64,000 bases of DNA from Woodsholea maritima DSM 17123 (GTDB lineage Bacteria; Pseudomonadota; Alphaproteobacteria; Caulobacterales; Maricaulaceae). Location: contig NZ_KB908056.1 in assembly GCF_000382325.1 (NCBI RefSeq), forward strand, positions 335,722 to 399,721, written 5' to 3'. A model generated the notes under the pieces. It had not been told where the DNA came from. It did not search any database and saw nothing but the letters and a program-made list of their open reading frames with translations. Each line of letters begins with the position of its first letter. The stretch's first letter is position 1. Positions 1 to 64,000 of the stretch are shown here, piece by piece. A program made the position numbers and the translations under genes.

Positions 1-86
1 CTTATCAAAGCGAGCATAATCTTGATCAAACCGGAACGATTGACGCAGCGCTGATTGCACGCCTAGAGCGCACAGACGGGCGTTAA
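1..86 (+). CDS. C-terminal end of an unidentified protein (partial)
   Basis: An open frame enters from the left edge (first full codon at base 3) and stops with TAA at 84-86. It gives only about 27 residues, ending in IDAALIARLERTDGR. It lies 5 bases before the TauE/SafE gene on the same strand, so it may be the upstream member of that operon. The piece is too short to assign to a family. Confidence 0.45.
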   Translation, partial: YQSEHNLDQTGTIDAALIARLERTDGR

Positions 87-91
87 GCCCG

Positions 92-1018
92 ATGCAAATC
101 TACCTGCCGATCGCGGAAATTTCGATCAATATTTTCCTGCTCTTAGGATTAGGGGCCGGGGTCGGCTTTCTATCGGGTATATTTGGCGTCGGCGGCGGGT
201 TTTTGATGACACCGCTGTTGATTTTCATCGGCATTCCCCCCGCCGTGGCCGTTTCGACCCAAGCCAATCAGGTGATTGCCTCCTCCGCCTCGGGCGCGTT
301 GACGCATTGGCGCCGCCAAGCCATTGATATCAAGATGGGACTTCTCCTGCTGATCGGCGGCTCACTGGGCTCCGTTCTTGGGGTTTTCCTCTTCACATGG
401 CTGCGAACCCTGGGTCAGATCGACCTTTTCGTCTCGCTGGCTTATGTCGCGCTCCTCTCCATCATTGGCGGGTTGATGCTGGTCGAAAGCGTCAATGCCC
501 TACGCAAAAAATTCCTGGGCAAGGGCGATGACAAGGCCAATCCGCGCCGCAAACGCCGCCTGATTGACCGGCTGCCTTTCAAAGTGCGTTTTGCGCGCTC
601 TGGGCTCTATATCAGTGTGATCCCGCCTTTATTCATGGGCTTTTCGGTTGGGGCATTGGCCGCAATGCTGGGCATTGGGGGCGGCTTCATCATGCTTCCG
701 GCCATGATTTATATCCTGCGCATGCCGGCCAATGTCGTGGTGGGAACCTCGCTGTTCCAGATCCTCTTCGTCACCGCGCTGACCACCTATCTTCAAGCGG
801 CGCAAAACCAAACCGTCGACATTGTTCTGGCCCTCACCTTGATTGTGGGCGGGGTGATCGGGGCGCAATTTGGCGCGCGCCTGGGCCAGCGCCTTCCGGC
901 GGAAGAATTGCGCACGGGCCTAGCCTTGCTGGTTCTGGGCGTTGGGGTCAAGCTCGCCTGGGATCTGGGCTCAGAGCCCAGTGATATGTTTGAAATTATT
1001 CAGACCGGGGTGAAGTGA
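92..1018 (+). CDS. TauE/SafE family sulfite/anion exporter
   Basis: A 308-residue polytopic inner-membrane protein of the TauE/SafE family, whose members move sulfite, sulfonates or other small anions. The two repeat halves each carry the family's glycine-rich membrane motif: FGVGGGFLMTPLL near residues 31-43 and LGIGGGFIMLPAM near 192-204, with a basic cytoplasmic loop between them around residues 136-165. The start is the first ATG after the previous stop, 5 bases away; there is no strong Shine-Dalgarno sequence, so translational coupling is possible. It is followed with a near-overlap by a TIGR02186-type gene, a pairing I know from other alphaproteobacteria. The substrate cannot be read from the sequence. 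Confidence 0.88.
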   Translation: MQIYLPIAEISINIFLLLGLGAGVGFLSGIFGVGGGFLMTPLLIFIGIPPAVAVSTQANQVIASSASGALTHWRRQAIDIKMGLLLLIGGSLGSVLGVFLFTWLRTLGQIDLFVSLAYVALLSIIGGLMLVESVNALRKKFLGKGDDKANPRRKRRLIDRLPFKVRFARSGLYISVIPPLFMGFSVGALAAMLGIGGGFIMLPAMIYILRMPANVVVGTSLFQILFVTALTTYLQAAQNQTVDIVLALTLIVGGVIGAQFGARLGQRLPAEELRTGLALLVLGVGVKLAWDLGSEPSDMFEIIQTGVK

Positions 1019-1839
1019 TGATGCGCGCCCTTCTCCTCACCTCGCTCCTCATCCTCATCAGCACACTCAATAGCGCCTTGGCCGCCCCGCCCGATGAGTT
1101 AGAGCGCGAGGCCGATATCGTTGCCGCTCTATCCCAGACGACCGTCGAGATCCGCTCCAATTTTGCCGGGGCGGATTTGATTTTATTTGGCGCAATTGCA
1201 GGCTTTCAAGACGGCGATGATGTCGCGGTGGTGGTGCGCGGGCCGGCCAGTGATTTACGCGTGATGCGTAAAGAGCGCAGCTTCGGCATCTGGATCAATC
1301 GCGCGCCGGTGCGCTTTGAAGAGGTCTCTGGCTATTATGCCGTGGCCTCGACCCGGCCCCTGAAAGACATGGGCACGTTCTCGGCCCTGAGGCGCAACCA
1401 AATCGGGCGCGATCATGTGCGCCTGAATGCCCCCGAAACCCAGCGCCGCGAGACCCGCTTTGGCGTCAGGGATGTGTTGGTTTCGGATCTCGGCTCGGAG
1501 ATAGTTGATTATCGCGAAGCCTTGGGCCGGATCAAAGGACGCGCGGGGCTTTATGTCGAAACCCCCGGTGGGGTGACGATTTTGGAAGGCGGGCTGTTCC
1601 AAGCGCGCCTGCGCCTACCGCCCGCCACGCCCGTGGGCGATTATGTCGCCGATGTCTATCTCTTCCGCGCTGGTCAGCCCATCGCCAGCCGTCAGATTTA
1701 TCTTGATGTGCGTAAAGCCGGGTTGGAGCGCGCGATTTATGATCATGCCCATAACCATCCCCATCTTTATGGGTTAATCTGCGTCCTACTCGCGGTCTTC
1801 GCCGGATGGGCCGCGGCCGAGATTTTCCGTCGCCGCTAG
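1018..1839 (+). CDS. TIGR02186 family membrane-anchored protein
   Basis: A 273-residue exported protein with an N-terminal signal sequence (about residues 1-22, ending around LNSALA), a large extracytoplasmic domain and one C-terminal membrane helix (about 250-270) followed by RRR. The opening of the mature part (EADIVAALSQTTVEIRSNFAG) resembles the alphaproteobacterial family TIGR02186, usually found beside TauE/SafE transporters as here. The ATG at 1018 overlaps the upstream TGA by one base; an in-frame GTG at 1015 is also possible. The domain may assist the exporter or sense its substrate, but that is inference from context. Confidence 0.78.
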   Translation: MMRALLLTSLLILISTLNSALAAPPDELEREADIVAALSQTTVEIRSNFAGADLILFGAIAGFQDGDDVAVVVRGPASDLRVMRKERSFGIWINRAPVRFEEVSGYYAVASTRPLKDMGTFSALRRNQIGRDHVRLNAPETQRRETRFGVRDVLVSDLGSEIVDYREALGRIKGRAGLYVETPGGVTILEGGLFQARLRLPPATPVGDYVADVYLFRAGQPIASRQIYLDVRKAGLERAIYDHAHNHPHLYGLICVLLAVFAGWAAAEIFRRR

Positions 1840-1849
1840 GGGAAAGACC

Positions 1850-2347
1850 ATGAACCATCTCAAAGACGCACCGACCCTTCCTTTGATTTTGGGCTTTGGC
1901 GGACTGATCCCTTTTGCCTTAGGTCCGATAATGTGGCTGATCGGCGGGCCGCTCAGCGCCGCGGCGCAACTAGCCTTACCGCTTTATGGCGCGATGATCC
2001 TTTGCTTCCTGGCCGGGGGACGCTGGAGCGCCGAGCTGGTCCTAAAAAGTGATGCCCCGCGCGCCGCGATCATGATCGAGAGTGTCACCATCATGGTGCT
2101 GGCCTGGGGCGCGGCGCTGATCTTGATCTGGCCCAGCGTATTGATCATTAAGGGCGTCAATTTGCATCTGGTCAGCTGGGGCACCCTGGCCCTGTTGTTC
2201 ATGATCCAATATCTGATTGATCGCACAGCCGTGCGCGAAGCCATGCTGGCGCGCTGGTATGGCGATCTACGCTTTTGGCTCAGCGCGGGCGCGGAGATCT
2301 CCATGCTGAGCGCCGGTGCGCTGACCTATGCCCAGCTGGGCGCTTAA
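1850..2347 (+). CDS. DUF3429 family membrane protein
   Basis: A 165-residue integral membrane protein with about five hydrophobic helices. The N-terminal pattern LGFGGLIPFALG, followed by LYGAMILCFLAGGRWSAEL near residue 45, matches DUF3429, a family of unknown function in Proteobacteria. The upstream AGGGGAAAG gives a reasonable ribosome site, and the gene starts 10 bases after the previous stop, so it probably belongs to the same transcript. It ends only 3 bases before the convergent pdeM gene. Confidence 0.72.
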   Translation: MNHLKDAPTLPLILGFGGLIPFALGPIMWLIGGPLSAAAQLALPLYGAMILCFLAGGRWSAELVLKSDAPRAAIMIESVTIMVLAWGAALILIWPSVLIIKGVNLHLVSWGTLALLFMIQYLIDRTAVREAMLARWYGDLRFWLSAGAEISMLSAGALTYAQLGA

Positions 2348-2350
2348 AGC

Positions 2351-3091
2351 CTAATCCCCGACACAGCGCGCATAGGCGATGGGATACATCTGATCCTTGC
2401 CCATCACATAGGCGCGCGGGGCTTCCTTAAAACACGCCGCAAAAGCCTGATCACGGATATTGAGCCCACCGGTATAAGCCCCAAAGGCCGGCAGGATCAG
2501 GCGCGAACCATCGCTGACAAAGCAACGCCGTCGCACCGCGCGCCCACTGGCGCGCACCTTGGCACAGGGGTGGAGGTGGCCGGCAATCTCCCCCACTTGC
2601 GGGCCCGGCAAAGGATCATGGCGCAGGCGCAGGGCCCCGATATGCAAAACCTCGCGGCGTTGACCGCCAAAGCGCGTTGGCGGGGCAGGATCGTGATTGC
2701 CTTCAATCCAGATCCAATCTTCAACACTGGCGATCAAGTGCGCCAAGCGGCGCTCATCATCCAGATGCATGCGCCCATCTGCGCCCAGATCATGGAAGCT
2801 ATCGCCCAGCGAAACCAGGCGGCGCGGGCGAAAGCGCACAATCAATTCAGACAGGCGCGCCAGGGTCGCGCGCGTATCATAAGGCGGCAGCAAAATGCCT
2901 TTTTGGGCAAAAGCCGAACCCTTTTCAAAGTGGAGATCAGACACTACCAGGGTGAGGCTATCCTCATGCCAGAGCGCCCCACTGAGATCAGCCCACAAGG
3001 CTTCACCGGCTACAGTCAATTTGGCCACGCTCAGCTTAGCACCGGGCGCGGGGGTTTGGGGTGATGATAGTCGGGCCAGGCTGGGCTTCAC
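2351..3091 (-). CDS. pdeM: PdeM: ligase-associated DNA damage response metallophosphoesterase
   Basis: A 246-residue calcineurin-type metallophosphoesterase. The metal-binding motifs are all present: SDLHFEKG (D52, H54), GDSFHD (96-101), GNHD (131-134) and GHLHP (171-175). Proteins of this type form the ligase-associated Lhr-type DNA repair module. The ATG overlaps the last 4 bases of the upstream helicase stop (ATGA), the usual translational coupling of this pair. The catalytic set is complete, so it is probably an active nuclease or phosphoesterase. The ligase and exonuclease that usually accompany the pair are not in this window. Confidence 0.87.
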   Translation of the reverse strand: MKPSLARLSSPQTPAPGAKLSVAKLTVAGEALWADLSGALWHEDSLTLVVSDLHFEKGSAFAQKGILLPPYDTRATLARLSELIVRFRPRRLVSLGDSFHDLGADGRMHLDDERRLAHLIASVEDWIWIEGNHDPAPPTRFGGQRREVLHIGALRLRHDPLPGPQVGEIAGHLHPCAKVRASGRAVRRRCFVSDGSRLILPAFGAYTGGLNIRDQAFAACFKEAPRAYVMGKDQMYPIAYARCVGD

Positions 3092-5595
3092 CCCATCGCC
3101 TCCTCAATCAGATCTGTATCTGCGGCATCTTCCAAAATGGCATCATGGGCTTCGCCATAGACCGGTTCGCGCCCAACCTCCAGCATCACTGGAACCGCCA
3201 GAGGAGAGATGCGCGTCAAGCGCTCTACATCGACATGATTTTGGATGCGTGACAACCAGTCTGAGAGGCGGCGAATATCCAAAAGCCCCGTGGCCGCATC
3301 CTGCCAGGCCGCCTGAAGCAAGATATGATCGGGTTCATGCTGGCGCAGAACATCATAAATGAGATCGGCCGAAAATGTCACCTGACGCCCGGTTTTCTCA
3401 AGGCCCGGCACGCGGCGCTCGATGAGGCCTGAAATCAGCGCACAATTGCGAAATGTGCGCTTCATCAGCGCGCTTTCATCCAGCCAAGCCTCCAGATCAT
3501 CACCCAGCATGTCGCTGTCGAACAGGGCGGCCATATCCAGATCCGCCATATCGCGCAGCCCCCAGATCGACAGCGCATATTCATTGGCGACAAAGCCCAG
3601 GGGCCGCATCCGCGCGCGCTCCAACCGGCGGGTCAGCAACATGCCCAGGCTTTGATGGGCCAGGCGCCCTTCAAAGGGATAGCAAACCAAATAGAATTTG
3701 CCCGCGCGTGGAAACGTCTCCACCAACAACCGGCCCGGCTGGGGCAAGCGCGATTTTTGCTTCTGGATGCTCAGCCATTCGCGGATCTGATCAGGCAATT
3801 GCCCCCAGAGATCTTCCCTGTGGACCAGATCGCGCACGCGCTCAGCCAGATAGGTCGAATAGGGAAATTTTCCGCCATTATAGGCCGGGATTTTAGGGGT
3901 TTCATCGCGCGCGCGGGTCACAAGACAATCAGCCCCGCTAACCCCTTCAAAACGCAAAACCTGCCCACCAAACAGGAAGGTATCCTTCGGGCTAAGCTGA
4001 TCGACAAACCATTCTTCAATCTGGCCCAGGCTGGCACCCCCGACGGCGCGGATTTGCGGATGGTCCTTGTTGGGATTGATCACCTTGGACAGGCGCACAT
4101 GAAGCTGAGCGGCTTCGATAATCGCGCCGACATTCATGCGATGACGGGTAATGACCTCACGCGAGCGCGGTCGCCACAACCCATCGCGGGTTTTCACCAG
4201 GCGGCGGAAACGATCATAATGATCCAGCGCATAGCCCCCATCGACGACGAATTGATGGATGCGGTCAAAATCAGATCGGCTGAGATGGGCATAGGGCGCA
4301 GCACCGGTGATTTCGCGGTAAAGATCATCAAGATCATACGGATCCCCACAGGCCCGGCCCATAATATGTTGCGCCAAAACGTCCAGATGACCCGCCGCCA
4401 AAGGATCGCCATCCATGACCCCTTCATGAACGGCGGCGCGCGCAGCGGCACATTCCAAATGCTCAAACCGGTTTGTCGGCACCAGAACCGCGCGTGAGGC
4501 TTCATCCAGGCGGTGATTGGACCGGCCTAAGCGTTGGATCAGGCGCGAGGTTCCTTTGGGCGCGCCCAGTTGTATCACCAGATCGACATCCCCCCAATCT
4601 ATCCCCAGATCCAGGGTCGAGGTACACACCACGGCCTTTAACGCCCCGCGCGCCATGGCCGCTTCGACCTTGCGGCGCTGTTCTGGCGATAACGAGCCAT
4701 GATGGAGCGCGATGGCCAGATGATCCTCATTCAGCGCCCACAGCTGTTGGAAGGTAAATTCCGCTTGGGACCGGGTATTGACGAAGATCAGGCTGAGGCG
4801 CGCCGATTTGATGGCCTGATAGACATCCTCCATCGCGTGGCGCCCTGAATGGCCCGACCAGGGAATGCGGCTCTCGCTGGCCAGGATCTCAACTTCACTG
4901 GGCTTGCCGGCCTGGCCTTCGATAATGCGGGCAAAGCGCGGCTCCCCCCCGCTTTGTAAGGTCAACCAACGGGCATGGCCCATCACATCTTTGACGGTGG
5001 CCGAAAGGCCGACCCGGCGCATAAGCGGGGCATAGCGCGCCAGGCTCGCCAGCCCTAAATTCAACAAATCCCCGCGCTTTTGCGGGGCCAGAGCATGGAT
5101 CTCATCCACGATGACACAGCGTAAATCGGCAAAAAAGCCCGCACAATTATCCTGCGCCATGAATAAAGCCAGTTGCTCGGGCGTGGTCAGCAAGATGTCC
5201 GGGGGTTGGGCGCGCTGGCGCTGGCGCTTAGCCGGTGAAGTATCACCTGTTCGCGTCTCGATCCGCAGATCCAGACCCATCTCCTCAACCGGGGTCATCA
5301 GATTGCGCGCCACATCCACCGACAGCGCTTTCAGCGGAGAAATGTATAGCGTGTGCAGCCGATAAGGCCTTGAAACCCCGTTGAAACTCTCAGCCTGCTG
5401 GGCCAGATCAATCAAGCTTGGCAAAAACCCGCCCAGCGTCTTGCCTCCGCCCGTTGGTGCGATCAATAGCGCGTCTTCGCCCGCCCGGGCGGCCTCGATC
5501 ATCGCCAGCTGATGGGCACGCGGATGCCATCCGCGCTGAACGAACCAGTCGGCAAAGCGTTGAGGAAGAAGCGAAAGCGCCTGATCAGCGGTCAT
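3088..5595 (-). CDS. Lhr-type ligase-associated DEXH box helicase
   Basis: An 835-residue superfamily 2 ATP-dependent DNA helicase. Visible motifs are Walker A APTGGGKT (46-53), the DEIH box (near 163-167), SAT motif III, and motif VI QRLGRSNHR, followed by the long C-terminal Lhr-core region. The length is typical of the bacterial ligase-associated (short Lhr) branch rather than the much longer Lhr proteins. It is expected to act with a nuclease and ATP-dependent ligase in DNA damage repair. It is the first gene of a two-gene unit with pdeM; the upstream neighbour is divergent, so the promoter must lie in 5596-5720. Confidence 0.9.
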   Translation of the reverse strand: MTADQALSLLPQRFADWFVQRGWHPRAHQLAMIEAARAGEDALLIAPTGGGKTLGGFLPSLIDLAQQAESFNGVSRPYRLHTLYISPLKALSVDVARNLMTPVEEMGLDLRIETRTGDTSPAKRQRQRAQPPDILLTTPEQLALFMAQDNCAGFFADLRCVIVDEIHALAPQKRGDLLNLGLASLARYAPLMRRVGLSATVKDVMGHARWLTLQSGGEPRFARIIEGQAGKPSEVEILASESRIPWSGHSGRHAMEDVYQAIKSARLSLIFVNTRSQAEFTFQQLWALNEDHLAIALHHGSLSPEQRRKVEAAMARGALKAVVCTSTLDLGIDWGDVDLVIQLGAPKGTSRLIQRLGRSNHRLDEASRAVLVPTNRFEHLECAAARAAVHEGVMDGDPLAAGHLDVLAQHIMGRACGDPYDLDDLYREITGAAPYAHLSRSDFDRIHQFVVDGGYALDHYDRFRRLVKTRDGLWRPRSREVITRHRMNVGAIIEAAQLHVRLSKVINPNKDHPQIRAVGGASLGQIEEWFVDQLSPKDTFLFGGQVLRFEGVSGADCLVTRARDETPKIPAYNGGKFPYSTYLAERVRDLVHREDLWGQLPDQIREWLSIQKQKSRLPQPGRLLVETFPRAGKFYLVCYPFEGRLAHQSLGMLLTRRLERARMRPLGFVANEYALSIWGLRDMADLDMAALFDSDMLGDDLEAWLDESALMKRTFRNCALISGLIERRVPGLEKTGRQVTFSADLIYDVLRQHEPDHILLQAAWQDAATGLLDIRRLSDWLSRIQNHVDVERLTRISPLAVPVMLEVGREPVYGEAHDAILEDAADTDLIEEAMG

Positions 5596-5720
5596 ATCTT
5601 ATTAGATAGAACGGAAGATGAGCTATCGACAGAGCAAATGCGCTTCGTTACTGTGTAACCAAATAAATTCGCTATGCGCGCCCTTGGGGGGGCGTGTGAC
5701 GTTAAAAGGGGAGATCCTAA

Positions 5721-7943
5721 ATGCGCCATCTTCTATTCTGCGCGGCTTCAGTGCTGGCCCTTGCGGCCTGCGCTGAACCCGCCAATACCGCGTCTTCTTC
5801 TGAAGCTGCGAGCACACCTTCCGTTGAAGCAGAGAGCCAACACGTGAGTGAAACCAGCTTCACCTATCCTGAAACCCGCACCGTCGATCAAACCGATGTT
5901 TTCCAATCGGCCGCAAATGGCGAGGTCACCATTGCTGACCCCTATCGCTGGTTGGAAACCGATGTACGCGAATCCCAAGAGGTCGCCGACTGGGTTGCCG
6001 CCCAAAATGAGCTGACCTTTGGTTATCTGGAAAACCTGCCCGGGCGTGAACAGATCGCCGCGCGCATGACCGAATTGTTCAATTATGAGCGCGTCGGCAT
6101 GCCTGAAAAAAACGGTGAGCTGTATTTCTTCTCGCGCAATGACGGTCTGCAAGATCAATCGGTCTTCTACGTTCAAGAAGGCCTGGACGGCGAGCCGCGC
6201 GCCCTGATCGACCCCAATGGCTGGTCTGAAGATGGCACGGTGGCGCTGGCCGGGTCTGTCCCCAGCCCCGAAGGACAAAAAGTTGCCTACTTCATCCAGG
6301 ATGGCGGGTCTGACTGGCGCACCGTACGCGTTATCGACACGGCCACCGGTGAACTGGATAGCGATGAGCTGAGCTGGGTTAAATTCTCTGGCATTTCATG
6401 GGCCAAAGACGGATCTGGCTTCTATTACTCGCGCTATCCTCAGCCTGCAGCCGGTGAAGAGTTTACCGCGCTCAATCATAACCAAGCGGTCTATTTCCAC
6501 ACGCTCGGCACTGATCAAAGCGAAGATCAGTTGATCATCAGTGATCCAGAGCAGCCAGAAGTTGGCTGGGGCGGCTATGTCACCCATGATGGCCAATATC
6601 TGGTCATCTATACCTCTAAAGGCACCGACGGGAATGGCATCCGTATTCTGGACCTGACCCAAGAGGGCGCGGAGCCGGTCGTGATCTTTGATGGCTTTGA
6701 CAACAATCACGGCTATATCGGCAATAATGGCTCGACCTTCCTCTTCTCTACCGATCTGGACGCGCCAAACAGCCGCGTCGTCTCAGTTGATCTCGCCAAT
6801 CCAGGCACGTTGAGCGACATCATCCCTGAAGGCGAGAGCCCGCTGCAAGGCGTCTCTTATGTCGGCGGTCATTTGATCGTTGAGAGCCTGGAAGACGTCC
6901 AGTCTAAAGTGCGCGTTTTCACCCCAGACGGTGAGTTTGTACGCAATGTCGAGCTGCCGGGCATTGGCTCTGCAGGCGGCTTTGGCGGCGAGCCGGATGA
7001 AGCGGAAACCTTCTACAGCTTCACCAGCTTCAATCGTCCTTCGACGATTTATCGCTATGATGTCGCGACTGGGGAAAGCACGCTCTATCGTGAGCCGAAC
7101 CTCCTGTTCAATCCTGATGATTATGTTGTTGAGCAAGTCTTCTATGGCTCAACCGGTGGGGCGCAAATCCCCATGTTCATCATCCACCATAAAGACGTCA
7201 CGCCAAACGGTCACAACCCGACCATGCTCTATGGCTATGGCGGTTTTGCGATTTCCCTAACCCCAGGCTTCTCCGTCACCCGTCTGCAATGGATGGAAAT
7301 GGGCGGCGTGTTTGCCATCGCCAACCTGCGCGGTGGGGCCGAATATGGCCGCGATTGGCATGATGGCGGGCGCTTGAAAAACAAGCAGAACGTCTTTGAC
7401 GACTTCATCAATGCCGCGGAATACCTGATCGACAATGATTGGGCCGGACAAGGCACGATCGCCATTCAGGGCCGCTCTAACGGGGGTCTTTTGATTGGTG
7501 CCGTCACCAACCAACGCCCAGACCTCTTCGGCGCGGCCTTGCCAGGCGTGGGCGTGATGGACATGCTGCGCTTTAATCAATTCACCGCCGGTCGCTTCTG
7601 GGTTGATGATTATGGTAGCCCGCAAGACCCTGAGCTGTTTGATGTGTTGAGCACCTATTCGCCTTATCACAACATCCAGCAAGGCGTGGATTACCCCCCT
7701 GTCATGGTCATTACCGCCGATACCGATGACCGCGTGGTCCCTGGCCACTCGTTCAAATATATCGCGGCCCTGCAGGCTGCTGATGCTGGCAATGCCCCGC
7801 ATTTGATCCGCATCGAAAGCCGCGCAGGCCATGGTGCCGGTACGCCGGTATCTAAAGTGATTGAGGCCGCCGCCGATGAATGGGCCTTTGCCGCCTATCA
7901 TACCGGGCTGGATCTGAGCGAAAATGAGGGCGAAGCGCACTAA
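5721..7943 (+). CDS. Prolyl oligopeptidase family (S9A) serine peptidase, lipoprotein
   Basis: A 740-residue peptidase that probably acts in the periplasm or on the outer membrane. The N-terminus is a lipoprotein signal with lipobox LAAC at residues 14-17, followed by a Ser/Ala/Glu-rich linker. The first half should form the beta-propeller (PYRWLE near 73). The alpha/beta-hydrolase half has the nucleophile in GRSNGG (S586), the catalytic Asp in DTDDRV (D669) and the His in GHGAG (H704). The ATG at 5721 is preceded by AGGGGAG at good spacing. A strong terminator follows immediately, so it is probably monocistronic. It should cleave short proline-containing peptides. Confidence 0.92.
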   Translation: MRHLLFCAASVLALAACAEPANTASSSEAASTPSVEAESQHVSETSFTYPETRTVDQTDVFQSAANGEVTIADPYRWLETDVRESQEVADWVAAQNELTFGYLENLPGREQIAARMTELFNYERVGMPEKNGELYFFSRNDGLQDQSVFYVQEGLDGEPRALIDPNGWSEDGTVALAGSVPSPEGQKVAYFIQDGGSDWRTVRVIDTATGELDSDELSWVKFSGISWAKDGSGFYYSRYPQPAAGEEFTALNHNQAVYFHTLGTDQSEDQLIISDPEQPEVGWGGYVTHDGQYLVIYTSKGTDGNGIRILDLTQEGAEPVVIFDGFDNNHGYIGNNGSTFLFSTDLDAPNSRVVSVDLANPGTLSDIIPEGESPLQGVSYVGGHLIVESLEDVQSKVRVFTPDGEFVRNVELPGIGSAGGFGGEPDEAETFYSFTSFNRPSTIYRYDVATGESTLYREPNLLFNPDDYVVEQVFYGSTGGAQIPMFIIHHKDVTPNGHNPTMLYGYGGFAISLTPGFSVTRLQWMEMGGVFAIANLRGGAEYGRDWHDGGRLKNKQNVFDDFINAAEYLIDNDWAGQGTIAIQGRSNGGLLIGAVTNQRPDLFGAALPGVGVMDMLRFNQFTAGRFWVDDYGSPQDPELFDVLSTYSPYHNIQQGVDYPPVMVITADTDDRVVPGHSFKYIAALQAADAGNAPHLIRIESRAGHGAGTPVSKVIEAAADEWAFAAYHTGLDLSENEGEAH

Positions 7944-7964
7944 GCGCTTTTCCCCAATTCCTTG

Positions 7965-7996
7965 AAAAAGGCGGTGATTTTGTCACCGCCTTTTTT
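7965..7996 (+). terminator. Rho-independent terminator of the prolyl oligopeptidase gene
   Basis: Perfect stem AAGGCGGTGA / TCACCGCCTT with a 5-base loop (TTTTG), A-rich before and T-rich after (TTTTTT), 21 bases past the stop codon. Confidence 0.9.
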
Positions 7997-8048
7997 CATG
8001 GCTGAACGCGCTCAAAAAAATATGCGCGTGAGGCCAAGATTTACTTTT

Positions 8049-8071
8049 TTATAAGACATTTCCCCTTATAA
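8049..8071. promoter_or_regulatory. Inverted repeat TTATAAG-N9-CTTATAA upstream of candidate sRNA
   Basis: The 7-bp arms match exactly across a 9-base spacer. The right arm contains CTTATAA, which could act as a -10 element with transcription starting near 8080, just before the structured RNA at 8110. It lies about 50 bases past the terminator of the preceding gene, so it does not belong to that transcript. Operator or promoter function is inference. Confidence 0.3.
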
Positions 8072-8109
8072 CGGTAATGCAAAACGCGTTCAACGTATGC
8101 ATTTACTTC

Positions 8110-8212
8110 GGAAGCCGATAGTCTCCCCCCTCGCTAGAGGCTTCCCCATAAGGCACCGCACAGCGCTCTCTTCCCCTCCCCCCTTGAGATCCGTGCGGTG
8201 CCTTTATTTCTT
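8110..8212 (+). ncRNA. Candidate small RNA with two C-rich-loop hairpins
   Basis: This fills most of a 300-base gap without a gene. Hairpin 1 (8110-8145) has stem GGAAGCC/GGCTTCC extended past a GA/GA internal loop by TAG/CTA, exposing the loop TCTCCCCCCTCG. Hairpin 2 (8150-8204) has a perfect 12-bp stem AAGGCACCGCAC/GTGCGGTGCCTT and an inner TCTC/GAGA stem that exposes TTCCCCTCCCCCCTT. U-rich sequence follows, so hairpin 2 can serve as the terminator. Two hairpins with pyrimidine, anti-Shine-Dalgarno-like loops are the design of alphaproteobacterial C-rich-loop sRNAs (the cuckoo RNAs; Caulobacter GsrN also uses a C-rich loop). Alternatively it is a structured 5' leader of the gene at 8245. 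The 5' end is not defined. Confidence 0.5.
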
Positions 8213-8244
8213 CTTCCCCACTTTACCCCTTAAATCTGTCACAC

Positions 8245-8997
8245 ATGCACGCTAAAATCGTGGCTATGGGGGACACACGCTTACACGCTCAGTCGATTAT
8301 CAAGGCGCTGCGCCAGCTGGTGCTGCGGGTGGAAGAGCGCTTTCCCACAACCAGCCTCAATGGGGTCTGTAAGGATCTGCTGGAACAGGCCGAGCGCAGT
8401 GACAGGCGCGTGCGCGCCATTGCTCGGCCCTATATGTTGTTACGCGGCGGATTGATGATTTTGGTGGTGCTGGGGCTTGCCGGGCAAGCGGTCATCATCA
8501 GCCATATGGTCAATCTGTTCGACTTCAATGTCTCCAACACCGAGGTCTTTTCCTTCGTCGAGGGCGTTGACGCCGCGCTCAATACCCTGATCTTGATGGG
8601 CGCGGGTATTTTCTTTCTGACGACGGTGGAAGAGCGCATTAAACGTCGGCGCGCCCTGTCCGACCTTCATCAATTGCGCGCCATCGCGCATATCATTGAT
8701 ATGCATCAGCTGACCAAGGATCCCACGGCGATCCTGGGTCATGGTCCGCGCACGCAATCCTCACCTGATCGCGAACCGATGACCGCGTTTCAGCTCAATC
8801 GCTATCTTGATTATTGCTCGGAAATGCTTTCGCTGACAGCGAAGCTGGCCGCGCTGTATGGTCAAAGTGCCCATGATCCGGTGATCATCAATGCAGTGGC
8901 GGATGTCGAAAACCTCACCACCGCTCTCTCACGTAAGATCTGGCAGAAAATCATGCTGATCAACCCGAATGTTATGACGGGCGAGGACACTCACTAA
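8245..8997 (+). CDS. Conserved hypothetical two-helix membrane protein
   Basis: A 250-residue protein with two hydrophobic helices (about 67-90 and 112-132) between a charged N-terminal region and a mostly helical cytoplasmic C-terminal domain. The C-terminal part (RYLDYCSEML, LTAKLAALYGQ, LSRKIWQKI) looks like a conserved family, but I cannot name it. The start could instead be the ATG at 8266; neither has a clear ribosome site. It stands alone between the candidate sRNA and the convergent abgT gene. No function is proposed. Confidence 0.72.
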   Translation: MHAKIVAMGDTRLHAQSIIKALRQLVLRVEERFPTTSLNGVCKDLLEQAERSDRRVRAIARPYMLLRGGLMILVVLGLAGQAVIISHMVNLFDFNVSNTEVFSFVEGVDAALNTLILMGAGIFFLTTVEERIKRRRALSDLHQLRAIAHIIDMHQLTKDPTAILGHGPRTQSSPDREPMTAFQLNRYLDYCSEMLSLTAKLAALYGQSAHDPVIINAVADVENLTTALSRKIWQKIMLINPNVMTGEDTH

Positions 8998-9041
8998 GCT
9001 TAACGTCTTTAAGAGACCTCCAGAGCCTTTAAACCACGCAT

Positions 9042-9070
9042 AAAAAACGGCCCCGCAAAGCGAGGCCGTT
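9042..9070 (-). terminator. Terminator of the AbgT transporter gene
   Basis: Stem AACGGCC..CGC / GCG..GGCCGTT with one mismatch and an AAA loop. Read on the minus strand it is followed by TTTTTTA. It lies 25 bases past the transporter stop and may also stop transcription coming from the convergent gene. Confidence 0.8.
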
Positions 9071-9094
9071 CTTTCATATGAAGGCTAAGAACGC

Positions 9095-10717
9095 TTACGG
9101 GTTCATCGCCGGTAGCGTGTAATGAACCTCTGCGCCCGGCCCCAAAGGCCAACCCAGATAGACCCAGGCCACGGTTAGTGCGACACCGACAATCATCAGC
9201 CAGATTGAATACGGCACCATGGCCGCAGTCAAAGAGCCTAGACCAAATTCAGGCTGCCAGCGTTGGGCAAAGACCAAGATCAGTGGGAAATAGACCATCA
9301 ACGGCGTGATGATATTCGTGGCACTATCCCCAACACGATAAGTGGCGGTGGCCATTTCCGGGCTGACGCCCAGCAACATCATCATCGGCACCATAACAGG
9401 GGCCAATAGCGCCCATTTCGCACTGGCCGAGCCCACGAAGAGGTTGGCGATACCGGTGAAGATCACCATCAAACCCATCAAGATCGGCAAGGGCAGACCG
9501 GAAGCCTCCAGCGCGTGTGCGCCATTGACCGCAAAGATGATACCCAGATTTGACCAATTGAAGAGCGCCACAAAATGCGCCGCAGCAAAGGCCAGAACCA
9601 GATAATAACCCAGATCCTTCATCGCCCCGGCCATCATCTCCACCACATCACGGTGCGATTTAACTGTGCCTGCGGCCGCGCCATAAAGCCAGCCTGCAAC
9701 CAGAAACAAGAGAAGGAAACCCGCCACCAGTGAGCGATAGAATGGCGTTAAACGCCCCGGCCCGGTTGCGCTTTCATCGATCAGCGGGATATTCCCGCCC
9801 CACAGTGAGGCCGCACCACCCGTGACCATCGCCAGCACATCCGTCGACAACAGCGCCCAAATCGCAATGACCATCAGCAAGCCTAAACCTGCCATCATCA
9901 AGCCCTTGCGCTCACCCGCATTCAAGTCCTGACGGTCGGTATCCTCACTGTTCGCGGCACCATGATCGCTCCATTTACCCAGGCGGGGCTCTACGATCGC
10001 ATCGGTGACAAACCAAATGACCGGCAAGAAGACCAGGGTCATCGCCGCAATGAAATACCAATTACCCGCCAGATTCACAGTCCAATCCGGCACCAAGGCC
10101 TGAACGGTGGTTTCGGTAATCCCAAACAAAAGCGCATCAAGCTGGCCCGGGAAGATATTGGCCGAGAACCCGCCCGACACCCCGGCAAACGCCGCGGTAA
10201 TCCCAGCGATGGGATGGCGCCCAGCCGCCGCAAAAATCACGCCCGCCAAGGGGATCAAGACCACATAGGCGGAATCCGCCGCATGGTTCCCGATCATCGC
10301 CACCAAGGCAACCATTGGGGTCAAAAGGAAATGCGGGGCTTTAGAGATACTGCCGCGCATCGCGGCGCTGAACAGGCCGGTGCGTTCGGCCACACCCGCG
10401 CCCAGCATCACCACCAATACATAGCCCAAAGGGTGGAAGTGGGTAAAGGTGGCCGGCATTTGAACGATCAAGCGATTGAGGTTTTCAGCTGAAAACAGGC
10501 TGACCGCTTTGATGATCACGGGATTGCCGTTGTCATCAAGCTGGGTGGGGTGCTCCACCGCCAGACCGAACATCGCGCACAAGACACTGATCGCGATTAA
10601 ACCCGCCATCAGATAAAAGAAAATGAAAACAGGGTCTGGCAGACGGTTCCCCGTGCGCTCAATCCAGCCCAAAATCCCTTTGTTTTGCACCATATCCGGC
10701 GCAGGTGGGTTTGCCAT
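9095..10717 (-). CDS. AbgT family transporter (p-aminobenzoyl-glutamate or antifolate type)
   Basis: A 540-residue inner-membrane protein with about 11-13 hydrophobic segments. The N-terminus GWIERTGNRLPDPVFIFFYL is characteristic of AbgT proteins, as are the internal GNHAADSAYVVLIPLAG (about residue 143) and the C-terminal YRVGDSATNIITPLMVYFP. Family members import p-aminobenzoyl-glutamate or export sulfonamides by ion coupling; the substrate here cannot be fixed. It is monocistronic, has its own terminator, and is divergent from the mscS-like gene, sharing the 10718-10873 promoter region. Confidence 0.9.
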   Translation of the reverse strand: MANPPAPDMVQNKGILGWIERTGNRLPDPVFIFFYLMAGLIAISVLCAMFGLAVEHPTQLDDNGNPVIIKAVSLFSAENLNRLIVQMPATFTHFHPLGYVLVVMLGAGVAERTGLFSAAMRGSISKAPHFLLTPMVALVAMIGNHAADSAYVVLIPLAGVIFAAAGRHPIAGITAAFAGVSGGFSANIFPGQLDALLFGITETTVQALVPDWTVNLAGNWYFIAAMTLVFLPVIWFVTDAIVEPRLGKWSDHGAANSEDTDRQDLNAGERKGLMMAGLGLLMVIAIWALLSTDVLAMVTGGAASLWGGNIPLIDESATGPGRLTPFYRSLVAGFLLLFLVAGWLYGAAAGTVKSHRDVVEMMAGAMKDLGYYLVLAFAAAHFVALFNWSNLGIIFAVNGAHALEASGLPLPILMGLMVIFTGIANLFVGSASAKWALLAPVMVPMMMLLGVSPEMATATYRVGDSATNIITPLMVYFPLILVFAQRWQPEFGLGSLTAAMVPYSIWLMIVGVALTVAWVYLGWPLGPGAEVHYTLPAMNP

Positions 10718-10873
10718 GTCGTTCTCCCCAAGACAATCTGGGAAACAACTTACCCAATTTTAACCCATCCCCATACCCGCATTCGACATATTGCTCTGCA
10801 ACACTTCTAGAATTGAGTGCATTATAGTGTTAGCGCTAAGTCTAATATTTCTTATCCATCCCTGGGGGACATA

Positions 10874-11710
10874 ATGGAAGACAAAGGTTTTGATCTGGCC
10901 GCCCTGGCCCAGCCCTTAATGTTTCGCGGCCTAGAACTGGCCATCAATGTTGGTTTGGCTGCCCTGATTTTCGTCGTGGGTATGTTCATTGCGGGTTTCG
11001 CCAGCCGCATGGTGCGCCGCGCCGCTGAACGCAATCCGCGCATTGACAAGACCTTATCGTCTTTCTTCTCTTCCGTTGTGAAATACGCGATCATGGCCGT
11101 GGTCTTCATCTCGGTCCTTAATCGCTTTGGCGTTCAGACCACCTCAATCGTGGCCGCCTTGGGTGCCGCAACCTTGGCCATCGGCCTTGCCTTACAGGGC
11201 ACACTCTCAAACCTGGCCGCAGGCGTGATGATCGTCTTCTTCCGCCCTTATCGCATTGGAGATTTCGTCGAGATTGCGGGCACTTCAGGCACAGTCAAAG
11301 AAATCACCCTGTTCACGACAGAGCTGGCGACGCCGGATAATAAGCAGATCATCGTTCCCAACGGCAATGCCTGGGGCCAGGTGATTACCAATTATTCTTT
11401 CCACGCCACGCGCCGCGTCGATTTCACCTTCGGCATTTCCTATGATGACGACATCAATAAAGCGATGAGCGTCATTCGTGAGGTTGTCGCCAAGGACACC
11501 CGCATCCATGCCGAGCCTGAAGCCTTTTTGGGCGTCCTGGCGCATAATACATCCTCCATCGACATTGTGACCCGGGTCTGGTGTAATACAGAGGATTATT
11601 GGGGGATTTATTTCGACACCATGAAAGCGGTCAAAGAGGCCTTTGACGCCAACGGCATTGAAATACCCTATCCTCATCAGGTCGAGATTCATAAAGGCGG
11701 CGAGGCATAG
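10874..11710 (+). CDS. MscS-type small-conductance mechanosensitive channel
   Basis: A 278-residue protein, close to the length of E. coli MscS (286). There are three N-terminal membrane helices. The pore-lining helix carries the typical small-residue pattern (SIVAALGAATLAIGLALQGTLSNLAAGVMI). The beta-domain hallmark FFRPYRIGDFVEI and the late IPYPHQVEIHKG follow. The ATG at 10874 is chosen over an upstream in-frame ATG at 10817 because GGGGGAC precedes it and the channel starts normally there. It is expected to release solutes on hypo-osmotic shock. A small membrane protein follows on the same strand. Confidence 0.93.
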   Translation: MEDKGFDLAALAQPLMFRGLELAINVGLAALIFVVGMFIAGFASRMVRRAAERNPRIDKTLSSFFSSVVKYAIMAVVFISVLNRFGVQTTSIVAALGAATLAIGLALQGTLSNLAAGVMIVFFRPYRIGDFVEIAGTSGTVKEITLFTTELATPDNKQIIVPNGNAWGQVITNYSFHATRRVDFTFGISYDDDINKAMSVIREVVAKDTRIHAEPEAFLGVLAHNTSSIDIVTRVWCNTEDYWGIYFDTMKAVKEAFDANGIEIPYPHQVEIHKGGEA

Positions 11711-11785
11711 GCCTGGTGCCCCACATGACCAAAGCGTAAGGGATGCGGCCACAATCCGGCCCTAATTGGAAGAAAGATTAAGGCT

Positions 11786-12112
11786 ATGAGCCCGTCAAAC
11801 AACACGCCTGAGAATACAGTCGAGGACAAGCGCAGCTTTGTTCAACGCCTGATCAGTATTAAACCGACCGACATCATTACCTTGATCATATTCTGTGTGG
11901 TCGCGGGGCTGGTCCTCGGTGCGTTTAATGTCGACCCGGCAGATCTGTGGGTCGATTTCTTCGGCACATTGTTTGAGGCCTGGGATCGGTTCTTACACAT
12001 CATCACCGAATCCTTCGGCTGGTCCGTGCGCTACTTCTTCTTAGGCGCGGTTCTCGTCGTACCGATTTGGATCTTGTGGCGGGTGCTCAGCGCGCTCAAT
12101 GCCAAGCGTTAA
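11786..12112 (+). CDS. Small membrane protein, DUF6460-like
   Basis: A 108-residue protein with two membrane helices (about 30-50 and 80-100) and a polar N-terminus. The segment IITLIIFCVVAGLVLGAFNVDPADLW resembles the alphaproteobacterial DUF6460 family of unknown function; this assignment is from memory. It starts 75 bases after the mscS-like gene on the same strand and may be co-transcribed with it. Confidence 0.65.
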   Translation: MSPSNNTPENTVEDKRSFVQRLISIKPTDIITLIIFCVVAGLVLGAFNVDPADLWVDFFGTLFEAWDRFLHIITESFGWSVRYFFLGAVLVVPIWILWRVLSALNAKR

Positions 12113-12117
12113 GGCCT

Positions 12118-12151
12118 ATAAGGGGTGAGGCGTTCAATCGCTTCACCCTTA
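12118..12151 (+). terminator. Possible hairpin terminator after the DUF6460-like gene
   Basis: TAAGGGGTGAGGCG can pair with CGCTTCACCCTTA around a TTCAAT loop, with one bulge and one mismatch. It lies directly after the stop codon but has only a short, mixed T stretch after it. Confidence 0.4.
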
Positions 12152-12152
12152 C

Positions 12153-12167
12153 TTAACCCTAACCTAA
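12153..12167. promoter_or_regulatory. Near-consensus CtrA-type box (TTAA-N7-CTAA)
   Basis: TTAACCCTAACCTAA matches TTAA-N7-TTAA at 7 of 8 positions, 73 bases before the chosen start of the response regulator gene. Binding by CtrA is inference from the likely lineage. Confidence 0.3.
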
Positions 12168-12239
12168 ATTTAGCCACGCGCGCGTGGGAACTTTACGCTA
12201 TCTCCAGCGTCTTTCTTGGAATGGACGATGGGGACGGCA

Positions 12240-13052
12240 ATGGCGATCGAAGCGGTATCTTGGCAAGAACAAGAACCTCAAAGCGTGAAAGACTGGCGAG
12301 AGCGCCTGGTCATCATCTGCGATCCGTTTTCCTTCACCCGTCAATTGATGCGCGACATCCTGCGACATGCGGGGGCGCGCGCGGTGGAAACCACCCAATC
12401 GCCCGAAGATGCGTTAAATGCCCTGGCCATCGGCAATCAGGCCACCCTGCTGATGGATTGGCAGGATAATAGCACTCAAGGCCTGCACGCTATTCGTCAA
12501 CTGCGCCAGTCCCCCAAGCATGCCCGCCAAACCCCGATCATGGTGGTGAGTGCGCGCAATCGCTTTAACGATGTCGCCTCGGCCCGTGATGCCGGGGCCA
12601 ATGAATATCTGCTCAAGCCGATCTCGCCCAACCGACTGATTGCCCGCCTCGATCAAATTCAAGATAGTCCGCGCGCCTTTATCTTAACCGAAGGCTTTAC
12701 CGGGCCTGATCGCCGGCGTCGGCGTCCACGCCCGCTACCCAGCCATAATTATAAGCGCGATCAGGATATCGAAGCTGGCCTCACCGATCCGCTTCAGGCC
12801 GCCATGGCCCAGGCCGACAGCATGTCGTTTGAAATGCTACGCCGCGGCGATCCGATCGCCGCACGGGTTGGGCGCTCTTTGCGCTTCTTCTTAGAGCGTG
12901 TGGACCAGATCGACCCCGAAGCCCAAGCCATTATTGGCCTGCATCGCGCGACCCTTAATCGGATCCGTGATCTGTATGAAGCGCGCGCCAAAGATCGGCT
13001 AGACGTCATTCATGGCTTGGAAAAAATCGTCGGTCGTCACGCACATCACTAA
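12240..13052 (+). CDS. Response regulator with N-terminal receiver domain and unknown output domain
   Basis: A 270-residue protein. Residues 23-140 form a CheY-like receiver with acidic D28, phospho-acceptor D73 (LLMDWQD), a conserved Ser (VVSAR) and the lysine-proline pair K126-P127 (LLKPIS). After a basic linker (RRRRRPRPLP) the C-terminal part is helical, with no recognisable DNA-binding motif. The ATG at 12240 follows GGGGACGG; starts at 12216 or 12228 are also open. No kinase is adjacent, so it is an orphan regulator here. It may act through protein contacts. A near-consensus CtrA-type box lies upstream. Confidence 0.8.
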   Translation: MAIEAVSWQEQEPQSVKDWRERLVIICDPFSFTRQLMRDILRHAGARAVETTQSPEDALNALAIGNQATLLMDWQDNSTQGLHAIRQLRQSPKHARQTPIMVVSARNRFNDVASARDAGANEYLLKPISPNRLIARLDQIQDSPRAFILTEGFTGPDRRRRRPRPLPSHNYKRDQDIEAGLTDPLQAAMAQADSMSFEMLRRGDPIAARVGRSLRFFLERVDQIDPEAQAIIGLHRATLNRIRDLYEARAKDRLDVIHGLEKIVGRHAHH

Positions 13053-13097
13053 ATCGCGTAAGGTATAAAATATTAGACCCCTTACACGTTCTCCGGT

Positions 13098-13595
13098 ATG
13101 AGCGAGGGTATGGATAAAGCACCCCACCCTCAATTGGTTGAGCTGGGCCATCTTATGGTCGACGGCTCACCCCATGCCGTTCATCTGGGTCTGAAATTAG
13201 AAGCCATTGGTGAAGGCAGCGCGCAAATGCGCGCGCCCTATCATGGCGATTTTGTCGGCGATCCTGAAACCGGCGTCATTCATGGCGGGGTGGTTACGGC
13301 CCTGTTGGATCATGTCTGCGGGCTTGCGGCCTTTGCCGGTTTTGGCGGCCATGACCCGGTAGCAACACTGGATCTGCGTCTTGATTATATGCGCCCGGCC
13401 CAGCCTGGCGCGGATATCGTCGCTGAGGCCCATTGCGTCAAAACCTCTGGCCTGATCGCCTTCGTGCGCGCCAGTGCCCATGATGGCGATCCAGACAATC
13501 CCGTGGCCCTGGCCCAATCGACCTTCATGGTCACGCGCGCCAGCCAAAAAGCCGTCGAAAAAGCTAAAGCCCTCTTCAAAGGAGACGCCTCATGA
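13098..13595 (+). CDS. PaaI-type hotdog thioesterase (first of tandem pair)
   Basis: A 165-residue hotdog-fold protein of the PaaI/4HBT acyl-CoA thioesterase group. The central helix motif is IHGGVVTALLDHVCGLAA (about residues 60-77), followed by the strand LDLRLDYMRPA, the usual order for this family. Members hydrolyse aromatic or medium-chain acyl-CoA esters; the substrate is unknown. The stop overlaps the start of the second thioesterase by 4 bases, so the two are translated together and could form mixed oligomers. Confidence 0.85.
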   Translation: MSEGMDKAPHPQLVELGHLMVDGSPHAVHLGLKLEAIGEGSAQMRAPYHGDFVGDPETGVIHGGVVTALLDHVCGLAAFAGFGGHDPVATLDLRLDYMRPAQPGADIVAEAHCVKTSGLIAFVRASAHDGDPDNPVALAQSTFMVTRASQKAVEKAKALFKGDAS

Positions 13596-14002
13596 GCCAA
13601 TCCTTGGAGCGCTTGTTGACCTCGCCCTATGTCAAAGCCATGGGCGTACGCTTCGATCAGCATGGCGATGAACTGACCGGCGTTATGGCCTTCGCACCGC
13701 ATATCGTGGGTAATCCCCTGATCCCCGCCCTTCATGGCGGTGCGGTCGGCGCTTTCATGGAAATGACGGCGAGCGCGAGCCTTCTATGCGCGGCTGAGTT
13801 AGAGGGCCTTCCGAAAACCATTGACGTTTCCGTGGATTATCTACGTCCCGCTGCGGCCAAGGATGTCTATGCGCGCGCCGTGATCGGCCGGCTGGGCTCT
13901 CGCGTGGCCAATGTCCGCGTCGAAGCCTGGCAAGATCGCCGCGAAGCCCCCGTCGCCACGCTCCACGCTCACTTCATGATCAAACGCGTCGATGCGGCGT
14001 AA
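13592..14002 (+). CDS. PaaI-type hotdog thioesterase (second of tandem pair)
   Basis: A 136-residue hotdog protein with the family pattern ALHGGAVGAFMEMTASASLL (about 48-67) and VDYLRPAA (about 86). It shares domain order with the gene before it but is clearly diverged, indicating an old tandem duplication. The catalytic-helix acidic residue is E in FMEM here and D in LLDH in the partner, so the pair may differ in substrate. It has an ATGA overlap with the upstream gene and AAGGAG before the start. Confidence 0.85.
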   Translation: MSQSLERLLTSPYVKAMGVRFDQHGDELTGVMAFAPHIVGNPLIPALHGGAVGAFMEMTASASLLCAAELEGLPKTIDVSVDYLRPAAAKDVYARAVIGRLGSRVANVRVEAWQDRREAPVATLHAHFMIKRVDAA

Positions 14003-14044
14003 TGGCTCATACAGTTTCGACTATAAGGGTTTAAACTCTTCACC

Positions 14045-14413
14045 ATGACCGAGCCAACATCCAATACCACTGCCCTCACCGTGTGCTATGACGGGGCCTG
14101 TCCGGTGTGCCGCACCGAGATCGACGGGTACCGTGCCCAAGGCGTGGCGGCGGACTTCGTTGACATTTCTCAAGACCTCACCAGTCTTGAGCATGCCTCT
14201 GGCGCACCCGATCAAGCCCAACTGATGGCGCGCTTTCATGTTCGCGACGAAAATGGGGCTTGGATCAGCGGTTTTGCCGCCTTCTGTGCGGTCTGGCAGC
14301 GCTCACCTAAGATGAAAACTCTCGGTAAAATCTGTGCCCAGCCGCCCATCGTCTGGATCGGCGAAGGACTTTATCGCTGTTATCTGATTTTTAGACCACT
14401 CTTAAAAAGATAA
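14045..14413 (+). CDS. DCC family thiol-disulfide oxidoreductase (DUF393)
   Basis: A 122-residue cytoplasmic protein. The family signature YDGACPVCRTEIDGYR is at residues 14-29, with the paired cysteines C19 and C22 in a thioredoxin-like setting. The rest (FVDISQD, FAAFCAVWQRSP) agrees with DUF393. Proteins of this family are thought to be thiol-disulfide oxidoreductases, with poorly known substrates. It follows the thioesterases by 42 bases on the same strand, and a hairpin follows it. Confidence 0.85.
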   Translation: MTEPTSNTTALTVCYDGACPVCRTEIDGYRAQGVAADFVDISQDLTSLEHASGAPDQAQLMARFHVRDENGAWISGFAAFCAVWQRSPKMKTLGKICAQPPIVWIGEGLYRCYLIFRPLLKR

Positions 14414-14423
14414 CGGAAACAGC

Positions 14424-14452
14424 GCTTTAATTGCCCTCAAATTAAAGCTTTC
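14424..14452 (+). terminator. Probable terminator after the DCC family gene
   Basis: Perfect 9-bp stem GCTTTAATT / AATTAAAGC with a 7-base loop, followed by TTTCCCC. It is A/T-rich and therefore of moderate strength. Confidence 0.5.
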
Positions 14453-14545
14453 CCCTATATGTCCAACACATAACCGCATTTTAATATGCGCCTAAACATC
14501 TCTATGAAATAGACTTTCTATATTAATGAACCAAGAATGAATATT

Positions 14546-14574
14546 TTGACATCTTCGCGTTAGCCCTGTGCAAT
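14546..14574 (+). promoter_or_regulatory. Possible sigma-70 type promoter of the first UrcA gene
   Basis: A perfect TTGACA at 14546-14551 is followed after 17 bases by TGCAAT, a weak -10. It sits in an unusually A/T-rich 240-base gap, about 80 bases before the start codon. The -10 match is poor, so this is tentative. Confidence 0.3.
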
Positions 14575-14656
14575 CTTCGCCTTGCGATAACGATCCTGCC
14601 GACTTTCACAACAGATGAAAGCCGCATTGGTTGATTAAAAACGAAAGGCGTCTCCC

Positions 14657-14965
14657 ATGTTCATTGCAACCCTGTCTAGCTTAGTGCTATTAGCATCAGG
14701 CGGTCAAACAACTCTAAGTTCTGATTCTGTTGTAAAGCAACGCACAATCCACCTCTCTGATTATGATCTTTCTGACGAGCGTGATGTTCGTAGACTACGT
14801 GATCGTATTGATGCTTCATTGCTTAATGTTTGCCCTTATTTTGCGATTTATATGGAAGGTGAAGATCAGCAATCATGCCTAGACCAAGCCCGCACTGCGG
14901 CCTATGCGCAATTGGACCAGCACATTCAACATGCACAAGCCCACCAACGTCTGGCCCAAAATTGA
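14657..14965 (+). CDS. UrcA-like small exported protein
   Basis: A 102-residue protein with a short hydrophobic N-terminus (about 1-17). The region IHLSDYDLSDERDVRRLRDRIDASLLNVCP has the layout of the UrcA family: strand, short linker, helix, conserved Cys, then a second Cys (QQSCLDQA) and a helix. UrcA proteins are small exported proteins of unknown role. The ATG is preceded by GAAAGGCG. A perfect hairpin follows the stop, so the gene is transcribed separately from the next UrcA gene. It is more A/T-rich than its neighbours. Confidence 0.7.
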   Translation: MFIATLSSLVLLASGGQTTLSSDSVVKQRTIHLSDYDLSDERDVRRLRDRIDASLLNVCPYFAIYMEGEDQQSCLDQARTAAYAQLDQHIQHAQAHQRLAQN

Positions 14966-14973
14966 CTTTGCGC

Positions 14974-15015
14974 AAAAGATTGGGTGATCACATTTAGTGA
15001 ATCACCCAATCTTTC
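14974..15015 (+). terminator. Strong hairpin after the first UrcA gene
   Basis: Perfect 14-bp inverted repeat AAAGATTGGGTGAT / ATCACCCAATCTTT with a 12-base spacer that can pair further (CAC/GTG). The T tract is short. Confidence 0.7.
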
Positions 15016-15112
15016 ATGACACATTGCGAATGTCGAGGCATAAAGCCTTGCATTTTTGCAATCGTGCGTTGCGTGAACACAGCACAACCTGTCATGGTGT
15101 CGTCATGGGAGT

Positions 15113-15165
15113 CGGGCACAAAGCCCGTGCCGGCCAGGAGATGTCTGGACAAGAGATCCGGACAC
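15113..15165 (+). promoter_or_regulatory. Possible structured 5' leader of the second UrcA gene
   Basis: Two hairpins can form between the preceding terminator and the start at 15206: CGGGC/GCCCG at 15113-15127 (or the alternative GGCAC/GTGCC), and TGTCTGGA/TCCGGACA at 15142-15164 with one G-U pair. The ribosome site AGGAG follows within a 10-base palindrome AGGAGCTCCT at 15193-15202. Leader function is speculative. Confidence 0.25.
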
Positions 15166-15205
15166 CTTGGCTTGCTTGGTCAAATAGCCCTTAGGAGCTC
15201 CTCCC

Positions 15206-15520
15206 ATGCGTATCCTTTTGTCTGCCTCTGCCCTTGTTCTTACTCTGTCTGTGTCTGCTTTCGCGGCCCCTTCAAACCGTTATGAAATTCGCTATAATTC
15301 TGACGAATTGACCATTCAAAGCGGCGTTGAGCGCCTGGAGCGTCAAATCCGCAATGCCGCTGAAAACGTTTGTAATGCTGACTCAGCGCGTAGCCTGACT
15401 GAAATTCGTATCGCCCGCGAATGCGTAAGTGAATCTGAGCGTCGCGCTCTCGACGTTCTTCACGAACGCGTTCGTAACGCCAATAGCGAAAATGGCTCAA
15501 TCACTGTTGCCTCTCGCTAA
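15206..15520 (+). CDS. UrcA family exported protein
   Basis: A 104-residue protein with a clear Sec signal peptide (residues 1-20, ending SAFAAP). The mature domain reads YEIRYNSDELTIQSGVERLE, then a helix, NVC, a second Cys in ECV, and a final Ala/Leu-rich helix, as in UrcA proteins. The two cysteines could form a disulfide in the periplasm. The ATG follows AGGAG at 8 bases. Strong hairpins on both sides show it is an independent transcription unit. The biochemical role of UrcA proteins is unknown. Confidence 0.82.
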   Translation: MRILLSASALVLTLSVSAFAAPSNRYEIRYNSDELTIQSGVERLERQIRNAAENVCNADSARSLTEIRIARECVSESERRALDVLHERVRNANSENGSITVASR

Positions 15521-15527
15521 GGCCGAT

Positions 15528-15560
15528 CTCCCCCTTCTGATGACGCAGAAGGGGGAGAAT
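15528..15560 (+). terminator. Terminator of the second UrcA gene
   Basis: Perfect 12-bp stem CTCCCCCTTCTG / CAGAAGGGGGAG with a 6-base loop, followed by AATTTCTTT, 8 bases past the stop. Confidence 0.88.
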
Positions 15561-15592
15561 TTCTTTACTCACTGAGTTAATTCAATTTCAGT

Positions 15593-15665
15593 CATTCTCT
15601 GACATTGTCCCCCCATACCGCCCGCAAGGGGTGGAAGAACAAAAGTGGTGGAGTGTCAGAGAATG
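15593..15665 (+). promoter_or_regulatory. Leader inverted repeat covering the start codon of the duplicated UrcA gene
   Basis: CATTCTCTGACA (15593-15604) is the exact reverse complement of TGTCAGAGAATG (15654-15665), whose last three bases are the proposed ATG. The 49 bases between include a CCC-GCAA-GGG tetraloop hairpin at about 15622-15631. If transcription begins upstream of 15593, the arms could hide the start codon and crowd the GGTGGAG ribosome site. This may be a translational switch; the effect is inferred from complementarity only. Confidence 0.4.
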
Positions 15666-16277
15666 AAAATGATTGTATCGCTTGCCCTAGCCAGCGTTCT
15701 GGCTGTGGCGACTTCCTCAGTCAGCATGGCCGTTCCGCCTCGTGATCATGATGACGAGGTTGGCTCCGTTGAAATCTGGTTCAATACCGACGATTACAGC
15801 GATCCGCAAAAAATCCAGGAAATCGAAGCCTATATCCGCTCAGCCTCGGTGGATGTGTGCACTCCGCGTGAAGATCAACCGCGCCGTTCTAGCTATGAAA
15901 TCACCCAATGCGCGCAATTGGCTGAGCTTCAGGCGCTCGCCTTATTCCATGCACGCCTCGACGCGCACCAAAACTCATCACGTGAGCTGTTATCAACGGT
16001 GAGCGAAGCTGAAGACGAGGCCTCATCCGTTGAGGTCTGGTTTGACCGCGCTGCCCTAGACGATCCAGATCAATACGCCGGGGTTGAAGCGCGCATTCGC
16101 GCGGCGGCCGCACGCGTCTGCGCCCCGGAAGAAAACTATCGCTATGTCGAGCGGCGCACATCCCATGCCCGTTGCACCCGCTTGGCGACCTCCCAAGCGC
16201 TGGCGGTCTTACAAGCCCGCGCCGATGCGATGGCCAATGATGAGCGCGAGCTATTACCTGAAACCCATAACGAATAA
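15663..16277 (+). CDS. Exported protein with two tandem UrcA-like domains
   Basis: A 204-residue protein with a signal peptide (about 1-22, ending SVSMA). Two UrcA-type units follow. Unit 1 starts VEIWFNTDDYSDPQKIQEIE and has CTP and QCAQL cysteines; unit 2 starts VEVWFDRAALDDPDQYAGVE and has CAP and RCTRL cysteines. Both end in ALA-rich helices (QALALFHARLDA, QALAVLQARADA). This is an internal duplication, since UrcA proteins normally have one unit. The ATG at 15663 is chosen over GTG at 15645 because GGTGGAG precedes it and the signal peptide begins there. Confidence 0.75.
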   Translation: MKMIVSLALASVLAVATSSVSMAVPPRDHDDEVGSVEIWFNTDDYSDPQKIQEIEAYIRSASVDVCTPREDQPRRSSYEITQCAQLAELQALALFHARLDAHQNSSRELLSTVSEAEDEASSVEVWFDRAALDDPDQYAGVEARIRAAAARVCAPEENYRYVERRTSHARCTRLATSQALAVLQARADAMANDERELLPETHNE

Positions 16278-16300
16278 CCGGCCAGGGGACTGACCGGCGC

Positions 16301-16340
16301 GGGCTAAGTACGAACCTCCGGCGTACTTAGCCCCCCCCCT
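16301..16340 (+). terminator. Terminator of the duplicated UrcA gene
   Basis: Perfect 11-bp stem GGGCTAAGTAC / GTACTTAGCCC with a 10-base loop, followed by a C run and TTTTATT. It lies just before the convergent alcohol dehydrogenase stop. Confidence 0.8.
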
Positions 16341-16348
16341 TTTATTGC

Positions 16349-17356
16349 CTAAACATCATTCTCCAGAACAATACGGTAATGGGCCTTGCCCTGACGCAAG
16401 CGCTCAAAAGCCGCGTTGATCTCAGACATTTTCATCACCTCCACCTTAGGTCGGATCTGGTGACGGGCACAAAACTCCAACATCGTGGCTAACACAGACG
16501 GTGAACTGACGGGCGAGCCTGATATCGCGCGTTGTTGATCAATCAATTGACCGGCATGGGCCGGGATCGGCTCTAACGGCACGCCAACACAATGCAAGCG
16601 GCCCTTCGCGCGCAGGGTTTCCATATAAAGCGGCCAGTTAAGACTGACATTGACGGTCGAAAGGATAAGGTCAAACCGACCCTTCTCGGCTTTGATGGCC
16701 GCTTCATCCCGGCTATTGACCACGCGGTGTGCGCCAAAAGCCATGGCCTCTTCGCCCTTATCGGCTGAAGAAGTGAAGGCCGTCACCTCACACCCCCATG
16801 CGCGCGCAAACATCAAGGCCATATGGCCCAGCCCACCAATACCCACAACGCCGACCCGATCAGTGGGCTTGATGTCACAGGCCATAAAGGGCGTGAACAC
16901 CGTGGCCCCGCCACAAAACAAAGGCCCCGCACTTTGGGTGTCGATCCCCTCAGGCAATGGTACGGCCCACAAGCTTTTTACCCGCACCCGATCGGCGAAC
17001 CCGCCATGGCGGCCCATGATAATGCCTTGGCGGTCCCCACACAGATTATGATCACCGCTTATGCAAGGATGGCAATGGCCACAGCTATGGGCATACCAGC
17101 CCACCCCCACTTTTTGGCCCGGTTTAAGATGGCTCACCCGATCGCCGGTCTCAACAATTGTACCGATAACTTCATGACCTGGGACAAAGGGAAATTGTAC
17201 CCGGCCCCATTCCCCATCCAGCAAGGACAAATCCGAATGGCAAAGCCCACAGCTTTCCACTTTGATTTCAACCTCTTCAGCCCCAATCTCACCGGGATCA
17301 TAGCTATAGGGTTGAAATTGACCTTGGCTTTCAAAGGCCGCATAGGCGTGAAACAT
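16349..17356 (-). CDS. Zinc-dependent NAD(P) alcohol dehydrogenase (CAD-like)
   Basis: A 335-residue medium-chain dehydrogenase. The catalytic-zinc region is CGLCHSDLSLLDGEWG and GHEVIGTI; the structural zinc site is CGHCHPCISGDHNLC. The Rossmann motif is GVVGIGGLGHMA, followed by AFTSS, which suggests NADP preference. The order matches the cinnamyl-alcohol dehydrogenase/YahK branch acting on aldehydes. The start at 17356 has GGGAG upstream; a longer frame to 17416 would add a hydrophobic stretch with no ribosome site. It is monocistronic and divergent from the MATE gene. Confidence 0.88.
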   Translation of the reverse strand: MFHAYAAFESQGQFQPYSYDPGEIGAEEVEIKVESCGLCHSDLSLLDGEWGRVQFPFVPGHEVIGTIVETGDRVSHLKPGQKVGVGWYAHSCGHCHPCISGDHNLCGDRQGIIMGRHGGFADRVRVKSLWAVPLPEGIDTQSAGPLFCGGATVFTPFMACDIKPTDRVGVVGIGGLGHMALMFARAWGCEVTAFTSSADKGEEAMAFGAHRVVNSRDEAAIKAEKGRFDLILSTVNVSLNWPLYMETLRAKGRLHCVGVPLEPIPAHAGQLIDQQRAISGSPVSSPSVLATMLEFCARHQIRPKVEVMKMSEINAAFERLRQGKAHYRIVLENDV

Positions 17357-17442
17357 GGCGCGCTCCCAAAATTGTATCAGTGGGTCAAACAGTAAGATAC
17401 AGATCCCCACTTGCAAGAGAAGACGGAGGCAGGCTAGCTGAA

Positions 17443-18795
17443 ATGATGGCTTTATCCCTCACCAAGCGCGCCGATGTTTTCCTGCTGGCCGTGCCGATCA
17501 TCGCGGCGAATATCGCCAGCCCTCTGGTGGGCTGGGTGGACACGGCTGTTATTGGCCAAATTGGCGATGCCGCCGATCTGGCCGCGCTGGCGCTCGGCAC
17601 ACTGATTTTCAATGCGCTCTACTGGTCCTTTGGCTTTTTACGGATGAGCGCCACAGCCCTGACCGCCCAAGCCCTAGGCCGTGAAGATAAAGCCGCCCTA
17701 CCCCTTCATCTCTGGCGCGGCATGGGGATCGGGTTCACAGTCGGCTTGAGCTTTATTGTGTTCAGCCCCCTGATTATGCCTCTGGCCTTGATGGCTTTCT
17801 CAACAAGTCCCGCGCTCAACGATCTTACAAGTACTTACGTCTTTTCGCGCATCTGGGGGGCACCCGCGGCGCTGGCCGGAATGGCCGTGCAGGGCTGGCT
17901 GATCGGCATGGGCCGCACGCGCATGGTCTTCATCATTCAGCTGGTCTTGAACCTGGTGAATGGTGCCTTCTCGATCCTTTTTGTGCGCGTTTTTGAGGGG
18001 GGCCTGGGCGGGGTTGCCGCGGCCAGCGCCCTGGCGCAAATCGCCGCCCTGGCCGTCGCACTTTATGGCGTGCGTGATTATTTGCGCCTGGATCTCAAAG
18101 CCCTTTGGACGCGCTTGATCGAACGGGCCGGACTTCGCGCTTATTTCGGGCTCAACCGCGATATTTTCCTGCGCACCCTCGCCCTCTTGGCCGGGTTTTA
18201 TTGGTTCAATGAAGCCTCCCTGCGCGCAGGCACTGAAGTCCTGGCAGGCAATGCGATTTTATTGCAATTCATCACCCTCGCCGCGATGTTTCTCGACGCC
18301 TTTGCCTATCTCACCGAAAGCGCGGTCGGGCGCGCGCTCGGCCGCGGGTCGCGCCAGGATTTCCTGCGCATGCTCTACCTCACCAGTGAACAAGCCCTAG
18401 GGTTTGCCTTGGCGTTAAGCGCCCTCTTCTTCCTGGCCGGGCCTGAGATCATTGACTTTCTGGCCAAGGATGAAACCGCGCGCGCGGCCGCCAAAACCTA
18501 TTTGCCGTATTGTGCCCTCGTGCCGCTCATCGGCCTCGCCAGTTGGCAGCTGGATGGGGTAATGATCGGGGCAACGCGCGGCGCGCTGATGCGTAATGCC
18601 ATGATCGCGGCCTTTATCCTTTATCTGGCGCTTGATGCGATACTGCGCCCGCTGTGGGGCGGGCATGGACTTTGGCTGGCCTTTTTAGGCTATTATATCG
18701 CGCGCGCGGGGACGTTAATGCTCGGCTGGAAAGGCCTGATGGCGCAATTTCACGCCCCGGCCTCGACCCCTACCGCATCTGCGATCGACGCATAG
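17443..18795 (+). CDS. MATE family efflux transporter (DinF-like)
   Basis: A 450-residue, 12-helix multidrug and toxin extrusion protein. The N-terminal half starts VFLLAVPIIAANIASPLVGWVDTAVIG and contains the DinF-branch pattern FLRMSATALTAQALGRED. The second half repeats the motif around FLDAFAYLTESAVGRALG. Members export cationic or aromatic compounds against Na+ or H+. The ATG at 17443 follows GGAGGCAGG at rather long spacing; an earlier in-frame start at 17380 lacks a ribosome site. Its last 46 bases overlap the convergent pyrD gene. Confidence 0.88.
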   Translation: MMALSLTKRADVFLLAVPIIAANIASPLVGWVDTAVIGQIGDAADLAALALGTLIFNALYWSFGFLRMSATALTAQALGREDKAALPLHLWRGMGIGFTVGLSFIVFSPLIMPLALMAFSTSPALNDLTSTYVFSRIWGAPAALAGMAVQGWLIGMGRTRMVFIIQLVLNLVNGAFSILFVRVFEGGLGGVAAASALAQIAALAVALYGVRDYLRLDLKALWTRLIERAGLRAYFGLNRDIFLRTLALLAGFYWFNEASLRAGTEVLAGNAILLQFITLAAMFLDAFAYLTESAVGRALGRGSRQDFLRMLYLTSEQALGFALALSALFFLAGPEIIDFLAKDETARAAAKTYLPYCALVPLIGLASWQLDGVMIGATRGALMRNAMIAAFILYLALDAILRPLWGGHGLWLAFLGYYIARAGTLMLGWKGLMAQFHAPASTPTASAIDA

Positions 18796-19793
18796 CCCTC
18801 GGCTTTTACCAAATCCAGCAAGCCATCGCGCACGCGCTGAACCAGACCCGGACCTTCATAGACCATGGCCGAATAAAACTGCACCACATTGGCCCCGGCT
18901 TTGATCTTGGTAAAGGCGGTCTCAGCGCTGGAAATCCCACCCACGCCCATGATCGGTAAAGCGGGTCCAGCCGCGCGGCGGAAGGCCTTTAACAAGGCCG
19001 TCGAAGGCTCAAACAAAGGCGCACCTGACAGTCCGCCCGCCTCGCTGGCCTGCGCATCTTTCAAGCTTTCAGGGCGTGCCAACGTGGTGTTGGAGACAAC
19101 CAAACCAGAAAGATTATGGGCGCGAACCGCCTCTAAAATCGGCTCAATCGCGCTGTCATCCAAATCGGGCGCGATTTTCAAGAAGACCGGCTCCGCGCCG
19201 CGCGCATCATTGACCTTTTCTAAGAGGGCATGAAGGCTCGCCTCATCTTGCAGCCCGCGAAGGCCGGGCGTATTGGGCGAGGAAATATTGACCGTAAAAA
19301 AGCTGGCCAATCCCGACAAGGTTTCCAGCAAGGCGACATAATCGGCGATGCGATCAGCAGAATCCTTATTGGCCCCCAGATTGATCCCGACCACGCCGGG
19401 CTTACCCTTGCGCGCTTCCAAACGTCGCGCCAAAGCCTCAACGCCTTGATTGTTAAAGCCCATGCGATTGATGACGGCTTTATCCGCGCTCAGGCGAAAA
19501 ACGCGTGGTTTTGGATTGCCCGCTTGCGGGCGCGGGGTCACCGCACCCAATTCAACAAAGGCAAATCCACAATTAAGCAGAGCGTCCGGCGCTTCACCAT
19601 TTTTATCAAATCCGGCCGCCAACCCTACAGGATGGTCTAAAGCGAGACCCGCAAAATGGGTCTTCAATTCAGGGGCATTCAACGCCGGAACCTGCGGGCC
19701 AAAGCCCATTTTCAAACCCGTCAGCGCCAAGCCATGGGCCGTTTCCGCCGGGAAAACATGCATGAAACGGGTCATCGTATCGTGAAGGCTCAT
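18750..19793 (-). CDS. pyrD: Dihydroorotate dehydrogenase (quinone), class 2
   Basis: A 347-residue flavoenzyme of pyrimidine synthesis that oxidises dihydroorotate to orotate and passes electrons to quinone at the inner membrane. The N-terminal amphipathic region (residues 1-30, AHGLAL) is the class 2 membrane extension. FMN and substrate motifs follow: GLAAGFDKNG (57-66), NRMGFNNQG, VNISSPNTPGLRGLQ, KIAPDL, VSNTT and GVGGISS. The length agrees with E. coli PyrD (336). It is immediately downstream of a DUF952 gene. Confidence 0.95.
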   Translation of the reverse strand: MSLHDTMTRFMHVFPAETAHGLALTGLKMGFGPQVPALNAPELKTHFAGLALDHPVGLAAGFDKNGEAPDALLNCGFAFVELGAVTPRPQAGNPKPRVFRLSADKAVINRMGFNNQGVEALARRLEARKGKPGVVGINLGANKDSADRIADYVALLETLSGLASFFTVNISSPNTPGLRGLQDEASLHALLEKVNDARGAEPVFLKIAPDLDDSAIEPILEAVRAHNLSGLVVSNTTLARPESLKDAQASEAGGLSGAPLFEPSTALLKAFRRAAGPALPIMGVGGISSAETAFTKIKAGANVVQFYSAMVYEGPGLVQRVRDGLLDLVKAEGYASIADAVGVEAGA

Positions 19794-19798
19794 GAGGC

Positions 19799-20179
19799 TT
19801 ATAATCCCTGCTCTAAATCACTCGGCAACACCCAATCCCCCTCGTCATTGCGCCGGATCAAGCGCACGCTTTCAATCGCGCTGAAGGGTAAGGGGCCATA
19901 AAGATGAGGAAATAGCGCACCGCCGCGCGATTTTTCCCACTTCAGACGATCATTGACTGACGCAACACGGATCTTGGCCAGGGCCAAGCGCTCAACACCG
20001 TCAAAATGAAGGCTCAATGTGTCTTCCAATTGCTCACGTCGCGAACAATGGATGTAGCCATCGCGATCATCAAGCGCCTCGCCCGCGAATGCACCCGATA
20101 GCGAGGCTTGCGCCATCGCCTCAGGGGCGGCAAGGCGGTAAATATAAACATCTTGGGGAAGGGTCTGGGTTTTGCTCAT
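19799..20179 (-). CDS. DUF952 domain protein
   Basis: A 126-residue cytoplasmic protein. The pattern IYRLAAPEAM, then DRDGYIHCSRREQLEDTL (about 46-63), then FPHLYGPLPFSAI and a C-terminal VRLIRRNDEGDWVLP match DUF952, a small family with an ADP-ribosyltransferase-like fold and unknown activity. The chosen ATG gives normal family length; in-frame starts further up to 20254 are possible. It lies 5 bases upstream of pyrD, a pairing often seen in alphaproteobacteria, so the two are probably one operon. Confidence 0.82.
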   Translation of the reverse strand: MSKTQTLPQDVYIYRLAAPEAMAQASLSGAFAGEALDDRDGYIHCSRREQLEDTLSLHFDGVERLALAKIRVASVNDRLKWEKSRGGALFPHLYGPLPFSAIESVRLIRRNDEGDWVLPSDLEQGL

Positions 20180-20266
20180 AGCTTGGGCCATAGCCCGCAG
20201 CGCAGCCGAATGCAAGCATTTGAACAGGCGTGTAAGAGGACGTGCCTCCCACACGCGTCAATACAT

Positions 20267-20500
20267 TTAGACGTCACAACTTCCAAAGCTAAGACGTTCC
20301 GAATATCGCGTATAATCACCCCAGCTGCTGAAACCTGCAAAGCAGTCATACTCAACTTCGCCCACTAATAGCTGATGGTCTTTATCGGCATAATAGCGAA
20401 TGATAAAAAGCTCCTTAGGAACCCTTGTCACAATCGCCGCACCGCCGACCAAAGCAGACACCAAAAATACACTCAGAACAAAGACTTTAGAGAGTGTCAT
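20267..20500 (-). CDS. Small exported two-Cys protein, paralog 1 (DUF6289-like)
   Basis: A 77-residue protein with a hydrophobic signal or anchor (about 5-25) and a short mature part. The core shared with three neighbours is aromatic-x-aromatic, YYA, seven residues, VG, five residues, C, then WGDYTRY and a final C (FGSC). It resembles small exported proteins grouped as DUF6289, an assignment from memory. No strong ribosome site precedes the ATG. The preceding paralog's terminator separates it from that gene. Function unknown; the two cysteines could form a disulfide after export. Confidence 0.62.
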   Translation of the reverse strand: MTLSKVFVLSVFLVSALVGGAAIVTRVPKELFIIRYYADKDHQLLVGEVEYDCFAGFSSWGDYTRYSERLSFGSCDV

Positions 20501-20551
20501 GATTAGTCTGTCTCACATTTTGATATTTTTATGATCGCAAACGCACAATTG

Positions 20552-20583
20552 AAAAGCGCCAGATGAGAAACCCATCTGGCGCT
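20552..20583 (-). terminator. Terminator after exported-protein paralog 2
   Basis: Perfect 11-bp stem AGCGCCAGATG / CATCTGGCGCT with a 7-base loop. Read on the minus strand it is followed by TTTT. It begins just past the stop of the gene at 20589. Confidence 0.85.
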
Positions 20584-20588
20584 TGGAC

Positions 20589-20819
20589 TTAACAAGGCCC
20601 GTAAGAAATCCGGGTTCGGTAGGATGTACGCTCCCCCCACGAATAGAAGCGAGAGCCACAGTAATATTCCAGACCGCCCACAACATTGGTTTTGGACGGG
20701 TTGGAGAAATAAATCACTTCAAAGGCTTCATTGGGCAGAGCGACAACAGCGGTTGCAGCGGCGCTAGCCAGCAATCCTGCTGAACACAAAGCAAGTGTAA
20801 TCTTTTTAGAGATCTTCAT
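20589..20819 (-). CDS. Small exported two-Cys protein, paralog 2 (DUF6289-like)
   Basis: A 76-residue protein with a Sec-type signal peptide (about 1-24, rich in Ala) and a mature segment of the shared family: FEVIYFSN, VVGGLEYYCG, FYSWGERTSYRTR and a terminal GPC. It ends exactly on the second conserved cysteine. Only 12 bases separate it from the stop of paralog 3, and its ribosome site is weak, so it is probably translated by coupling within a two-gene operon. An in-frame GTG at 20828 is possible. Function unknown. Confidence 0.68.
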   Translation of the reverse strand: MKISKKITLALCSAGLLASAAATAVVALPNEAFEVIYFSNPSKTNVVGGLEYYCGSRFYSWGERTSYRTRISYGPC

Positions 20820-20831
20820 AACGTGCACCGC

Positions 20832-21104
20832 TTAGTAGTAACCACCACCATTTTGATCACACCAACCCACGACATAGCGGGTTGAATAAGAGGTTTGCTG
20901 CCCCCAAACTTGGGTCCAAACGTGACCTGATGAACAACGGTCTACACCGTAGCCGACTTCAGTTGTTTTAGCGCTGTTGGAATAGTAGGTATATTCCCAC
21001 ATTTTGGAACTGAACAAAGCAAAGGCTGAAGCAGATACTGAAACAGCACCCAGAGTAGCGGCTAGAATTGCGAATACGGCTGTTTTTTTCTTGATTGAAA
21101 ACAT
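20832..21104 (-). CDS. Small exported two-Cys protein, paralog 3 (DUF6289-like)
   Basis: A 90-residue protein with a signal peptide (about 1-28, ending ASAFA). The mature part follows the family pattern: WEYTYYSNSAKTTEVG, DRCSSG, a 3-4 residue insertion, VWGQQTSYSTR, GWC, and an added Gly/Tyr tail. The ATG at 21104 is preceded by an exceptionally good GGGAGGAGAG site, which rejects the longer frame to 21152. It is probably the first gene of an operon with paralog 2 and strongly expressed at the translation level. Function unknown. Confidence 0.7.
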   Translation of the reverse strand: MFSIKKKTAVFAILAATLGAVSVSASAFALFSSKMWEYTYYSNSAKTTEVGYGVDRCSSGHVWTQVWGQQTSYSTRYVVGWCDQNGGGYY

Positions 21105-21254
21105 GATGTTTTCTCTCCTCCCTTTATGGTTAACGGAGAAAAAATATCTCACGGTGAGAGAAAAATCACGCTCGAATTCAATGAATTTGATAAATTATAT
21201 TGTATGAACTGAAACAGGCATCTAAGTGTTCACCCCACCATTTAGCGAGAGAAT

Positions 21255-21272
21255 GAGGGGCCGTCGCCCCTC
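21255..21272 (-). terminator. Hairpin after exported-protein paralog 4
   Basis: Perfect 7-bp stem GAGGGGC / GCCCCTC with a 4-base loop, 6 bases past the stop of the gene at 21278. It lacks a T tract, so termination efficiency is uncertain. Confidence 0.5.
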
Positions 21273-21277
21273 ACCCG

Positions 21278-21511
21278 TTAAAAACCATCACAGTCCTGCG
21301 TTAAGTCGACATACTCATAATATGGCGTTCTTGAACCATTGAAGTAAAAACGCCCATCGCACAGAACCGCTTCTTCACCAACACGCGTCACCATTTCCGG
21401 CCCCGAGTAGTAAGTAATTGAGTAGTATTGACTCACCGCATGTGCAGCATATGTACCGACAACAGCAATCAAGCTCACGGCTAAGCCAATTTTAAGTCCT
21501 AAGCTTTTCAT
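21278..21511 (-). CDS. Small exported two-Cys protein, paralog 4 (DUF6289-like)
   Basis: A 77-residue protein with a signal peptide (about 1-25, ending AAHAV). The core is YYSITYYSGPEMVTRVG, LCDGRFYF, a Gly-containing turn, TPYYEY and a final QDC. It lacks the Trp of the WG pair found in the other three (FNG instead). The ATG follows GAGGGAT. It is flanked by hairpins on both sides and so is a separate transcript. It is the most diverged member of the four-gene family. Confidence 0.66.
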   Translation of the reverse strand: MKSLGLKIGLAVSLIAVVGTYAAHAVSQYYSITYYSGPEMVTRVGEEAVLCDGRFYFNGSRTPYYEYVDLTQDCDGF

Positions 21512-21560
21512 AGTTTATCCCTCACGGTGATGAATAACATGTTTAAGGATTTAGAAGCAT

Positions 21561-21599
21561 CCTATTGGGGGATTTTTTCAAATAAAATCCCCCAATAGG
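21561..21599 (-). terminator. Terminator of the ICMT-like methyltransferase gene
   Basis: Perfect 16-bp inverted repeat CCTATTGGGGGATTTT / AAAATCCCCCAATAGG with a 7-base loop, directly adjacent to the stop codon at 21600. The A/T pairs at the loop side supply a T run within the stem on either strand. Confidence 0.82.
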
Positions 21600-22037
21600 T
21601 TATACCCAGCGCCGTACACGCTGACAATAGGCGCGATACTCATCGCCAAAAGTGGCGCGCATATACGCCTCCTCATAAGTGATCCAGGTGAAATTCATCA
21701 CCAGACCAAACACGACAACAGGGATCAAGGCCCCGGCTGAGCCCAGGAAAAGCCACGCCCCGAGCAAGGCCAAAAGAAAGCCCAAATACATGGGATTACG
21801 AGAGTATTTGTAAACGCCATCATGAATGAAGCGCGTTGGGGCTTTATGGCTTCGCACATTCGCGCCGTGGCGACGAAAGCGCCCCGCCTGACCCATCGTC
21901 AGCACCAAGCCGATCATGATCAGTGCCAGCCCCACCCAGCGATAAGGCCCCGAGACCCATTTCGCGAGGGGCCAAAACTTATGAATAATCACCATGGCCA
22001 TCAGAGCTTCAAAAAAAAGGATCGGAGGAAGAAACAT
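21600..22037 (-). CDS. ICMT-like membrane methyltransferase
   Basis: A 145-residue membrane protein of the isoprenylcysteine O-methyltransferase/phospholipid methyltransferase group. Four hydrophobic segments are followed by the conserved C-terminal cofactor region: GVYKYSRNPMYLGFLLALLG, then EEAYMRATFGDEYRAYCQRV. Members use S-adenosylmethionine; in bacteria the substrate is usually unknown. The ATG at 22037 is preferred over GTG at 22058. It is downstream of a MarR gene, and a palindrome matching one upstream of that regulator lies 25 bases before its start, so it is a likely MarR target. Confidence 0.8.
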   Translation of the reverse strand: MFLPPILFFEALMAMVIIHKFWPLAKWVSGPYRWVGLALIMIGLVLTMGQAGRFRRHGANVRSHKAPTRFIHDGVYKYSRNPMYLGFLLALLGAWLFLGSAGALIPVVVFGLVMNFTWITYEEAYMRATFGDEYRAYCQRVRRWV

Positions 22038-22061
22038 AACAACCACATCACACTCCACTTT

Positions 22062-22076
22062 GTTAAGCGGCTAAAC
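22062..22076. promoter_or_regulatory. Palindromic site in front of the ICMT-like gene (probable MarR operator)
   Basis: GTTAAGCGGCTAAAC lies between the MarR stop and the methyltransferase start. Read on the other strand it differs at one central base from the site in front of marR at 22624-22638 (GTTTAGCAGCTTAAC), once that site is reverse-complemented. Half sites are GTTAAGC and GCTAAAC. Confidence 0.5.
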
Positions 22077-22102
22077 TTAATAAGCAAATAAAAAGCGAAG
22101 GC

Positions 22103-22600
22103 CTACTTCGCTTTCTCATGCGCCTCACTGTCAGCGAAATGCGCGATGATCTCGCCCATCTCTGCCATAACCTTCAGGGCCTGATCGAGGCGCACCTCCA
22201 TATCCGGCCCATAATAGTCCCTAAAGGTCTGATACATCGCCCTATGGAACGCCTTATGGGCCGCAACCCCTTTTTCGCCCAAAGCGCTTAAGACCAGGAC
22301 AATCTCCTTACTATTACGTCCTGCCTGGCGCGTAATCAGACCTTTATCCTCTAACCGGCGCGCCATTTGCGACATCGCCCCGCGTGTCACGCCCATGCGT
22401 TCGGCCAAATCCTTCATAATCGCGCCCTGACTATCGCCAATGGCCTGAAGGGTATGGATTTCCGCACGATGTAGAACAACGCCGGTATTGAAGGTGCGGG
22501 GAGCCTGGTCAATCTCTTGCGCCCTCATCATGACATGGTGGAACAGCTCAACCAATTGGTCGACCTTGTTCGCGTCATGATGACAGCCCTTAAAACTCAC
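22103..22600 (-). CDS. MarR family transcriptional regulator
   Basis: A 165-residue winged-helix regulator. The helix-turn-helix is AIMKDLAERMGVTRGAMSQMARRLEDKGLI (about residues 79-108), followed by the wing (RQAGRNSKEIVLVLSALGEKG). Long N- and C-terminal helices form the dimer interface. The GTG at 22600 has GGGAG 5 bases before it; GTG at 22618 is also open. The ICMT-like gene follows in the same direction. Matching palindromes lie before both genes, suggesting autoregulation and control of the methyltransferase. The ligand is unknown. Confidence 0.85.
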   Translation of the reverse strand: MSFKGCHHDANKVDQLVELFHHVMMRAQEIDQAPRTFNTGVVLHRAEIHTLQAIGDSQGAIMKDLAERMGVTRGAMSQMARRLEDKGLITRQAGRNSKEIVLVLSALGEKGVAAHKAFHRAMYQTFRDYYGPDMEVRLDQALKVMAEMGEIIAHFADSEAHEKAK

Positions 22601-22623
22601 GCGCACTCCCTGCGACACAGATT

Positions 22624-22638
22624 GTTTAGCAGCTTAAC
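22624..22638. promoter_or_regulatory. Palindromic site in front of marR (probable autoregulatory operator)
   Basis: GTTTAGCAGCTTAAC lies between the lysK stop (22670) and the marR start. It is the reverse complement of the site at 22062-22076 except for the central base. The spacing is right for blocking a marR promoter in this gap. Confidence 0.5.
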
Positions 22639-22669
22639 ACGCTCTCTTCAAGCACAAAATGAGCCCCCC

Positions 22670-24256
22670 TTAGGAGAGCTCACCGCGCAGACCCTTTTCA
22701 ATCAGGCCAATCGTCTCTGGCACGCCATAAATGGCAGCAAAACCCCCAAAGCGCGGGCCTTGGGATTGCCCCAGCAGCACCTCATACAGCGCCTTGAACC
22801 AGTCGCGCAGCTGTTCGATACCAGCGTCTTTACCGGCGGCAAAAACCTCGGTCTGGATCACTTCGGCATCGGTCTCCCCCGGATCGAGCGCCTTAAGGCG
22901 CGCCACCAAGCCTTCCATGGCTTGGCGCTCTTGATCCGTAGGCGCACGATAGACTTTGGTCGGTTTGACGAAGTCTTCGTAATAGGCAATCGCATAACCC
23001 GCCAAACGGTCGAGGAAAGGATCACTTTGTGGGCTCGCTTCTGGGGCATAGCGTGAAATAAAGGCCCACAGCGCCGCCTTGGTTTCGACATTGGCCGCAG
23101 AGACCAAGTTCAACAGCAAGGCATAGGTGATGTCTGAGCCTGGCTGTGGCGGATTACCATCATGGATGTGCCAGACCGGATTTTCGATCTGCTGTTTACG
23201 CTCCTGCGTGGGATAGGCCGCCAAATGCTGGCGATACTCATCCACCGCCTTGGGGATCACATCAAAATAGAGCCGCTTGGCCGTACGCGGTTTTTGGAAC
23301 ATGTAAAGCGCCAGGCTTTCTTGCGGGGCATAGCGCAGCCATTCTTCCACCGCCAAGCCATTGCCCTTAGACTTGGAGATCTTTTCACCCTGATCATCCA
23401 AAAACAGCTCATAGACATATTGCACAGGCTGTTCACGGCCTAAAATCCGGCAGATTTTTGAGTAAACCGGGGCATTAGACTGGTGGTCCTTGCCAAACAT
23501 TTCAAAGTCCACACCCAGCGCAGCCCAGCGCATGCCAAAATCTGGCTTCCATTGCAGCTTAGTGCGCCCGCCGGTCACCGGCATGGTGATATCTGTCCCG
23601 TCCTCATCCTCAAAGGTGATCGTGCCAGCCTTGGCATCAATCGCCTTCATCGGCACATATAAAACCCGGCCCGTGGTGGGAGAGATCGGCAGGAAAGGCG
23701 AATAGGTCGCCTGACGCTCCGCGCCCAAAGTCGGCAACATCACCGCCATAATATCGTCGAACTTCTCCAAGGCATGCAGCAAGGCCTCATCAAACGCGCC
23801 GGAGCGATATTCATGGGTCGCAGAGCGGAATTCATACTCAAAGCCGAAGCTATCCAAGAAAGAGCGCAAACGCGCATTATTATGCTGAGCAAAGCCCTCA
23901 TGAGTGCCGAAGGGGTCGGGCACATCGCTTAACGGCTTGTGCAGATGCTCGGCCAACATCTCTTGATTGGGCAAATTGGTCGGCACTTTACGCATGCCAT
24001 CCATATCATCAGAAAAAGCGATCAGCTTGGTTGGATATTTATCCTCACACAATTCGCGAAAGGCATGGCGCACCATCGAGGTGCGCGCCACCTCCCCAAA
24101 CGTGCCGATATGAGGAAGGCCAGAAGGGCCATACCCCGTTTCAAACAGGACGTAATCACCCTTCATGCCCTGCTTCTCCACCCGTTTGAGCAAGAGGCGG
24201 GCCTGTTCAAAGGTCCAGGCCTTAGCCGTTTGGGCGAGCGCAGAAAGATCACTCAT
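22670..24256 (-). CDS. lysK: Lysyl-tRNA synthetase, class I
   Basis: A 528-residue class I enzyme that charges tRNA-Lys. The HIGH-type motif is [15 protein letters not shown] (about 44-58) and the KMSKS-type motif is KISKSKG (about 290-296), followed by the class I LysRS helical C-terminal domain. Class I LysRS replaces the common class II enzyme in most alphaproteobacteria and in many archaea, so this is the expected housekeeping form. It may share a transcript with the downstream marR gene, 51-69 bases away. Confidence 0.94.
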
Positions 24257-24459
24257 GATGATTACCGTCCTTTTGACAACAATAATAGAAGCTCAAGCGA
24301 GTAGCCCTTTTGTTGCAGACGCGTCAATACAGACTGGCAACCCCAAGACGGTTTAGCCCAAGGTCGTTAGCCCCAAAAACACAACAAACATCCAATCCAG
24401 GGCGGACATCACCCATGTGCACAGAACATCAAGCATAACACAACCCCGTGCCTATCGCG

Positions 24460-24714
24460 CTAAGCGTCTTTAACGTGAGCGGAAAAGAGACGTTGAAACA
24501 AGACTTTGCGCTTTGCAAAAATCGTCCAGCCGCCAATGACGGCCCCTGTCCACATCGCCAGTTCTGTTAAAAGCCCGACCGTCAGCCCCAAGGCCAGAAG
24601 CTGAGGCTTAGACAGATCAAGCAGGGTGATCGCTACGCCAAGGGCAATCCAACTCAGACCCGCCAACACCAATACACTCAACAATGCACTCTTACGAAAT
24701 TGGGCTTTAGTCAT
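24460..24714 (-). CDS. Small two-helix membrane protein
   Basis: An 84-residue protein with two membrane helices (about 10-31 and 38-62) and a basic C-terminus (FAKRKVLFQRLF). I do not recognise the family. The ATG at 24714 follows TTGGAGGAAG, an excellent ribosome site. The gene is preceded by a consensus-like promoter lying inside a long palindrome at 24732-24770, so it is probably tightly regulated. About 200 bases downstream (24257-24459) hold no gene or clear signal that I can see. Confidence 0.65.
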   Translation of the reverse strand: MTKAQFRKSALLSVLVLAGLSWIALGVAITLLDLSKPQLLALGLTVGLLTELAMWTGAVIGGWTIFAKRKVLFQRLFSAHVKDA

Positions 24715-24731
24715 GACTTCCTCCAAGATTT

Positions 24732-24775
24732 GTAAAGCTCACTTTCCACTATATGGAAAGCGAGCTTTACGTCAA
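24732..24775 (-). promoter_or_regulatory. Promoter embedded in a 39-bp palindrome
   Basis: On the minus strand TTGACG (24775-24770), a 16-base spacer and TATAGT (24753-24748) form a near-consensus sigma-70 promoter pointing at the gene at 24714. The same DNA is an inverted repeat of 16-bp arms (GTAAAGCTCACTTTCC / GGAAAGCGAGCTTTAC, one mismatch) around ACTATAT, covering the spacer, the -10 and the start region. A repressor dimer here would block transcription. The repressor is not identifiable from the neighbourhood. Confidence 0.6.
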
Positions 24776-24795
24776 GCCCCCTTGTCATCATCGCA

Positions 24796-24823
24796 TAAAA
24801 AAGAGCCGCCCTAGGGCGGCTCT
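24796..24823 (-). terminator. Terminator of the peroxiredoxin gene
   Basis: Perfect palindrome AGAGCCGCCC-TA-GGGCGGCTCT, followed on the minus strand by TTTTTTATG. It lies 25 bases past the peroxiredoxin stop. Confidence 0.88.
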
Positions 24824-24848
24824 GATGCATCACTCAGCGTTAAAGCGC

Positions 24849-25484
24849 TTATTTATTGGGTTGCGGCGTGGTGCGCAGATAAGGCTTGATCTTAGTAAAG
24901 CCTTTTGGAAACAGCTTTTCTGCGTCTTCATCAGACAGGGTCGGCACGACAATCACATCTTGACCATCTTCCCAATTCACCGGGGTCGCGACTTTGTACC
25001 CATCCGTCAATTGCAGAGAATCGAGTAAACGCAAGACCTCATTGAAGTTACGCCCTGCGCTAGGGGGATAGGTGAAGGTTGCACGGATTTTTTTATCAGG
25101 ATCAATGATATAAACCGCACGCACCGTCACTTTGGCGTTCGCATTGGGGTGGATCATCGAATAGAGATCAGACACCTTCTTATCGATATCGGCAATGATC
25201 GGGAAATTCACCGCGCAATGTTGCGTCTCTTCAATGTCTTTGATCCAAGCCTTATGATCTTCCAAAGGATCAACCGACAGTGCGATGGCCTTTGCATTGC
25301 GCTTGGCGAATTCATCTTTTAATTTCGCAGTATAGCCCAATTCTGTTGTGCACACAGGGGTATAATCCGCTGGATGTGAGAAGAAAATCACCCAATTATT
25401 ACCAATCCAGTCATGGAAGTTGATATTGCCTTCGGTGGTTTCAGCGTCAAAATTCGGAGCGACATCGCCTAATAATAAACCCAT
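24849..25484 (-). CDS. Peroxiredoxin, 1-Cys Prx6 type
   Basis: A 211-residue cytoplasmic peroxidase. The peroxidatic cysteine is C45 in FSHPADYTPVCTTELG, and the Prx6 signature VRAVYIIDPDKKIRATFTYPPSAGRN follows near 122-148. No resolving cysteine is evident, consistent with a 1-Cys enzyme. It should reduce hydrogen peroxide and alkyl hydroperoxides. GAAGGAGAAAAAAC precedes the ATG. It is divergent from the SixA-like gene, and both promoters lie in 25485-25594. Its own strong terminator makes it monocistronic. Confidence 0.9.
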   Translation of the reverse strand: MGLLLGDVAPNFDAETTEGNINFHDWIGNNWVIFFSHPADYTPVCTTELGYTAKLKDEFAKRNAKAIALSVDPLEDHKAWIKDIEETQHCAVNFPIIADIDKKVSDLYSMIHPNANAKVTVRAVYIIDPDKKIRATFTYPPSAGRNFNEVLRLLDSLQLTDGYKVATPVNWEDGQDVIVVPTLSDEDAEKLFPKGFTKIKPYLRTTPQPNK

Positions 25485-25594
25485 GTTTTTTCTCCTTCAG
25501 CCGTGACGGCGATAAAAAACCAGTATTTACTTGGACCTCACACCGCACACTTACAAGCCCCCTTATTGTCACGCCTCATCGAAAAGGGTCCCTC

Positions 25595-26092
25595 ATGCCT
25601 CACATTATCTTGATGCGCCACGCCAAAGCCGTTGACCGCCTGGAAAGCGATGACGATTTTGATCGCGCGCTCAATGAGCGCGGGCAAAGACAAGCGCGCG
25701 AAGCCGGTGAGATTATGCGCGCTGCTGGGATTACCTTTGATGTGGCGCTGGTTTCCCCGGCGCTTCGTACGCAGCAAACCTGGAAAGCGGTGAATGAAGT
25801 TCTAGGACAGGACGTTGAAGTTCAAGGCGGTATGAGCCTCTATCATGCCTCGCCAGACATGCTGCGCCGTGCCCTGGATGACGCCCTGCAAACTCATACC
25901 TCGCTCATCCTCATCGGCCATAATCCCGGCATTGGCGCGCTGATCCATAGCCTGTGCGGCGATGTCGGCCAGCTGCAAGGCCTGCCCCCAGGCTGGCCAA
26001 CATCTGCTTTTATGGGCTTTAAGCTTGAGGGGACAAATTTATCCCAGATCATAGCGCGAACGCTCCATCACAACCCTAAGGCGCAGAACTAA
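25595..26092 (+). CDS. SixA-like histidine phosphatase
   Basis: A 165-residue member of the histidine phosphatase superfamily. The phospho-accepting histidine is H9 in ILMRHAKA, with Arg in SPALRTQQT (about 52-60) and the second histidine in LIGHNPGIG (about 106-114). It fits the SixA subgroup, which dephosphorylates phosphohistidine in signalling or PTS proteins. The substrate here is unknown. It is followed by a glycosyltransferase gene after 86 bases. Confidence 0.85.
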   Translation: MPHIILMRHAKAVDRLESDDDFDRALNERGQRQAREAGEIMRAAGITFDVALVSPALRTQQTWKAVNEVLGQDVEVQGGMSLYHASPDMLRRALDDALQTHTSLILIGHNPGIGALIHSLCGDVGQLQGLPPGWPTSAFMGFKLEGTNLSQIIARTLHHNPKAQN

Positions 26093-26178
26093 GAGAATTT
26101 AGAAACCTCTGATCGCTCGAAGAAAATTCCATTTTCCCCCACACTTCACAGCTTGTGGAAACACCAGGGGGATCAAAG

Positions 26179-27744
26179 GTGGAGCGCACAGCCAGCATCA
26201 CGGTCCTATTCAAAGACGGGCAGACTTCCCCCCCGGCTAATACGGTATTAAAACCGACGCACCTTTCCGACCCTGCCGCCCTTGTCAGCCTGTTTCGCCA
26301 GCCGGCGACGCAGCCCCAAGCCCCCAACTCCGGCCCGAATGCCAGCCTCATCACCTATCAGGCGTTTCGCGCCGCCTTCGCCCTGAAACGCAACTCTCCT
26401 GAAGCCTGCCTGGGCACGCCCTGGCCTGCGGCAAAATTTTATCAAGCAAGCCTGCCGCCTTGCATGTTCTTGCTGGGACTAATAATCGTCGCCCCCCTCT
26501 TTACGCTCAAGGCATGCGCGCTGTGTTTAAGCCTGGGCTTTATCGCCCTCAGTCTTTTTCGCTTGAGCGCAACCTTGTCCACGCCGCTCAAAGCAAGCTT
26601 TCCCGCGCGCCAGCCCGATCATAGCCTGCCCAAAGTCAGCCTGATCCTTGCGCTCTATCAAGAAGCCAATAGCGTTGAAGACCTGATCGGGGCCTTAAAA
26701 AAACTCGACTACCCTGATGATAAGGTCGAAATCTTATTGGCCATTGAGCAAGATGATGTTGAAACGCTGTCCAGGGCCGCACTGGCCATTTTAAAAGATA
26801 AACGCTTTCGCCTTATCCCCATCCCGCTCATCGGCCCGCGCACTAAACCTAAAGCGCTCAACTTTGCCTATTTGCAAAGCCGCGGGGACATTATTGCGGT
26901 TTATGACGCCGAAGACGCCCCCCACCCCCAGCAAATTCGCCATGCCGCCGCAGCGTTCGCCCAGAACCCCAAGCTCGGCTGTGTTCAAGCGCCCTTAGGA
27001 TGGTATAATGCACATGAAAACTGGCTGACCCGGCAATTCACCATGGAATATGCCGCCCACTTTCATGTGATTTTACCCTATTTCTCACGTCTGGGATGGG
27101 CACTGCCGCTTGGAGGCACCAGTAATTTTTTCCGCCGCCAAGCCTTAGACGAGGTCTGCGCCTGGGATCCGTTTAATGTTACCGAAGATGCCGATCTGGG
27201 CTTTCGTCTGGTCAAAGCTGGATGGCAACTGGATATGATCGCGCCGGGGACCCTGGAAGAAGCGCCCCTCACCTTAGAGGCTTGGCTCAAGCAACGCTCA
27301 CGCTGGCTCAAAGGTCACGCCCTCACCTGGCGTATACACGTACAACGCAATGCTAAAGGCGAACCCATGGCCTATAAAGATCAAGCCGCCTTGCATCTTT
27401 GCCTCGGGGCGGGCGTTCTTAGCGCATTGATCCATGCGCCGACCCTCTTGGCTATCCCCACCGGCCTCGTCTATGCCCTCCTTCGCCCCCAACCTTCGGC
27501 CCTACTGCTCCTCTCGGTCATCACTGTGGCCATCTGCGGGCTCAGCCATCTATGGATCTTGCAAACCGGCCTGAAGCGCGCCCAGATGAAAGTCGGGCTT
27601 TGGACCCTACTCAGCGCCTTCGCCTATTGGCCTTTGCAAAGCCTGGCTGCATGGCGTGCCTTGCGCGAACTGCTCACGGCCCCCTATCTGTGGCAAAAGA
27701 CAACGCATGGCCAATCCAAACATAACCGCCATGCGCCACATTAG
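26179..27744 (+). CDS. Family 2 glycosyltransferase, membrane-bound processive type
   Basis: A 521-residue inner-membrane enzyme. Two N-terminal helices (about 95-130) precede the GT-A domain, starting VSLILALYQEANSVEDLIGAL. Visible active-site motifs are YDAEDAPHP, TEDADLGFRL and QRSRWLKG (the QxxRW-type motif); further membrane helices form the C-terminus. This order is that of BcsA-like synthases that build and extrude polysaccharide from nucleotide sugars. GTG at 26179 is preferred for its GGGGGA site over GTG at 26155. No other polysaccharide genes are adjacent, so the product is unknown. Confidence 0.87.
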   Translation: MERTASITVLFKDGQTSPPANTVLKPTHLSDPAALVSLFRQPATQPQAPNSGPNASLITYQAFRAAFALKRNSPEACLGTPWPAAKFYQASLPPCMFLLGLIIVAPLFTLKACALCLSLGFIALSLFRLSATLSTPLKASFPARQPDHSLPKVSLILALYQEANSVEDLIGALKKLDYPDDKVEILLAIEQDDVETLSRAALAILKDKRFRLIPIPLIGPRTKPKALNFAYLQSRGDIIAVYDAEDAPHPQQIRHAAAAFAQNPKLGCVQAPLGWYNAHENWLTRQFTMEYAAHFHVILPYFSRLGWALPLGGTSNFFRRQALDEVCAWDPFNVTEDADLGFRLVKAGWQLDMIAPGTLEEAPLTLEAWLKQRSRWLKGHALTWRIHVQRNAKGEPMAYKDQAALHLCLGAGVLSALIHAPTLLAIPTGLVYALLRPQPSALLLLSVITVAICGLSHLWILQTGLKRAQMKVGLWTLLSAFAYWPLQSLAAWRALRELLTAPYLWQKTTHGQSKHNRHAPH

Positions 27745-27752
27745 GGCTCGTT

Positions 27753-27965
27753 ATGGACTTCACCACCACCCTCATCGTTTTGACGATATGTGTCGCCCTG
27801 TTCGGATTAAGCGCCTGGCGCTCTAGCCACCGCGCGGACCCCAATCGCGGCGTCAGGCTGATCCCCTGGACCTTTTTGGCCTTGATATTTGCGGTATTTT
27901 CTCTGGTGGTTCTCGCCCATTTTGTCAGCTTTTTCGGGATTACGACCGGCGGGCGCTTTAGCTGA
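27753..27965 (+). CDS. Small two-helix membrane protein
   Basis: A 70-residue protein with helices at about 5-21 and 40-60 and a short basic loop with GVRLIPW between. It begins 8 bases after the glycosyltransferase and is probably co-translated with it. Similar short proteins with the RGVRxIPW pattern seem common in alphaproteobacteria, in my recollection. Its last 8 bases overlap the convergent YqaA-like gene. Function unknown. Confidence 0.65.
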   Translation: MDFTTTLIVLTICVALFGLSAWRSSHRADPNRGVRLIPWTFLALIFAVFSLVVLAHFVSFFGITTGGRFS

Positions 27966-28596
27966 TAAAAATCATCACAAAGAGGATAAAGAAAATCGCA
28001 AAAAAGCTGGCGATGATCAAGCGGCGATAAAGCCCAGGCCAGCTGCGCCACCAGCGAATAAGCGGCGTCCCAAAGCAGTAGACCAACAGCGCCATCGTGC
28101 CATAGCGCACCGCGCGCCCGCAGGCGATGGCCACCATGACTGCACCGGCATTTAACCCCGCTAACCCCGCCGCCAAGCATGTCACCTGAACCGGAACCGG
28201 GGTCATCATGGCCATGAACACCGCCCAGGGGCCTTTGTCATACAAATGAGCCTGCCAATAGCTTAAGCCTTCGCCAACATCGGCCCAGCGCTCCACATAG
28301 GGCGCGATGAGGCTCGAAGCCCCCAGCCCCAGGGCAAACATCACCGCACCGCCCACAACAGAGCCCAAGGTCACCGCAATCGTCGCCGGTAACACCGCTC
28401 CGCGCCCGCGTAACATCACGGCCAATAAAGGAAATTCTATCGGCCAAGGTAGCAGCGTCGATTCAATCACTGACCCGGCGAACAACCAGATATATGCGCG
28501 CCATCCGCGCGCCATACCCGCCATACGCATCCGCCAATAGCGAAGGCGCACCTGACGCGCCAAACGATTAGATTGCGAGTGCGTTTCAGAAGCCAT
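27958..28596 (-). CDS. YqaA-like DedA-superfamily membrane protein
   Basis: A 212-residue inner-membrane protein with four to five helices. The pattern WLFAGSVIESTLLPWPIEFPLL, then LGSVVGGAVMFALG and VACGRAVRYGTMALLVYCFG, matches the YqaA/VTT (SNARE-associated) group. Related DedA proteins are implicated in lipid carrier recycling and envelope homeostasis; YqaA itself is poorly known. The ATG at 28596 starts a polar N-terminus; a start at 28638 is also open. It lies between tRNA-Gly and a convergent gene. Confidence 0.8.
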   Translation of the reverse strand: MASETHSQSNRLARQVRLRYWRMRMAGMARGWRAYIWLFAGSVIESTLLPWPIEFPLLAVMLRGRGAVLPATIAVTLGSVVGGAVMFALGLGASSLIAPYVERWADVGEGLSYWQAHLYDKGPWAVFMAMMTPVPVQVTCLAAGLAGLNAGAVMVAIACGRAVRYGTMALLVYCFGTPLIRWWRSWPGLYRRLIIASFFAIFFILFVMIFIS

Positions 28597-28675
28597 AACC
28601 CGCTTATATCGAGCTTCGCACGCACTGTCGCGCGGCAAACGCGCACAGCAATCAACAAAGTAACAGGAAATAAGT

Positions 28676-28749
28676 TGGAGCGGGTGAAGGGAATCGAACC
28701 CTCGTCGTAAGCTTGGGAAGCTTCTGCTCTACCATTGAGCTACACCCGC
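28676..28749 (-). tRNA. tRNA-Gly(CCC)
   Basis: A complete 74-base cloverleaf including the encoded CCA end. The acceptor stem is GCGGGTG/CACCCGC, the D arm contains GCTCAATGGTAGAGC, and the T arm has GGGTTCGATTCCC. The anticodon loop is TTCCCAA, giving CCC, which reads GGG codons. The sequence closely follows E. coli glyU. Confidence 0.97.
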
Positions 28750-28817
28750 GAGCAAGCGCTTAGATAAATCACTTTTTGCGGCTTTGGCAAGCGCCTCAAA
28801 ACAGGCTCACGCGCGCC

Positions 28818-29327
28818 TTACGCATCATGATAGCGCCTGAAGCAGGCACGAGCGATCATATAGCTGGCACACCAAACCACCAATAAAGGAGCGCCAATCA
28901 AAGTGTCGACAAAGGGCTCCATCAAGGGAAACCATGTCGTCAATGACACGCTGATCACCCATAAAATGACCGAAACGATCATGCCCGTACCTAAGGCCTT
29001 AAATTCAATCATCCGCTCTAATTCATCAAGGCGGCGATACCACCCCGTATAAAGCCAACCATAACCGCCTAGAATGGCCAGAATAGTCAGCACAAAAACA
29101 CCAATCACCAGAGCGGGATGCACCCCCAGCCAACCGGCCAAAGGCACAGCGCCCTCAAAGCCGCGCTCCACCGCTTGTTCGGTTAAGCTAGAGCCCAAGC
29201 CAATCACAAAAGTCGGAATAACCGCGGCAAAGATCGACCATAATGACCAGCAATCGGCCCGCGTGGGGCGAATGATCTGGATAAGAAAGCTGAGAAATCC
29301 GCGTCGTTCTGTCTGATCGTCGTCCAT
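28818..29327 (-). CDS. Membrane protein paired with an XRE regulator
   Basis: A 169-residue protein with four predicted helices (about 23-45, 59-80, 100-120, 127-147), an acidic N-terminus and a basic C-terminus. The family is not recognised. The ATG at 29327 lies one base after the stop of the upstream regulator gene and has GGGGAGGG before it, so the two are one translation unit. Small XRE regulators of this kind are often encoded with a membrane partner, which suggests mutual function, but no target is evident. Confidence 0.65.
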   Translation of the reverse strand: MDDDQTERRGFLSFLIQIIRPTRADCWSLWSIFAAVIPTFVIGLGSSLTEQAVERGFEGAVPLAGWLGVHPALVIGVFVLTILAILGGYGWLYTGWYRRLDELERMIEFKALGTGMIVSVILWVISVSLTTWFPLMEPFVDTLIGAPLLVVWCASYMIARACFRRYHDA

Positions 29328-29328
29328 T

Positions 29329-29532
29329 TTAACCCTCCCCCTCATCGTCTGAAAAAATATCTTCGATTTTCAGATCAAAGACCCGCGCAATTTTAAACGC
29401 CAATGGAAGCGAGGGATCATAGCGCCCGGTTTCAATGGCATTGACGCTCTGGCGCGATACCCCCAGGATTTCCCCCAAGGCATTTTGGCTCCAGCCCCGC
29501 TCAGCGCGTAATTCTTTGAGATGGTTTTTCAT
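29329..29532 (-). CDS. Small XRE-type transcriptional regulator
   Basis: A 67-residue protein that is almost entirely one lambda-repressor-type helix-turn-helix: RAERGWSQNALGEILGVSRQ (about 9-28), then SVNAIETGRYDPSLPLAFKIARVF and an acidic end. It resembles the YozG/YgzD group. It starts 21 bases downstream of dcd on the same strand and is followed without a gap by a membrane-protein gene. It could be co-transcribed with dcd. The operator is not evident. Confidence 0.82.
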   Translation of the reverse strand: MKNHLKELRAERGWSQNALGEILGVSRQSVNAIETGRYDPSLPLAFKIARVFDLKIEDIFSDDEGEG

Positions 29533-29553
29533 TAGCCTGTTTTAGCCCGATTT

Positions 29554-30600
29554 TTATGGCCGCAACAACCGAGGCCAGCTCTGATCGCGCCAATGGCGGA
29601 AATGTTTCGACAGTTTAAGCCCTTGAGCCTGATAATTCGAGCCTGATGCGCCATAGGCAATCGCAACGCTACCGGCCATCGGCTCATAGACCAATTTCGC
29701 GATGGATTGACCATGTTCCAGAATAAACGGCACATCGCGCCCACGCACCTCCAGCACCGCACGCGCGCCGCCACATGCAACCCCAAAGCCGGGATCGAAA
29801 AATCCAGCATAGTGCGCGCGAAACTCACCGATCTCGGGCGCAATGGGGGCCATCTCCGCGGCGTCATGGATAGGGATCTCTACCGGCTCGCGCGAGGCGA
29901 GGATGTAAAACTCACCCGGATCCAAGACCAATTGCCCGTTCGGGGCAAATAAAGGCTCCCAATAGGCCAGCGGATCATGTCCCCCCACGTGGGACAGATC
30001 AACAAGGCCCGCATGGCGCTTGGCACGAAAGCCCACCGGTTCGCCCTGAGGATGCTCCAGATCCACGCTCAAGACCAAGGCATCTCCGCCTTGGGCTTCA
30101 CCGCGGCGAAGGCGCACCTGAACCAGGCGATCACCCGGGCGCGCCAACACCGGGAAGGTGCGCGGGCTGATCTCCACATAAAGCGGGCCTTGATAGCCCG
30201 CCGGGGCGCGATCAAAGGCCGTGCCCTGATCGGTGATCACGCGGGTAAAGACATCCAAGCGCCCGGTGGAGCTTTTGGGATTCATCACCGCGTGAAGATC
30301 CTCGCTGAGATTGAGGCTCTCTTGCAGCGGGGCCAGATAGACACAGCCCGTCTCCAAGACTGCACCCGGTGTCAAATCCATTTCATGGATGACCAGATCA
30401 CCCTTCAAGCACGCTTCGATAGACCGGTTCGGACCCGGTAAGAAGCTGGCGCGCAGGCGATAGACCTTATCCGACAGGCGAAGGTCTAAACTGGCCGGTT
30501 GGATTTGATTGTCCGCCAAAGGCGTTTGCGTGCGTAAAACCCCCTGCTCAAAGGCTTGATAAAGCTCACGATCAGGCAAAATGCCGGGGGCTGGGGACAT
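29554..30600 (-). CDS. dcd: dCTP deaminase, long alphaproteobacterial form
   Basis: A 348-residue protein that deaminates dCTP to dUTP for thymidylate synthesis. The N-terminal half carries QIQPASLDLRL (37-47), VMNPKSSTGRLDVFTRVI (about 105-122) and YVEISPRTFPVLARPG, the dUTPase-fold motifs. The C-terminal half repeats the fold: PGEFYILASREPVEIP, AHYAGFFDPGFG. The family is about 190 residues in E. coli; the doubled length is usual in alphaproteobacteria. It is divergent from apaG with a 140-base shared upstream region. Confidence 0.9.
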   Translation of the reverse strand: MSPAPGILPDRELYQAFEQGVLRTQTPLADNQIQPASLDLRLSDKVYRLRASFLPGPNRSIEACLKGDLVIHEMDLTPGAVLETGCVYLAPLQESLNLSEDLHAVMNPKSSTGRLDVFTRVITDQGTAFDRAPAGYQGPLYVEISPRTFPVLARPGDRLVQVRLRRGEAQGGDALVLSVDLEHPQGEPVGFRAKRHAGLVDLSHVGGHDPLAYWEPLFAPNGQLVLDPGEFYILASREPVEIPIHDAAEMAPIAPEIGEFRAHYAGFFDPGFGVACGGARAVLEVRGRDVPFILEHGQSIAKLVYEPMAGSVAIAYGASGSNYQAQGLKLSKHFRHWRDQSWPRLLRP

Positions 30601-30740
30601 AAACTACACTCTGAGGCTAGGAATCGTTAAACCAAGATGGTCCTAACATGGCGTCAGCACACGCGATCTGTCCAGCATCCCTTGTGCGATCAGCGCATTC
30701 AGGTCAGTGTAGAGCCCCAAAACGAGCGGGTGGTAAGATC

Positions 30741-31133
30741 ATGTATGAAAGCGTGACCCAGGGGATTGTGGTTCGTGTTCAGCCTGATTTTCTTGAAGGC
30801 GAATCCACACCGGAGGAAAACCGGTATTTCTGGTCCTATCGGGTGGAAATTGAAAATCGCACCGGCGAAAGCGTGCAATTAATGACCCGCGAATGGCGCA
30901 TCACCGACGCACGCGGGCGTACCCGCATCGTCAAAGGTGAAGGCGTGGTCGGCGAACAGCCCGTGATCAGGCCGGGTGAACGCTTTACCTATACTTCAGG
31001 CGCCCCCTTAGAGACCTCATCCGGCTTTATGAGCGGTTTTTATGGCATGAAGATCAGTGATGGCACGCCCTTCCTGGCGACCATTCCCGCCTTCGCGCTT
31101 GATTATCCCTTTGATAACACGACCCTTCACTGA
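30741..31133 (+). CDS. apaG: ApaG protein
   Basis: A 130-residue all-beta protein of the ApaG/DUF525 family. Motifs are FWSYRVEIENRTGESVQLMTREW, GEGVVGEQPVIRPGERFTYTSG and SGFMSGFYGM. ApaG has been linked to Co2+/Mg2+ homeostasis and to the Ap4A hydrolase operon in enterics, but its activity is unsettled. The ATG at 30741 gives the standard length of about 130; the longer frame from 30648 has no ribosome site. It is followed after 15 bases by trkH. Confidence 0.92.
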   Translation: MYESVTQGIVVRVQPDFLEGESTPEENRYFWSYRVEIENRTGESVQLMTREWRITDARGRTRIVKGEGVVGEQPVIRPGERFTYTSGAPLETSSGFMSGFYGMKISDGTPFLATIPAFALDYPFDNTTLH

Positions 31134-31148
31134 TCGGACACCAGCGCC

Positions 31149-32603
31149 ATGACCGCATCTGGCCGTACGGTCATCTTTGCCCTGGGGGCGCTGTTGGCTG
31201 CGCTATCGCTGGCGCAATTCATCCCGGCCATTGTCGATCTGCATCATGATGCACAAAGCGCCCATGCCTTCTTTGGCTCAGCCGTATTTGGATTTTTCCT
31301 TGGTGGGCTGATGGTGTTCTTCGGGCGCGGCGGAGAAAAGCGCCTGACCCCGCGCGGCGCGATCATTCTGACCGGGGGATCCTGGTTCATGTTGTCCATC
31401 GCCTCGGCCCTGCCGCTCGCGCTCTCGGGCGTCGGGCTATCCTGGACCGATGCCCTGTTTGAAGCCACATCAGGCATTACCACCACCGGGGCCACCGTGA
31501 TGACGGGGTTACAGACCCAACCGGCGGGCATTTTACTCTGGCGCGGGATTTTACAGTGGATTGGCGGCATCGGTATCATCGTCACCGCCATGGCGATCTT
31601 TCCCTTCCTGGGCATTGGTGGGATGCAGCTTTTCCGCATGGAAAGCTCGGACCAATCGGACAAGGCTCTGCCCAAAGCTGGGCAAATCGCGGCCTCTGTC
31701 GCCCTCGTCTATCTGGGACTAAGCGTCTTATGCATGTTCACCTATTCAGTGGCGGGTATGAAGCCGCTGGATGCGATCATCCATGGCATGACCACGGTCG
31801 CCACGGGTGGATTTTCCACCCATGATGGCTCAATCGGGGCCTTTGCCGATCAAGGCGCAGATCTGATCGCGCTGGTCTTCATGATCGCGGCGGGCCTACC
31901 CTTCTTGCTTTATCTGCGCGCCTTACAAGGGCGTCCCTTAGATCTCTTCAAAGACAGTCAAGCGCGCGCCTTTTGTCTTGTCGCCTTTGGCGCATGCGCT
32001 TTTATGAGCTTGTGGCTCGCCACCCAGGATATCCTACCTGATCCGGGATCCGCCTGGCGGGTGGCCAGCGTCAATGTGGTCTCCGTGCTCACCGGCACCG
32101 GCTTTGCCAGTGCTGATTTTGCCACCTGGGGCGGCGGGGCGGCGACCTTTTTCTTTCTTTTGATGTTTGTCGGGGGGTGTGCCGGCTCCACGACCTGCTC
32201 GGTCAAAATCTTCCGCTATCAGATCGCGGCCTCAGCGCTGCGCGCCTATATCGAGCAATATGCCCGGCCCAACTCCGTGCGCCCCGTACGCTATCGGGGC
32301 AAAGCCCTGCCCCAACAAACTGTGCGCTCGGTTCTGGGCTTTCTCTTCGCCTTCATCGCGACCTTTGCGGTCAGCGCCTGTCTGTTGGCCGCGATGGGTC
32401 TGGATACCGTCACCGCCCTTTCAGGCGCGGCCACCACCCTCGCCAATGTCGGGCCTGGCCTAGGCCCCATCATCGGGCCCGCTAGCACGTTTCAAGACCT
32501 GCCAGACATGGCCAAATGGGTGATGATCCTTAACATGCTGATTGGCCGGTTGGAGGTTTTCACGGTGCTCGTCCTCCTCTCCCCACATTTCTGGACCCGC
32601 TAG
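31149..32603 (+). CDS. trkH: TrkH/KtrB family potassium uptake protein
   Basis: A 484-residue membrane protein that imports K+. The four M1-P-M2 pore repeats are visible through their selectivity-filter loops: SGITTTGATV, TTVATGGFST, VLTGTGFAS and TTLANVGPG. The length equals TrkH of enterics (483). It would need cytoplasmic TrkA for gating; trkA is not in this window. It is in a probable operon with apaG and overlaps the convergent ICMT-like gene by 4 bases. Confidence 0.92.
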   Translation: MTASGRTVIFALGALLAALSLAQFIPAIVDLHHDAQSAHAFFGSAVFGFFLGGLMVFFGRGGEKRLTPRGAIILTGGSWFMLSIASALPLALSGVGLSWTDALFEATSGITTTGATVMTGLQTQPAGILLWRGILQWIGGIGIIVTAMAIFPFLGIGGMQLFRMESSDQSDKALPKAGQIAASVALVYLGLSVLCMFTYSVAGMKPLDAIIHGMTTVATGGFSTHDGSIGAFADQGADLIALVFMIAAGLPFLLYLRALQGRPLDLFKDSQARAFCLVAFGACAFMSLWLATQDILPDPGSAWRVASVNVVSVLTGTGFASADFATWGGGAATFFFLLMFVGGCAGSTTCSVKIFRYQIAASALRAYIEQYARPNSVRPVRYRGKALPQQTVRSVLGFLFAFIATFAVSACLLAAMGLDTVTALSGAATTLANVGPGLGPIIGPASTFQDLPDMAKWVMILNMLIGRLEVFTVLVLLSPHFWTR

Positions 32604-33154
32604 ATAAAGCGGCGCACGCGGGCCTTATAGGCGCGATAATCCTCGCCATAGACCTGTTCTAGCCACGGTTCTTCATAAAAAGGCGACACTGCATAAAAGG
32701 CGGCCCACACCGCCAACAAGATCAACACCCACGCCGAAGGGATAAGAACGGCCCATCCCGCCATCCCGATCCAACTGGCCACATAAATCGGATTGCGCGA
32801 GTGTGCGAACCAGCCGCTGGTACATAGGCCCTCATGCGCGCCAAAAGCGTTTTTCCAGCCCATCGACCAGATGATCCGGGCCGCCAGGCCAAACCCGGTT
32901 ATCAGCACCGCTAGCCCCGCGCCCATACGAACCCAATCTTCAAGGGCTGCGGGCCAGCGGATCTCAAAAATACTCAGAACAATCAAAGGATAGATGAAGG
33001 CGCGAAAGCCCCACATATAGGTCGCATAAGCCCAGCTTTTGCGGCTGAGCGCGGGCCAGAATTGAAACGCACTGACCCCGGCCTGCACCCCCATCAATCC
33101 ACCCAGAAAGAGCGCACTGGAAAAGGATATCGCGAACAAAATATGTGACAACAT
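32600..33154 (-). CDS. ICMT-like membrane methyltransferase (second copy)
   Basis: A 184-residue membrane protein with four or five helices and the SAM-binding end of the isoprenylcysteine methyltransferase group: GLCTSGWFAHSRNPIYVASWIGM, then EEPWLEQVYGEDYRAYKARVRRF. It is longer than, and diverged from, the copy at 21600, but the C-termini (YRAYxxRVRR) are alike. The substrate is unknown. A hairpin lies over its ribosome site. It overlaps convergent trkH by 4 bases. Confidence 0.8.
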   Translation of the reverse strand: MLSHILFAISFSSALFLGGLMGVQAGVSAFQFWPALSRKSWAYATYMWGFRAFIYPLIVLSIFEIRWPAALEDWVRMGAGLAVLITGFGLAARIIWSMGWKNAFGAHEGLCTSGWFAHSRNPIYVASWIGMAGWAVLIPSAWVLILLAVWAAFYAVSPFYEEPWLEQVYGEDYRAYKARVRRFI

Positions 33155-33162
33155 TCTGCTTT

Positions 33163-33187
33163 CCCTAAGCTTTCGATAGCTTAAGGG
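33163..33187 (-). promoter_or_regulatory. Hairpin over the ribosome site of the second ICMT-like gene
   Basis: On the minus strand CCCTTAAGCT pairs with AGCTTAGGG (one bulge) around ATCGAA. The AGGG of the 3' arm is the only Shine-Dalgarno candidate before the ATG at 33154. It could be an operator instead. Overlapping it, TTAA-N7-TTGA at 33181-33195 is a 7-of-8 match to a CtrA box. Confidence 0.3.
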
Positions 33188-33235
33188 TAAATTGAATGCG
33201 CGAACAAGTGTGTTTTTATTGAGGCGGTCTGTGTT

Positions 33236-34177
33236 TTAAGCCTTCGGCTCAATCTCTGCCGGATCAAAATTCCAGTCGCGATTACAATATTCGCACGTCA
33301 TCACAATCTGCCCATCACGCACCATATGGGCGCGGTCATCGTCTGGAAATTGCGAGAGGATCGAGGCCAAACGCTCACGCTCACACGTACAGCGCTTGAT
33401 CACGGTTCGCGGTTCAAACAGGCGCACGCCATCTTCATGGAACAGCCGATAGAGCAGCTTGCCCACCGAAATCGTCTGATCGAGCAATTCTTGATCTTCA
33501 GTGGTTTCGAACAGCGCTAAGCCATGGTCCCAGTCTTCCTGAGTGGCCGGGCGGGCATGATCACCGGGGAGTTTTTGCAGCATGGCCGCACCGGCGCGCC
33601 AGCTGGCTCCTTCACCGGTAATGCTTTGGCCGACGGCCAATTTGATCCGGGTGGGCACTTGTTCCGATTGCGCGAAGTAATGCTCGGCGCAGGTCGCAAG
33701 GCTAGGCCCTTCCAGGGCGACAATGCCTTGATAGCGATCCATGTCAGAGCCCTGATCAATGGTCATCGCAAAACTGCCCTGGCCGAGCAAGAGTTCAGCG
33801 CCAGGACGCGGGCCATGCTCGGCCTCCAGCGCTTCCACCGCTTCGCGATCAAACTGGGCAAAGCCGCGCACCCCTTCACCGGTGGCAAAATCGGCCACGA
33901 CGAATTTCACAGGGCCAGATTTACCACTCGCCTGAACAATCAAGCGGCCATCAAATTTCAAGCTGTCCCCGACCAGCAAAGCCAGTAAGGCGGCTTCACC
34001 GACCAAGGCCGCGACCGATTCGGGATAGTCATGGGCGGACAGGATCTCATCCATGGTCGAGCCCAACTGGGCCATACGCCCCCGGATGGGGCGCTGGTCC
34101 AATTGGAAAGCGGCAACGATATTGTCCGCCTCGCCTAAAGGGTCATCGCCATGAACCGGGGTCTGCGCATCCATCAT
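33236..34177 (-). CDS. hslO: Hsp33 redox-regulated chaperone
   Basis: A 313-residue cytoplasmic holdase activated by oxidative unfolding. The C-terminal zinc centre is CTCER...CEYC, a CxC-X29-CxxC spacing that fits the Hsp33 redox switch. The N-terminal body contains the family motifs ALLVGDSLKFDGRL, VRGFAQ and SEQVPTRI. It starts 30 bases after argD. In many alphaproteobacteria the order is argD-argF-hslO; here argF is not between them. Confidence 0.93.
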   Translation of the reverse strand: MMDAQTPVHGDDPLGEADNIVAAFQLDQRPIRGRMAQLGSTMDEILSAHDYPESVAALVGEAALLALLVGDSLKFDGRLIVQASGKSGPVKFVVADFATGEGVRGFAQFDREAVEALEAEHGPRPGAELLLGQGSFAMTIDQGSDMDRYQGIVALEGPSLATCAEHYFAQSEQVPTRIKLAVGQSITGEGASWRAGAAMLQKLPGDHARPATQEDWDHGLALFETTEDQELLDQTISVGKLLYRLFHEDGVRLFEPRTVIKRCTCERERLASILSQFPDDDRAHMVRDGQIVMTCEYCNRDWNFDPAEIEPKA

Positions 34178-34207
34178 TGATCAATCCTGTCCTATCCCAA
34201 AGCCTGA

Positions 34208-35389
34208 TTAGGCTGACTTCAATGCGCCCAAAGCTTCGTCCAGAAGGGCGACAGCATCGCGCGCATGGCTTTCTTCAATATTCAGCGCCGGGGCCATACG
34301 GGCCACATTATCGCCCGCCGCACCAATCAGCAGATGACGATCGCGTGCAGCCACCACCAGGTCTTTATTGAGGAAGCCCTCACGCAGTTTCAGACCCACC
34401 AACAGCCCCTTGCCGCGCACCTCTTCGATTTTGTCTTTATGGCTATCGGCCAAACCTGCAAGCTGTTGATGCAGAAAGTTTGACACCTCGATCACATGAT
34501 CAAAGAAACCGTCTTTGGTAATCTCATCATAAACGACATTGCCCACAGCCATGGCCAGCGGATTACCGCCAAAGGTCGAACCATGGGTGCCGACCACCAT
34601 GCTGGCGGCCGTTTTTTCATTGGCAAGACACGCGCCCATGGGGAAGCCGCCGCCCACCCCCTTGGCCACCGCCATGATATCAGGCTGGGCATCCCCGGCC
34701 CATTCATGGGCCCACAACTTCCCGGTCCGCCCGGCCCCGCACTGCACTTCATCATAAATCAGGACCAAGCCATGCTCATCACACAGCTGGCGGATCTGGC
34801 GCAATTGCGCTTCGGTGAAGGCACGAACCCCGCCCTCGCCCTGCACGGGCTCCAAAATGATCGCGGCGGTTTCTTCGGTGATGGCAGCTTTCAAAGCCTC
34901 CATATCGGCGAACTCAACCTGGTCGAAGCCCTCCATGCGCGGGCCAAAGCCTTCGAGATATTTCGCATTACCCCCGGCATTGATCGCGCCAAAGGTCCGG
35001 CCGTGGAACGCCCCGGTGAAGGAGATGATGCGATAACGATCAGGACGGCCATTGGCAAAGTGATAGTGGCGCGCGGTTTTCAGCGCGCATTCAATGGCTT
35101 CGGTGCCGGAGTTGGTGAAGAAGACCCGGTCAGCAAAGCTGTCACGGGTATATTTCTCAGCTAATTCATACCGCCCGCGCACTTTGAACATGTTCGAGGT
35201 GTGCCACAGCTTCTCCGCCTGCGCTTTCAGCGCCGCCACGGCTTTGGGATGAGAATGGCCCAGCGCATTCACCGAAATGCCCGAGATGAAGTCGAGATAG
35301 CGCGTGCCATCTTCGGTGAACATATACGCCCCTTCCCCACGATCAAACATCAGATCTGGCGGAGAATAGGTATCCATCAAGGCATTCAT
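34208..35389 (-). CDS. argD: Acetylornithine (class III) aminotransferase
   Basis: A 393-residue PLP enzyme of arginine synthesis. The family motifs are YLDFISGISVNALGHSHP (about 30-47), FTNSGTEAIECALKTAR, LIYDEVQCGAGRTGKLW, and the PLP lysine in DIMAVAKGVGGGFPMGA (about 245-261), then GTHGSTFGGNPLA. It may also act on succinyldiaminopimelate. The ATG at 35389 has GGGAGG 9 bases upstream and replaces the longer frame to 35422. It is followed by hslO. Confidence 0.9.
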   Translation of the reverse strand: MNALMDTYSPPDLMFDRGEGAYMFTEDGTRYLDFISGISVNALGHSHPKAVAALKAQAEKLWHTSNMFKVRGRYELAEKYTRDSFADRVFFTNSGTEAIECALKTARHYHFANGRPDRYRIISFTGAFHGRTFGAINAGGNAKYLEGFGPRMEGFDQVEFADMEALKAAITEETAAIILEPVQGEGGVRAFTEAQLRQIRQLCDEHGLVLIYDEVQCGAGRTGKLWAHEWAGDAQPDIMAVAKGVGGGFPMGACLANEKTAASMVVGTHGSTFGGNPLAMAVGNVVYDEITKDGFFDHVIEVSNFLHQQLAGLADSHKDKIEEVRGKGLLVGLKLREGFLNKDLVVAARDRHLLIGAAGDNVARMAPALNIEESHARDAVALLDEALGALKSA

Positions 35390-35455
35390 AGGCGGGACCT
35401 CCCAAGGAACTGGCTGAGACAAATATTTTATAGGGCTAGGTTTAGGACGGCCCTG

Positions 35456-36280
35456 CTAGCTCTTCAAGCGCCAGCCCGAGTGTAGAAGGAGGTAGCTTGC
35501 AGTTAAAAGCACTCCATTGATGGCTCCGATCACCAAAACCCCGATCCAAATCTGACTATCCGCGACGCCGATGAAGCCATAACGGAAGCCATCAATCATA
35601 TAAAAGAAAGGGTTAAAGTGGGTGATGGTCAAAAATGGCTCCGGCAAAACCTCTACTGAATAGAAGGTGCCTGACAGAAAGGTCAAAGGCATGATGACGA
35701 AGTTTGTCACAACGGAGAGATGGTCAAATTTCTCCGCCCACACCCCGGCAATCACCCCAATGGCAGACAGCATGATCGCTGCACCCAAGCCGAAGTAAAA
35801 AATCGCCCAGATATGACTGATCGGCACGGCCACAAAGGGTATCACCGCTAAGCCCGTCACCGCGCCCACGATAACACCGCGCGTCACCGCCCCGCCAATA
35901 AAGGCCACCGCCAGCTCTACCGACGACAGCGGCGGCATCAGGAAGTCCACCGTATTGCCCTGAACCTTGGCCACGATCAGAGAAGAAGAAGAATTGGCAA
36001 AGGCATTGTTTAAAATGCCCATCATGATCAAGCCGGGCAGCAAAAACGCCGTATAGGGCACACCATGAACCTCACCGCGCTGGGCGCCAAAGGCCAGCGA
36101 AAACACCATCATGAACAATAAGGTCGTCGCCACGGGAGCCGCAATCGTCTGGATCGAGACCTTCAGGAAGCGGAAAACCTCTTTCTTATAAAGGGTCCAC
36201 AAGCCCAACCAGTTGACCAGACCCACCGGGCGCGGCTGCGGTGGATTAGGCTGCGCGGTAATTTCTGCTTGATCGCGCAT
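35456..36280 (-). CDS. ABC-2 type transporter permease
   Basis: A 274-residue permease with six helices. The ABC2_membrane region includes LFMMVFSLAFG, FLLPGLIMMGILNNAFANSS and the late MPLTFLSGTFYSVEVLPE, typical of drug or polysaccharide exporters of the YadH/NodJ type. The matching ATPase gene is absent on both sides, so the ATPase must be encoded elsewhere. AGGGAG precedes the ATG. It is followed by argD after 66 bases and is divergent from gcrA. A GACTC (GANTC) methylation site lies at 36285-36289, just before its start. Confidence 0.85.
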   Translation of the reverse strand: MRDQAEITAQPNPPQPRPVGLVNWLGLWTLYKKEVFRFLKVSIQTIAAPVATTLLFMMVFSLAFGAQRGEVHGVPYTAFLLPGLIMMGILNNAFANSSSSLIVAKVQGNTVDFLMPPLSSVELAVAFIGGAVTRGVIVGAVTGLAVIPFVAVPISHIWAIFYFGLGAAIMLSAIGVIAGVWAEKFDHLSVVTNFVIMPLTFLSGTFYSVEVLPEPFLTITHFNPFFYMIDGFRYGFIGVADSQIWIGVLVIGAINGVLLTASYLLLHSGWRLKS

Positions 36281-36374
36281 GGGCGACTCCCTCTATAGAC
36301 GGGTGATCCGGGTTGGAAGCCTTATTTAGGCAAGACCTTAGCCTCTGCCCACCCCTACAAGAGGCTGGTTTCAT

Positions 36375-36467
36375 TTTTCCACAGCAAAAGTGCGTGAGTT
36401 ATCCACGGCTGGATGAAGCGCGCATCTTGTGTCTTTGCGCACTGCGGATACTGTATCTCGTGGATAG
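36375..36467. promoter_or_regulatory. Cluster of three DnaA-box-like sequences upstream of gcrA
   Basis: TTTTCCACA (36375-36383) and TTATCCACG (36399-36407) on the plus strand and CTATCCACG on the minus strand (36459-36467) match the DnaA box TTATCCACA at 8, 8 and 7 of 9 positions. All lie within 180 bases before gcrA. DnaA activates gcrA in Caulobacter, so the position is meaningful. Confidence 0.5.
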
Positions 36468-36551
36468 CGCAAGATATTGCGGAAGTGGTTACCAAATCCT
36501 CAATATCTTGAGAAAATAACAGTGAGCCTAAAAGGCAAGGAGCGCACGGCC

Positions 36552-37124
36552 ATGGCGTGGACAGATGATCGCGTTGAAACCCTTAAGAAACTTTGGTCTG
36601 AGGGCTTAAGCGCAAGTCAGATTGCCAAACAATTGGGCGGGGTGACCCGCAATGCCGTTATCGGCAAAGTACACCGCCTGGGCCTATCGGGCCGCGCGAC
36701 GCCGTCTCGCCCGCCTCAGCGTCGTGTGACGACCCCCAAGCCGACACAAGCGCGCGTGGCCAAGCCTTCTGCGCCTGCGCAAGTGAAACCGGCTGCAAAA
36801 ATCGACGCGACCAGCGCGAAGCCCGCGCCTGTCCCTGCCGTTGCTGAGCGTGTTGCCCCAAGTATTCCGGTTGAGGCCCAGCCTTTGCCCAATGGTGAAT
36901 ACGCCACCGTTTTGACCCTAAAAGACAGCATGTGCAAATGGCCCATCGGTGATCCGGCCGATGCGACCTTCCGCTTTTGCGGACGCAAGTCCCAGCCCGG
37001 TCACGCCTATTGCGATGCCCATGCCAGCATGGCCTATCAGCCCCAGCAAAAGCGCAAGCGCAAAACCACTGATGCCAACAGCGTCCTGGACGCGCTAGGC
37101 ACCGGTCGGCGTGCCAACGTCTAA
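36552..37124 (+). CDS. gcrA: GcrA cell cycle regulator
   Basis: A 190-residue regulator. The N-terminal DNA-binding region is MAWTDDRVETLKKLW, ASQIAKQLGGVTRNAVIGKVHRLGLSGR (about 1-49), almost invariant in GcrA. A Pro/Ala/Lys-rich linker (50-115) follows, and a C-terminal sigma-70-binding domain contains CKWPIGDP, FRFCGRKSQPGHAYCDAHASMAYQP. GcrA activates promoters carrying m6A-modified GANTC during S phase. The ATG at 36552 follows AAGGAG; the frame upstream to 36477 is not coding. Possible DnaA boxes lie upstream. Confidence 0.96.
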   Translation: MAWTDDRVETLKKLWSEGLSASQIAKQLGGVTRNAVIGKVHRLGLSGRATPSRPPQRRVTTPKPTQARVAKPSAPAQVKPAAKIDATSAKPAPVPAVAERVAPSIPVEAQPLPNGEYATVLTLKDSMCKWPIGDPADATFRFCGRKSQPGHAYCDAHASMAYQPQQKRKRKTTDANSVLDALGTGRRANV

Positions 37125-37145
37125 GCCCGCTCTATCCAAACAGAT

Positions 37146-37176
37146 AAAAGCCGCTCTCGTTCGAGAGCGGCTTTTT
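37146..37176. terminator. Bidirectional terminator between gcrA and phoB
   Basis: Perfect stem AAAAGCCGCTCTC / GAGAGCGGCTTTT with a GTTC loop. TTTTTTT follows on the plus strand and a short T run on the minus strand, between two convergent stop codons. Confidence 0.9.
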
Positions 37177-37197
37177 TTAGTCGACATGTCGGCGTGA

Positions 37198-37890
37198 TTA
37201 CATCGTGCCGCTGGTATCCAGGGCATAGCCCACAGAGCGGACCGTGCGGATCGGGTCGATCTCGTCGGTCTTATTCAAGGCCTTGCGCAAGCGCCCGATA
37301 TGAACATCGACCGTGCGCTCTTCCACTGAGACATTGCCCCAGACGGCGTTGAGCAATTGATCCCGGCGGAAAACCCGGCCCGGATACTGCATGAAGTAAT
37401 CCAACAGCTCGAATTCCTTGGGACCCAAATGAATATCACGCCCACCCCGGGTTACACGGTGCGCCACCCGGTCAATGGTGATATCGCCGCACGTCACCTG
37501 ATCATCAGCCAGGGCCGGACGCACCCGGCGCAACACCACACGCACGCGCAAGATGATCTCTTCGATGCTGGTGGTCTTGATGACATAATCATCCGCGCCG
37601 GTTTCCAGCCCGCGGATACGATCACTTTCTTCCCCGCGCGCGGTCAGCATGATGATGGGCAGATTGCGGGTTTCATTGCGCCCGCGCAGACGCCGGCACA
37701 GCTCAATCCCGGAAACCTTGGGCAGCATCCAGTCCAGCAGGATCAGATCGGGTTGTTCTTCTTCGACCAGAAGAATGGCTTCCTCACCATCCTGGGCCAC
37801 AGAGACCATGAAGCCTTCACGCTCTAGGTTATAGCGCAACAGCTCTGCAAAAGCGTCTTCATCTTCGATGACGAGAATATGCGGTTTCAT
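37198..37890 (-). CDS. phoB: PhoB phosphate regulon response regulator
   Basis: A 230-residue OmpR-type regulator. The receiver has E9-D10-E11, phospho-acceptor D53 (LILLDWMLP), the conserved Thr in IMLTARG and a lysine in DDYVIKTTS. The usual KPF is KTT here, so the proline after the lysine is missing. The C-terminal winged helix reads LGPKEFELLDYFMQYPGRVFRRDQLLNAVWG, then VDVHIGRLRKALN. It binds Pho boxes and activates phosphate-starvation genes. It is the last gene of the phoR-pst-phoU-phoB run. Confidence 0.93.
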   Translation of the reverse strand: MKPHILVIEDEDAFAELLRYNLEREGFMVSVAQDGEEAILLVEEEQPDLILLDWMLPKVSGIELCRRLRGRNETRNLPIIMLTARGEESDRIRGLETGADDYVIKTTSIEEIILRVRVVLRRVRPALADDQVTCGDITIDRVAHRVTRGGRDIHLGPKEFELLDYFMQYPGRVFRRDQLLNAVWGNVSVEERTVDVHIGRLRKALNKTDEIDPIRTVRSVGYALDTSGTM

Positions 37891-37914
37891 CGGTAGGGTT
37901 CCCTCAGCCTTCCA

Positions 37915-38625
37915 TTAAGTAGCATCAAGTTCCGGGCGCGGACCGCGCGGGCGTTCCCGCGTCAATTCCTCACCCGTCACCAGGAAATGCACGACTTCAG
38001 CAATATTCGTGGCATGGTCCCCGATCCGTTCCAAATTCTTGGCCACAAATAACAAATGCGCCCCCGGCCCGATCAGACGTTTGTCCTCGGCCATGAAGGT
38101 CAGCAATTCACGAAACAGCGCCGCGTAATGTTCATCGACATCATCATCGCGCGCCCACACGCCCACCGCCTGCTCAGCTTTCCCGGTGGCATAGGCATTT
38201 AGAACTTGATTGAGGTGGCCCTGGACCAAGCGCCCCATCCGCTCAACCGCTTTATTGAGCGCACTCGGCTCAATCTCAGAGAGCGGTTTAACGCGCCGCG
38301 CGCTGCTTTTGGCCAGATCACCCACACGTTCGAGATCAGAGATAATCTTCAAGGCTGAAATCGTAGCACGCAGATCGCCCGCCATCGGTTGGCGCAACGC
38401 CAATAGGCGCAGGATCTGCTTTTCGATATCGCGCTGCATATCATCAAGCTTTTTATCGCGCTCAACGACACTCATCGCCAGATCAATATCGCGCGTCACC
38501 AAGGCCTCGATGGCATCCGAGACAAGGCTTTCGGCCAAGCCGCCCATGCGCGCGACATCCGCGGTGAGTTGCTCCAACTCCCCCGAAAACGCCTTTACCG
38601 TATGTCCACGCCCAAGTGGGGCCAT
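37915..38625 (-). CDS. phoU: PhoU phosphate signalling protein
   Basis: A 236-residue all-helical protein with two three-helix repeats. Metal-binding-type motifs are visible: VERDKKLDDMQRDIE in the first repeat and DDDVDEHYAALFRE plus KNLERIGDHATNIAE in the second. PhoU links Pst transporter status to PhoR and keeps the Pho regulon off in phosphate excess. It sits between pstB (27-base gap) and phoB (24-base gap), the usual place. Confidence 0.95.
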   Translation of the reverse strand: MAPLGRGHTVKAFSGELEQLTADVARMGGLAESLVSDAIEALVTRDIDLAMSVVERDKKLDDMQRDIEKQILRLLALRQPMAGDLRATISALKIISDLERVGDLAKSSARRVKPLSEIEPSALNKAVERMGRLVQGHLNQVLNAYATGKAEQAVGVWARDDDVDEHYAALFRELLTFMAEDKRLIGPGAHLLFVAKNLERIGDHATNIAEVVHFLVTGEELTRERPRGPRPELDAT

Positions 38626-38652
38626 GACATGTCTCTCTTTTCGTCTCTACCC

Positions 38653-39474
38653 TTAACCGAAGCGTCCCGTGATATAATCTTGGGTGCGGGTATCCTTGGG
38701 GTTGGTAAAAATCTCTTCCGTCGGGCCATATTCCACCAGGCGGCCCAGGTGGAAAAAGGCCGTTGATTGCGACACACGCGCGGCCTGGGCCATCGAGTGG
38801 GTCACCATGATAATGCAGTAATTCTCACGCAGCTCATCAATCAGCTCTTCAATGCGTGCGGTCGCAATGGGGTCGAGCGCCGAACACGGCTCGTCCATCA
38901 AGATCACTTCTGGATTGACGGCAATGGCGCGCGCAATCACCAGGCGCTGCTGCTGGCCACCGGAAAGGGCGGTACCGGGCAGGTCCAGACGATCGGCCAC
39001 CTCTTCCCACAGACCCGCTTTACGCAAAGCTGTTTCCACGATGGCATCATGTTCTTCTTTGTTTTCCGCCAGGCCATGAATACGCGGGCCATAGGCCACA
39101 TTATCATAAATCGACTTGGGAAACGGGTTCGGCTTTTGGAAGACCATGCCCACGCGTGCGCGCAGGACCACGGGATCAACGCTGCGATCATTGACCTCTT
39201 CGCCATCAATCCGCACCGAGCCGGTGACCTTGGCCGTATCAATGGTGTCATTCATCCGGTTCATACACCGCAAGAAGGTCGACTTCCCGCAGCCCGATGG
39301 GCCGATAAAAGCCGTCACCGAGCGATCAGGGATATCCAGCGACACATCGAACAAGGCCTGCTTGTCAGCGTAAAAGACATCCACGCCGGTCGTTGCGACT
39401 TTGATTGGCAGATTGCCAGTCAAAGGATGGTAGGTCGCGCCAGATTTTGCCGTAGGTGTATAATCGTCGACCAA
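38653..39474 (-). CDS. pstB: PstB phosphate ABC transporter ATPase
   Basis: A 273-residue ATPase that energises phosphate import. Walker A is GPSGCGKST, the signature is [14 protein letters not shown], Walker B is [13 protein letters not shown], and the switch His is in [11 protein letters not shown] place the start at TTG 39474, one base after the pstA stop, because GGAGAT precedes it and the result is close to the usual PstB length. An ATG at 39522 in the same frame would overlap pstA by 47 bases and has no ribosome site. Confidence 0.93.
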
Positions 39475-39475
39475 C

Positions 39476-41227
39476 TTACCATCTCCGTTCAAAGCGTCGA
39501 CGCAGATAAATTGCGAACGCATTTAGAATAATCATCAGGCCCAGCAACACCATAATGGCCGCGGCCGTGCGCATCTCAAAAGCCCGCTCCACCCCACTGG
39601 ACCACAGATAGACCTGAACCGGCATTACGGTTGCGGGCTCTAAAAAGCCCCCCAGCGACAGGCTGGGCGCATCGGCAATGAAGGCCACCATGCCGATCAT
39701 CAACAAAGGGGCCGTCTCACCAAAGGCTTGCGCCAGACCGATAATCGCCCCGGTTAAAATCCCCGGCGCAGCCAAGGGCAGAACATGGTGGAATACCGTC
39801 TGCATGCGCGAGGCCCCAATGCCCAAAGCCGCTTCGCGAATGGACAAGGGTACCGCTTTCAACGCCGCGCGCGAGGAAATAATCACCGTTGGCAAAGTCA
39901 TCAGAGCCAAAACCATACCGCCCACCAAGGGGGCCGAGCGCGGCAGGCCAAACCCATTGATGAACAAGGCTAAGCCCAACAAACCGAACACGATCGAGGG
40001 CACCGCGGCGAGGTTGTTGATATTGACTTCGACCCAATCGCTCCAGCGATTTTTGGGCGCAAACTCTTCTAGATAGATCGCAGCGCCCACCCCAATCGGC
40101 ACAGCCAGCAGCATGGTCACCATCATAGTCAGGACCGAACCAATGGCTGAGCCTAAAACCCCCGCTAGTTCAGGTTCGCGCGAATCCGCGCGGGTAAAGA
40201 GCCAGGTGTTGAACCGCTTTTTGACAAAGCCGCGCTCCTCCAAGGCCCGCGTCCAGACAATCTGGCGATCAGTCAATCGCGCGGCAGAGGCAGGCGTTTC
40301 CAAAATCCAGCGGGTCCAGTGACGCGCTTGCGCCAAGTTTTCCAGAGGGAGAACCACTTCACCCTCAGCCGAGCGCCCATCTGCGCTCAAACGGGTGACG
40401 CGCACCACGCCCTCATTCACCCGCACCAACAAGCGCGGCCCATCGGGCTGCAAGGTTAAACCCTCAGTATTGAGCCGGGTAACCCGCTCGCGCCATAACT
40501 CACCGGTGCGCAATTCGCGCTGAGCATTCGCACGCTCGGCTTCAGCGGTTTGGGCGTCGATGCCCGGCAAAGACGCCCGGTCAAAAGCGGCGCTGGCACG
40601 CGCTTCTGCCGCTTCGGCACGTGTGATATAGGCCTCACGCACCAGTGTCAGAAAGCCTTCAAAAACAGGAGCCGGACTGGACAGCGCCACCCCATCTTCA
40701 TGCTCGATCAGGCTCAGCGGGGCTTCAACATCCTCAAAACGCTCTTCAACCGAGCGCCCTTTTAGATAGAGGTCCACATCATCTGAAATCGGCATTTCAT
40801 AGGTGACGGTCTCACCGATCAAATCCGGACTTTTGACGACTTTTTGTAAAAGTCCCGCCGCATTAACCGCCGTGTAGAGCCCAAAGAGTTCGCGCATGTG
40901 CGCGCGCGAGGTCACGCCGGGAAACTCCGTTTCCAGCGCCGTTTGCATCATGCGATTATAGCTGCCGCGCCGCAGAGACGATTCGCTGCGATCTCCACGC
41001 GGATCGGCCAAATCAGGATCGATCACGACATTCAACGTCAAAGTATGGGCGCTAAACGCAGACACGGCCTTATAGCCAATCGAGCCCAACAAAATCAGCA
41101 AAACCAAAATCGCGACACCAATCGCCGACAGGCCATAGACCTGAAAGCGAATTTCCGCGCGATGGCGCTGGGCCAATCGACGCGCTACCGCATCACTGAT
41201 CTGGGGCGCGCGCTTAAACTCAGTCAT
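39476..41227 (-). CDS. pstA: PstA phosphate ABC transporter permease, extended form
   Basis: A 583-residue inner-membrane permease. The ABC permease domain is in the last 220 residues, with the EAA-type loop [32 protein letters not shown]. The N-terminus holds one membrane helix (about 33-56) and a roughly 300-residue extracytoplasmic region that is absent from E. coli PstA (296 residues) and corresponds to the DUF3333-type extension known in alphaproteobacteria. It overlaps pstC by 8 bases. Confidence 0.92.
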
Positions 41228-42923
41228 ATTTTTCCCGATAGCGCTGCACCACCCGAAGGGCGATAATATTCAAAAGCAAAGTCAACATGAACAAAACCAA
41301 GCCCAACGCAAACGCAGAAAGGGTTTTGGCGCTGTCAAATTCTTGGTCGCCAGTCAAAAGCGCGACGATTTGCACCGTAATCGTCGTGACCGATTCCAGC
41401 GGGTTAATCGTTAGATTTGCCCCCTGCCCGGCGGCCATCACCACAATCATGGTCTCACCCACGGCGCGCGAAACGGCCAATAAAATAGCCCCCACAATGC
41501 CCGGTAAAGCGGCAGGCAACACGACCGCACGCACAGTTTCAGACTTGGTCGCCCCCATGGCGTAAGAGCCATCGCGCAAGGTCTGCGGCACGGCATTGAT
41601 GACATCATCGGACAAAGACGACACGAAGGGGATAATCATCACCCCCATCACCAGACCCGCCGAAAGCGCGCTTTGCGTCGCGGCATTTTCATAGCCCAAC
41701 ATTAAAGCGACATCGCGCAGGAACGGGCCCACAGTCAGCAAAGCAAAGAAGCCATAGACCACAGTAGGAATGCCGGCGAGCACTTCCAAAATCGGTTTGG
41801 CCCAGCTGCGCATCAACGGGCTGGCATATTCAGAAAGATAAATCGCGGACATCAAGCCAATAGGCACCGCCACCGCCATAGCAATCACTGTGATCAGCGC
41901 TGTGCCAGCAAATAAAGGCACGGCCCCGAAGGCCCCGCTCTGGCCGATTTGATCGGAGCGAATGCCTACTTGTGGGCTCCAATGCAGCCCTAACAGGAAT
42001 TCATGTAAGCGCCAATCAATCGCCCCAAAAAAGCGTAAGCTTTCAAAGATCAACGAGCAAACGATACCTAATGTCGTTAGAACCGCGATGACGGAGGTGG
42101 CGAATAAGAGCAGGGACAGCGCTTTTTCGACATGATTGCGCGCGCGAAACCGCTTGGCGATTTTACCACGAGAGAAGACCAGCCCCGCGAGCGCCAAAGC
42201 CAGCGCCAGCCCGGCCACGCTATAGCGTAGAATCTGGTGATAGGGTCGAAATAACGCGCCCGCCGCGCGCAGTTCAGGCGTATCACGGCTTGCTAAAGCT
42301 TCATCAAAGGCATAGGCGCGCATATTACTGATATAAAGCTGGCGGCGTTCAGGGGGTAGATGGCTAAACTCAAACCCCGCACGCGCGGTAAATCCATCCC
42401 CCTCCACAGGCGCGCCTTGAAACACGCCCAGATAGATCTCTTCCTCACGCGCATCGATTTGATTGATCAGTGAAATGCGTTGCGAAGACACCTCTGGCAA
42501 GCGCGCGCGTAGATCTTCATAGCGTTCGGCCTGAACCGTATTTTCACGGCGAATATAGGAAATTTCACGCTCAACCGCCTCTAACTCCGCGGTGGATTGT
42601 ACAAGCTGCTCTTGCAAATCCTGATAGAGCTGATCTTGGTCCAGCTGCGCTTCATATTGCGCGACTAAAGGCGCGCCAGCGCGCTCCAAGTCCTTCAGGA
42701 CCAACATGTTGACGAGGCCCGCCCCGATCACGCCATAGACCGCCAACAATAAAAATGCCGGTGCCCCGACCCATAACGCAATATAATAGCCATAATAATT
42801 GGGTAGAGAATGCAGGCTCGCCGCACGCCCCCGTCCCGCGCCGTAGGCACGTTGGCGTCCGATATAAAATCCAATTGCGGTCAACACCAGCAAAGCCAGT
42901 GCTGTAAGCAGCGAGATATGCAT
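41220..42923 (-). CDS. pstC: PstC phosphate ABC transporter permease, extended form
   Basis: A 567-residue permease. The C-terminal 300 residues form the six-helix domain with LRDGSYAMGATKSETVRAVVLPAALPGIVG as the ATPase-contact loop. The first 250 residues add two membrane helices (about 4-24 and 48-75) and a coiled-coil-rich extracytoplasmic segment (DQLYQDLQEQLVQSTAELEA), the PstC N-terminal extension of alphaproteobacteria. AAGGAG precedes the ATG. A Pho-box-like element lies 106 bases upstream. pstS is not in this window. Confidence 0.92.
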   Translation of the reverse strand: MHISLLTALALLVLTAIGFYIGRQRAYGAGRGRAASLHSLPNYYGYYIALWVGAPAFLLLAVYGVIGAGLVNMLVLKDLERAGAPLVAQYEAQLDQDQLYQDLQEQLVQSTAELEAVEREISYIRRENTVQAERYEDLRARLPEVSSQRISLINQIDAREEEIYLGVFQGAPVEGDGFTARAGFEFSHLPPERRQLYISNMRAYAFDEALASRDTPELRAAGALFRPYHQILRYSVAGLALALALAGLVFSRGKIAKRFRARNHVEKALSLLLFATSVIAVLTTLGIVCSLIFESLRFFGAIDWRLHEFLLGLHWSPQVGIRSDQIGQSGAFGAVPLFAGTALITVIAMAVAVPIGLMSAIYLSEYASPLMRSWAKPILEVLAGIPTVVYGFFALLTVGPFLRDVALMLGYENAATQSALSAGLVMGVMIIPFVSSLSDDVINAVPQTLRDGSYAMGATKSETVRAVVLPAALPGIVGAILLAVSRAVGETMIVVMAAGQGANLTINPLESVTTITVQIVALLTGDQEFDSAKTLSAFALGLVLFMLTLLLNIIALRVVQRYREKYD

Positions 42924-43028
42924 AGAACTCCTTAGGGAAATCCCTTTATAGTCTTCACCTTACCCAAATGATCGCCAGCCCCCCATCATTTGAGTAACGG
43001 CCAATGTGCCGTGAAGCCGTAAATCAAT

Positions 43029-43057
43029 TGTGACGAAAGTACTACATTTTTGTGACA
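43029..43057 (-). promoter_or_regulatory. Pho-box-like element upstream of pstC
   Basis: On the minus strand three 7-base units lie in 11-base phase: TGTCACA-AAAA-TGTAGTA-CTTT-CGTCACA. PhoB binds direct 7-base TGTCA-type repeats separated by 4 bases, so both spacing and sequence fit, with the middle unit weaker. The position between phoR and pstC suggests an inducible internal promoter for pstCAB-phoU-phoB. Confidence 0.62.
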
Positions 43058-43066
43058 GCGCAGATC

Positions 43067-43090
43067 CTTTGCTCAATCCTAAGAGCAAAG
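43067..43090 (-). terminator. Weak hairpin after phoR
   Basis: CTTTGCTC / GAGCAAAG, 8 bp with an 8-base loop, 28 bases past the phoR stop. It has no T tract, so it may only slow or stabilise the transcript. Confidence 0.3.
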
Positions 43091-43117
43091 TGTTGCTTTA
43101 ATTCGAGAAACAAGTGG

Positions 43118-44536
43118 TTACTCAGCTGCAGCGCTTTTTGCAGATCGCTGGTCCAGTGGGAAGAAAACCGTAAAGACAGATCCCACCCCAGGCGCGCTTT
43201 CCACCGTGAAGCCGCCCCGATGGCGGGTCACAATGTGCTTAACTATGGCCAGACCTAACCCAGTTCCCGCCTTAGGTCCACTTTTTTGGCCATCGACGCG
43301 ATAAAAACGCTCTGACAAGCGCGGTAAATAGCGCCGATCAATGCCATCACCTTCATCACGCACCCGGATCACGCCATAGCGCGCCTGACTATCCAAAGCC
43401 GGTGCGGCAATCGTCAACCGGGCAGACATCTCACCAATGCGCTCTGGCAAATGCTCCGACGCGTCACGGCTTAAGGAGCTTAAGACCTCAACGACAACCC
43501 GCTGCCCCTCATGCGAATATTTCAAGGCATTTTGTGTTAGATTTTCAATGACTTCATGAATTTGATCGACATCACCATGGATGAGAACGCGCTCATCCTC
43601 GGGCGGTGCAATCAATTCAATCGCCATGTCGCGATTTTGCGCCACGAGCTCCAAAGCCATCACCACTTCGGAAGCAACCTGAGCGATATCGACCTGTGTA
43701 TCCGGCAAGATATGCTCATTCATCTCCACCCGGCTGAGCGAGAGTAAGTCATCAATCAAACGGCGCATACGATCAGTTTGATCGCTCATAATGGATAAAA
43801 ATCGCGCTTGAGCCTTGGCATCTTCGCGCGCAGGCCCGCGCAATGTATCAATAAAGCCCGCCAAAGAGGCCAAGGGCGTGCGCAATTCATGGCTGGCATT
43901 GGCCAAAAAGTCGGCACGCATACGCTCCGCGCGCTTGGCTGAAGTCTCGTCGCTTAAACACAGCATGGCGCGCCAAGGTAAAGCCCCATCGGTTTCAATC
44001 TTAATCGGCTCGACAAACGCGCGCACATGGCTTTCGTGCGGTGACAAAGTCGCATATTCAACCGTAGAGCCACTTTCCCCGCGCAGCGCCGCGCTGACCG
44101 CCTCTAAAATGCTGGGCTGGCGTAAGACCGTCGATAACAGCGCGCCCTCATTGGCTAAGCCCAAAAACGCCCGCGCGGCCGGGTTCGCGCGCTCAATCCG
44201 CCCCCCCGGACCGATCAGCAAGACCGGTGTTTCCAAGCGATCTAAAATCGCATCGGCCAGGCTTTCACCCCCCGATTTTAGCGTGGCGATCGGTGCGCGC
44301 GCGGGCAATGGCTGGGCACTGGTAATCGCCGTCAAAAGATAGACAAAAGCCAGCGCACTCAAAGCCGCCGCAGAGGCCAGAAAGGGTAAAAGGTCGATGA
44401 CCCCAACACTTAATAAAACAATCAGGATGGATAAACCCAAACCCGCTGTGATCACGATATCACGCCGACGCGGACGATCGGGCGTACGCACAGGCGCGGA
44501 CGAAGAAAGGAGGGGATTGCCATCAAAATCACTCAT
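43118..44536 (-). CDS. phoR: PhoR phosphate regulon sensor histidine kinase
   Basis: A 472-residue membrane kinase that phosphorylates PhoB. Two adjacent N-terminal helices (about 28-70) are followed by a PAS-like domain (about 90-200). The HisKA domain has the phospho-histidine in ANASHELRTPLASLAGF (about 218). The ATPase domain has NALKYSHEGQ, the G1 box RDEGDGIDRRYLPRLSERFYR and the G2 box GTGLGLAIVKHI. As usual for PhoR there is no large periplasmic sensor domain; signalling comes through Pst and PhoU. It is first in the phoR-pstCAB-phoU-phoB order. Confidence 0.93.
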   Translation of the reverse strand: MSDFDGNPLLSSSAPVRTPDRPRRRDIVITAGLGLSILIVLLSVGVIDLLPFLASAAALSALAFVYLLTAITSAQPLPARAPIATLKSGGESLADAILDRLETPVLLIGPGGRIERANPAARAFLGLANEGALLSTVLRQPSILEAVSAALRGESGSTVEYATLSPHESHVRAFVEPIKIETDGALPWRAMLCLSDETSAKRAERMRADFLANASHELRTPLASLAGFIDTLRGPAREDAKAQARFLSIMSDQTDRMRRLIDDLLSLSRVEMNEHILPDTQVDIAQVASEVVMALELVAQNRDMAIELIAPPEDERVLIHGDVDQIHEVIENLTQNALKYSHEGQRVVVEVLSSLSRDASEHLPERIGEMSARLTIAAPALDSQARYGVIRVRDEGDGIDRRYLPRLSERFYRVDGQKSGPKAGTGLGLAIVKHIVTRHRGGFTVESAPGVGSVFTVFFPLDQRSAKSAAAE

Positions 44537-44649
44537 TTCACCGCTTTAGCATGCAATTGTGACGAACGCGTAGCTAAAAACTGCATTCACCCTCAAACAT
44601 GAATTTTATGTAATTCGAGATCCTTTTAGCGTTTTTCGATAAACTTTTG

Positions 44650-44677
44650 TTGACATTCAAAAAGAGTGAGCTAGGTT
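44650..44677 (+). promoter_or_regulatory. Probable promoter of the RND efflux operon
   Basis: TTGACA (44650-44655), a 16-base spacer and TAGGTT (44672-44677). Transcription would start near 44684, giving a leader of about 30 bases to the chosen ATG at 44714. Confidence 0.4.
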
Positions 44678-44713
44678 GCCATCATGCTTGGATTTGAAAT
44701 GGGAGGACGCCGG

Positions 44714-46102
44714 ATGCTCCGGCAGAGTTTGATGATCACCGCCGCACTCAGCCTAACCGCTTGTGCCGGCACAGGGGCTTTAACTAGCCCGCCAAATTTA
44801 GACGCGCCCGCGCAGTTTGCCTCGCAAAACGCAAGCCCTGGGCGTTATGTTGAAACCAATTGGGTTGCGCAGTTTAACGACCCTCAACTAACGGCTTTAA
44901 TTGAAGAAGCCCTCAACGCCAGCCCCACTATTCTGGCTGCGCAAGCCGATCTGGCCCGCGCACGCGCCGGGGCACGCCTGGCTGGGGCTGACCGATTGCC
45001 ATCCTTAAACGCGGGCCTCGAGGCCAGTCGCACCGATTCCGATAATGGCCCAGCGACCGAAAGCTACAGCCTAGGCGTCAATGCCAGCTGGGAAGCGGAT
45101 ATCTGGCAAAAGGTCGCCGATCAGGCCAAGGCGGGTCATTTCAGTGCTGAAGCGGCGGCGCAAGATTTAGCCGCAGCGCGCCTGTCTTTGGCTGGGGCTG
45201 TCGCCCAGTCCTGGTTCCAGGTCCTTGAGGCCCGCCAGCAAACAGAGCTCGCTCTGTTTGATGTCGAAACCCGCCAACGCCAGCTCGACATTGTCGAGCG
45301 TCGCTTTGCGCGCGGGGTCGTGCGTTCGTCAGACGTGCGTACGGCGCGCTCGGTTTTGGCCAGCTCTGAAGCGAGCTATGCCGCGCAGCAGCGCGCGGAA
45401 GCCGCCACTGTGCGCAGTCTTGAAACCTTGCTAGGGCGCTATCCTTCGGCCAGCCTGGCCCATGGCGGGGATCTGCCCTCCATCGGGGATGCGCCCTCTA
45501 GCTTAACGCCTGAAAGTCTCTTGGCGCGTCGCCCTGATATTCTGGCCGCCGAAGCCCGGCTTCGCTCGGCAGGATATTCCGCTGAAGCGGCCCGTAAGGC
45601 GCTCTATCCCAGCCTGACCTTGAAGGCCAGCCTGGGCAATAGTGATAGCGAGTTTGGCGAGATCTTCTCGACCAGCAATCTCGTCAATACGATTGTCGGC
45701 AATATCGCCGCCCCGATCTTCAATGGCGGAGCCTTGCGCGCCCAACGCGATCAAGCGCTTGCGAACGCCGAAAGTGCAGCGATTGACTACACACGTACAG
45801 CCCTGGCGGCCTTTCAGGAAACAGAAAACGCCCTGTTTGCCGACCAAATGTTGGCTGAACGTGTCGCGGCCTTAGAAACAGCTCATGAAGAAGCTGCCGC
45901 AGCTCAAGAACTCGTCGAACGTCAATATGCCAGCGGTGTCGCCGGCATTGTAGAATTGCTAGATGCCCAGTCACGCGCGATCTCAGCACGTTCGGCTCTC
46001 ATCAACGCGCGCCAAGAACGCGCCAGTAACCGCGTTGCGCTACACATCGCCATGGCAGGGGATTTTGCCTTGGGTCAAGCGCTCAGCGGTCAAGAAAACT
46101 AA
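44714..46102 (+). CDS. RND efflux outer-membrane factor, NodT-type lipoprotein
   Basis: A 462-residue TolC-like outer-membrane channel. The N-terminus is a lipoprotein signal with lipobox LTAC at residues 14-17. Two outer-membrane efflux domains follow, each with the long alpha-barrel helices and LARRPDIL (about 275) typical of the NodT/OprM family. The ATG at 44714 has GGGAGG at good spacing; the earlier ATG at 44684 would coincide with the predicted transcription start. It is the first gene of a complete tripartite operon. Confidence 0.9.
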   Translation: MLRQSLMITAALSLTACAGTGALTSPPNLDAPAQFASQNASPGRYVETNWVAQFNDPQLTALIEEALNASPTILAAQADLARARAGARLAGADRLPSLNAGLEASRTDSDNGPATESYSLGVNASWEADIWQKVADQAKAGHFSAEAAAQDLAAARLSLAGAVAQSWFQVLEARQQTELALFDVETRQRQLDIVERRFARGVVRSSDVRTARSVLASSEASYAAQQRAEAATVRSLETLLGRYPSASLAHGGDLPSIGDAPSSLTPESLLARRPDILAAEARLRSAGYSAEAARKALYPSLTLKASLGNSDSEFGEIFSTSNLVNTIVGNIAAPIFNGGALRAQRDQALANAESAAIDYTRTALAAFQETENALFADQMLAERVAALETAHEEAAAAQELVERQYASGVAGIVELLDAQSRAISARSALINARQERASNRVALHIAMAGDFALGQALSGQEN

Positions 46103-46116
46103 TAAAGAGGTTGGTC

Positions 46117-47382
46117 ATGTCAAAAACAATGGGACGGTTACTAATCGTTGGTCTACCCGTGGCGATTATCGCCGGGTTTATCTTCTTATTTATTGTGATG
46201 GCAACGCTGGCACCCAAGCCGGAAAAAGCCGATGCGAGGCCCCGCCCTGTGGCCGTCTTCGTGGCGGAGGCAGAACGCGAGCCGGTAGCCCTCACCGTAT
46301 CAAGCCAGGGCGAAGCACGTCCGCTCACTGAGATCAGCCTGGTTCCGCAAGTCGCGGGCCGGATTGCCTATGTGAACCCAAACTTTGTGCAAGGCGGGTT
46401 CTTTGAAGCTAACGAAGTTCTGGTGCGCATTGAAGATGCCGATTATCGCCTGGCCGTCACGCGTGCTGAAGCCAGTGTGGCCCAGGCCCGTCAAGCCTTG
46501 ATCCGCGAAGAGGCCGAATCTGAACTTGCGCGCCAAGAATGGGAAAGCCTGGGTGAAGGAGAAGCCTCAACCTTGACCTTGCGTGAACCCCAACTGGCCG
46601 AAGCCCGCGCGCAATTGGCCGCGGCAGAAGCCAGCCTTCAAGAAGCCCGCCTGAACCTGTCGCGCACACGGATTTTTGCTCCGTTTGCAGGACGCGTGCG
46701 TTCAAAATCTGCCGATTTGGGCCAATATGTCGGCCCGGGCGCCGAATTGGGGCAGATCTTTTCATCGGATACCATCGAAATACGTTTGCCCCTAACGGAC
46801 AACCAATTGGCATTGCTGGGCATCCCTGTCGCCTTTATGGAAAGCGAAGCCAGACCGGGGCCTAGCGTGACTTTAAGCGCGATCCTGGCCGGGCAGGAAC
46901 GCCATTGGCAGGCACGTTTGGTGCGTACAGACAGCTCGATTGATCCTCAAACCCGCGTCCTCTACGCCATCGCCCAATTGAATGATCCCTATGGAGCCGG
47001 TGCCGACAACGGTACGCCTTTACCTGTTGGCATGTTCGTCAACGCCCAGATCGAAGGACGCACCCTGGACAATTCGATCCGCCTGCCGCGCTCTGCGCTG
47101 CGCGGTGAAAATAATGTCTATGTTGCCGAACAAGGTGGGCGCCTGTCCATCCGCACCGTGGCTGTCGTCACCAGCAATCATGAGTATGTGATTTTGACCT
47201 CTGGGGTCAGCGATGGCGACATGGTGATCACATCGCCCGTGCGCTCTGCCACCAATGGCATGCCCATTCAAAGCATTGGTGCCGATGGTCAACCGATCGA
47301 AGCGCTGTCTGCCGATCTGACCCAAACCGCTGAAAACACACCCCCCGCCGAAGGCGATAGCTCAGTCGCGCACGCTGACTAG
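46117..47382 (+). CDS. RND efflux periplasmic adaptor (membrane fusion protein)
   Basis: A 421-residue adaptor linking the pump to the outer-membrane channel. One N-terminal membrane helix (about 8-30) is followed by the lipoyl-like half ISLVPQVAGRIAYVNPNFVQGG (about 70-91), a helical hairpin rich in Ala/Glu (about 110-175), the second lipoyl half TRIFAPFAGRVRSKSADLGQYV, then the beta-barrel and membrane-proximal domains. The start follows AAAGAGG and lies 14 bases after the channel gene. An acidic tail ends the protein. Confidence 0.9.
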   Translation: MSKTMGRLLIVGLPVAIIAGFIFLFIVMATLAPKPEKADARPRPVAVFVAEAEREPVALTVSSQGEARPLTEISLVPQVAGRIAYVNPNFVQGGFFEANEVLVRIEDADYRLAVTRAEASVAQARQALIREEAESELARQEWESLGEGEASTLTLREPQLAEARAQLAAAEASLQEARLNLSRTRIFAPFAGRVRSKSADLGQYVGPGAELGQIFSSDTIEIRLPLTDNQLALLGIPVAFMESEARPGPSVTLSAILAGQERHWQARLVRTDSSIDPQTRVLYAIAQLNDPYGAGADNGTPLPVGMFVNAQIEGRTLDNSIRLPRSALRGENNVYVAEQGGRLSIRTVAVVTSNHEYVILTSGVSDGDMVITSPVRSATNGMPIQSIGADGQPIEALSADLTQTAENTPPAEGDSSVAHAD

Positions 47383-47414
47383 GGCTTAGCTAGGAATGGG
47401 TGAGGAGACATAAA

Positions 47415-50400
47415 ATGAGTGATGACCATCACAACGATGCCCACGAGGCCCCAGAAACCGAGCACAAAGGCATTATTGCCTGGTGGGCTCAAAACGGGGT
47501 CGCGGCCAACCTCTTGATGTTGGTTGCAATCGTCGGCGGTATCATGGGCTATTTCCAGATGAGCCGCCAAGTCTATCCAACGGTGCCCTTCAATGGGGCT
47601 TCGATCACTGTGGTCTGGCCAGGCGCTTCGCCACAAGAGATTGAAGAACAAATCATCGTACGGATTGAAGAATCTCTATCCGATCTTGAGACCATCAAAA
47701 CCATTGAATCGACCGCACGCGAAAGCGCCGCTTCGATCAATATCGAAGCCAAACGCTCTGCCGATCTGAGTACTTTTATTGATGACGTCAAACTGCGCAT
47801 CGATTCAGTCAACAATATGCCGCCTTCGGCCTATCGCCCGATCGTGGAGCAATGGCGCTCACAAGATCAGGTCGTGGGCTATGCCCTTCACAGCGCCACC
47901 TATCCGCGCCGTGATTTGCAACGTCTGGCCGAAGAAATCCGCGATGAAGTCGCGGCCAATGTTACCGGCGCATCTTTGGTCAATGTGTGGGCGACCCTCG
48001 GCGAAGAAGTTGCCATCGAACTCTCTGAAGAGGCGATGCAACGCTATAATTTGACCTTTGATGATGTCGCCAATGCGGTTCGTTCTTCATCTTTGAACGC
48101 GTCTGCCGGTAATGTTCGCACCGAATTGGGCGATGTGCCTTTGACCTCGCGTCAGTTGGCCGATTCCAAGCAAGACTTCGAAAACATCATCGTGCGCCAA
48201 ACTCCTGATGGCGGAACCATTCGCGTGGGCGATGTCGCCACCGTGATCGACGGTTTCGTCGATCAAAACCTGATCGGAACGTTCAATTCAGAACCCATGG
48301 CCTTGATCGTGGTCTTGACCACACAAAACATGGATGTGGTCGATGTCTCGCAAGCCGTTCACGACTATATGGATGAGAAACGCGCTGAACTGCCTGAAGG
48401 CGTGTCACTGTCTGAATGGTGGGACAATTCCGAGCAATATAAAGGCCGGATGTCGACGATCTTGAACTCGGCCACCTCCGGTATGATCCTCGTTCTGATC
48501 TGCTTAGTGCTTTTCCTGCGCCCTATCGTGGCTTTCTGGGTCACAGTCGGGATCGCCGTAGCGTTCAGCGGGTCTCTACTGTTACTTCCGCACTTTGATG
48601 TCACCTTGAACATGCTGTCCTTGTTCGCCTTCCTAATTGTGATCGGGGTGGTGGTCGATGACGCCATTATTGTTGGTGAGAATATTCACAACCGGGTTGA
48701 ACGCGGTGAAACCGGGATGACGGCCGCCATTGTGGGCACACAAATGGTCGCCAAGCCAGTGATCTTCGCGGTCATCACCACGATCATGGTATTTGCCCCC
48801 TGGATGATGCTGACCGGGCCGGAAGTACAATTTACCCGTCAGATCTCTCTGGTGGTCATTTGTGCGCTGAGCTTCTCGTTGATCGAATCGCTTTTGATCC
48901 TGCCCGCTCACTTGGGCCATATGAAGCCACAAAAAATGGATGGCTTCTTTGCGCCCCTGTTCAAACTGCAACGTGCCATTGCCGATGGCCTGATCTGGTT
49001 TGCCCAGAACATCTATGGTCCGGCTTTGGTGTTCACCCTGAAACGGCGTCTATCGACCGTCATTTTCTTCATCGGCGTGTTCGCAATGGCCATTGGCCTG
49101 CAAGCCACCAACCATGTTGGTAGCGTGTTCATGCCGCAAATTGAAAATGAAACCATCCAGGTCAATATCCAGCTGGCCGAAGGCACGCCTTGGCAGCGTA
49201 CCGAGCAAGTCCGCCTGCAGCTAGAGCATGCTGAAGAGCAAACCTTGGAGCATTATCGCCAAGAATATCCTGGCTCCATTGACATGATCGAAAGCCGCTC
49301 AACCTTGGCCACCGATGGGCGTATCCGCGCCTGGGTGACGGTTGTTGAGCCGGAAAATCGCCCGGGCCATCTGCCCACACGTGATGTGGCTCAGGTTATG
49401 CGTGAGTACCTTGGCAATATTCCGGATGCGGAAGAAGTACGCCTGGACGTAACCATCAATGATGGCGATGCTGGTTTGCAATTTGCGATCAGCCACCCTG
49501 ACTTGGATCGCCTGCGGGAAGCGGCCGATGACTTAAAGGCGCATTTGTCCACCTATGATGTGCTCTATGACATCGTTGATAATCTGCAAGCGGCCAATGA
49601 TGAATTGCAAATCTCCTTGCGTCCGGATGCGCAATCTTTGGGGCTGAGCCTGGCTCAAGTCACCAATCAGGTCCGTCAAGCCTATTACGGGGAAGAAGCT
49701 CAACGCCTGCCGCGCAATGGTGAAGATGTCCGCGTAATGGTGCGTTATCCGCGTGAGACGCGCGAGTCTTTGGATACCCTTCAAGACCTGCGTATCCGCA
49801 CCAATGATGGGCGTGAAGTGCCCCTCTCAGCGGTTGCCGAGGTTCACTACGCCCCCGGCTTGAACCGGATCAACCGCCGCGATCGTATGCGCACGATTAC
49901 CGTCAGCGCCGAGCTGACCAGCCAGGAAGCGCGCAAAGCCGTGATGGATGATCTCAACGAGAACTTCTTCCCGGCCTGGCAATCACGCTTCCCAGGGGTT
50001 TCGCGTGAAGAAACCGGCAGTGCCGAGGGTGAACGCGAATTCATGCAAGAAATCATGGGTCTTCAGATCCTGGTTTTGGGGTCCATGTATATCTTATTGG
50101 CGGTCGCCTTTAAGTCTTACACCCAACCCTTCTTGATCATGACCGCTATTCCCTTTGCCTATGCCGGCGCGGTCTTTGGACACTTCCTGTTTGATATGCC
50201 GATTGCGCTCTTCTCCTACTTTGGGGTCGGGGCCGCGGCCGGGGTTGTGATCAATGACAACCTGGTCCTGGTGGATTTCGTCAACCGTCTACGCCGAGAA
50301 GGGGTTGGAGCTTTCCAATCTCTGGTCGATGCCGGGGTTCAGCGTTTCCGCCCGATTTTGTTGACCTCAGTAACGACCTTCCTGGGCATTCTGCCCATGA

Positions 50401-50651
50401 TGGCCGAACAATCGACCCAGGCTCAATTCTTGAAGCCTATGGTCGTGGCCTTAGGGTTTGCAGTGGCCTTCGCCCTGTTCCTGACCCTGTTCATGGTGCC
50501 CGCGCTTTATGCCTTGGGTGCCGACTTTAAACGGATGATTGTGGCGCTTTGGACCGGTCAAAAGGCCGAGAAATTGGGCCACACCTATCCAGAACACCAC
50601 AATACCCTGGATGGCGTTGACCTTGGTCACACCCGCCACGCGTCAGAATAA
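47415..50651 (+). CDS. RND family efflux pump (AcrB/MexF-like superfamily)
   Basis: A 1078-residue proton-driven inner-membrane pump, the standard length of the HAE/AcrB class. The His/Asp-rich N-terminus precedes the first helix (GVAANLLMLVAIVGG). The GASITVVWPGASPQEIEEQI region, two large periplasmic loops and the proton-relay segment FLIVIGVVVDDAIIVGENIHNR (TM4, adjacent Asp pair) are present, as is GVGAAAGVVINDNLVLVDFVNR in the second half. AGGAG precedes the ATG. The exported compounds are unknown. No adjacent regulator gene is visible. Confidence 0.93.
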   Translation: MSDDHHNDAHEAPETEHKGIIAWWAQNGVAANLLMLVAIVGGIMGYFQMSRQVYPTVPFNGASITVVWPGASPQEIEEQIIVRIEESLSDLETIKTIESTARESAASINIEAKRSADLSTFIDDVKLRIDSVNNMPPSAYRPIVEQWRSQDQVVGYALHSATYPRRDLQRLAEEIRDEVAANVTGASLVNVWATLGEEVAIELSEEAMQRYNLTFDDVANAVRSSSLNASAGNVRTELGDVPLTSRQLADSKQDFENIIVRQTPDGGTIRVGDVATVIDGFVDQNLIGTFNSEPMALIVVLTTQNMDVVDVSQAVHDYMDEKRAELPEGVSLSEWWDNSEQYKGRMSTILNSATSGMILVLICLVLFLRPIVAFWVTVGIAVAFSGSLLLLPHFDVTLNMLSLFAFLIVIGVVVDDAIIVGENIHNRVERGETGMTAAIVGTQMVAKPVIFAVITTIMVFAPWMMLTGPEVQFTRQISLVVICALSFSLIESLLILPAHLGHMKPQKMDGFFAPLFKLQRAIADGLIWFAQNIYGPALVFTLKRRLSTVIFFIGVFAMAIGLQATNHVGSVFMPQIENETIQVNIQLAEGTPWQRTEQVRLQLEHAEEQTLEHYRQEYPGSIDMIESRSTLATDGRIRAWVTVVEPENRPGHLPTRDVAQVMREYLGNIPDAEEVRLDVTINDGDAGLQFAISHPDLDRLREAADDLKAHLSTYDVLYDIVDNLQAANDELQISLRPDAQSLGLSLAQVTNQVRQAYYGEEAQRLPRNGEDVRVMVRYPRETRESLDTLQDLRIRTNDGREVPLSAVAEVHYAPGLNRINRRDRMRTITVSAELTSQEARKAVMDDLNENFFPAWQSRFPGVSREETGSAEGEREFMQEIMGLQILVLGSMYILLAVAFKSYTQPFLIMTAIPFAYAGAVFGHFLFDMPIALFSYFGVGAAAGVVINDNLVLVDFVNRLRREGVGAFQSLVDAGVQRFRPILLTSVTTFLGILPMMAEQSTQAQFLKPMVVALGFAVAFALFLTLFMVPALYALGADFKRMIVALWTGQKAEKLGHTYPEHHNTLDGVDLGHTRHASE

Positions 50652-50663
50652 ACGTGCCTATCA

Positions 50664-50698
50664 GGTCTCGCCCTTGATTACAGGGGCGAGACCCCTTT
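50664..50698 (+). terminator. Terminator of the RND efflux operon
   Basis: Perfect 10-bp stem GGTCTCGCCC / GGGCGAGACC with a 10-base loop, followed by CCTTTAAT, 13 bases past the stop. Confidence 0.78.
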
Positions 50699-50736
50699 AA
50701 TAGCTTAATGATAAAAACAATCCTATGGGGGAACCG

Positions 50737-52806
50737 ATGAAACGGATTCTACTGTCTACCAGCGCCCTGATCCTGGCCGCCGCAGCCGCGCCAGCGTTCG
50801 CCGCCCAAGCCTCTGCCCAAAGCCATGCCGAACACAGCGCCGATGCGCCGGTCTATGGCAGCTGGGGCTTTGATATTGAGGGCATGGATCGCTCGATTGA
50901 TCCAGGCGACAACTTCTTCATGTATGCCAACAAAAATTGGTTGGAGAGCACTCAGATCCCGTCTGATCGCTCGAACTATGGCATGTTCACCGTGCTGGCC
51001 GATGAAGCCGAAGACCAAGTTCAAGCCATCATCACCGATGCCGCTGCTGAAAACGCAGCCACCGGCACCAATGCCCAGCTGGTTGGCGATCTTTATGCCA
51101 GCTGGATGAATGCCGATGCCATCGAGGCGGCAGGCCTGGCCCCAGCCCAGCCTTACCTGGATCAAATCAACGCCGCGTCCAGCCATGATGACATCGCGGC
51201 TCTGTTCGCGACCGTTCATTTCGCCTCACCGTTTGGCGCTGGTCCGATCCCTGATCCGGCAGACACCACCCGCTATACCGTTTATGTCGGTCAAGGCGGA
51301 CTGGGCATGCCCGACCGGGATTACTATCTGGAAGAGGGCGAAGCTCAAGACGGCTATCGCGCCGCCTATCTCGCCTATATCGAACAGCTTTTGAACCTTG
51401 GTGGTTTCGAAAACGCGGCTGAGAAAGCCCAAGCCATCATGGCGTTTGAAACCCGTATTGCCGAAGTCCACTGGACCCAGGAAGACAGCCGCGACATCCA
51501 GAAAATCTACAATATGATGCCAACGGCTGATGTCATCGCCCTGGCACCGGCTTTCAACCTTGAAGCCGGCCTCGCCGCGCTGCGCCTAGACAGTGTTGAT
51601 CAATTCCTGGTCGCACAGCCCAGCGCGATTTCAGGCGCATCTGAAGTGTTTGCCGACACCGATGTTGACACCTTGAAAGCCTATCTGGCCTTCCACTTCC
51701 TGTCAGACAACGCAAGCGCGCTGCCGAAAGCGTTTGATGATGCCAGCTTCAATTTCTTCAGCAAAACCTTGAACGGTACCGAAGAACAGCGTCCCCGTGA
51801 AAAACGCGGCGTAAATTTGGTGGGCAGCGTTTTGGGCCATGCCGTAGGCCAGATCTATGTTCAACGCCACTTCCCTGAAAGCTCTAAAGAGCAGATGGAT
51901 GGTCTGGTTCAGAACCTGATCACCGCTTTCGAAGGCCGCCTGGAAAACCTCTCCTGGATGGATGATGAGACCCGTGAACGTGCGCTTCACAAGCTCTCAA
52001 CCTTCGAACCGCGTATTGGCTATCCTGAAATTTGGGATGATTACACCGGTCTGGAAATCAGCGCCGATAATTATTTCGCCAATCAAATGCACATTGCCCA
52101 ATTCCAATGGGATCAACAAATTGAAGATCTGGGCGGTCCCGTCGATCGCCGCGAGTGGGATTGGCCGCCACAAATCGTCAACGCGTCTTACAATCCGTTG
52201 ATGAACCAGATCACCTTCCCTGCCGGTATCTTGCAGGCCCCATTCTTTGATCCTAACGCCGATCCTGCGATCAACTATGGTGGCATTGGTGCCGTTATTG
52301 GCCACGAAATCGGCCATGGCTTTGATGACCAGGGTCGCCGCTTTGACTATGATGGGTCGATCCGCGATTGGTGGACTGAAGAAACCAATCAGGCCTTCAT
52401 CGAGCGCTCTGACGCTTTGGTTGCTCAATATGATGCGTACGAGCCTCTGCCCGGCGAGCACGTCAATGGTCGTTTCACCCTGGGTGAAAACATCGGCGAT
52501 CTGGGCGGTCTGCAAATGGCTTACACTGCCTACCGCCACTATGTGGAAGAGAACTATCCGGGCGGCGAAGCGCCTGTACTGGATGGTTTGACCGGTGATC
52601 AACGCTTCTTCCTGGGCTGGGCGCAGGTTTGGCGCCGCCTGTATCGGGAAGACAATCTGCGCTCGCGTCTTTCGACCGATCCGCATTCACCCTCTGAATA
52701 TCGCGCCAATGTCGTGCGCAATTTGGACGCGTGGTATGCCGCCTTTGACGTTCAAGAAGACGATGCGCTTTACCTGCCACCAGAACAGCGCGTCAAAATC
52801 TGGTAA
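50737..52806 (+). CDS. M13 family zinc metallopeptidase (first of tandem pair)
   Basis: A 689-residue neprilysin-type peptidase exported by a Sec signal peptide (about 1-24, ending PAFAAQA). The zinc site is GHEIGHGFDDQGR (HExxH, about 510-520), with the third ligand in GENIGDLGGL, and the substrate-binding NASYNPLMNQITFPAGIL just before. The mature protein starts with the PVYGSWGFDIEGMD segment. It should cleave peptides in the periplasm or outside the cell. ATG at 50737 follows GGGGGAA. It has its own terminator and a close paralog downstream. Confidence 0.93.
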   Translation: MKRILLSTSALILAAAAAPAFAAQASAQSHAEHSADAPVYGSWGFDIEGMDRSIDPGDNFFMYANKNWLESTQIPSDRSNYGMFTVLADEAEDQVQAIITDAAAENAATGTNAQLVGDLYASWMNADAIEAAGLAPAQPYLDQINAASSHDDIAALFATVHFASPFGAGPIPDPADTTRYTVYVGQGGLGMPDRDYYLEEGEAQDGYRAAYLAYIEQLLNLGGFENAAEKAQAIMAFETRIAEVHWTQEDSRDIQKIYNMMPTADVIALAPAFNLEAGLAALRLDSVDQFLVAQPSAISGASEVFADTDVDTLKAYLAFHFLSDNASALPKAFDDASFNFFSKTLNGTEEQRPREKRGVNLVGSVLGHAVGQIYVQRHFPESSKEQMDGLVQNLITAFEGRLENLSWMDDETRERALHKLSTFEPRIGYPEIWDDYTGLEISADNYFANQMHIAQFQWDQQIEDLGGPVDRREWDWPPQIVNASYNPLMNQITFPAGILQAPFFDPNADPAINYGGIGAVIGHEIGHGFDDQGRRFDYDGSIRDWWTEETNQAFIERSDALVAQYDAYEPLPGEHVNGRFTLGENIGDLGGLQMAYTAYRHYVEENYPGGEAPVLDGLTGDQRFFLGWAQVWRRLYREDNLRSRLSTDPHSPSEYRANVVRNLDAWYAAFDVQEDDALYLPPEQRVKIW

Positions 52807-52832
52807 GATAAAGATTATAAATAGCTTTACTG

Positions 52833-52862
52833 AAAGCCCGGTCAATTTTGACCGGGCTTTTC
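52833..52862 (+). terminator. Terminator of the first M13 peptidase gene
   Basis: Perfect 12-bp stem AAAGCCCGGTCA / TGACCGGGCTTT with loop ATTT, followed by TCTTT. Confidence 0.9.
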
Positions 52863-52997
52863 TTTACAAACCTTACTGTTATGTAATCCAATAAATGTGA
52901 GTCAGGACTAGTCGACATTGCTATTTTATTACACTCTCGCGGCTTATTAGATCATACGTGAAGACTGAACACTTCAGTCAGGCGTTGGGGAGAGACC

Positions 52998-55085
52998 ATG
53001 AAACATCTTCTATTGGGCACATCAGCCCTCGTTCTGATCGCTTTGAGCGCGTGTACGCCTGACAGCGGACAAGCAAACCAAACCACACATGCACAAACCC
53101 ATGAGCAAGCCTCAGTTGAGACACCGGTCTATGGCCAGTGGGGATTTGATATCGCGGGCATGAATACTGAAGTCCATCCCGGTGATGACTTCTTCGCCTA
53201 TGCCAGCGGCACTTGGGATGAAACCACGCAAATCCCATCTGACCGTTCACGCTATGGCATGTTTACGGTTTTGTCCTTGAAGGTTGAAGATCAGGTCAAA
53301 GCGATCATCGAAGACACGGACGCGACGGGCCAGCCCAAAGGCTCCAACGCCCAACTGGTGTCCGATCTTTATGCCAGCTGGATGAATGCCGACGCGATTG
53401 AAGCAGCAGGCACCGCGCCTTTGCAACCGTATCTGGAAGAGATTTCCACCGCGCAAAGCCATGATGATATCGCGGCTCTGTTCGCAACCGTTCAGCATGC
53501 TTCACTTTATGCGCTACCGGTTTGGGCCGACCCGTCTGACCCATCAATTAATGCATTGCGTGTCTATCAATCCGGCCTCAGCCTGCCGGATCGCAATTAC
53601 TATCTCGATGAAGGTGAGCGTTTCGCAGAATACCGCGCGAAATTCCGCGATTATATCATCACCCTCTTCACTCTTGCCGACATCGAAGACGCTGAGACCA
53701 AAGCCGATGCGATCATCGACTTTGAAACCCGCATTGCTGAAGTGCATTGGAGCCGCGAAGATTCGCGCGACATCACCAAGACCTACAATGTCGTCAGCAT
53801 TGATGACTTGGCTGAGCGCGCACCGGCTTTCAACATCCATGAAAGTTTTGAAGCCCTGGGCCTTGGCAATGTCGAAAACGCCATCCTGGTCCAGCCCAGC
53901 GCATTTGAAGGTATGAGCGAAATTTTCGCCAATACCGATGTTGACACACTCAAAGCCTATATGACCTTCCACTTCATTGATAACCGCACCTCGCAATTGC
54001 CTGCGGCCTTTGATGAAGCCAGCTTTGATTTCTACAGCCGCACTTTGAACGGTCAGGAAGAACAACGCCCCCGCGACAAGCGCGGTGTTGGCCTGGTCGG
54101 TGGGGCCTTGGGCCATGCCGTCGGTCAGATCTATGTTGAGCGCCACTTCCCTGAGAGCTCTAAAACCCAGATGGATGAGCTGGTGGCTAATCTGCGCACC
54201 GCATTCCGGGGTCGCCTGGAAAACCTCTCTTGGATGGATGATGAGACCCGCGTTCAAGCGCTTGAAAAGCTCTCAACGTTTGAACCGCGTATCGGCTATC
54301 CAGAAATCTGGGACGAATATGATGGGCTCGACATTCGCGCCGATGATTATTTCGGCAATCGCATGCGCATGGCTGAGTTTAACTGGCAGGAAAATGTCAA
54401 AGACTTAGCTGAGCCCGTTGACCGCCGCGAATGGAGCTGGCCACCGCAAATCGTCAACGCGTCTTATAACTCTTTGATGAACCAGATCACCTTCCCGGCG
54501 GGTATCTTGCAAGCCCCGTTCTTTGATCCCTATGCGGATCCTGCGATCAATTACGGCGGGATTGGCGGCGTCATCGGTCACGAAATCGGCCACGGCTTTG
54601 ACGATCAGGGCCGTCAATATGATGCCCAGGGCCTGCTGCGCGATTGGTGGACCGAAGATACCAAAGCTCAATTCATCGAACGCTCTGATGCGTTGGTCGC
54701 CCAATATGATGGCTTCAGCCCGATCGAAGGCGAAAATGTCAATGGTCGCCTGACCTTGGGTGAAAATATCGGCGATCTGGGCGGTCTGCAGATGGCCTAT
54801 TCGGCGTGGCGTGAATATGCCGATGCGCATTATGAAAACGGCGAAGCCCCTGTGATTGATGGCTTCACCGGTGATCAGCGCTTCTTCCTGGGCTGGGCGC
54901 AAGTTTGGCGGGCCAAAGCGCGTGAAGATGCGCTGCGTGCTCAGTTAAACACCGATCCACACAGCCCTGCGCTGTACCGGGTCAATGGCGTCGTGCGCAA
55001 TCTCGATGCCTGGTATGAAGCCTTTGGCGTCACCGAAGACAATGCGCTTTACCTGCCGCCTGAACAGCGCGTCAAAATCTGGTAA
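52998..55085 (+). CDS. M13 family zinc metallopeptidase (second of tandem pair), lipoprotein
   Basis: A 695-residue paralog of the preceding peptidase, alike along its whole length and ending in nearly the same residues (LYLPPEQRVKIW). The zinc motif GHEIGHGFDDQGR and GENIGDLGGL are intact. Unlike its neighbour it has a lipoprotein signal with lipobox LSAC, so it is probably membrane-anchored. A separate promoter is expected, since a strong terminator precedes it. The ATG follows GGGGAGAG. A 7-bp hairpin (GACTGAA/TTCAGTC) lies in the leader at 52963-52979. Confidence 0.93.
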   Translation: MKHLLLGTSALVLIALSACTPDSGQANQTTHAQTHEQASVETPVYGQWGFDIAGMNTEVHPGDDFFAYASGTWDETTQIPSDRSRYGMFTVLSLKVEDQVKAIIEDTDATGQPKGSNAQLVSDLYASWMNADAIEAAGTAPLQPYLEEISTAQSHDDIAALFATVQHASLYALPVWADPSDPSINALRVYQSGLSLPDRNYYLDEGERFAEYRAKFRDYIITLFTLADIEDAETKADAIIDFETRIAEVHWSREDSRDITKTYNVVSIDDLAERAPAFNIHESFEALGLGNVENAILVQPSAFEGMSEIFANTDVDTLKAYMTFHFIDNRTSQLPAAFDEASFDFYSRTLNGQEEQRPRDKRGVGLVGGALGHAVGQIYVERHFPESSKTQMDELVANLRTAFRGRLENLSWMDDETRVQALEKLSTFEPRIGYPEIWDEYDGLDIRADDYFGNRMRMAEFNWQENVKDLAEPVDRREWSWPPQIVNASYNSLMNQITFPAGILQAPFFDPYADPAINYGGIGGVIGHEIGHGFDDQGRQYDAQGLLRDWWTEDTKAQFIERSDALVAQYDGFSPIEGENVNGRLTLGENIGDLGGLQMAYSAWREYADAHYENGEAPVIDGFTGDQRFFLGWAQVWRAKAREDALRAQLNTDPHSPALYRVNGVVRNLDAWYEAFGVTEDNALYLPPEQRVKIW

Positions 55086-55111
55086 GCGACAGATTTAAAA
55101 ACTTAAACTTC

Positions 55112-55145
55112 AAGGCGTGCGGGATCCCTCGCACGCCTTTTTTCT
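55112..55145 (+). terminator. Terminator of the second M13 peptidase gene
   Basis: Perfect 10-bp stem AAGGCGTGCG / CGCACGCCTT with an 8-base loop, followed by TTTTTC. Confidence 0.9.
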
Positions 55146-55246
55146 TTGCGCGCACATCCAGGTGCAGACCAGCCCCATCGCGGCGTGCAATTGTCATAGA
55201 GACGCGCTAAACAAAGTCCATCTTCGGACCATGAGGGGAGACGGAC

Positions 55247-56779
55247 ATGACCTTTCGCAGCTTGATTTTGGCGACCAGCGCCTTGACGCTGATGGCCTGC
55301 ACACCACCATCACAAAGCCAGACCGCCGCCCCGGCCGCGCCAGAAGGCCCAAGCCTTCATGAGGTTGAGTTCCAAGGCCCCGGCGCTGCGTATCGCACCC
55401 GCGCCCAGAACGAATTGCGCGCGCGTATTGAGCGCCCGGAATATACCGGCACGGCCAAGAATGTGATCTTGTTCATCGCAGATGGGATGAGCCTGGGCAC
55501 CGTGGTCGCCACGCGCATTTATGATGGCCAATCCAAAGGGATGAGCGGGGAAGACAACACTTTACCGTTCGAAGCCTGGGGCCATAACGCCACCATAAAA
55601 ACCTATTCTGACAATGGCCAGGTGCCTGATTCTGCGGCGACAGCAACAGCACTGATGACTGGTGTTAAATCCCATAATGGCTCGATTTCCGTTTATGCTC
55701 GCAATTGGCTGGAAACCTGCGCAGCGGATGCCGCTCTACCACGCACGATTTTGGAACGCGCCGAAGACACCGGTAAATCCACCGGTGTGATCTCTACCGC
55801 GCGAATTACTCATGCAACGCCTGCAACCACCTTTGCGCACGTGCCTCATCGTGATTGGGAAAATGATGCGGCACTGCCCGCTGATGCGGCCGATGCCGGA
55901 TGCCGCGACATTGCCCGCCAGTTGATCGAGTTTAACTACGGCAATGGCGTGGATGTGGTGCTTGGTGGGGGCCGCGCCTCTTTCCTCACCACTGAGGAAG
56001 GCGGACAGCGTCAAGACAATCGCGACCTGACCCAGGAATGGACCCAGCGCGAGCAGGGCGGCGTCTATGTAGATGACCGTGCCGGTTTTGACAGCCTGGA
56101 CCCCACTGATGCAACCCCGGTTCTGGGCCTGTTCACCAATTCACATATGGCCTATGAGCTGGACCGTGATGCCAGCGCAGAGCCAAGCCTTACCGAGATG
56201 ACGCATTTCGCCATCGAGCGCTTGTCGCAGAATGAAGAGGGCTTCTTCTTGATGGTTGAAGGCGGCCGTGTCGACCATGCGCACCACGCCACCAATGCCG
56301 CGCGCGCCTTGGGTGATGCCCAGGCCTTTGCCAAGGCCATCGAAGATGCCGCCAATCAGGTGGATTTGAGCGAGACTTTGATCCTGGTCACCGCTGACCA
56401 TGGTCACGTCTTCACGATCGCCGGTTACCCACGCCGCGGCAACCCTATTCTAGGCCTGGTTCATCCGCCCGCCCCTGATCTCAGCGATGATCCAACCCCG
56501 CCCCTGCCCGCCCAAGATGGTCGCCCCTACACCACGCTTGGCTATTACACCGGTCCGAACCAGCGTCATCCTGATGGCGAAGTTCTCACCGATGAGCAGG
56601 TTCTGGATAAAGACTATCGCCAGCAATCAGCTATCCCGATGGGCTCTGAAACCCACTCCGGCGAAGATGTGATCTTGTATGCCGTTGGCCCACAAGCCCA
56701 TCTGGTCAATGGTGTGATGGAACAAAATACCGTCAACGCCCTGATGCAATACGCCTTTGGCTGGGAGCCACAGGAATAG
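55247..56779 (+). CDS. Alkaline phosphatase (PhoA superfamily), lipoprotein
   Basis: A 510-residue periplasmic phosphomonoesterase. The N-terminus is a lipoprotein signal with lipobox LMAC near residue 18. The metal and active-site motifs are FIADGMSLG (about 70), PDSAATATALMTG with the nucleophilic serine, MVEGGRVDHAHHATNAARAL and VTADHGH, the alkaline phosphatase pattern. It would free phosphate from organic esters. A single Pho-like half site (TTGTCATA) lies upstream, but I see no second unit, so PhoB control is not shown. GAGGGGAGACGG precedes the ATG. Confidence 0.92.
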   Translation: MTFRSLILATSALTLMACTPPSQSQTAAPAAPEGPSLHEVEFQGPGAAYRTRAQNELRARIERPEYTGTAKNVILFIADGMSLGTVVATRIYDGQSKGMSGEDNTLPFEAWGHNATIKTYSDNGQVPDSAATATALMTGVKSHNGSISVYARNWLETCAADAALPRTILERAEDTGKSTGVISTARITHATPATTFAHVPHRDWENDAALPADAADAGCRDIARQLIEFNYGNGVDVVLGGGRASFLTTEEGGQRQDNRDLTQEWTQREQGGVYVDDRAGFDSLDPTDATPVLGLFTNSHMAYELDRDASAEPSLTEMTHFAIERLSQNEEGFFLMVEGGRVDHAHHATNAARALGDAQAFAKAIEDAANQVDLSETLILVTADHGHVFTIAGYPRRGNPILGLVHPPAPDLSDDPTPPLPAQDGRPYTTLGYYTGPNQRHPDGEVLTDEQVLDKDYRQQSAIPMGSETHSGEDVILYAVGPQAHLVNGVMEQNTVNALMQYAFGWEPQE

Positions 56780-56907
56780 GAAGCATTAACCTCCCCCGGC
56801 AACGGGGGAGGATTATGCAAGCTAAATGTCATCCCCGACGCCGCAGGCGTCTGGGGATCTATGGATTACCAGATGCTTCGCATCGGCAATGACGAGAATG
56901 CTTTACA

Positions 56908-57145
56908 TGTCACCCCACACTTGATGTGGGGTCCATGCCGGAAGGGATGAGCGAGGGTCTGGGCGTGAAGACAATGCCGCAGAGCTCACGGCATGGATGC
57001 CAGATCAAGTCTGGCATGACAGTTCTTTTTAAGTCCTCGCTTCGCTGCGGGCGCGCGTTCGCGCTTGCGACCCTTCGGGTCGACCTGTCATCCCCGATTT
57101 AATCGGGGATCTATGGACCTTCATGGCTCGCTCAATAGATCCCGG
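56908..57145. repeat. Direct repeat copy 1 (about 238 bp)
   Basis: Matches 57210-57447 at a constant offset of 302 bases with about 8 differences by eye. It contains three hairpins and the segment TCCTCGCTTCGCTGCGGGC, which recurs inverted at 57518-57536. Confidence 0.88.
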
Positions 57146-57209
57146 GTCTCACAAAAGTTCGCCCGGGATGACACGCCCTGCAAGGCGAGGAGCACATAAC
57201 CGCCACGGT

Positions 57210-57447
57210 TGTCACCCCACACTTGATGTGGGGTCCATGCCGGAAGGGATGAGCGAGGGTCTGGGCGTGAAGACAATGCCGCAGAGGCCCCGGCATGGAT
57301 GCCAGATCACGTCTGGCATGACAGTTCTTTTTAAGTCCTCGCTTCGCTGCGGGCGCGCGTTCGCGCTTGCGCCCCTTCGGGTCGACCTGTCATCCCCGAT
57401 TTAATCGGGGATCTATGGACCTTTATGGCCCGCCCAATAGATCCCGG
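57210..57447. repeat. Direct repeat copy 2 (about 238 bp)
   Basis: Second copy of the unit at 56908-57145. Sixty-four bases with a CCCGGG hairpin separate the copies. Differences are single-base substitutions with no indels, suggesting a recent duplication. Confidence 0.88.
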
Positions 57448-57591
57448 CTCAGCGCTTGGCTTGGCCGGGAACCCGCAGAGTGTTTGATCGGGTCTTGGCC
57501 CGCAAGGACGACTGTCCGCCCGCAGCGAAGCGAGGATGCTTTATAAAAAAACGCGGCCCCGGACTTGATCCGGGGTCCATACCAGACCCCC

Positions 57592-57981
57592 TTAATCGTG
57601 GCTCTCGCCGTTTTTACCCATGCAAAAAACATTGAGCTTATTGCCATCCAGATCACGGAAATAGGCGGCATAAAATCCCCCTCCGCGTAGGCCCGGCTCG
57701 CCTTCACTTTGGCCGCCTAACTCTAGGGCCTTGGCATAGACCTCATCGACTTTAGCCTGGCTGGGCACGGCCAGCGCAATCATACCGCCATTAGACACCG
57801 TATGAGGTGACCCATCGAAGGGGGTTAAAACGCCAAACCCTGGCTGCGTCATGCTGGTGCCATAGGCCACGCCGCGATCAAATTCCATCACCCGCGACGC
57901 ACCCAGCAGAGGGAATAAGGCATCGTAAAAGCCCAAAGCTTTATCGAGATCATTCGTCCCTACAGTCACATATCCAATCAT
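57592..57981 (-). CDS. VOC family (glyoxalase/bleomycin-resistance-like) protein
   Basis: A 129-residue protein with the two beta-alpha-beta-beta-beta modules of the vicinal oxygen chelate fold. It starts MIGYVTVGTNDLDKALGFYDALFPLLG and ends GLRGGGFYAAYFRDLDGNKLNVFC, the usual opening and closing motifs. Members include dioxygenases, isomerases and resistance proteins; this one cannot be assigned. It lies 14 bases downstream of the thiolase gene and is probably co-transcribed. The repeat cluster begins right after its stop. Confidence 0.85.
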   Translation of the reverse strand: MIGYVTVGTNDLDKALGFYDALFPLLGASRVMEFDRGVAYGTSMTQPGFGVLTPFDGSPHTVSNGGMIALAVPSQAKVDEVYAKALELGGQSEGEPGLRGGGFYAAYFRDLDGNKLNVFCMGKNGESHD

Positions 57982-57995
57982 TATCTTTCCCCTGG

Positions 57996-59198
57996 TTAGT
58001 AAACTTCAAACAGGCCGGCTGCGCCCATACCCCCGCCGACACACATGGTGGCGACCACGTATTTCGCGCCCCGGCGCTTACCCTCAATCAAGGCATGGCC
58101 CACCATGCGCGCACCGGACATGCCATAAGGGTGACCGACCGAAATCGCCCCGCCATTCACATTCAGCAAATCATCCGGAATGCCCAGCGTATCGCGGCAA
58201 TAAAGCACTTGAACGGCGAAGGCCTCATTGAGCTCCCACAGGCCAATATCCTCGACCTTCAACCCATGCGCTTTCAAGAGTTTCGGCACCGCATAGACCG
58301 GACCGATCCCCATTTCATCAGGATCCAAGCCCGCAACCGCAATCCCGCGATAGGCCCCCAGTGGGGCCAATCCCGCCTTCTCGGCGCGTTTCGCCTCCAT
58401 CAACACGGCCGCTGAGGCCCCATCGGAGAGCTGGGAGGCATTGCCCGCAGTGATGAAGCGCCCTTCCTGGATGACCTGACCGTTGGCAAAGACGGGCTTC
58501 AAGCTTTGCAAGCCCTCTAAAGTCGTCTCTGGGCGATTACCCTCATCCTTGTCTAACAGCGTATCGACAAAGCTAATCTCTTTGGTCTCTTTATTCATCA
58601 CGCCCTGCTTGGAGGCGAGGGGGACAATCTCGTCATCGAACTTACCGCCCGCCTGGGCTGCGGCGGTACGCTGTTGCGATTGGAAGGCATAAGCATCTTG
58701 GGCCTCGCGCGAAATGCCATAGCGCGCAGCAACCACTTCAGCGGTTTCCAGCATGCTCATATAAAGCGCGGGGCAATGCGCATTGATCCAGGGATCAAAG
58801 GCGCGGTGGATATTCATATGCTCGTCTTGCACCAGAGAGATGGATTCAAGTCCGCCGCCCACGGTGACCTCCATGCCATCAGAAATGATCTGCTTGGCCG
58901 CCGTCGCAATCGCCATCATGCCAGAGGCGCATTGACGATCCAAACTCATCCCCGCCACGGATGTGGGAAGACCGGCGCGGATTGCGCATTGGCGCGCGGG
59001 GTTTTGAAAGGTTGAACCCTGCTGCATCGCCGCGCCCATGATCACATCATCAATCTCAGCCGGGTCAATTTTGGCGCGCTCAACCGCATGCTTGATCGCA
59101 TGCCCGCCCAAGTCCTGGGCCTGGGTATTATTAAATGCGCCTTTATAGGCTTTACCAATGGGGGTACGGGCGGTGGATACAATAACGGCTTCACGCAT
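57996..59198 (-). CDS. Acetyl-CoA acyltransferase (thiolase)
   Basis: A 400-residue thiolase that splits 3-ketoacyl-CoA in fatty-acid beta-oxidation or makes acetoacetyl-CoA. The acyl-enzyme cysteine is C90 ([11 protein letters not shown]), the His is in [16 protein letters not shown] (about 350-365) and the second cysteine is in [10 protein letters not shown] (about 386). The ATG follows GGGAGAG. No other beta-oxidation gene is adjacent, so FadA, PaaJ-like and biosynthetic roles remain open. Confidence 0.9.
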
Positions 59199-59307
59199 GT
59201 TTTCTCTCCCTATGAACGCGCCGCTTGTGATGCAGCTTGGTGCCCATTCGAGAGGCTTGGTGAAGGCTTGTCCAGTGAATTCGTAAGGCTTTTAAATCGG
59301 TGGGGAT

Positions 59308-59328
59308 GAAGGGGAGGCAAACTCCCCT
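59308..59328 (-). terminator. Hairpin after the hybrid-kinase operon
   Basis: Perfect 8-bp stem AAGGGGAG / CTCCCCTT with loop GCAAA, 29 bases past the stop of the gene at 59357. There is no clear T tract. Confidence 0.45.
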
Positions 59329-59356
59329 TCCCCGTGCCGAAAACAGTCTGAAGCGA

Positions 59357-59905
59357 TTAAAGCAGGAAGGCCGGTGCGGCGACGTTTTCAAAGTCATTGC
59401 GGGCAATAAAACGCGCCACAGAGCGCTCTGCACACGCGTTTAACTTGTCCGGATTTGTCACAAGCCGGCGCGTATCGCCTTCGATCTGACCTACGCCATT
59501 CGCCTCTTTCAAACTCATCCCGATATAGCTTTCCCAATCAGCCAAGGCATTCTCAACTGCATCGGGGGCAATCGTGGTATAAGCATCTACACAGGCCGCC
59601 AGACGTGCCCCCGTCAAAGCGCGCAGATCCAGCACGATCTGAACCTTGAAAATCTCATCCAAAGGCCATAGGCGCATCCGCCCGCCATGGGGGCGCACGC
59701 CATGCATGGCGGTAATCCAGCGCAAACGCTGGAGATGGCGCAGCACGCTAATACTGGCCTCACCCTCCAGGGCACCAGCCTGAGCACGATCACCAAGGAC
59801 TTCGTCATCGGTAAGCAATTGGCGCATCCGCCAATCATAGATCAACAGGGCAGATAAAGCCCCAGGGTCACGCAAGGCAAATTCGGCACGCGAAGACATC
59901 ATCAT
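59357..59905 (-). CDS. Unknown protein coupled to a hybrid sensor kinase
   Basis: A 182-residue soluble protein without signal or membrane segment. The first half (about 45-95: EGEASISVLRHLQRLRWI, MRLWPLDEIFKVQIVLDLRAL) could be a winged-helix-like fold, but no standard motif is complete. The second half is helical. The ATG overlaps the kinase stop by 3 bases, so both are made together. It may be the partner or effector of the kinase; this is inferred from position only. Confidence 0.65.
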   Translation of the reverse strand: MMMSSRAEFALRDPGALSALLIYDWRMRQLLTDDEVLGDRAQAGALEGEASISVLRHLQRLRWITAMHGVRPHGGRMRLWPLDEIFKVQIVLDLRALTGARLAACVDAYTTIAPDAVENALADWESYIGMSLKEANGVGQIEGDTRRLVTNPDKLNACAERSVARFIARNDFENVAAPAFLL

Positions 59906-62304
59906 GACGCAACTTTCTCCATTGGACGGAAGGGAAGATCTAACAAGGCATCGACCAGGGTTTCGCGCGCGACGGGTTTCAACAACACATCGCGCATACC
60001 CGCCGCTTTCGCGGCTTTGCGAACGCCCACCTGGGCATCCGCTGTGAGCGCAAAGATCGGTACGCTCGCATTCTTGGAAGATTGGGTGTGAATAGCTTCA
60101 CAAACCTGATATCCGCTCATATTCGGCATGCGGATATCCATAAAAACGGCATCAAAGGCGCTGTCCTTGGCCTGGGCGATTGCGTCCTCGCCATTGCTGA
60201 CGGTCACAACATGCGCACCGGCGCTTTCCAGTAATTCACGCAGCACAATCAAGGTGAGAGCATTATCATCGACCACTAGAACCTGACGCTCAGCCAATTC
60301 CGCTGAAGCGCGCCGGCGCCCGGTCACCGAGGCATTTGCGCGCTCTATTGCCGGGTTTTGAGAGCGCTCAAGCACCAGATTAACCTGGACAAGCAGCCCG
60401 CCTTCTGGCGCATCGTGAAGCGTGATTTGGCCCTTATAAGCCTCCGCTATTTTTTGCGCCAGGGCGAGGCCTAGCCCCGCACCCTCACACCCGCCCTCCA
60501 TATGAGGGTGAAGTTGAACAAAAGGCTGAAACGCGGCTTCAAATTGGTCAGGCGCAATACCCGAACCGCTATCTTGGATGTCCAAGCGCAACACCAACGC
60601 GCCCTCTTCGCCATCATGACGCGAGGCTTTAAACACAATCGGACCGTCGGGCGCATGCTTGCGTGCATTGCCCAAAAGGGCGCTGATCATTTGGACAAGA
60701 CGATCTGGATCAACCTTGACCCAGACATTCTCAAGATCCTGAGTATCCATTTCATAGCGATCAGGGTCAGGATCTCGGCTTTGCTCACGCTCCCAAACGG
60801 TACGCAACAATAAAAGTAAGTCACAGGTTTTTGGAGAAAGCAGCAAGCCCTCATCATCAATTTCAGCATAATCAAGGATCTGAATAATAAGCTGACTAAG
60901 CTGATGACAGGCCGTCTCAGCCAAATCGACAAGACCGTCGACCCGATCAGGGTCTGTCGTATTTCGAATGACCTGAAGCGCGCCCAATACACCATTAAGG
61001 GGCGTGCGCATTTCATGACTGAGCATAGTGGCGAACCGATTGCGGGCCTGGTTAACCGCTTGCGCATGCGCCTGAGCTTGGCTCAAAGTTTCAACGCGCG
61101 CATTCGCTTCTTGCTCTCGGGCGCGCAAACGTCCTTCGCGCTCACGCTCTTGGGTCACACATTGAGCACTGCCGATGAGACGAGGATGATCCGAGGCAAT
61201 ATTCAGCCAACGTCCACGTATGGCAATCCAGCGCCCTGTATCATCTAGACTTGGTAAACGTACAACATGTTCAATACCGTCCTCACAAGGCGATCCAGAA
61301 AAAACACCCTGCAAACAGTCACGACTTGCCTCATCCAATAGACCCAAAAACTGATCAAGAGTGGGAGGATCAATTTCACTCCACCCAAAAATATCATAGG
61401 TCACAGAGGTCCAGTCAAAACTCTGGGTCGTGGAGTTAAACTCCCAAGGCCCAACTTCAGCAACGCGCGTGACCTCCCCCAGCAAAGCATTCTGGCGGCT
61501 CAATTCTTCGCGCAACTGGCGACGATCGGTAATGTCGCGTAAAATTCCTACCGTGCGTGTGCCCGCACCATCGGGTTTGATGACATTTTGAACATTAAGC
61601 TCGCCCCAAAAAGGCGTACCATCCTTTTTATAATAGAGGATTTCTTCGCGTGTCGGCTGTCCACTCGCGATGGCGGTCAGAATACGCGCCCGGGTCTGTG
61701 GATCAGTATCGTCCCCCACCAACAACTCACCGGGTGTGCGCCCAAAGCCTTCGCTTAAAGAGTATCCCGTCAACGTCTCAAAACTGGGATTGACCCATTC
61801 AATACGCGCATGACCATCGGTAATCACAACCGCGTCGCGCGCATAATGCGCCGCCAAACGAGATTGTTCCCATTGGCCCCCTTCAAGAATGTCGCGATGA
61901 ACATCGCTTGGACAACCGGTCACATCATGGACGAAGCCAACAAGTAAATCACCGCGTGAATGGCGCAGGATCCGCGCCGTGCTGGCCATTTCACGCACCT
62001 CGCCCTGGCGAAAGATGTGAAAGCGACACGAAAATTCAGCTTGCCCCGCAAGGGCATCGGAGAGCGCTTTTAAGACCCGAACTTCATCTTCAGGACAAAG
62101 GCATCCGCGCCAACGCTCATAAAGTGAGCCACGTTCTTGTGGGTCGATCCCATATAGCGCATAGGTTTGTGCATCCCAAATCCAACAGTGCGCGGACAGA
62201 TCCCATTCCCACACGCCTGCACGGGTGACATCCACATCCGGACCTGAAATTTGCATCGTCCCCACGGTGCGCCCCGTATTTTGAACCTTTGGCAGATCTG
62301 CCAT
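59902..62304 (-). CDS. Hybrid sensor histidine kinase with PAS domains and receiver
   Basis: An 800-residue cytoplasmic kinase without membrane helices. Three PAS-type regions occupy about residues 25-390; the middle one has YYKKDGTPFWGELNVQNV and FVNPS-like motifs of a PAS/PAC pair. A coiled segment leads to HisKA with the phospho-histidine in MLSHEMRTPLNGVLG (about 433). The ATPase domain has NARKHAPDG and GAGLGLALAQKI. The C-terminal receiver has VLVVDDNALT, D in AVFMDIRMPNMSGYQ and K in VLLKPVA. It senses a cytoplasmic signal. A CtrA-type box lies upstream. Confidence 0.9.
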   Translation of the reverse strand: MADLPKVQNTGRTVGTMQISGPDVDVTRAGVWEWDLSAHCWIWDAQTYALYGIDPQERGSLYERWRGCLCPEDEVRVLKALSDALAGQAEFSCRFHIFRQGEVREMASTARILRHSRGDLLVGFVHDVTGCPSDVHRDILEGGQWEQSRLAAHYARDAVVITDGHARIEWVNPSFETLTGYSLSEGFGRTPGELLVGDDTDPQTRARILTAIASGQPTREEILYYKKDGTPFWGELNVQNVIKPDGAGTRTVGILRDITDRRQLREELSRQNALLGEVTRVAEVGPWEFNSTTQSFDWTSVTYDIFGWSEIDPPTLDQFLGLLDEASRDCLQGVFSGSPCEDGIEHVVRLPSLDDTGRWIAIRGRWLNIASDHPRLIGSAQCVTQEREREGRLRAREQEANARVETLSQAQAHAQAVNQARNRFATMLSHEMRTPLNGVLGALQVIRNTTDPDRVDGLVDLAETACHQLSQLIIQILDYAEIDDEGLLLSPKTCDLLLLLRTVWEREQSRDPDPDRYEMDTQDLENVWVKVDPDRLVQMISALLGNARKHAPDGPIVFKASRHDGEEGALVLRLDIQDSGSGIAPDQFEAAFQPFVQLHPHMEGGCEGAGLGLALAQKIAEAYKGQITLHDAPEGGLLVQVNLVLERSQNPAIERANASVTGRRRASAELAERQVLVVDDNALTLIVLRELLESAGAHVVTVSNGEDAIAQAKDSAFDAVFMDIRMPNMSGYQVCEAIHTQSSKNASVPIFALTADAQVGVRKAAKAAGMRDVLLKPVARETLVDALLDLPFRPMEKVAS

Positions 62305-62361
62305 CGATTTGACCTAACGAATCCACTGACCCTGTTCATTATGCACGTTCACCTCAGCCGG

Positions 62362-62376
62362 TTAACTTAGAATTAA
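62362..62376. promoter_or_regulatory. Perfect CtrA-type box (TTAA-N7-TTAA)
   Basis: TTAACTTAGAATTAA lies 58 bases upstream of the hybrid kinase start, in the divergent gap 62305-62552. It matches the full CtrA consensus of Caulobacter-type bacteria. Regulation by CtrA is inferred. Confidence 0.5.
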
Positions 62377-62469
62377 TGCGTTCATTGAGTTTGTAAAAAA
62401 TTAGCTTGCCACGCTAAAACAGCGTGCTTTTTGTGATTTATGGTTAAGAGAAAGCAAGCACTCGCACTA

Positions 62470-62489
62470 TTTTTTATTCGAATAAAAAA
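62470..62489. promoter_or_regulatory. Perfect 20-bp palindrome in the divergent promoter region
   Basis: TTTTTTATTCGAATAAAAAA is its own exact reverse complement. It lies 63 bases before the gene at 62553 and 165 before the kinase, between divergent genes, so an operator or curved-DNA site is more likely than a terminator. Confidence 0.4.
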
Positions 62490-62552
62490 GGCAACTTAGC
62501 CCTAATCACGACCTATTTTCGCCCATCGTAAGAACTAAATCAGTCTTGGGAT

Positions 62553-63290
62553 ATGCATCAGATGGAACAGATCATGGCAGCTTGGCGTGTGGGGATTTTA
62601 GCCGCCTTATTTTTAGGGCAAGGTGCGTGCACATCGAATTTTGAGGGAGAACCTCAGCTCTCCACTTATGATAACCTCCACGAAGGACGGCGCGGCTTCA
62701 TTGACGTTCAAGAATATGCCAATGACACTGCGTTGGCCCAAATGGATGGGCTTTATATCGCCCCCGTCATTATTGCAGATGGCGTCGCCCGAGACAGTGG
62801 GCTCTCACCTGAGCAAATCGAAGACTTGCAAGAAGAATTACGCGGGACCACCTGCCGCAGCTTTGCTTTCTCCAAATTGCGTATTGTCAATGAGCCAAGC
62901 TTGGCCAGCCATGAAATTCGCATTTTTGTGACGGGTTTAACCACAACCAATGTTGCAGCCGCCAGCGCATCCTGGGTCGCAGGCTGGGCTCTGCCCGTGG
63001 CCGTACGCGCGCCTATGGGCCGCGGCTCATTGGGCGTGGACGCCGAAATTCTCGACAACACAACAGGCGAGCAAGCCGCCGCCCTGAAATGGGGCCGTCA
63101 AGCCAGCCTTGCTGCTGATGGAGGCTTCACAGAGCATACCGATGCTTTGAACCTCTCCAGCGATTTTGTCGATGCTATGAAAGACATCATCCTTGAAGCT
63201 CGCCGGCGCGAAGATGCACCAACGCAGCACACCGAACGCGATACCTGTGACAAACCAGATGTGGCGCGCACCATTCAGCGCTTTCTCTAA
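62553..63290 (+). CDS. Exported lipoprotein-like protein (DUF3313-like)
   Basis: A 245-residue protein with a hydrophobic N-terminus (about 12-25) ending GQGAC, a possible but imperfect lipobox. The body resembles DUF3313 lipoproteins of unknown function: the conserved opening (GRRGFIDVQEYAN, LYIAPVII) and SHEIRIFVTGLTTTN (about 128-142) are the parts I matched, with moderate confidence. A Gly/Ala stretch (AASASWVAGWALPVAVRAP) follows. It is divergent from the hybrid kinase and followed by a YHS protein. Confidence 0.6.
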   Translation: MHQMEQIMAAWRVGILAALFLGQGACTSNFEGEPQLSTYDNLHEGRRGFIDVQEYANDTALAQMDGLYIAPVIIADGVARDSGLSPEQIEDLQEELRGTTCRSFAFSKLRIVNEPSLASHEIRIFVTGLTTTNVAAASASWVAGWALPVAVRAPMGRGSLGVDAEILDNTTGEQAAALKWGRQASLAADGGFTEHTDALNLSSDFVDAMKDIILEARRREDAPTQHTERDTCDKPDVARTIQRFL

Positions 63291-63383
63291 CCTCTCAAAA
63301 TCGTGACGCGCATAACCGACGCAGTGAAACATGGACGTCACAAAAGCCTGTATAACGAACCTGCTCATTATAGGAGGTTTTAT

Positions 63384-63848
63384 ATGTTATACTGCGCGCT
63401 CGCTCTTTTCAGCCTCACCCTGGTTCTAAGCCCGCTGGCCCAAGCCCAAAGTGCCCAGGTCGATACACGCCCCGTCTATACCGGCACCTTCTCCAACACG
63501 GCGCTGGAAGGCTATGACGCCGTGGCCTATCATAGCGAAGGCCAAGCCATCCGCGGCCATCGTGATTTTCGCACGCAGTGGCGCGGTGCTGAATGGCGCT
63601 TTGTCAGCCAAGACAATTTAGAATTATTCCTGGCCGATCCTGATCGCTATGCGCCGCAATATGGCGGGCATTGTTCCTGGGCTATGGCGCAAGGCTATGG
63701 CGCGAAGGGCGATCCGCTGGCCTGGGACATCGTCGATGGCCGGCTCTATCTCAATTACAACCGCGAAATCCAAGAGCGCTGGCAACAAGACCCCGAAGGC
63801 TTCATCACCCAAGGCGATGAGAACTACCCCCATGTGTTGAGCGAGTAA
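63384..63848 (+). CDS. YHS domain exported protein
   Basis: A 154-residue protein with a Sec signal peptide (about 1-21, ending AQAQS). The YHS region reads ALEGYDAVAYHSEGQAIRG, then WRFVSQDNLELFLADPDRYAPQYGGHCSWAMAQG, with the Cys after GGH conserved in this family. YHS domains are small metal-binding modules, here in the periplasm; the role is unknown. The ATG at 63384 has a perfect AGGAGG site, so the longer frame from 63303 is rejected. Confidence 0.88.
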   Translation: MLYCALALFSLTLVLSPLAQAQSAQVDTRPVYTGTFSNTALEGYDAVAYHSEGQAIRGHRDFRTQWRGAEWRFVSQDNLELFLADPDRYAPQYGGHCSWAMAQGYGAKGDPLAWDIVDGRLYLNYNREIQERWQQDPEGFITQGDENYPHVLSE

Positions 63849-63896
63849 GCCCCAGCATCCAAATTTCAGACCTTGAATGAAGGGCGAAAGCACGCT

Positions 63897-64000
63897 TTAG
63901 TTTGGTAAGAGTTTGTTTAAGGACATCAGCATTTGCCCCTTGTCTTTCACACCCACCCAACCCGCCAAGCCCGCGATGTTGCACTCTGCCAAGTCATTGA
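63897..64000 (-). CDS. C-terminal end of an unidentified protein (partial)
   Basis: An open minus-strand frame runs in from the right edge and stops at TAA 63899-63897. The 34 visible residues end KDKGQMLMSLNKLLPN and have normal composition, so a real gene convergent to the YHS gene is likely. It is too short to assign. Confidence 0.45.
   Translation of the reverse strand, partial: NDLAECNIAGLAGWVGVKDKGQMLMSLNKLLPN

What the first reader, a model, noticed from the sequence alone, without database searches (positions are those of the whole stretch)
20267..21511. Array of four paralogous small exported proteins with two conserved cysteines
Four adjacent minus-strand genes encode 76-90 residue proteins with signal peptides and a shared core: aromatic-rich YYS segment, VG, Cys, WG..T.Y, and a closing Cys. 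Sequence divergence is high but the spacing is kept. Transcription is split by perfect hairpins, and one member has an unusually strong ribosome site. The region is more A/T-rich than its surroundings and holds nothing else. I recall a similar unstudied family (DUF6289), with no function. A multi-copy exported disulfide-type miniprotein family could be a toxin/immunity, adhesion, signalling or surface-coat system.
Basis: partly seen in the sequence, partly recalled or inferred. Interest (0 to 1): 0.65.

Follow-up and report, generated by a model that had tools for sequence, protein, structure and literature searches.

The report
Four tandem exported DUF6289 mini-proteins
Four neighbouring genes encode tiny exported proteins, each with one conserved cysteine pair, of a recognised but unstudied bacterial family (DUF6289); they are real and conserved, similar arrays occur in unrelated bacteria, and their function is still unknown.

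Summary
Four minus-strand genes (77, 76, 90 and 77 aa) with signal-like N-termini share a Y-VG-C-(W)G-T-Y-C core in an A/T-rich stretch (44.6% GC against 55.6% for the window). One passes the Pfam DUF6289 cut-off, two match below it, and the 90-aa member joins only through relatives in other Caulobacterales. No other convincing copy was found in the genome. The family is sporadic: 4 of 398 genomes across the phylum (this one included) pass the cut-off, but 17 of 79 in one other family of the phylum match, where tandem sets of 2-4 copies recur. At one conserved site there, convergent with an S46 peptidase, copy number ranges from 1 to 4. Orthologue pairs elsewhere show purifying selection (dN/dS 0.06-0.35). 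AlphaFold2 gives the 76-aa member a confident four-stranded beta sheet (pLDDT 91.5); PDB fold matches are led by beta-prism I proteins, but none is significant. No immunity gene, transporter, plasmid, phage or defence link was found, and most mature proteins are acidic. I read it as an exported, disulfide-stapled beta-sheet module that binds or assembles outside the cytoplasm; a toxin is less likely. Function is inferred, not shown.

The parts
20267..20500 (-). P1: 77-aa exported DUF6289-like protein, mature pI about 4.6
   Evidence: ORF; DUF6289 E=0.0011, 19.6 bits, below the 27.3 cut-off; shares the invariant columns
20554..20584 (-). perfect 12-bp hairpin just downstream of P2, possible terminator of the P3-P2 unit
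   Evidence: the repeat finder; folding z -5.2; not flagged by the terminator scan
20589..20819 (-). P2: 76-aa exported DUF6289 protein (an upstream in-frame GTG at 20828 would add 3 residues); 12 bp after P3, probably co-transcribed with it
   Evidence: DUF6289 E=3.4e-8, 34.1 bits, over the cut-off; AlphaFold2 pLDDT 91.5, four strands
20832..21104 (-). P3: 90-aa exported relative with a longer loop between Cys1 and WG and a Gly/Tyr-rich tail; strong ribosome site
   Evidence: ORF and SD AGGGAGGAGA; no Pfam DUF6289 hit; 39% identity to P2, z 7.5; tree places it with long-loop relatives, support 90/84
21148..21157 (-). TCACCGTGAG in the leader of P3
   Evidence: 2 copies in the window, 0 of 100 shuffles reach 2; 8 copies in the genome, the other 6 not in leaders of small exported genes as far as read
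21250..21276 (-). G+C-rich hairpin just downstream of P4, possible terminator
   Evidence: folding z -3.8
21278..21511 (-). P4: 77-aa exported DUF6289-like protein, mature pI about 4.1; lacks the W of WG (NG)
   Evidence: DUF6289 E=0.0093, 16.7 bits; conserved columns
21521..21530 (-). TCACCGTGAG in the leader of P4, overlapping its likely ribosome site
21561..21599 (.). perfect 16-bp hairpin separating the upstream PEMT-like gene (21600-22058) from P4
   Evidence: the repeat finder; folding z -6.1

Best explanation
A tandem array of four DUF6289-type genes. Each encodes an exported mini-protein (about 49-61 residues after the signal) that folds as a small four-stranded antiparallel beta sheet, probably stapled by a disulfide between the end of strand 2 and the C-terminus. 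Shown: the genes, the family relation, recurring arrays in other lineages, purifying selection in relatives. Predicted: the sheet (P2 only). Inferred: export by the Sec route, the disulfide, and the role: the sheet, aromatic-rich and too small to have a core of its own, is stable as an oligomer and works outside the cytoplasm as a binding or assembling module (lectin-like or envelope/surface-associated), with paralogues providing variants expressed from two or three separate units. No enzyme site is apparent.
For: Family: Pfam DUF6289 over cut-off for P2, sub-threshold for P1 and P4. Shared invariants Y, VG, C, G, T, Y, C. Real proteins: orthologue pairs in Brevundimonas and in family f47 have dN/dS 0.06-0.35. 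Arrays elsewhere: 2-4 copies in four genera of f47, a pair in one Brevundimonas, and 1-4 copies at one conserved site in five genera. Fold: P2 model pLDDT 91.5, pTM 0.70, strands 4-11, 19-26, 30-35, 40-48 with Cys 27 and Cys 49 at strand ends. PDB matches are led by beta-prism I proteins (jacalin-type lectins; TM up to 0.69 on the query), E >= 1. Mature proteins 15-21% aromatic, mostly acidic. No general operon partner found.
Against: No fold match is significant (best E 1.0). The P3 model is poor (pLDDT 54). No ligand or partner is known. Export and disulfide were not tested. The four window genes have no close orthologue, so selection on them was not measured.
Confidence: 0.35

Rival explanations
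1. Secreted antibacterial proteins (bacteriocin-like) or toxin/immunity sets.
For: Small, exported, one cysteine pair, multi-copy, sporadic distribution.
Against: No linked immunity or transporter gene; no PADLOC match; no plasmid or phage relatives; mature proteins mostly acidic to neutral; purifying selection in relatives; copy-number change at a fixed site.
Confidence: 0.12
2. Surface-coat or self-assembling (amyloid-like) subunits, working like Streptomyces chaplins (small exported paralogues with two cysteines; from own knowledge).
For: Paralogous, aromatic-rich, beta-sheet, exported, cysteine pair.
Against: No sequence relation to any coat family in Pfam; copy number is often one, as in most Brevundimonas hits; not hydrophobic (GRAVY -0.27 to -0.69 in the window).
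Confidence: 0.15
3. Secreted inhibitors or regulators of extracytoplasmic peptidases.
For: In six loci of five genera of family f47 the genes lie convergent with an S46 peptidase gene.
Against: The window genome and three members of its family with DUF6289-like genes hold no S46 peptidase; the linkage is convergent, not an operon, and was not seen in the Caulobacterales loci examined.
Confidence: 0.1
4. Periplasmic stress or envelope-maintenance proteins that act inside the periplasm.
For: Signal sequence and cysteine pair fit the periplasm; strong conservation within individual subfamilies.
Against: Patchy presence, 4 of 398 genomes over the cut-off across the phylum, argues against a general envelope function.
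Confidence: 0.2

Closest known systems
Pfam PF19806 (DUF6289), family of unknown function
   Same: P2 over the cut-off, P1 and P4 match weakly; same Y, VG, Cys, WG, T, Cys order
   Different: P3 is missed by the model and has a longer Cys1-WG loop; P4 lacks the W. No paper in the open library mentions the family
Beta-prism I proteins (jacalin-related lectins)
   Same: Top fold matches are of this fold; the prism is three bundles of four antiparallel strands (PMC6359319) and P2 is one four-stranded sheet
   Different: One sheet, not three; matches not significant (E >= 1); no demonstrated sugar site; no sequence relation
Streptomyces chaplins (from own knowledge)
   Same: Small exported paralogues with two conserved cysteines
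   Different: No match to any such family in Pfam; less hydrophobic

Membership tests
DUF6289 (PF19806) | Score over the curated cut-off of 27.3 bits | tested here: met
   Met by P2 only (34.1 bits). P1 19.6 and P4 16.7 are below; P3 has no hit, so P1, P3 and P4 are called relatives, not certified members
DUF6289 (PF19806) | Two conserved Cys with VG before the first and G..T.Y between them | tested here: met
   Invariant in all four and in ten aligned Caulobacterales sequences, P3 included
DUF6289 (PF19806) | N-terminal export signal | tested here: inconclusive
   Hydrophobic N-termini seen by eye; no signal predictor available
Beta-prism I lectins | Three four-stranded sheets forming a prism | tested here: not met
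   One four-stranded sheet per chain; an oligomer was not modelled
Beta-prism I lectins | Carbohydrate binding | not testable with these tools
   Needs a glycan-binding assay
Anti-phage defence or toxin/immunity | Match to a known defence family, or a linked immunity gene | tested here: not met
   No PADLOC hit; flanks are DUF952, pyrD, PEMT-like, MarR, lysS

The most novel reading that the evidence does not exclude
Each DUF6289 protein is one third of a beta prism, and three chains, possibly different paralogues of one array, assemble into a disulfide-stapled lectin-like prism, so that arrays generate binding variants by mixing subunits.
Probability: 0.07. Interest if true: 0.65.

Novelty: new member of a known kind. 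Interest (0 to 1): 0.32.

Why it matters
DUF6289 has no described function. The work here shows that its genes recur as tandem arrays in two distant lineages of one phylum, are under purifying selection, and probably fold as a single small beta sheet. It also shows that the Pfam model misses part of a long-loop subfamily. That makes the family testable: small, probably soluble exported proteins with a clear knockout design.

Tried and rejected
S46 peptidase inhibitor as a general role: rejected, since the window genome has no S46. Phage or plasmid carriage: nothing found. Defence: no hit. Shared operator TCACCGTGAG: suggestive only, 8 copies in the genome, the other 6 apparently inside or beside unrelated coding sequence. 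Recent local quadruplication: neither shown nor rejected (AU p 0.27). A diverse alignment (A2) could not be used for the collection scan; a closer one found only Brevundimonas loci. No solved structure by sequence: best E 0.3, a chance dehydrogenase match. P3 fold: too poor to search. Viral fold library: nothing significant. Literature on DUF6289: none in the open library. Phyla other than the window's own were not sampled.

Full report
What is there. Four minus-strand genes lie between a DUF952 gene (19799-20254 by the longest reading) and a PEMT/ICMT-like membrane methyltransferase gene (21600-22058): P4 (21278-21511), P3 (20832-21104), P2 (20589-20819) and P1 (20267-20500), in order of transcription. 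They encode 77, 90, 76 and 77 residues. P3 and P2 are 12 bp apart and probably one unit. Strong hairpins follow P4 and P2, and a perfect one separates P4 from the upstream gene. None was flagged as an intrinsic terminator, so splitting of transcription is likely but not shown. The stretch is 44.6% GC in a window of 55.6%.

More than chance. Mature parts give pairwise alignment z-scores of 3.3-12.7 against shuffled sequence, and the order and spacing of Y, VG, Cys, G..T.Y and Cys are kept. P2 alone passes the Pfam DUF6289 cut-off (E 3.4e-8); P1 and P4 match at 0.001 and 0.009; P3 does not match. P3's membership rests on 39% identity to P2 and on intermediate relatives with a similar long loop in Brevundimonas and in the window genome's own family. 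Scores from profiles that contain the window sequences are circular for those sequences and are used only for new hits.

Distribution. The window genome belongs to the same order as Brevundimonas: the contig that holds G042's match has the length of the Brevundimonas sp. Root608 contig found (67,290 bases) and its protein is identical, hence Caulobacterales. The four copies are the only convincing ones in the genome. Pfam's model finds 4 of 398 genomes over the cut-off across the phylum, the window genome among them, 10 of 81 Brevundimonas at E 0.001 and 17 of 79 in family f47 of the same phylum. A wider profile adds three singletons in the window genome's own family, at sites away from that genome's DUF952 gene where this can be compared.

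Arrays recur. In f47, tandem sets of two to four lie in four genera, and a same-strand pair lies in one Brevundimonas (L056). Six loci of five f47 genera share one site, convergent with an S46 peptidase gene, with one to four copies. This is copy-number change at a fixed site. The S46 link is not general: the window genome and three relatives with DUF6289-like genes lack S46.

Selection. Orthologue or close-homologue pairs give dN/dS of 0.06-0.35 (counting method, short sequences, some dS near saturation). The proteins are real and constrained. For the window's four, no near orthologue exists, so this was not measured.

Site. MATE-pyrD-DUF952 is conserved in relatives, and in one (G028, locus L093) lysS lies 1.6 kb from DUF952 with other genes between. 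The array thus occupies a variable slot in an otherwise conserved neighbourhood. No mobile-element gene was recognised next to it.

Fold. AlphaFold2 on mature P2 with a ten-sequence alignment gave pLDDT 91.5 and pTM 0.70 with four strands; the cysteines sit at the ends of strands 2 and 4. P3 gave pLDDT 54. Fold matches in the PDB are led by beta-prism I proteins (jacalin-related lectins and relatives; that PirB, Dln1 and the lamprey protein carry such domains is from memory) with query TM up to 0.69, but the best E is 1.0. The beta-prism I fold is three bundles of four antiparallel strands (PMC6359319). This is a lead only.

Mechanism. A signal-like N-terminus, a small stable sheet, high aromatic content, acidic to neutral charge, no catalytic signature and no fixed partner fit a stand-alone binding or assembling module outside the cytoplasm. 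Confidence in that function is about one third. A toxin is less likely for the reasons given in the rivals.

Verdict. It is a new array of a known, unstudied family rather than a new kind of system.

Noticed in passing
L040, L042, L043, L044, L045, L050: DUF6289 genes, 1-4 copies, lie convergent with an S46 dipeptidyl-peptidase gene at one conserved site in five genera of family f47.
   Followed up: partly
window 21148-21157 and 21521-21530: The 10-mer TCACCGTGAG occurs twice in the window, both times in leaders of array genes; the other six copies in the genome appear to be in or beside unrelated coding sequence.
   Followed up: partly
window 15188-15520: A 110-residue exported-looking frame with a weak hit to the array profile (E 0.0005), probably from its signal sequence; no Pfam family. 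It recalls UrcA-type proteins, from memory only.
   Followed up: partly
window 20182-22670 and L093:2952-4599: The stretch between lysS and DUF952-pyrD differs in gene content between the window genome and a relative, in an otherwise conserved neighbourhood.
   Followed up: partly
L032, L034, L037, L038, L039, L086, L087: A long-loop subfamily (extra residues between the first Cys and the G..T motif); the Pfam DUF6289 model misses some of these and scores others low or just over its cut-off.
   Followed up: partly
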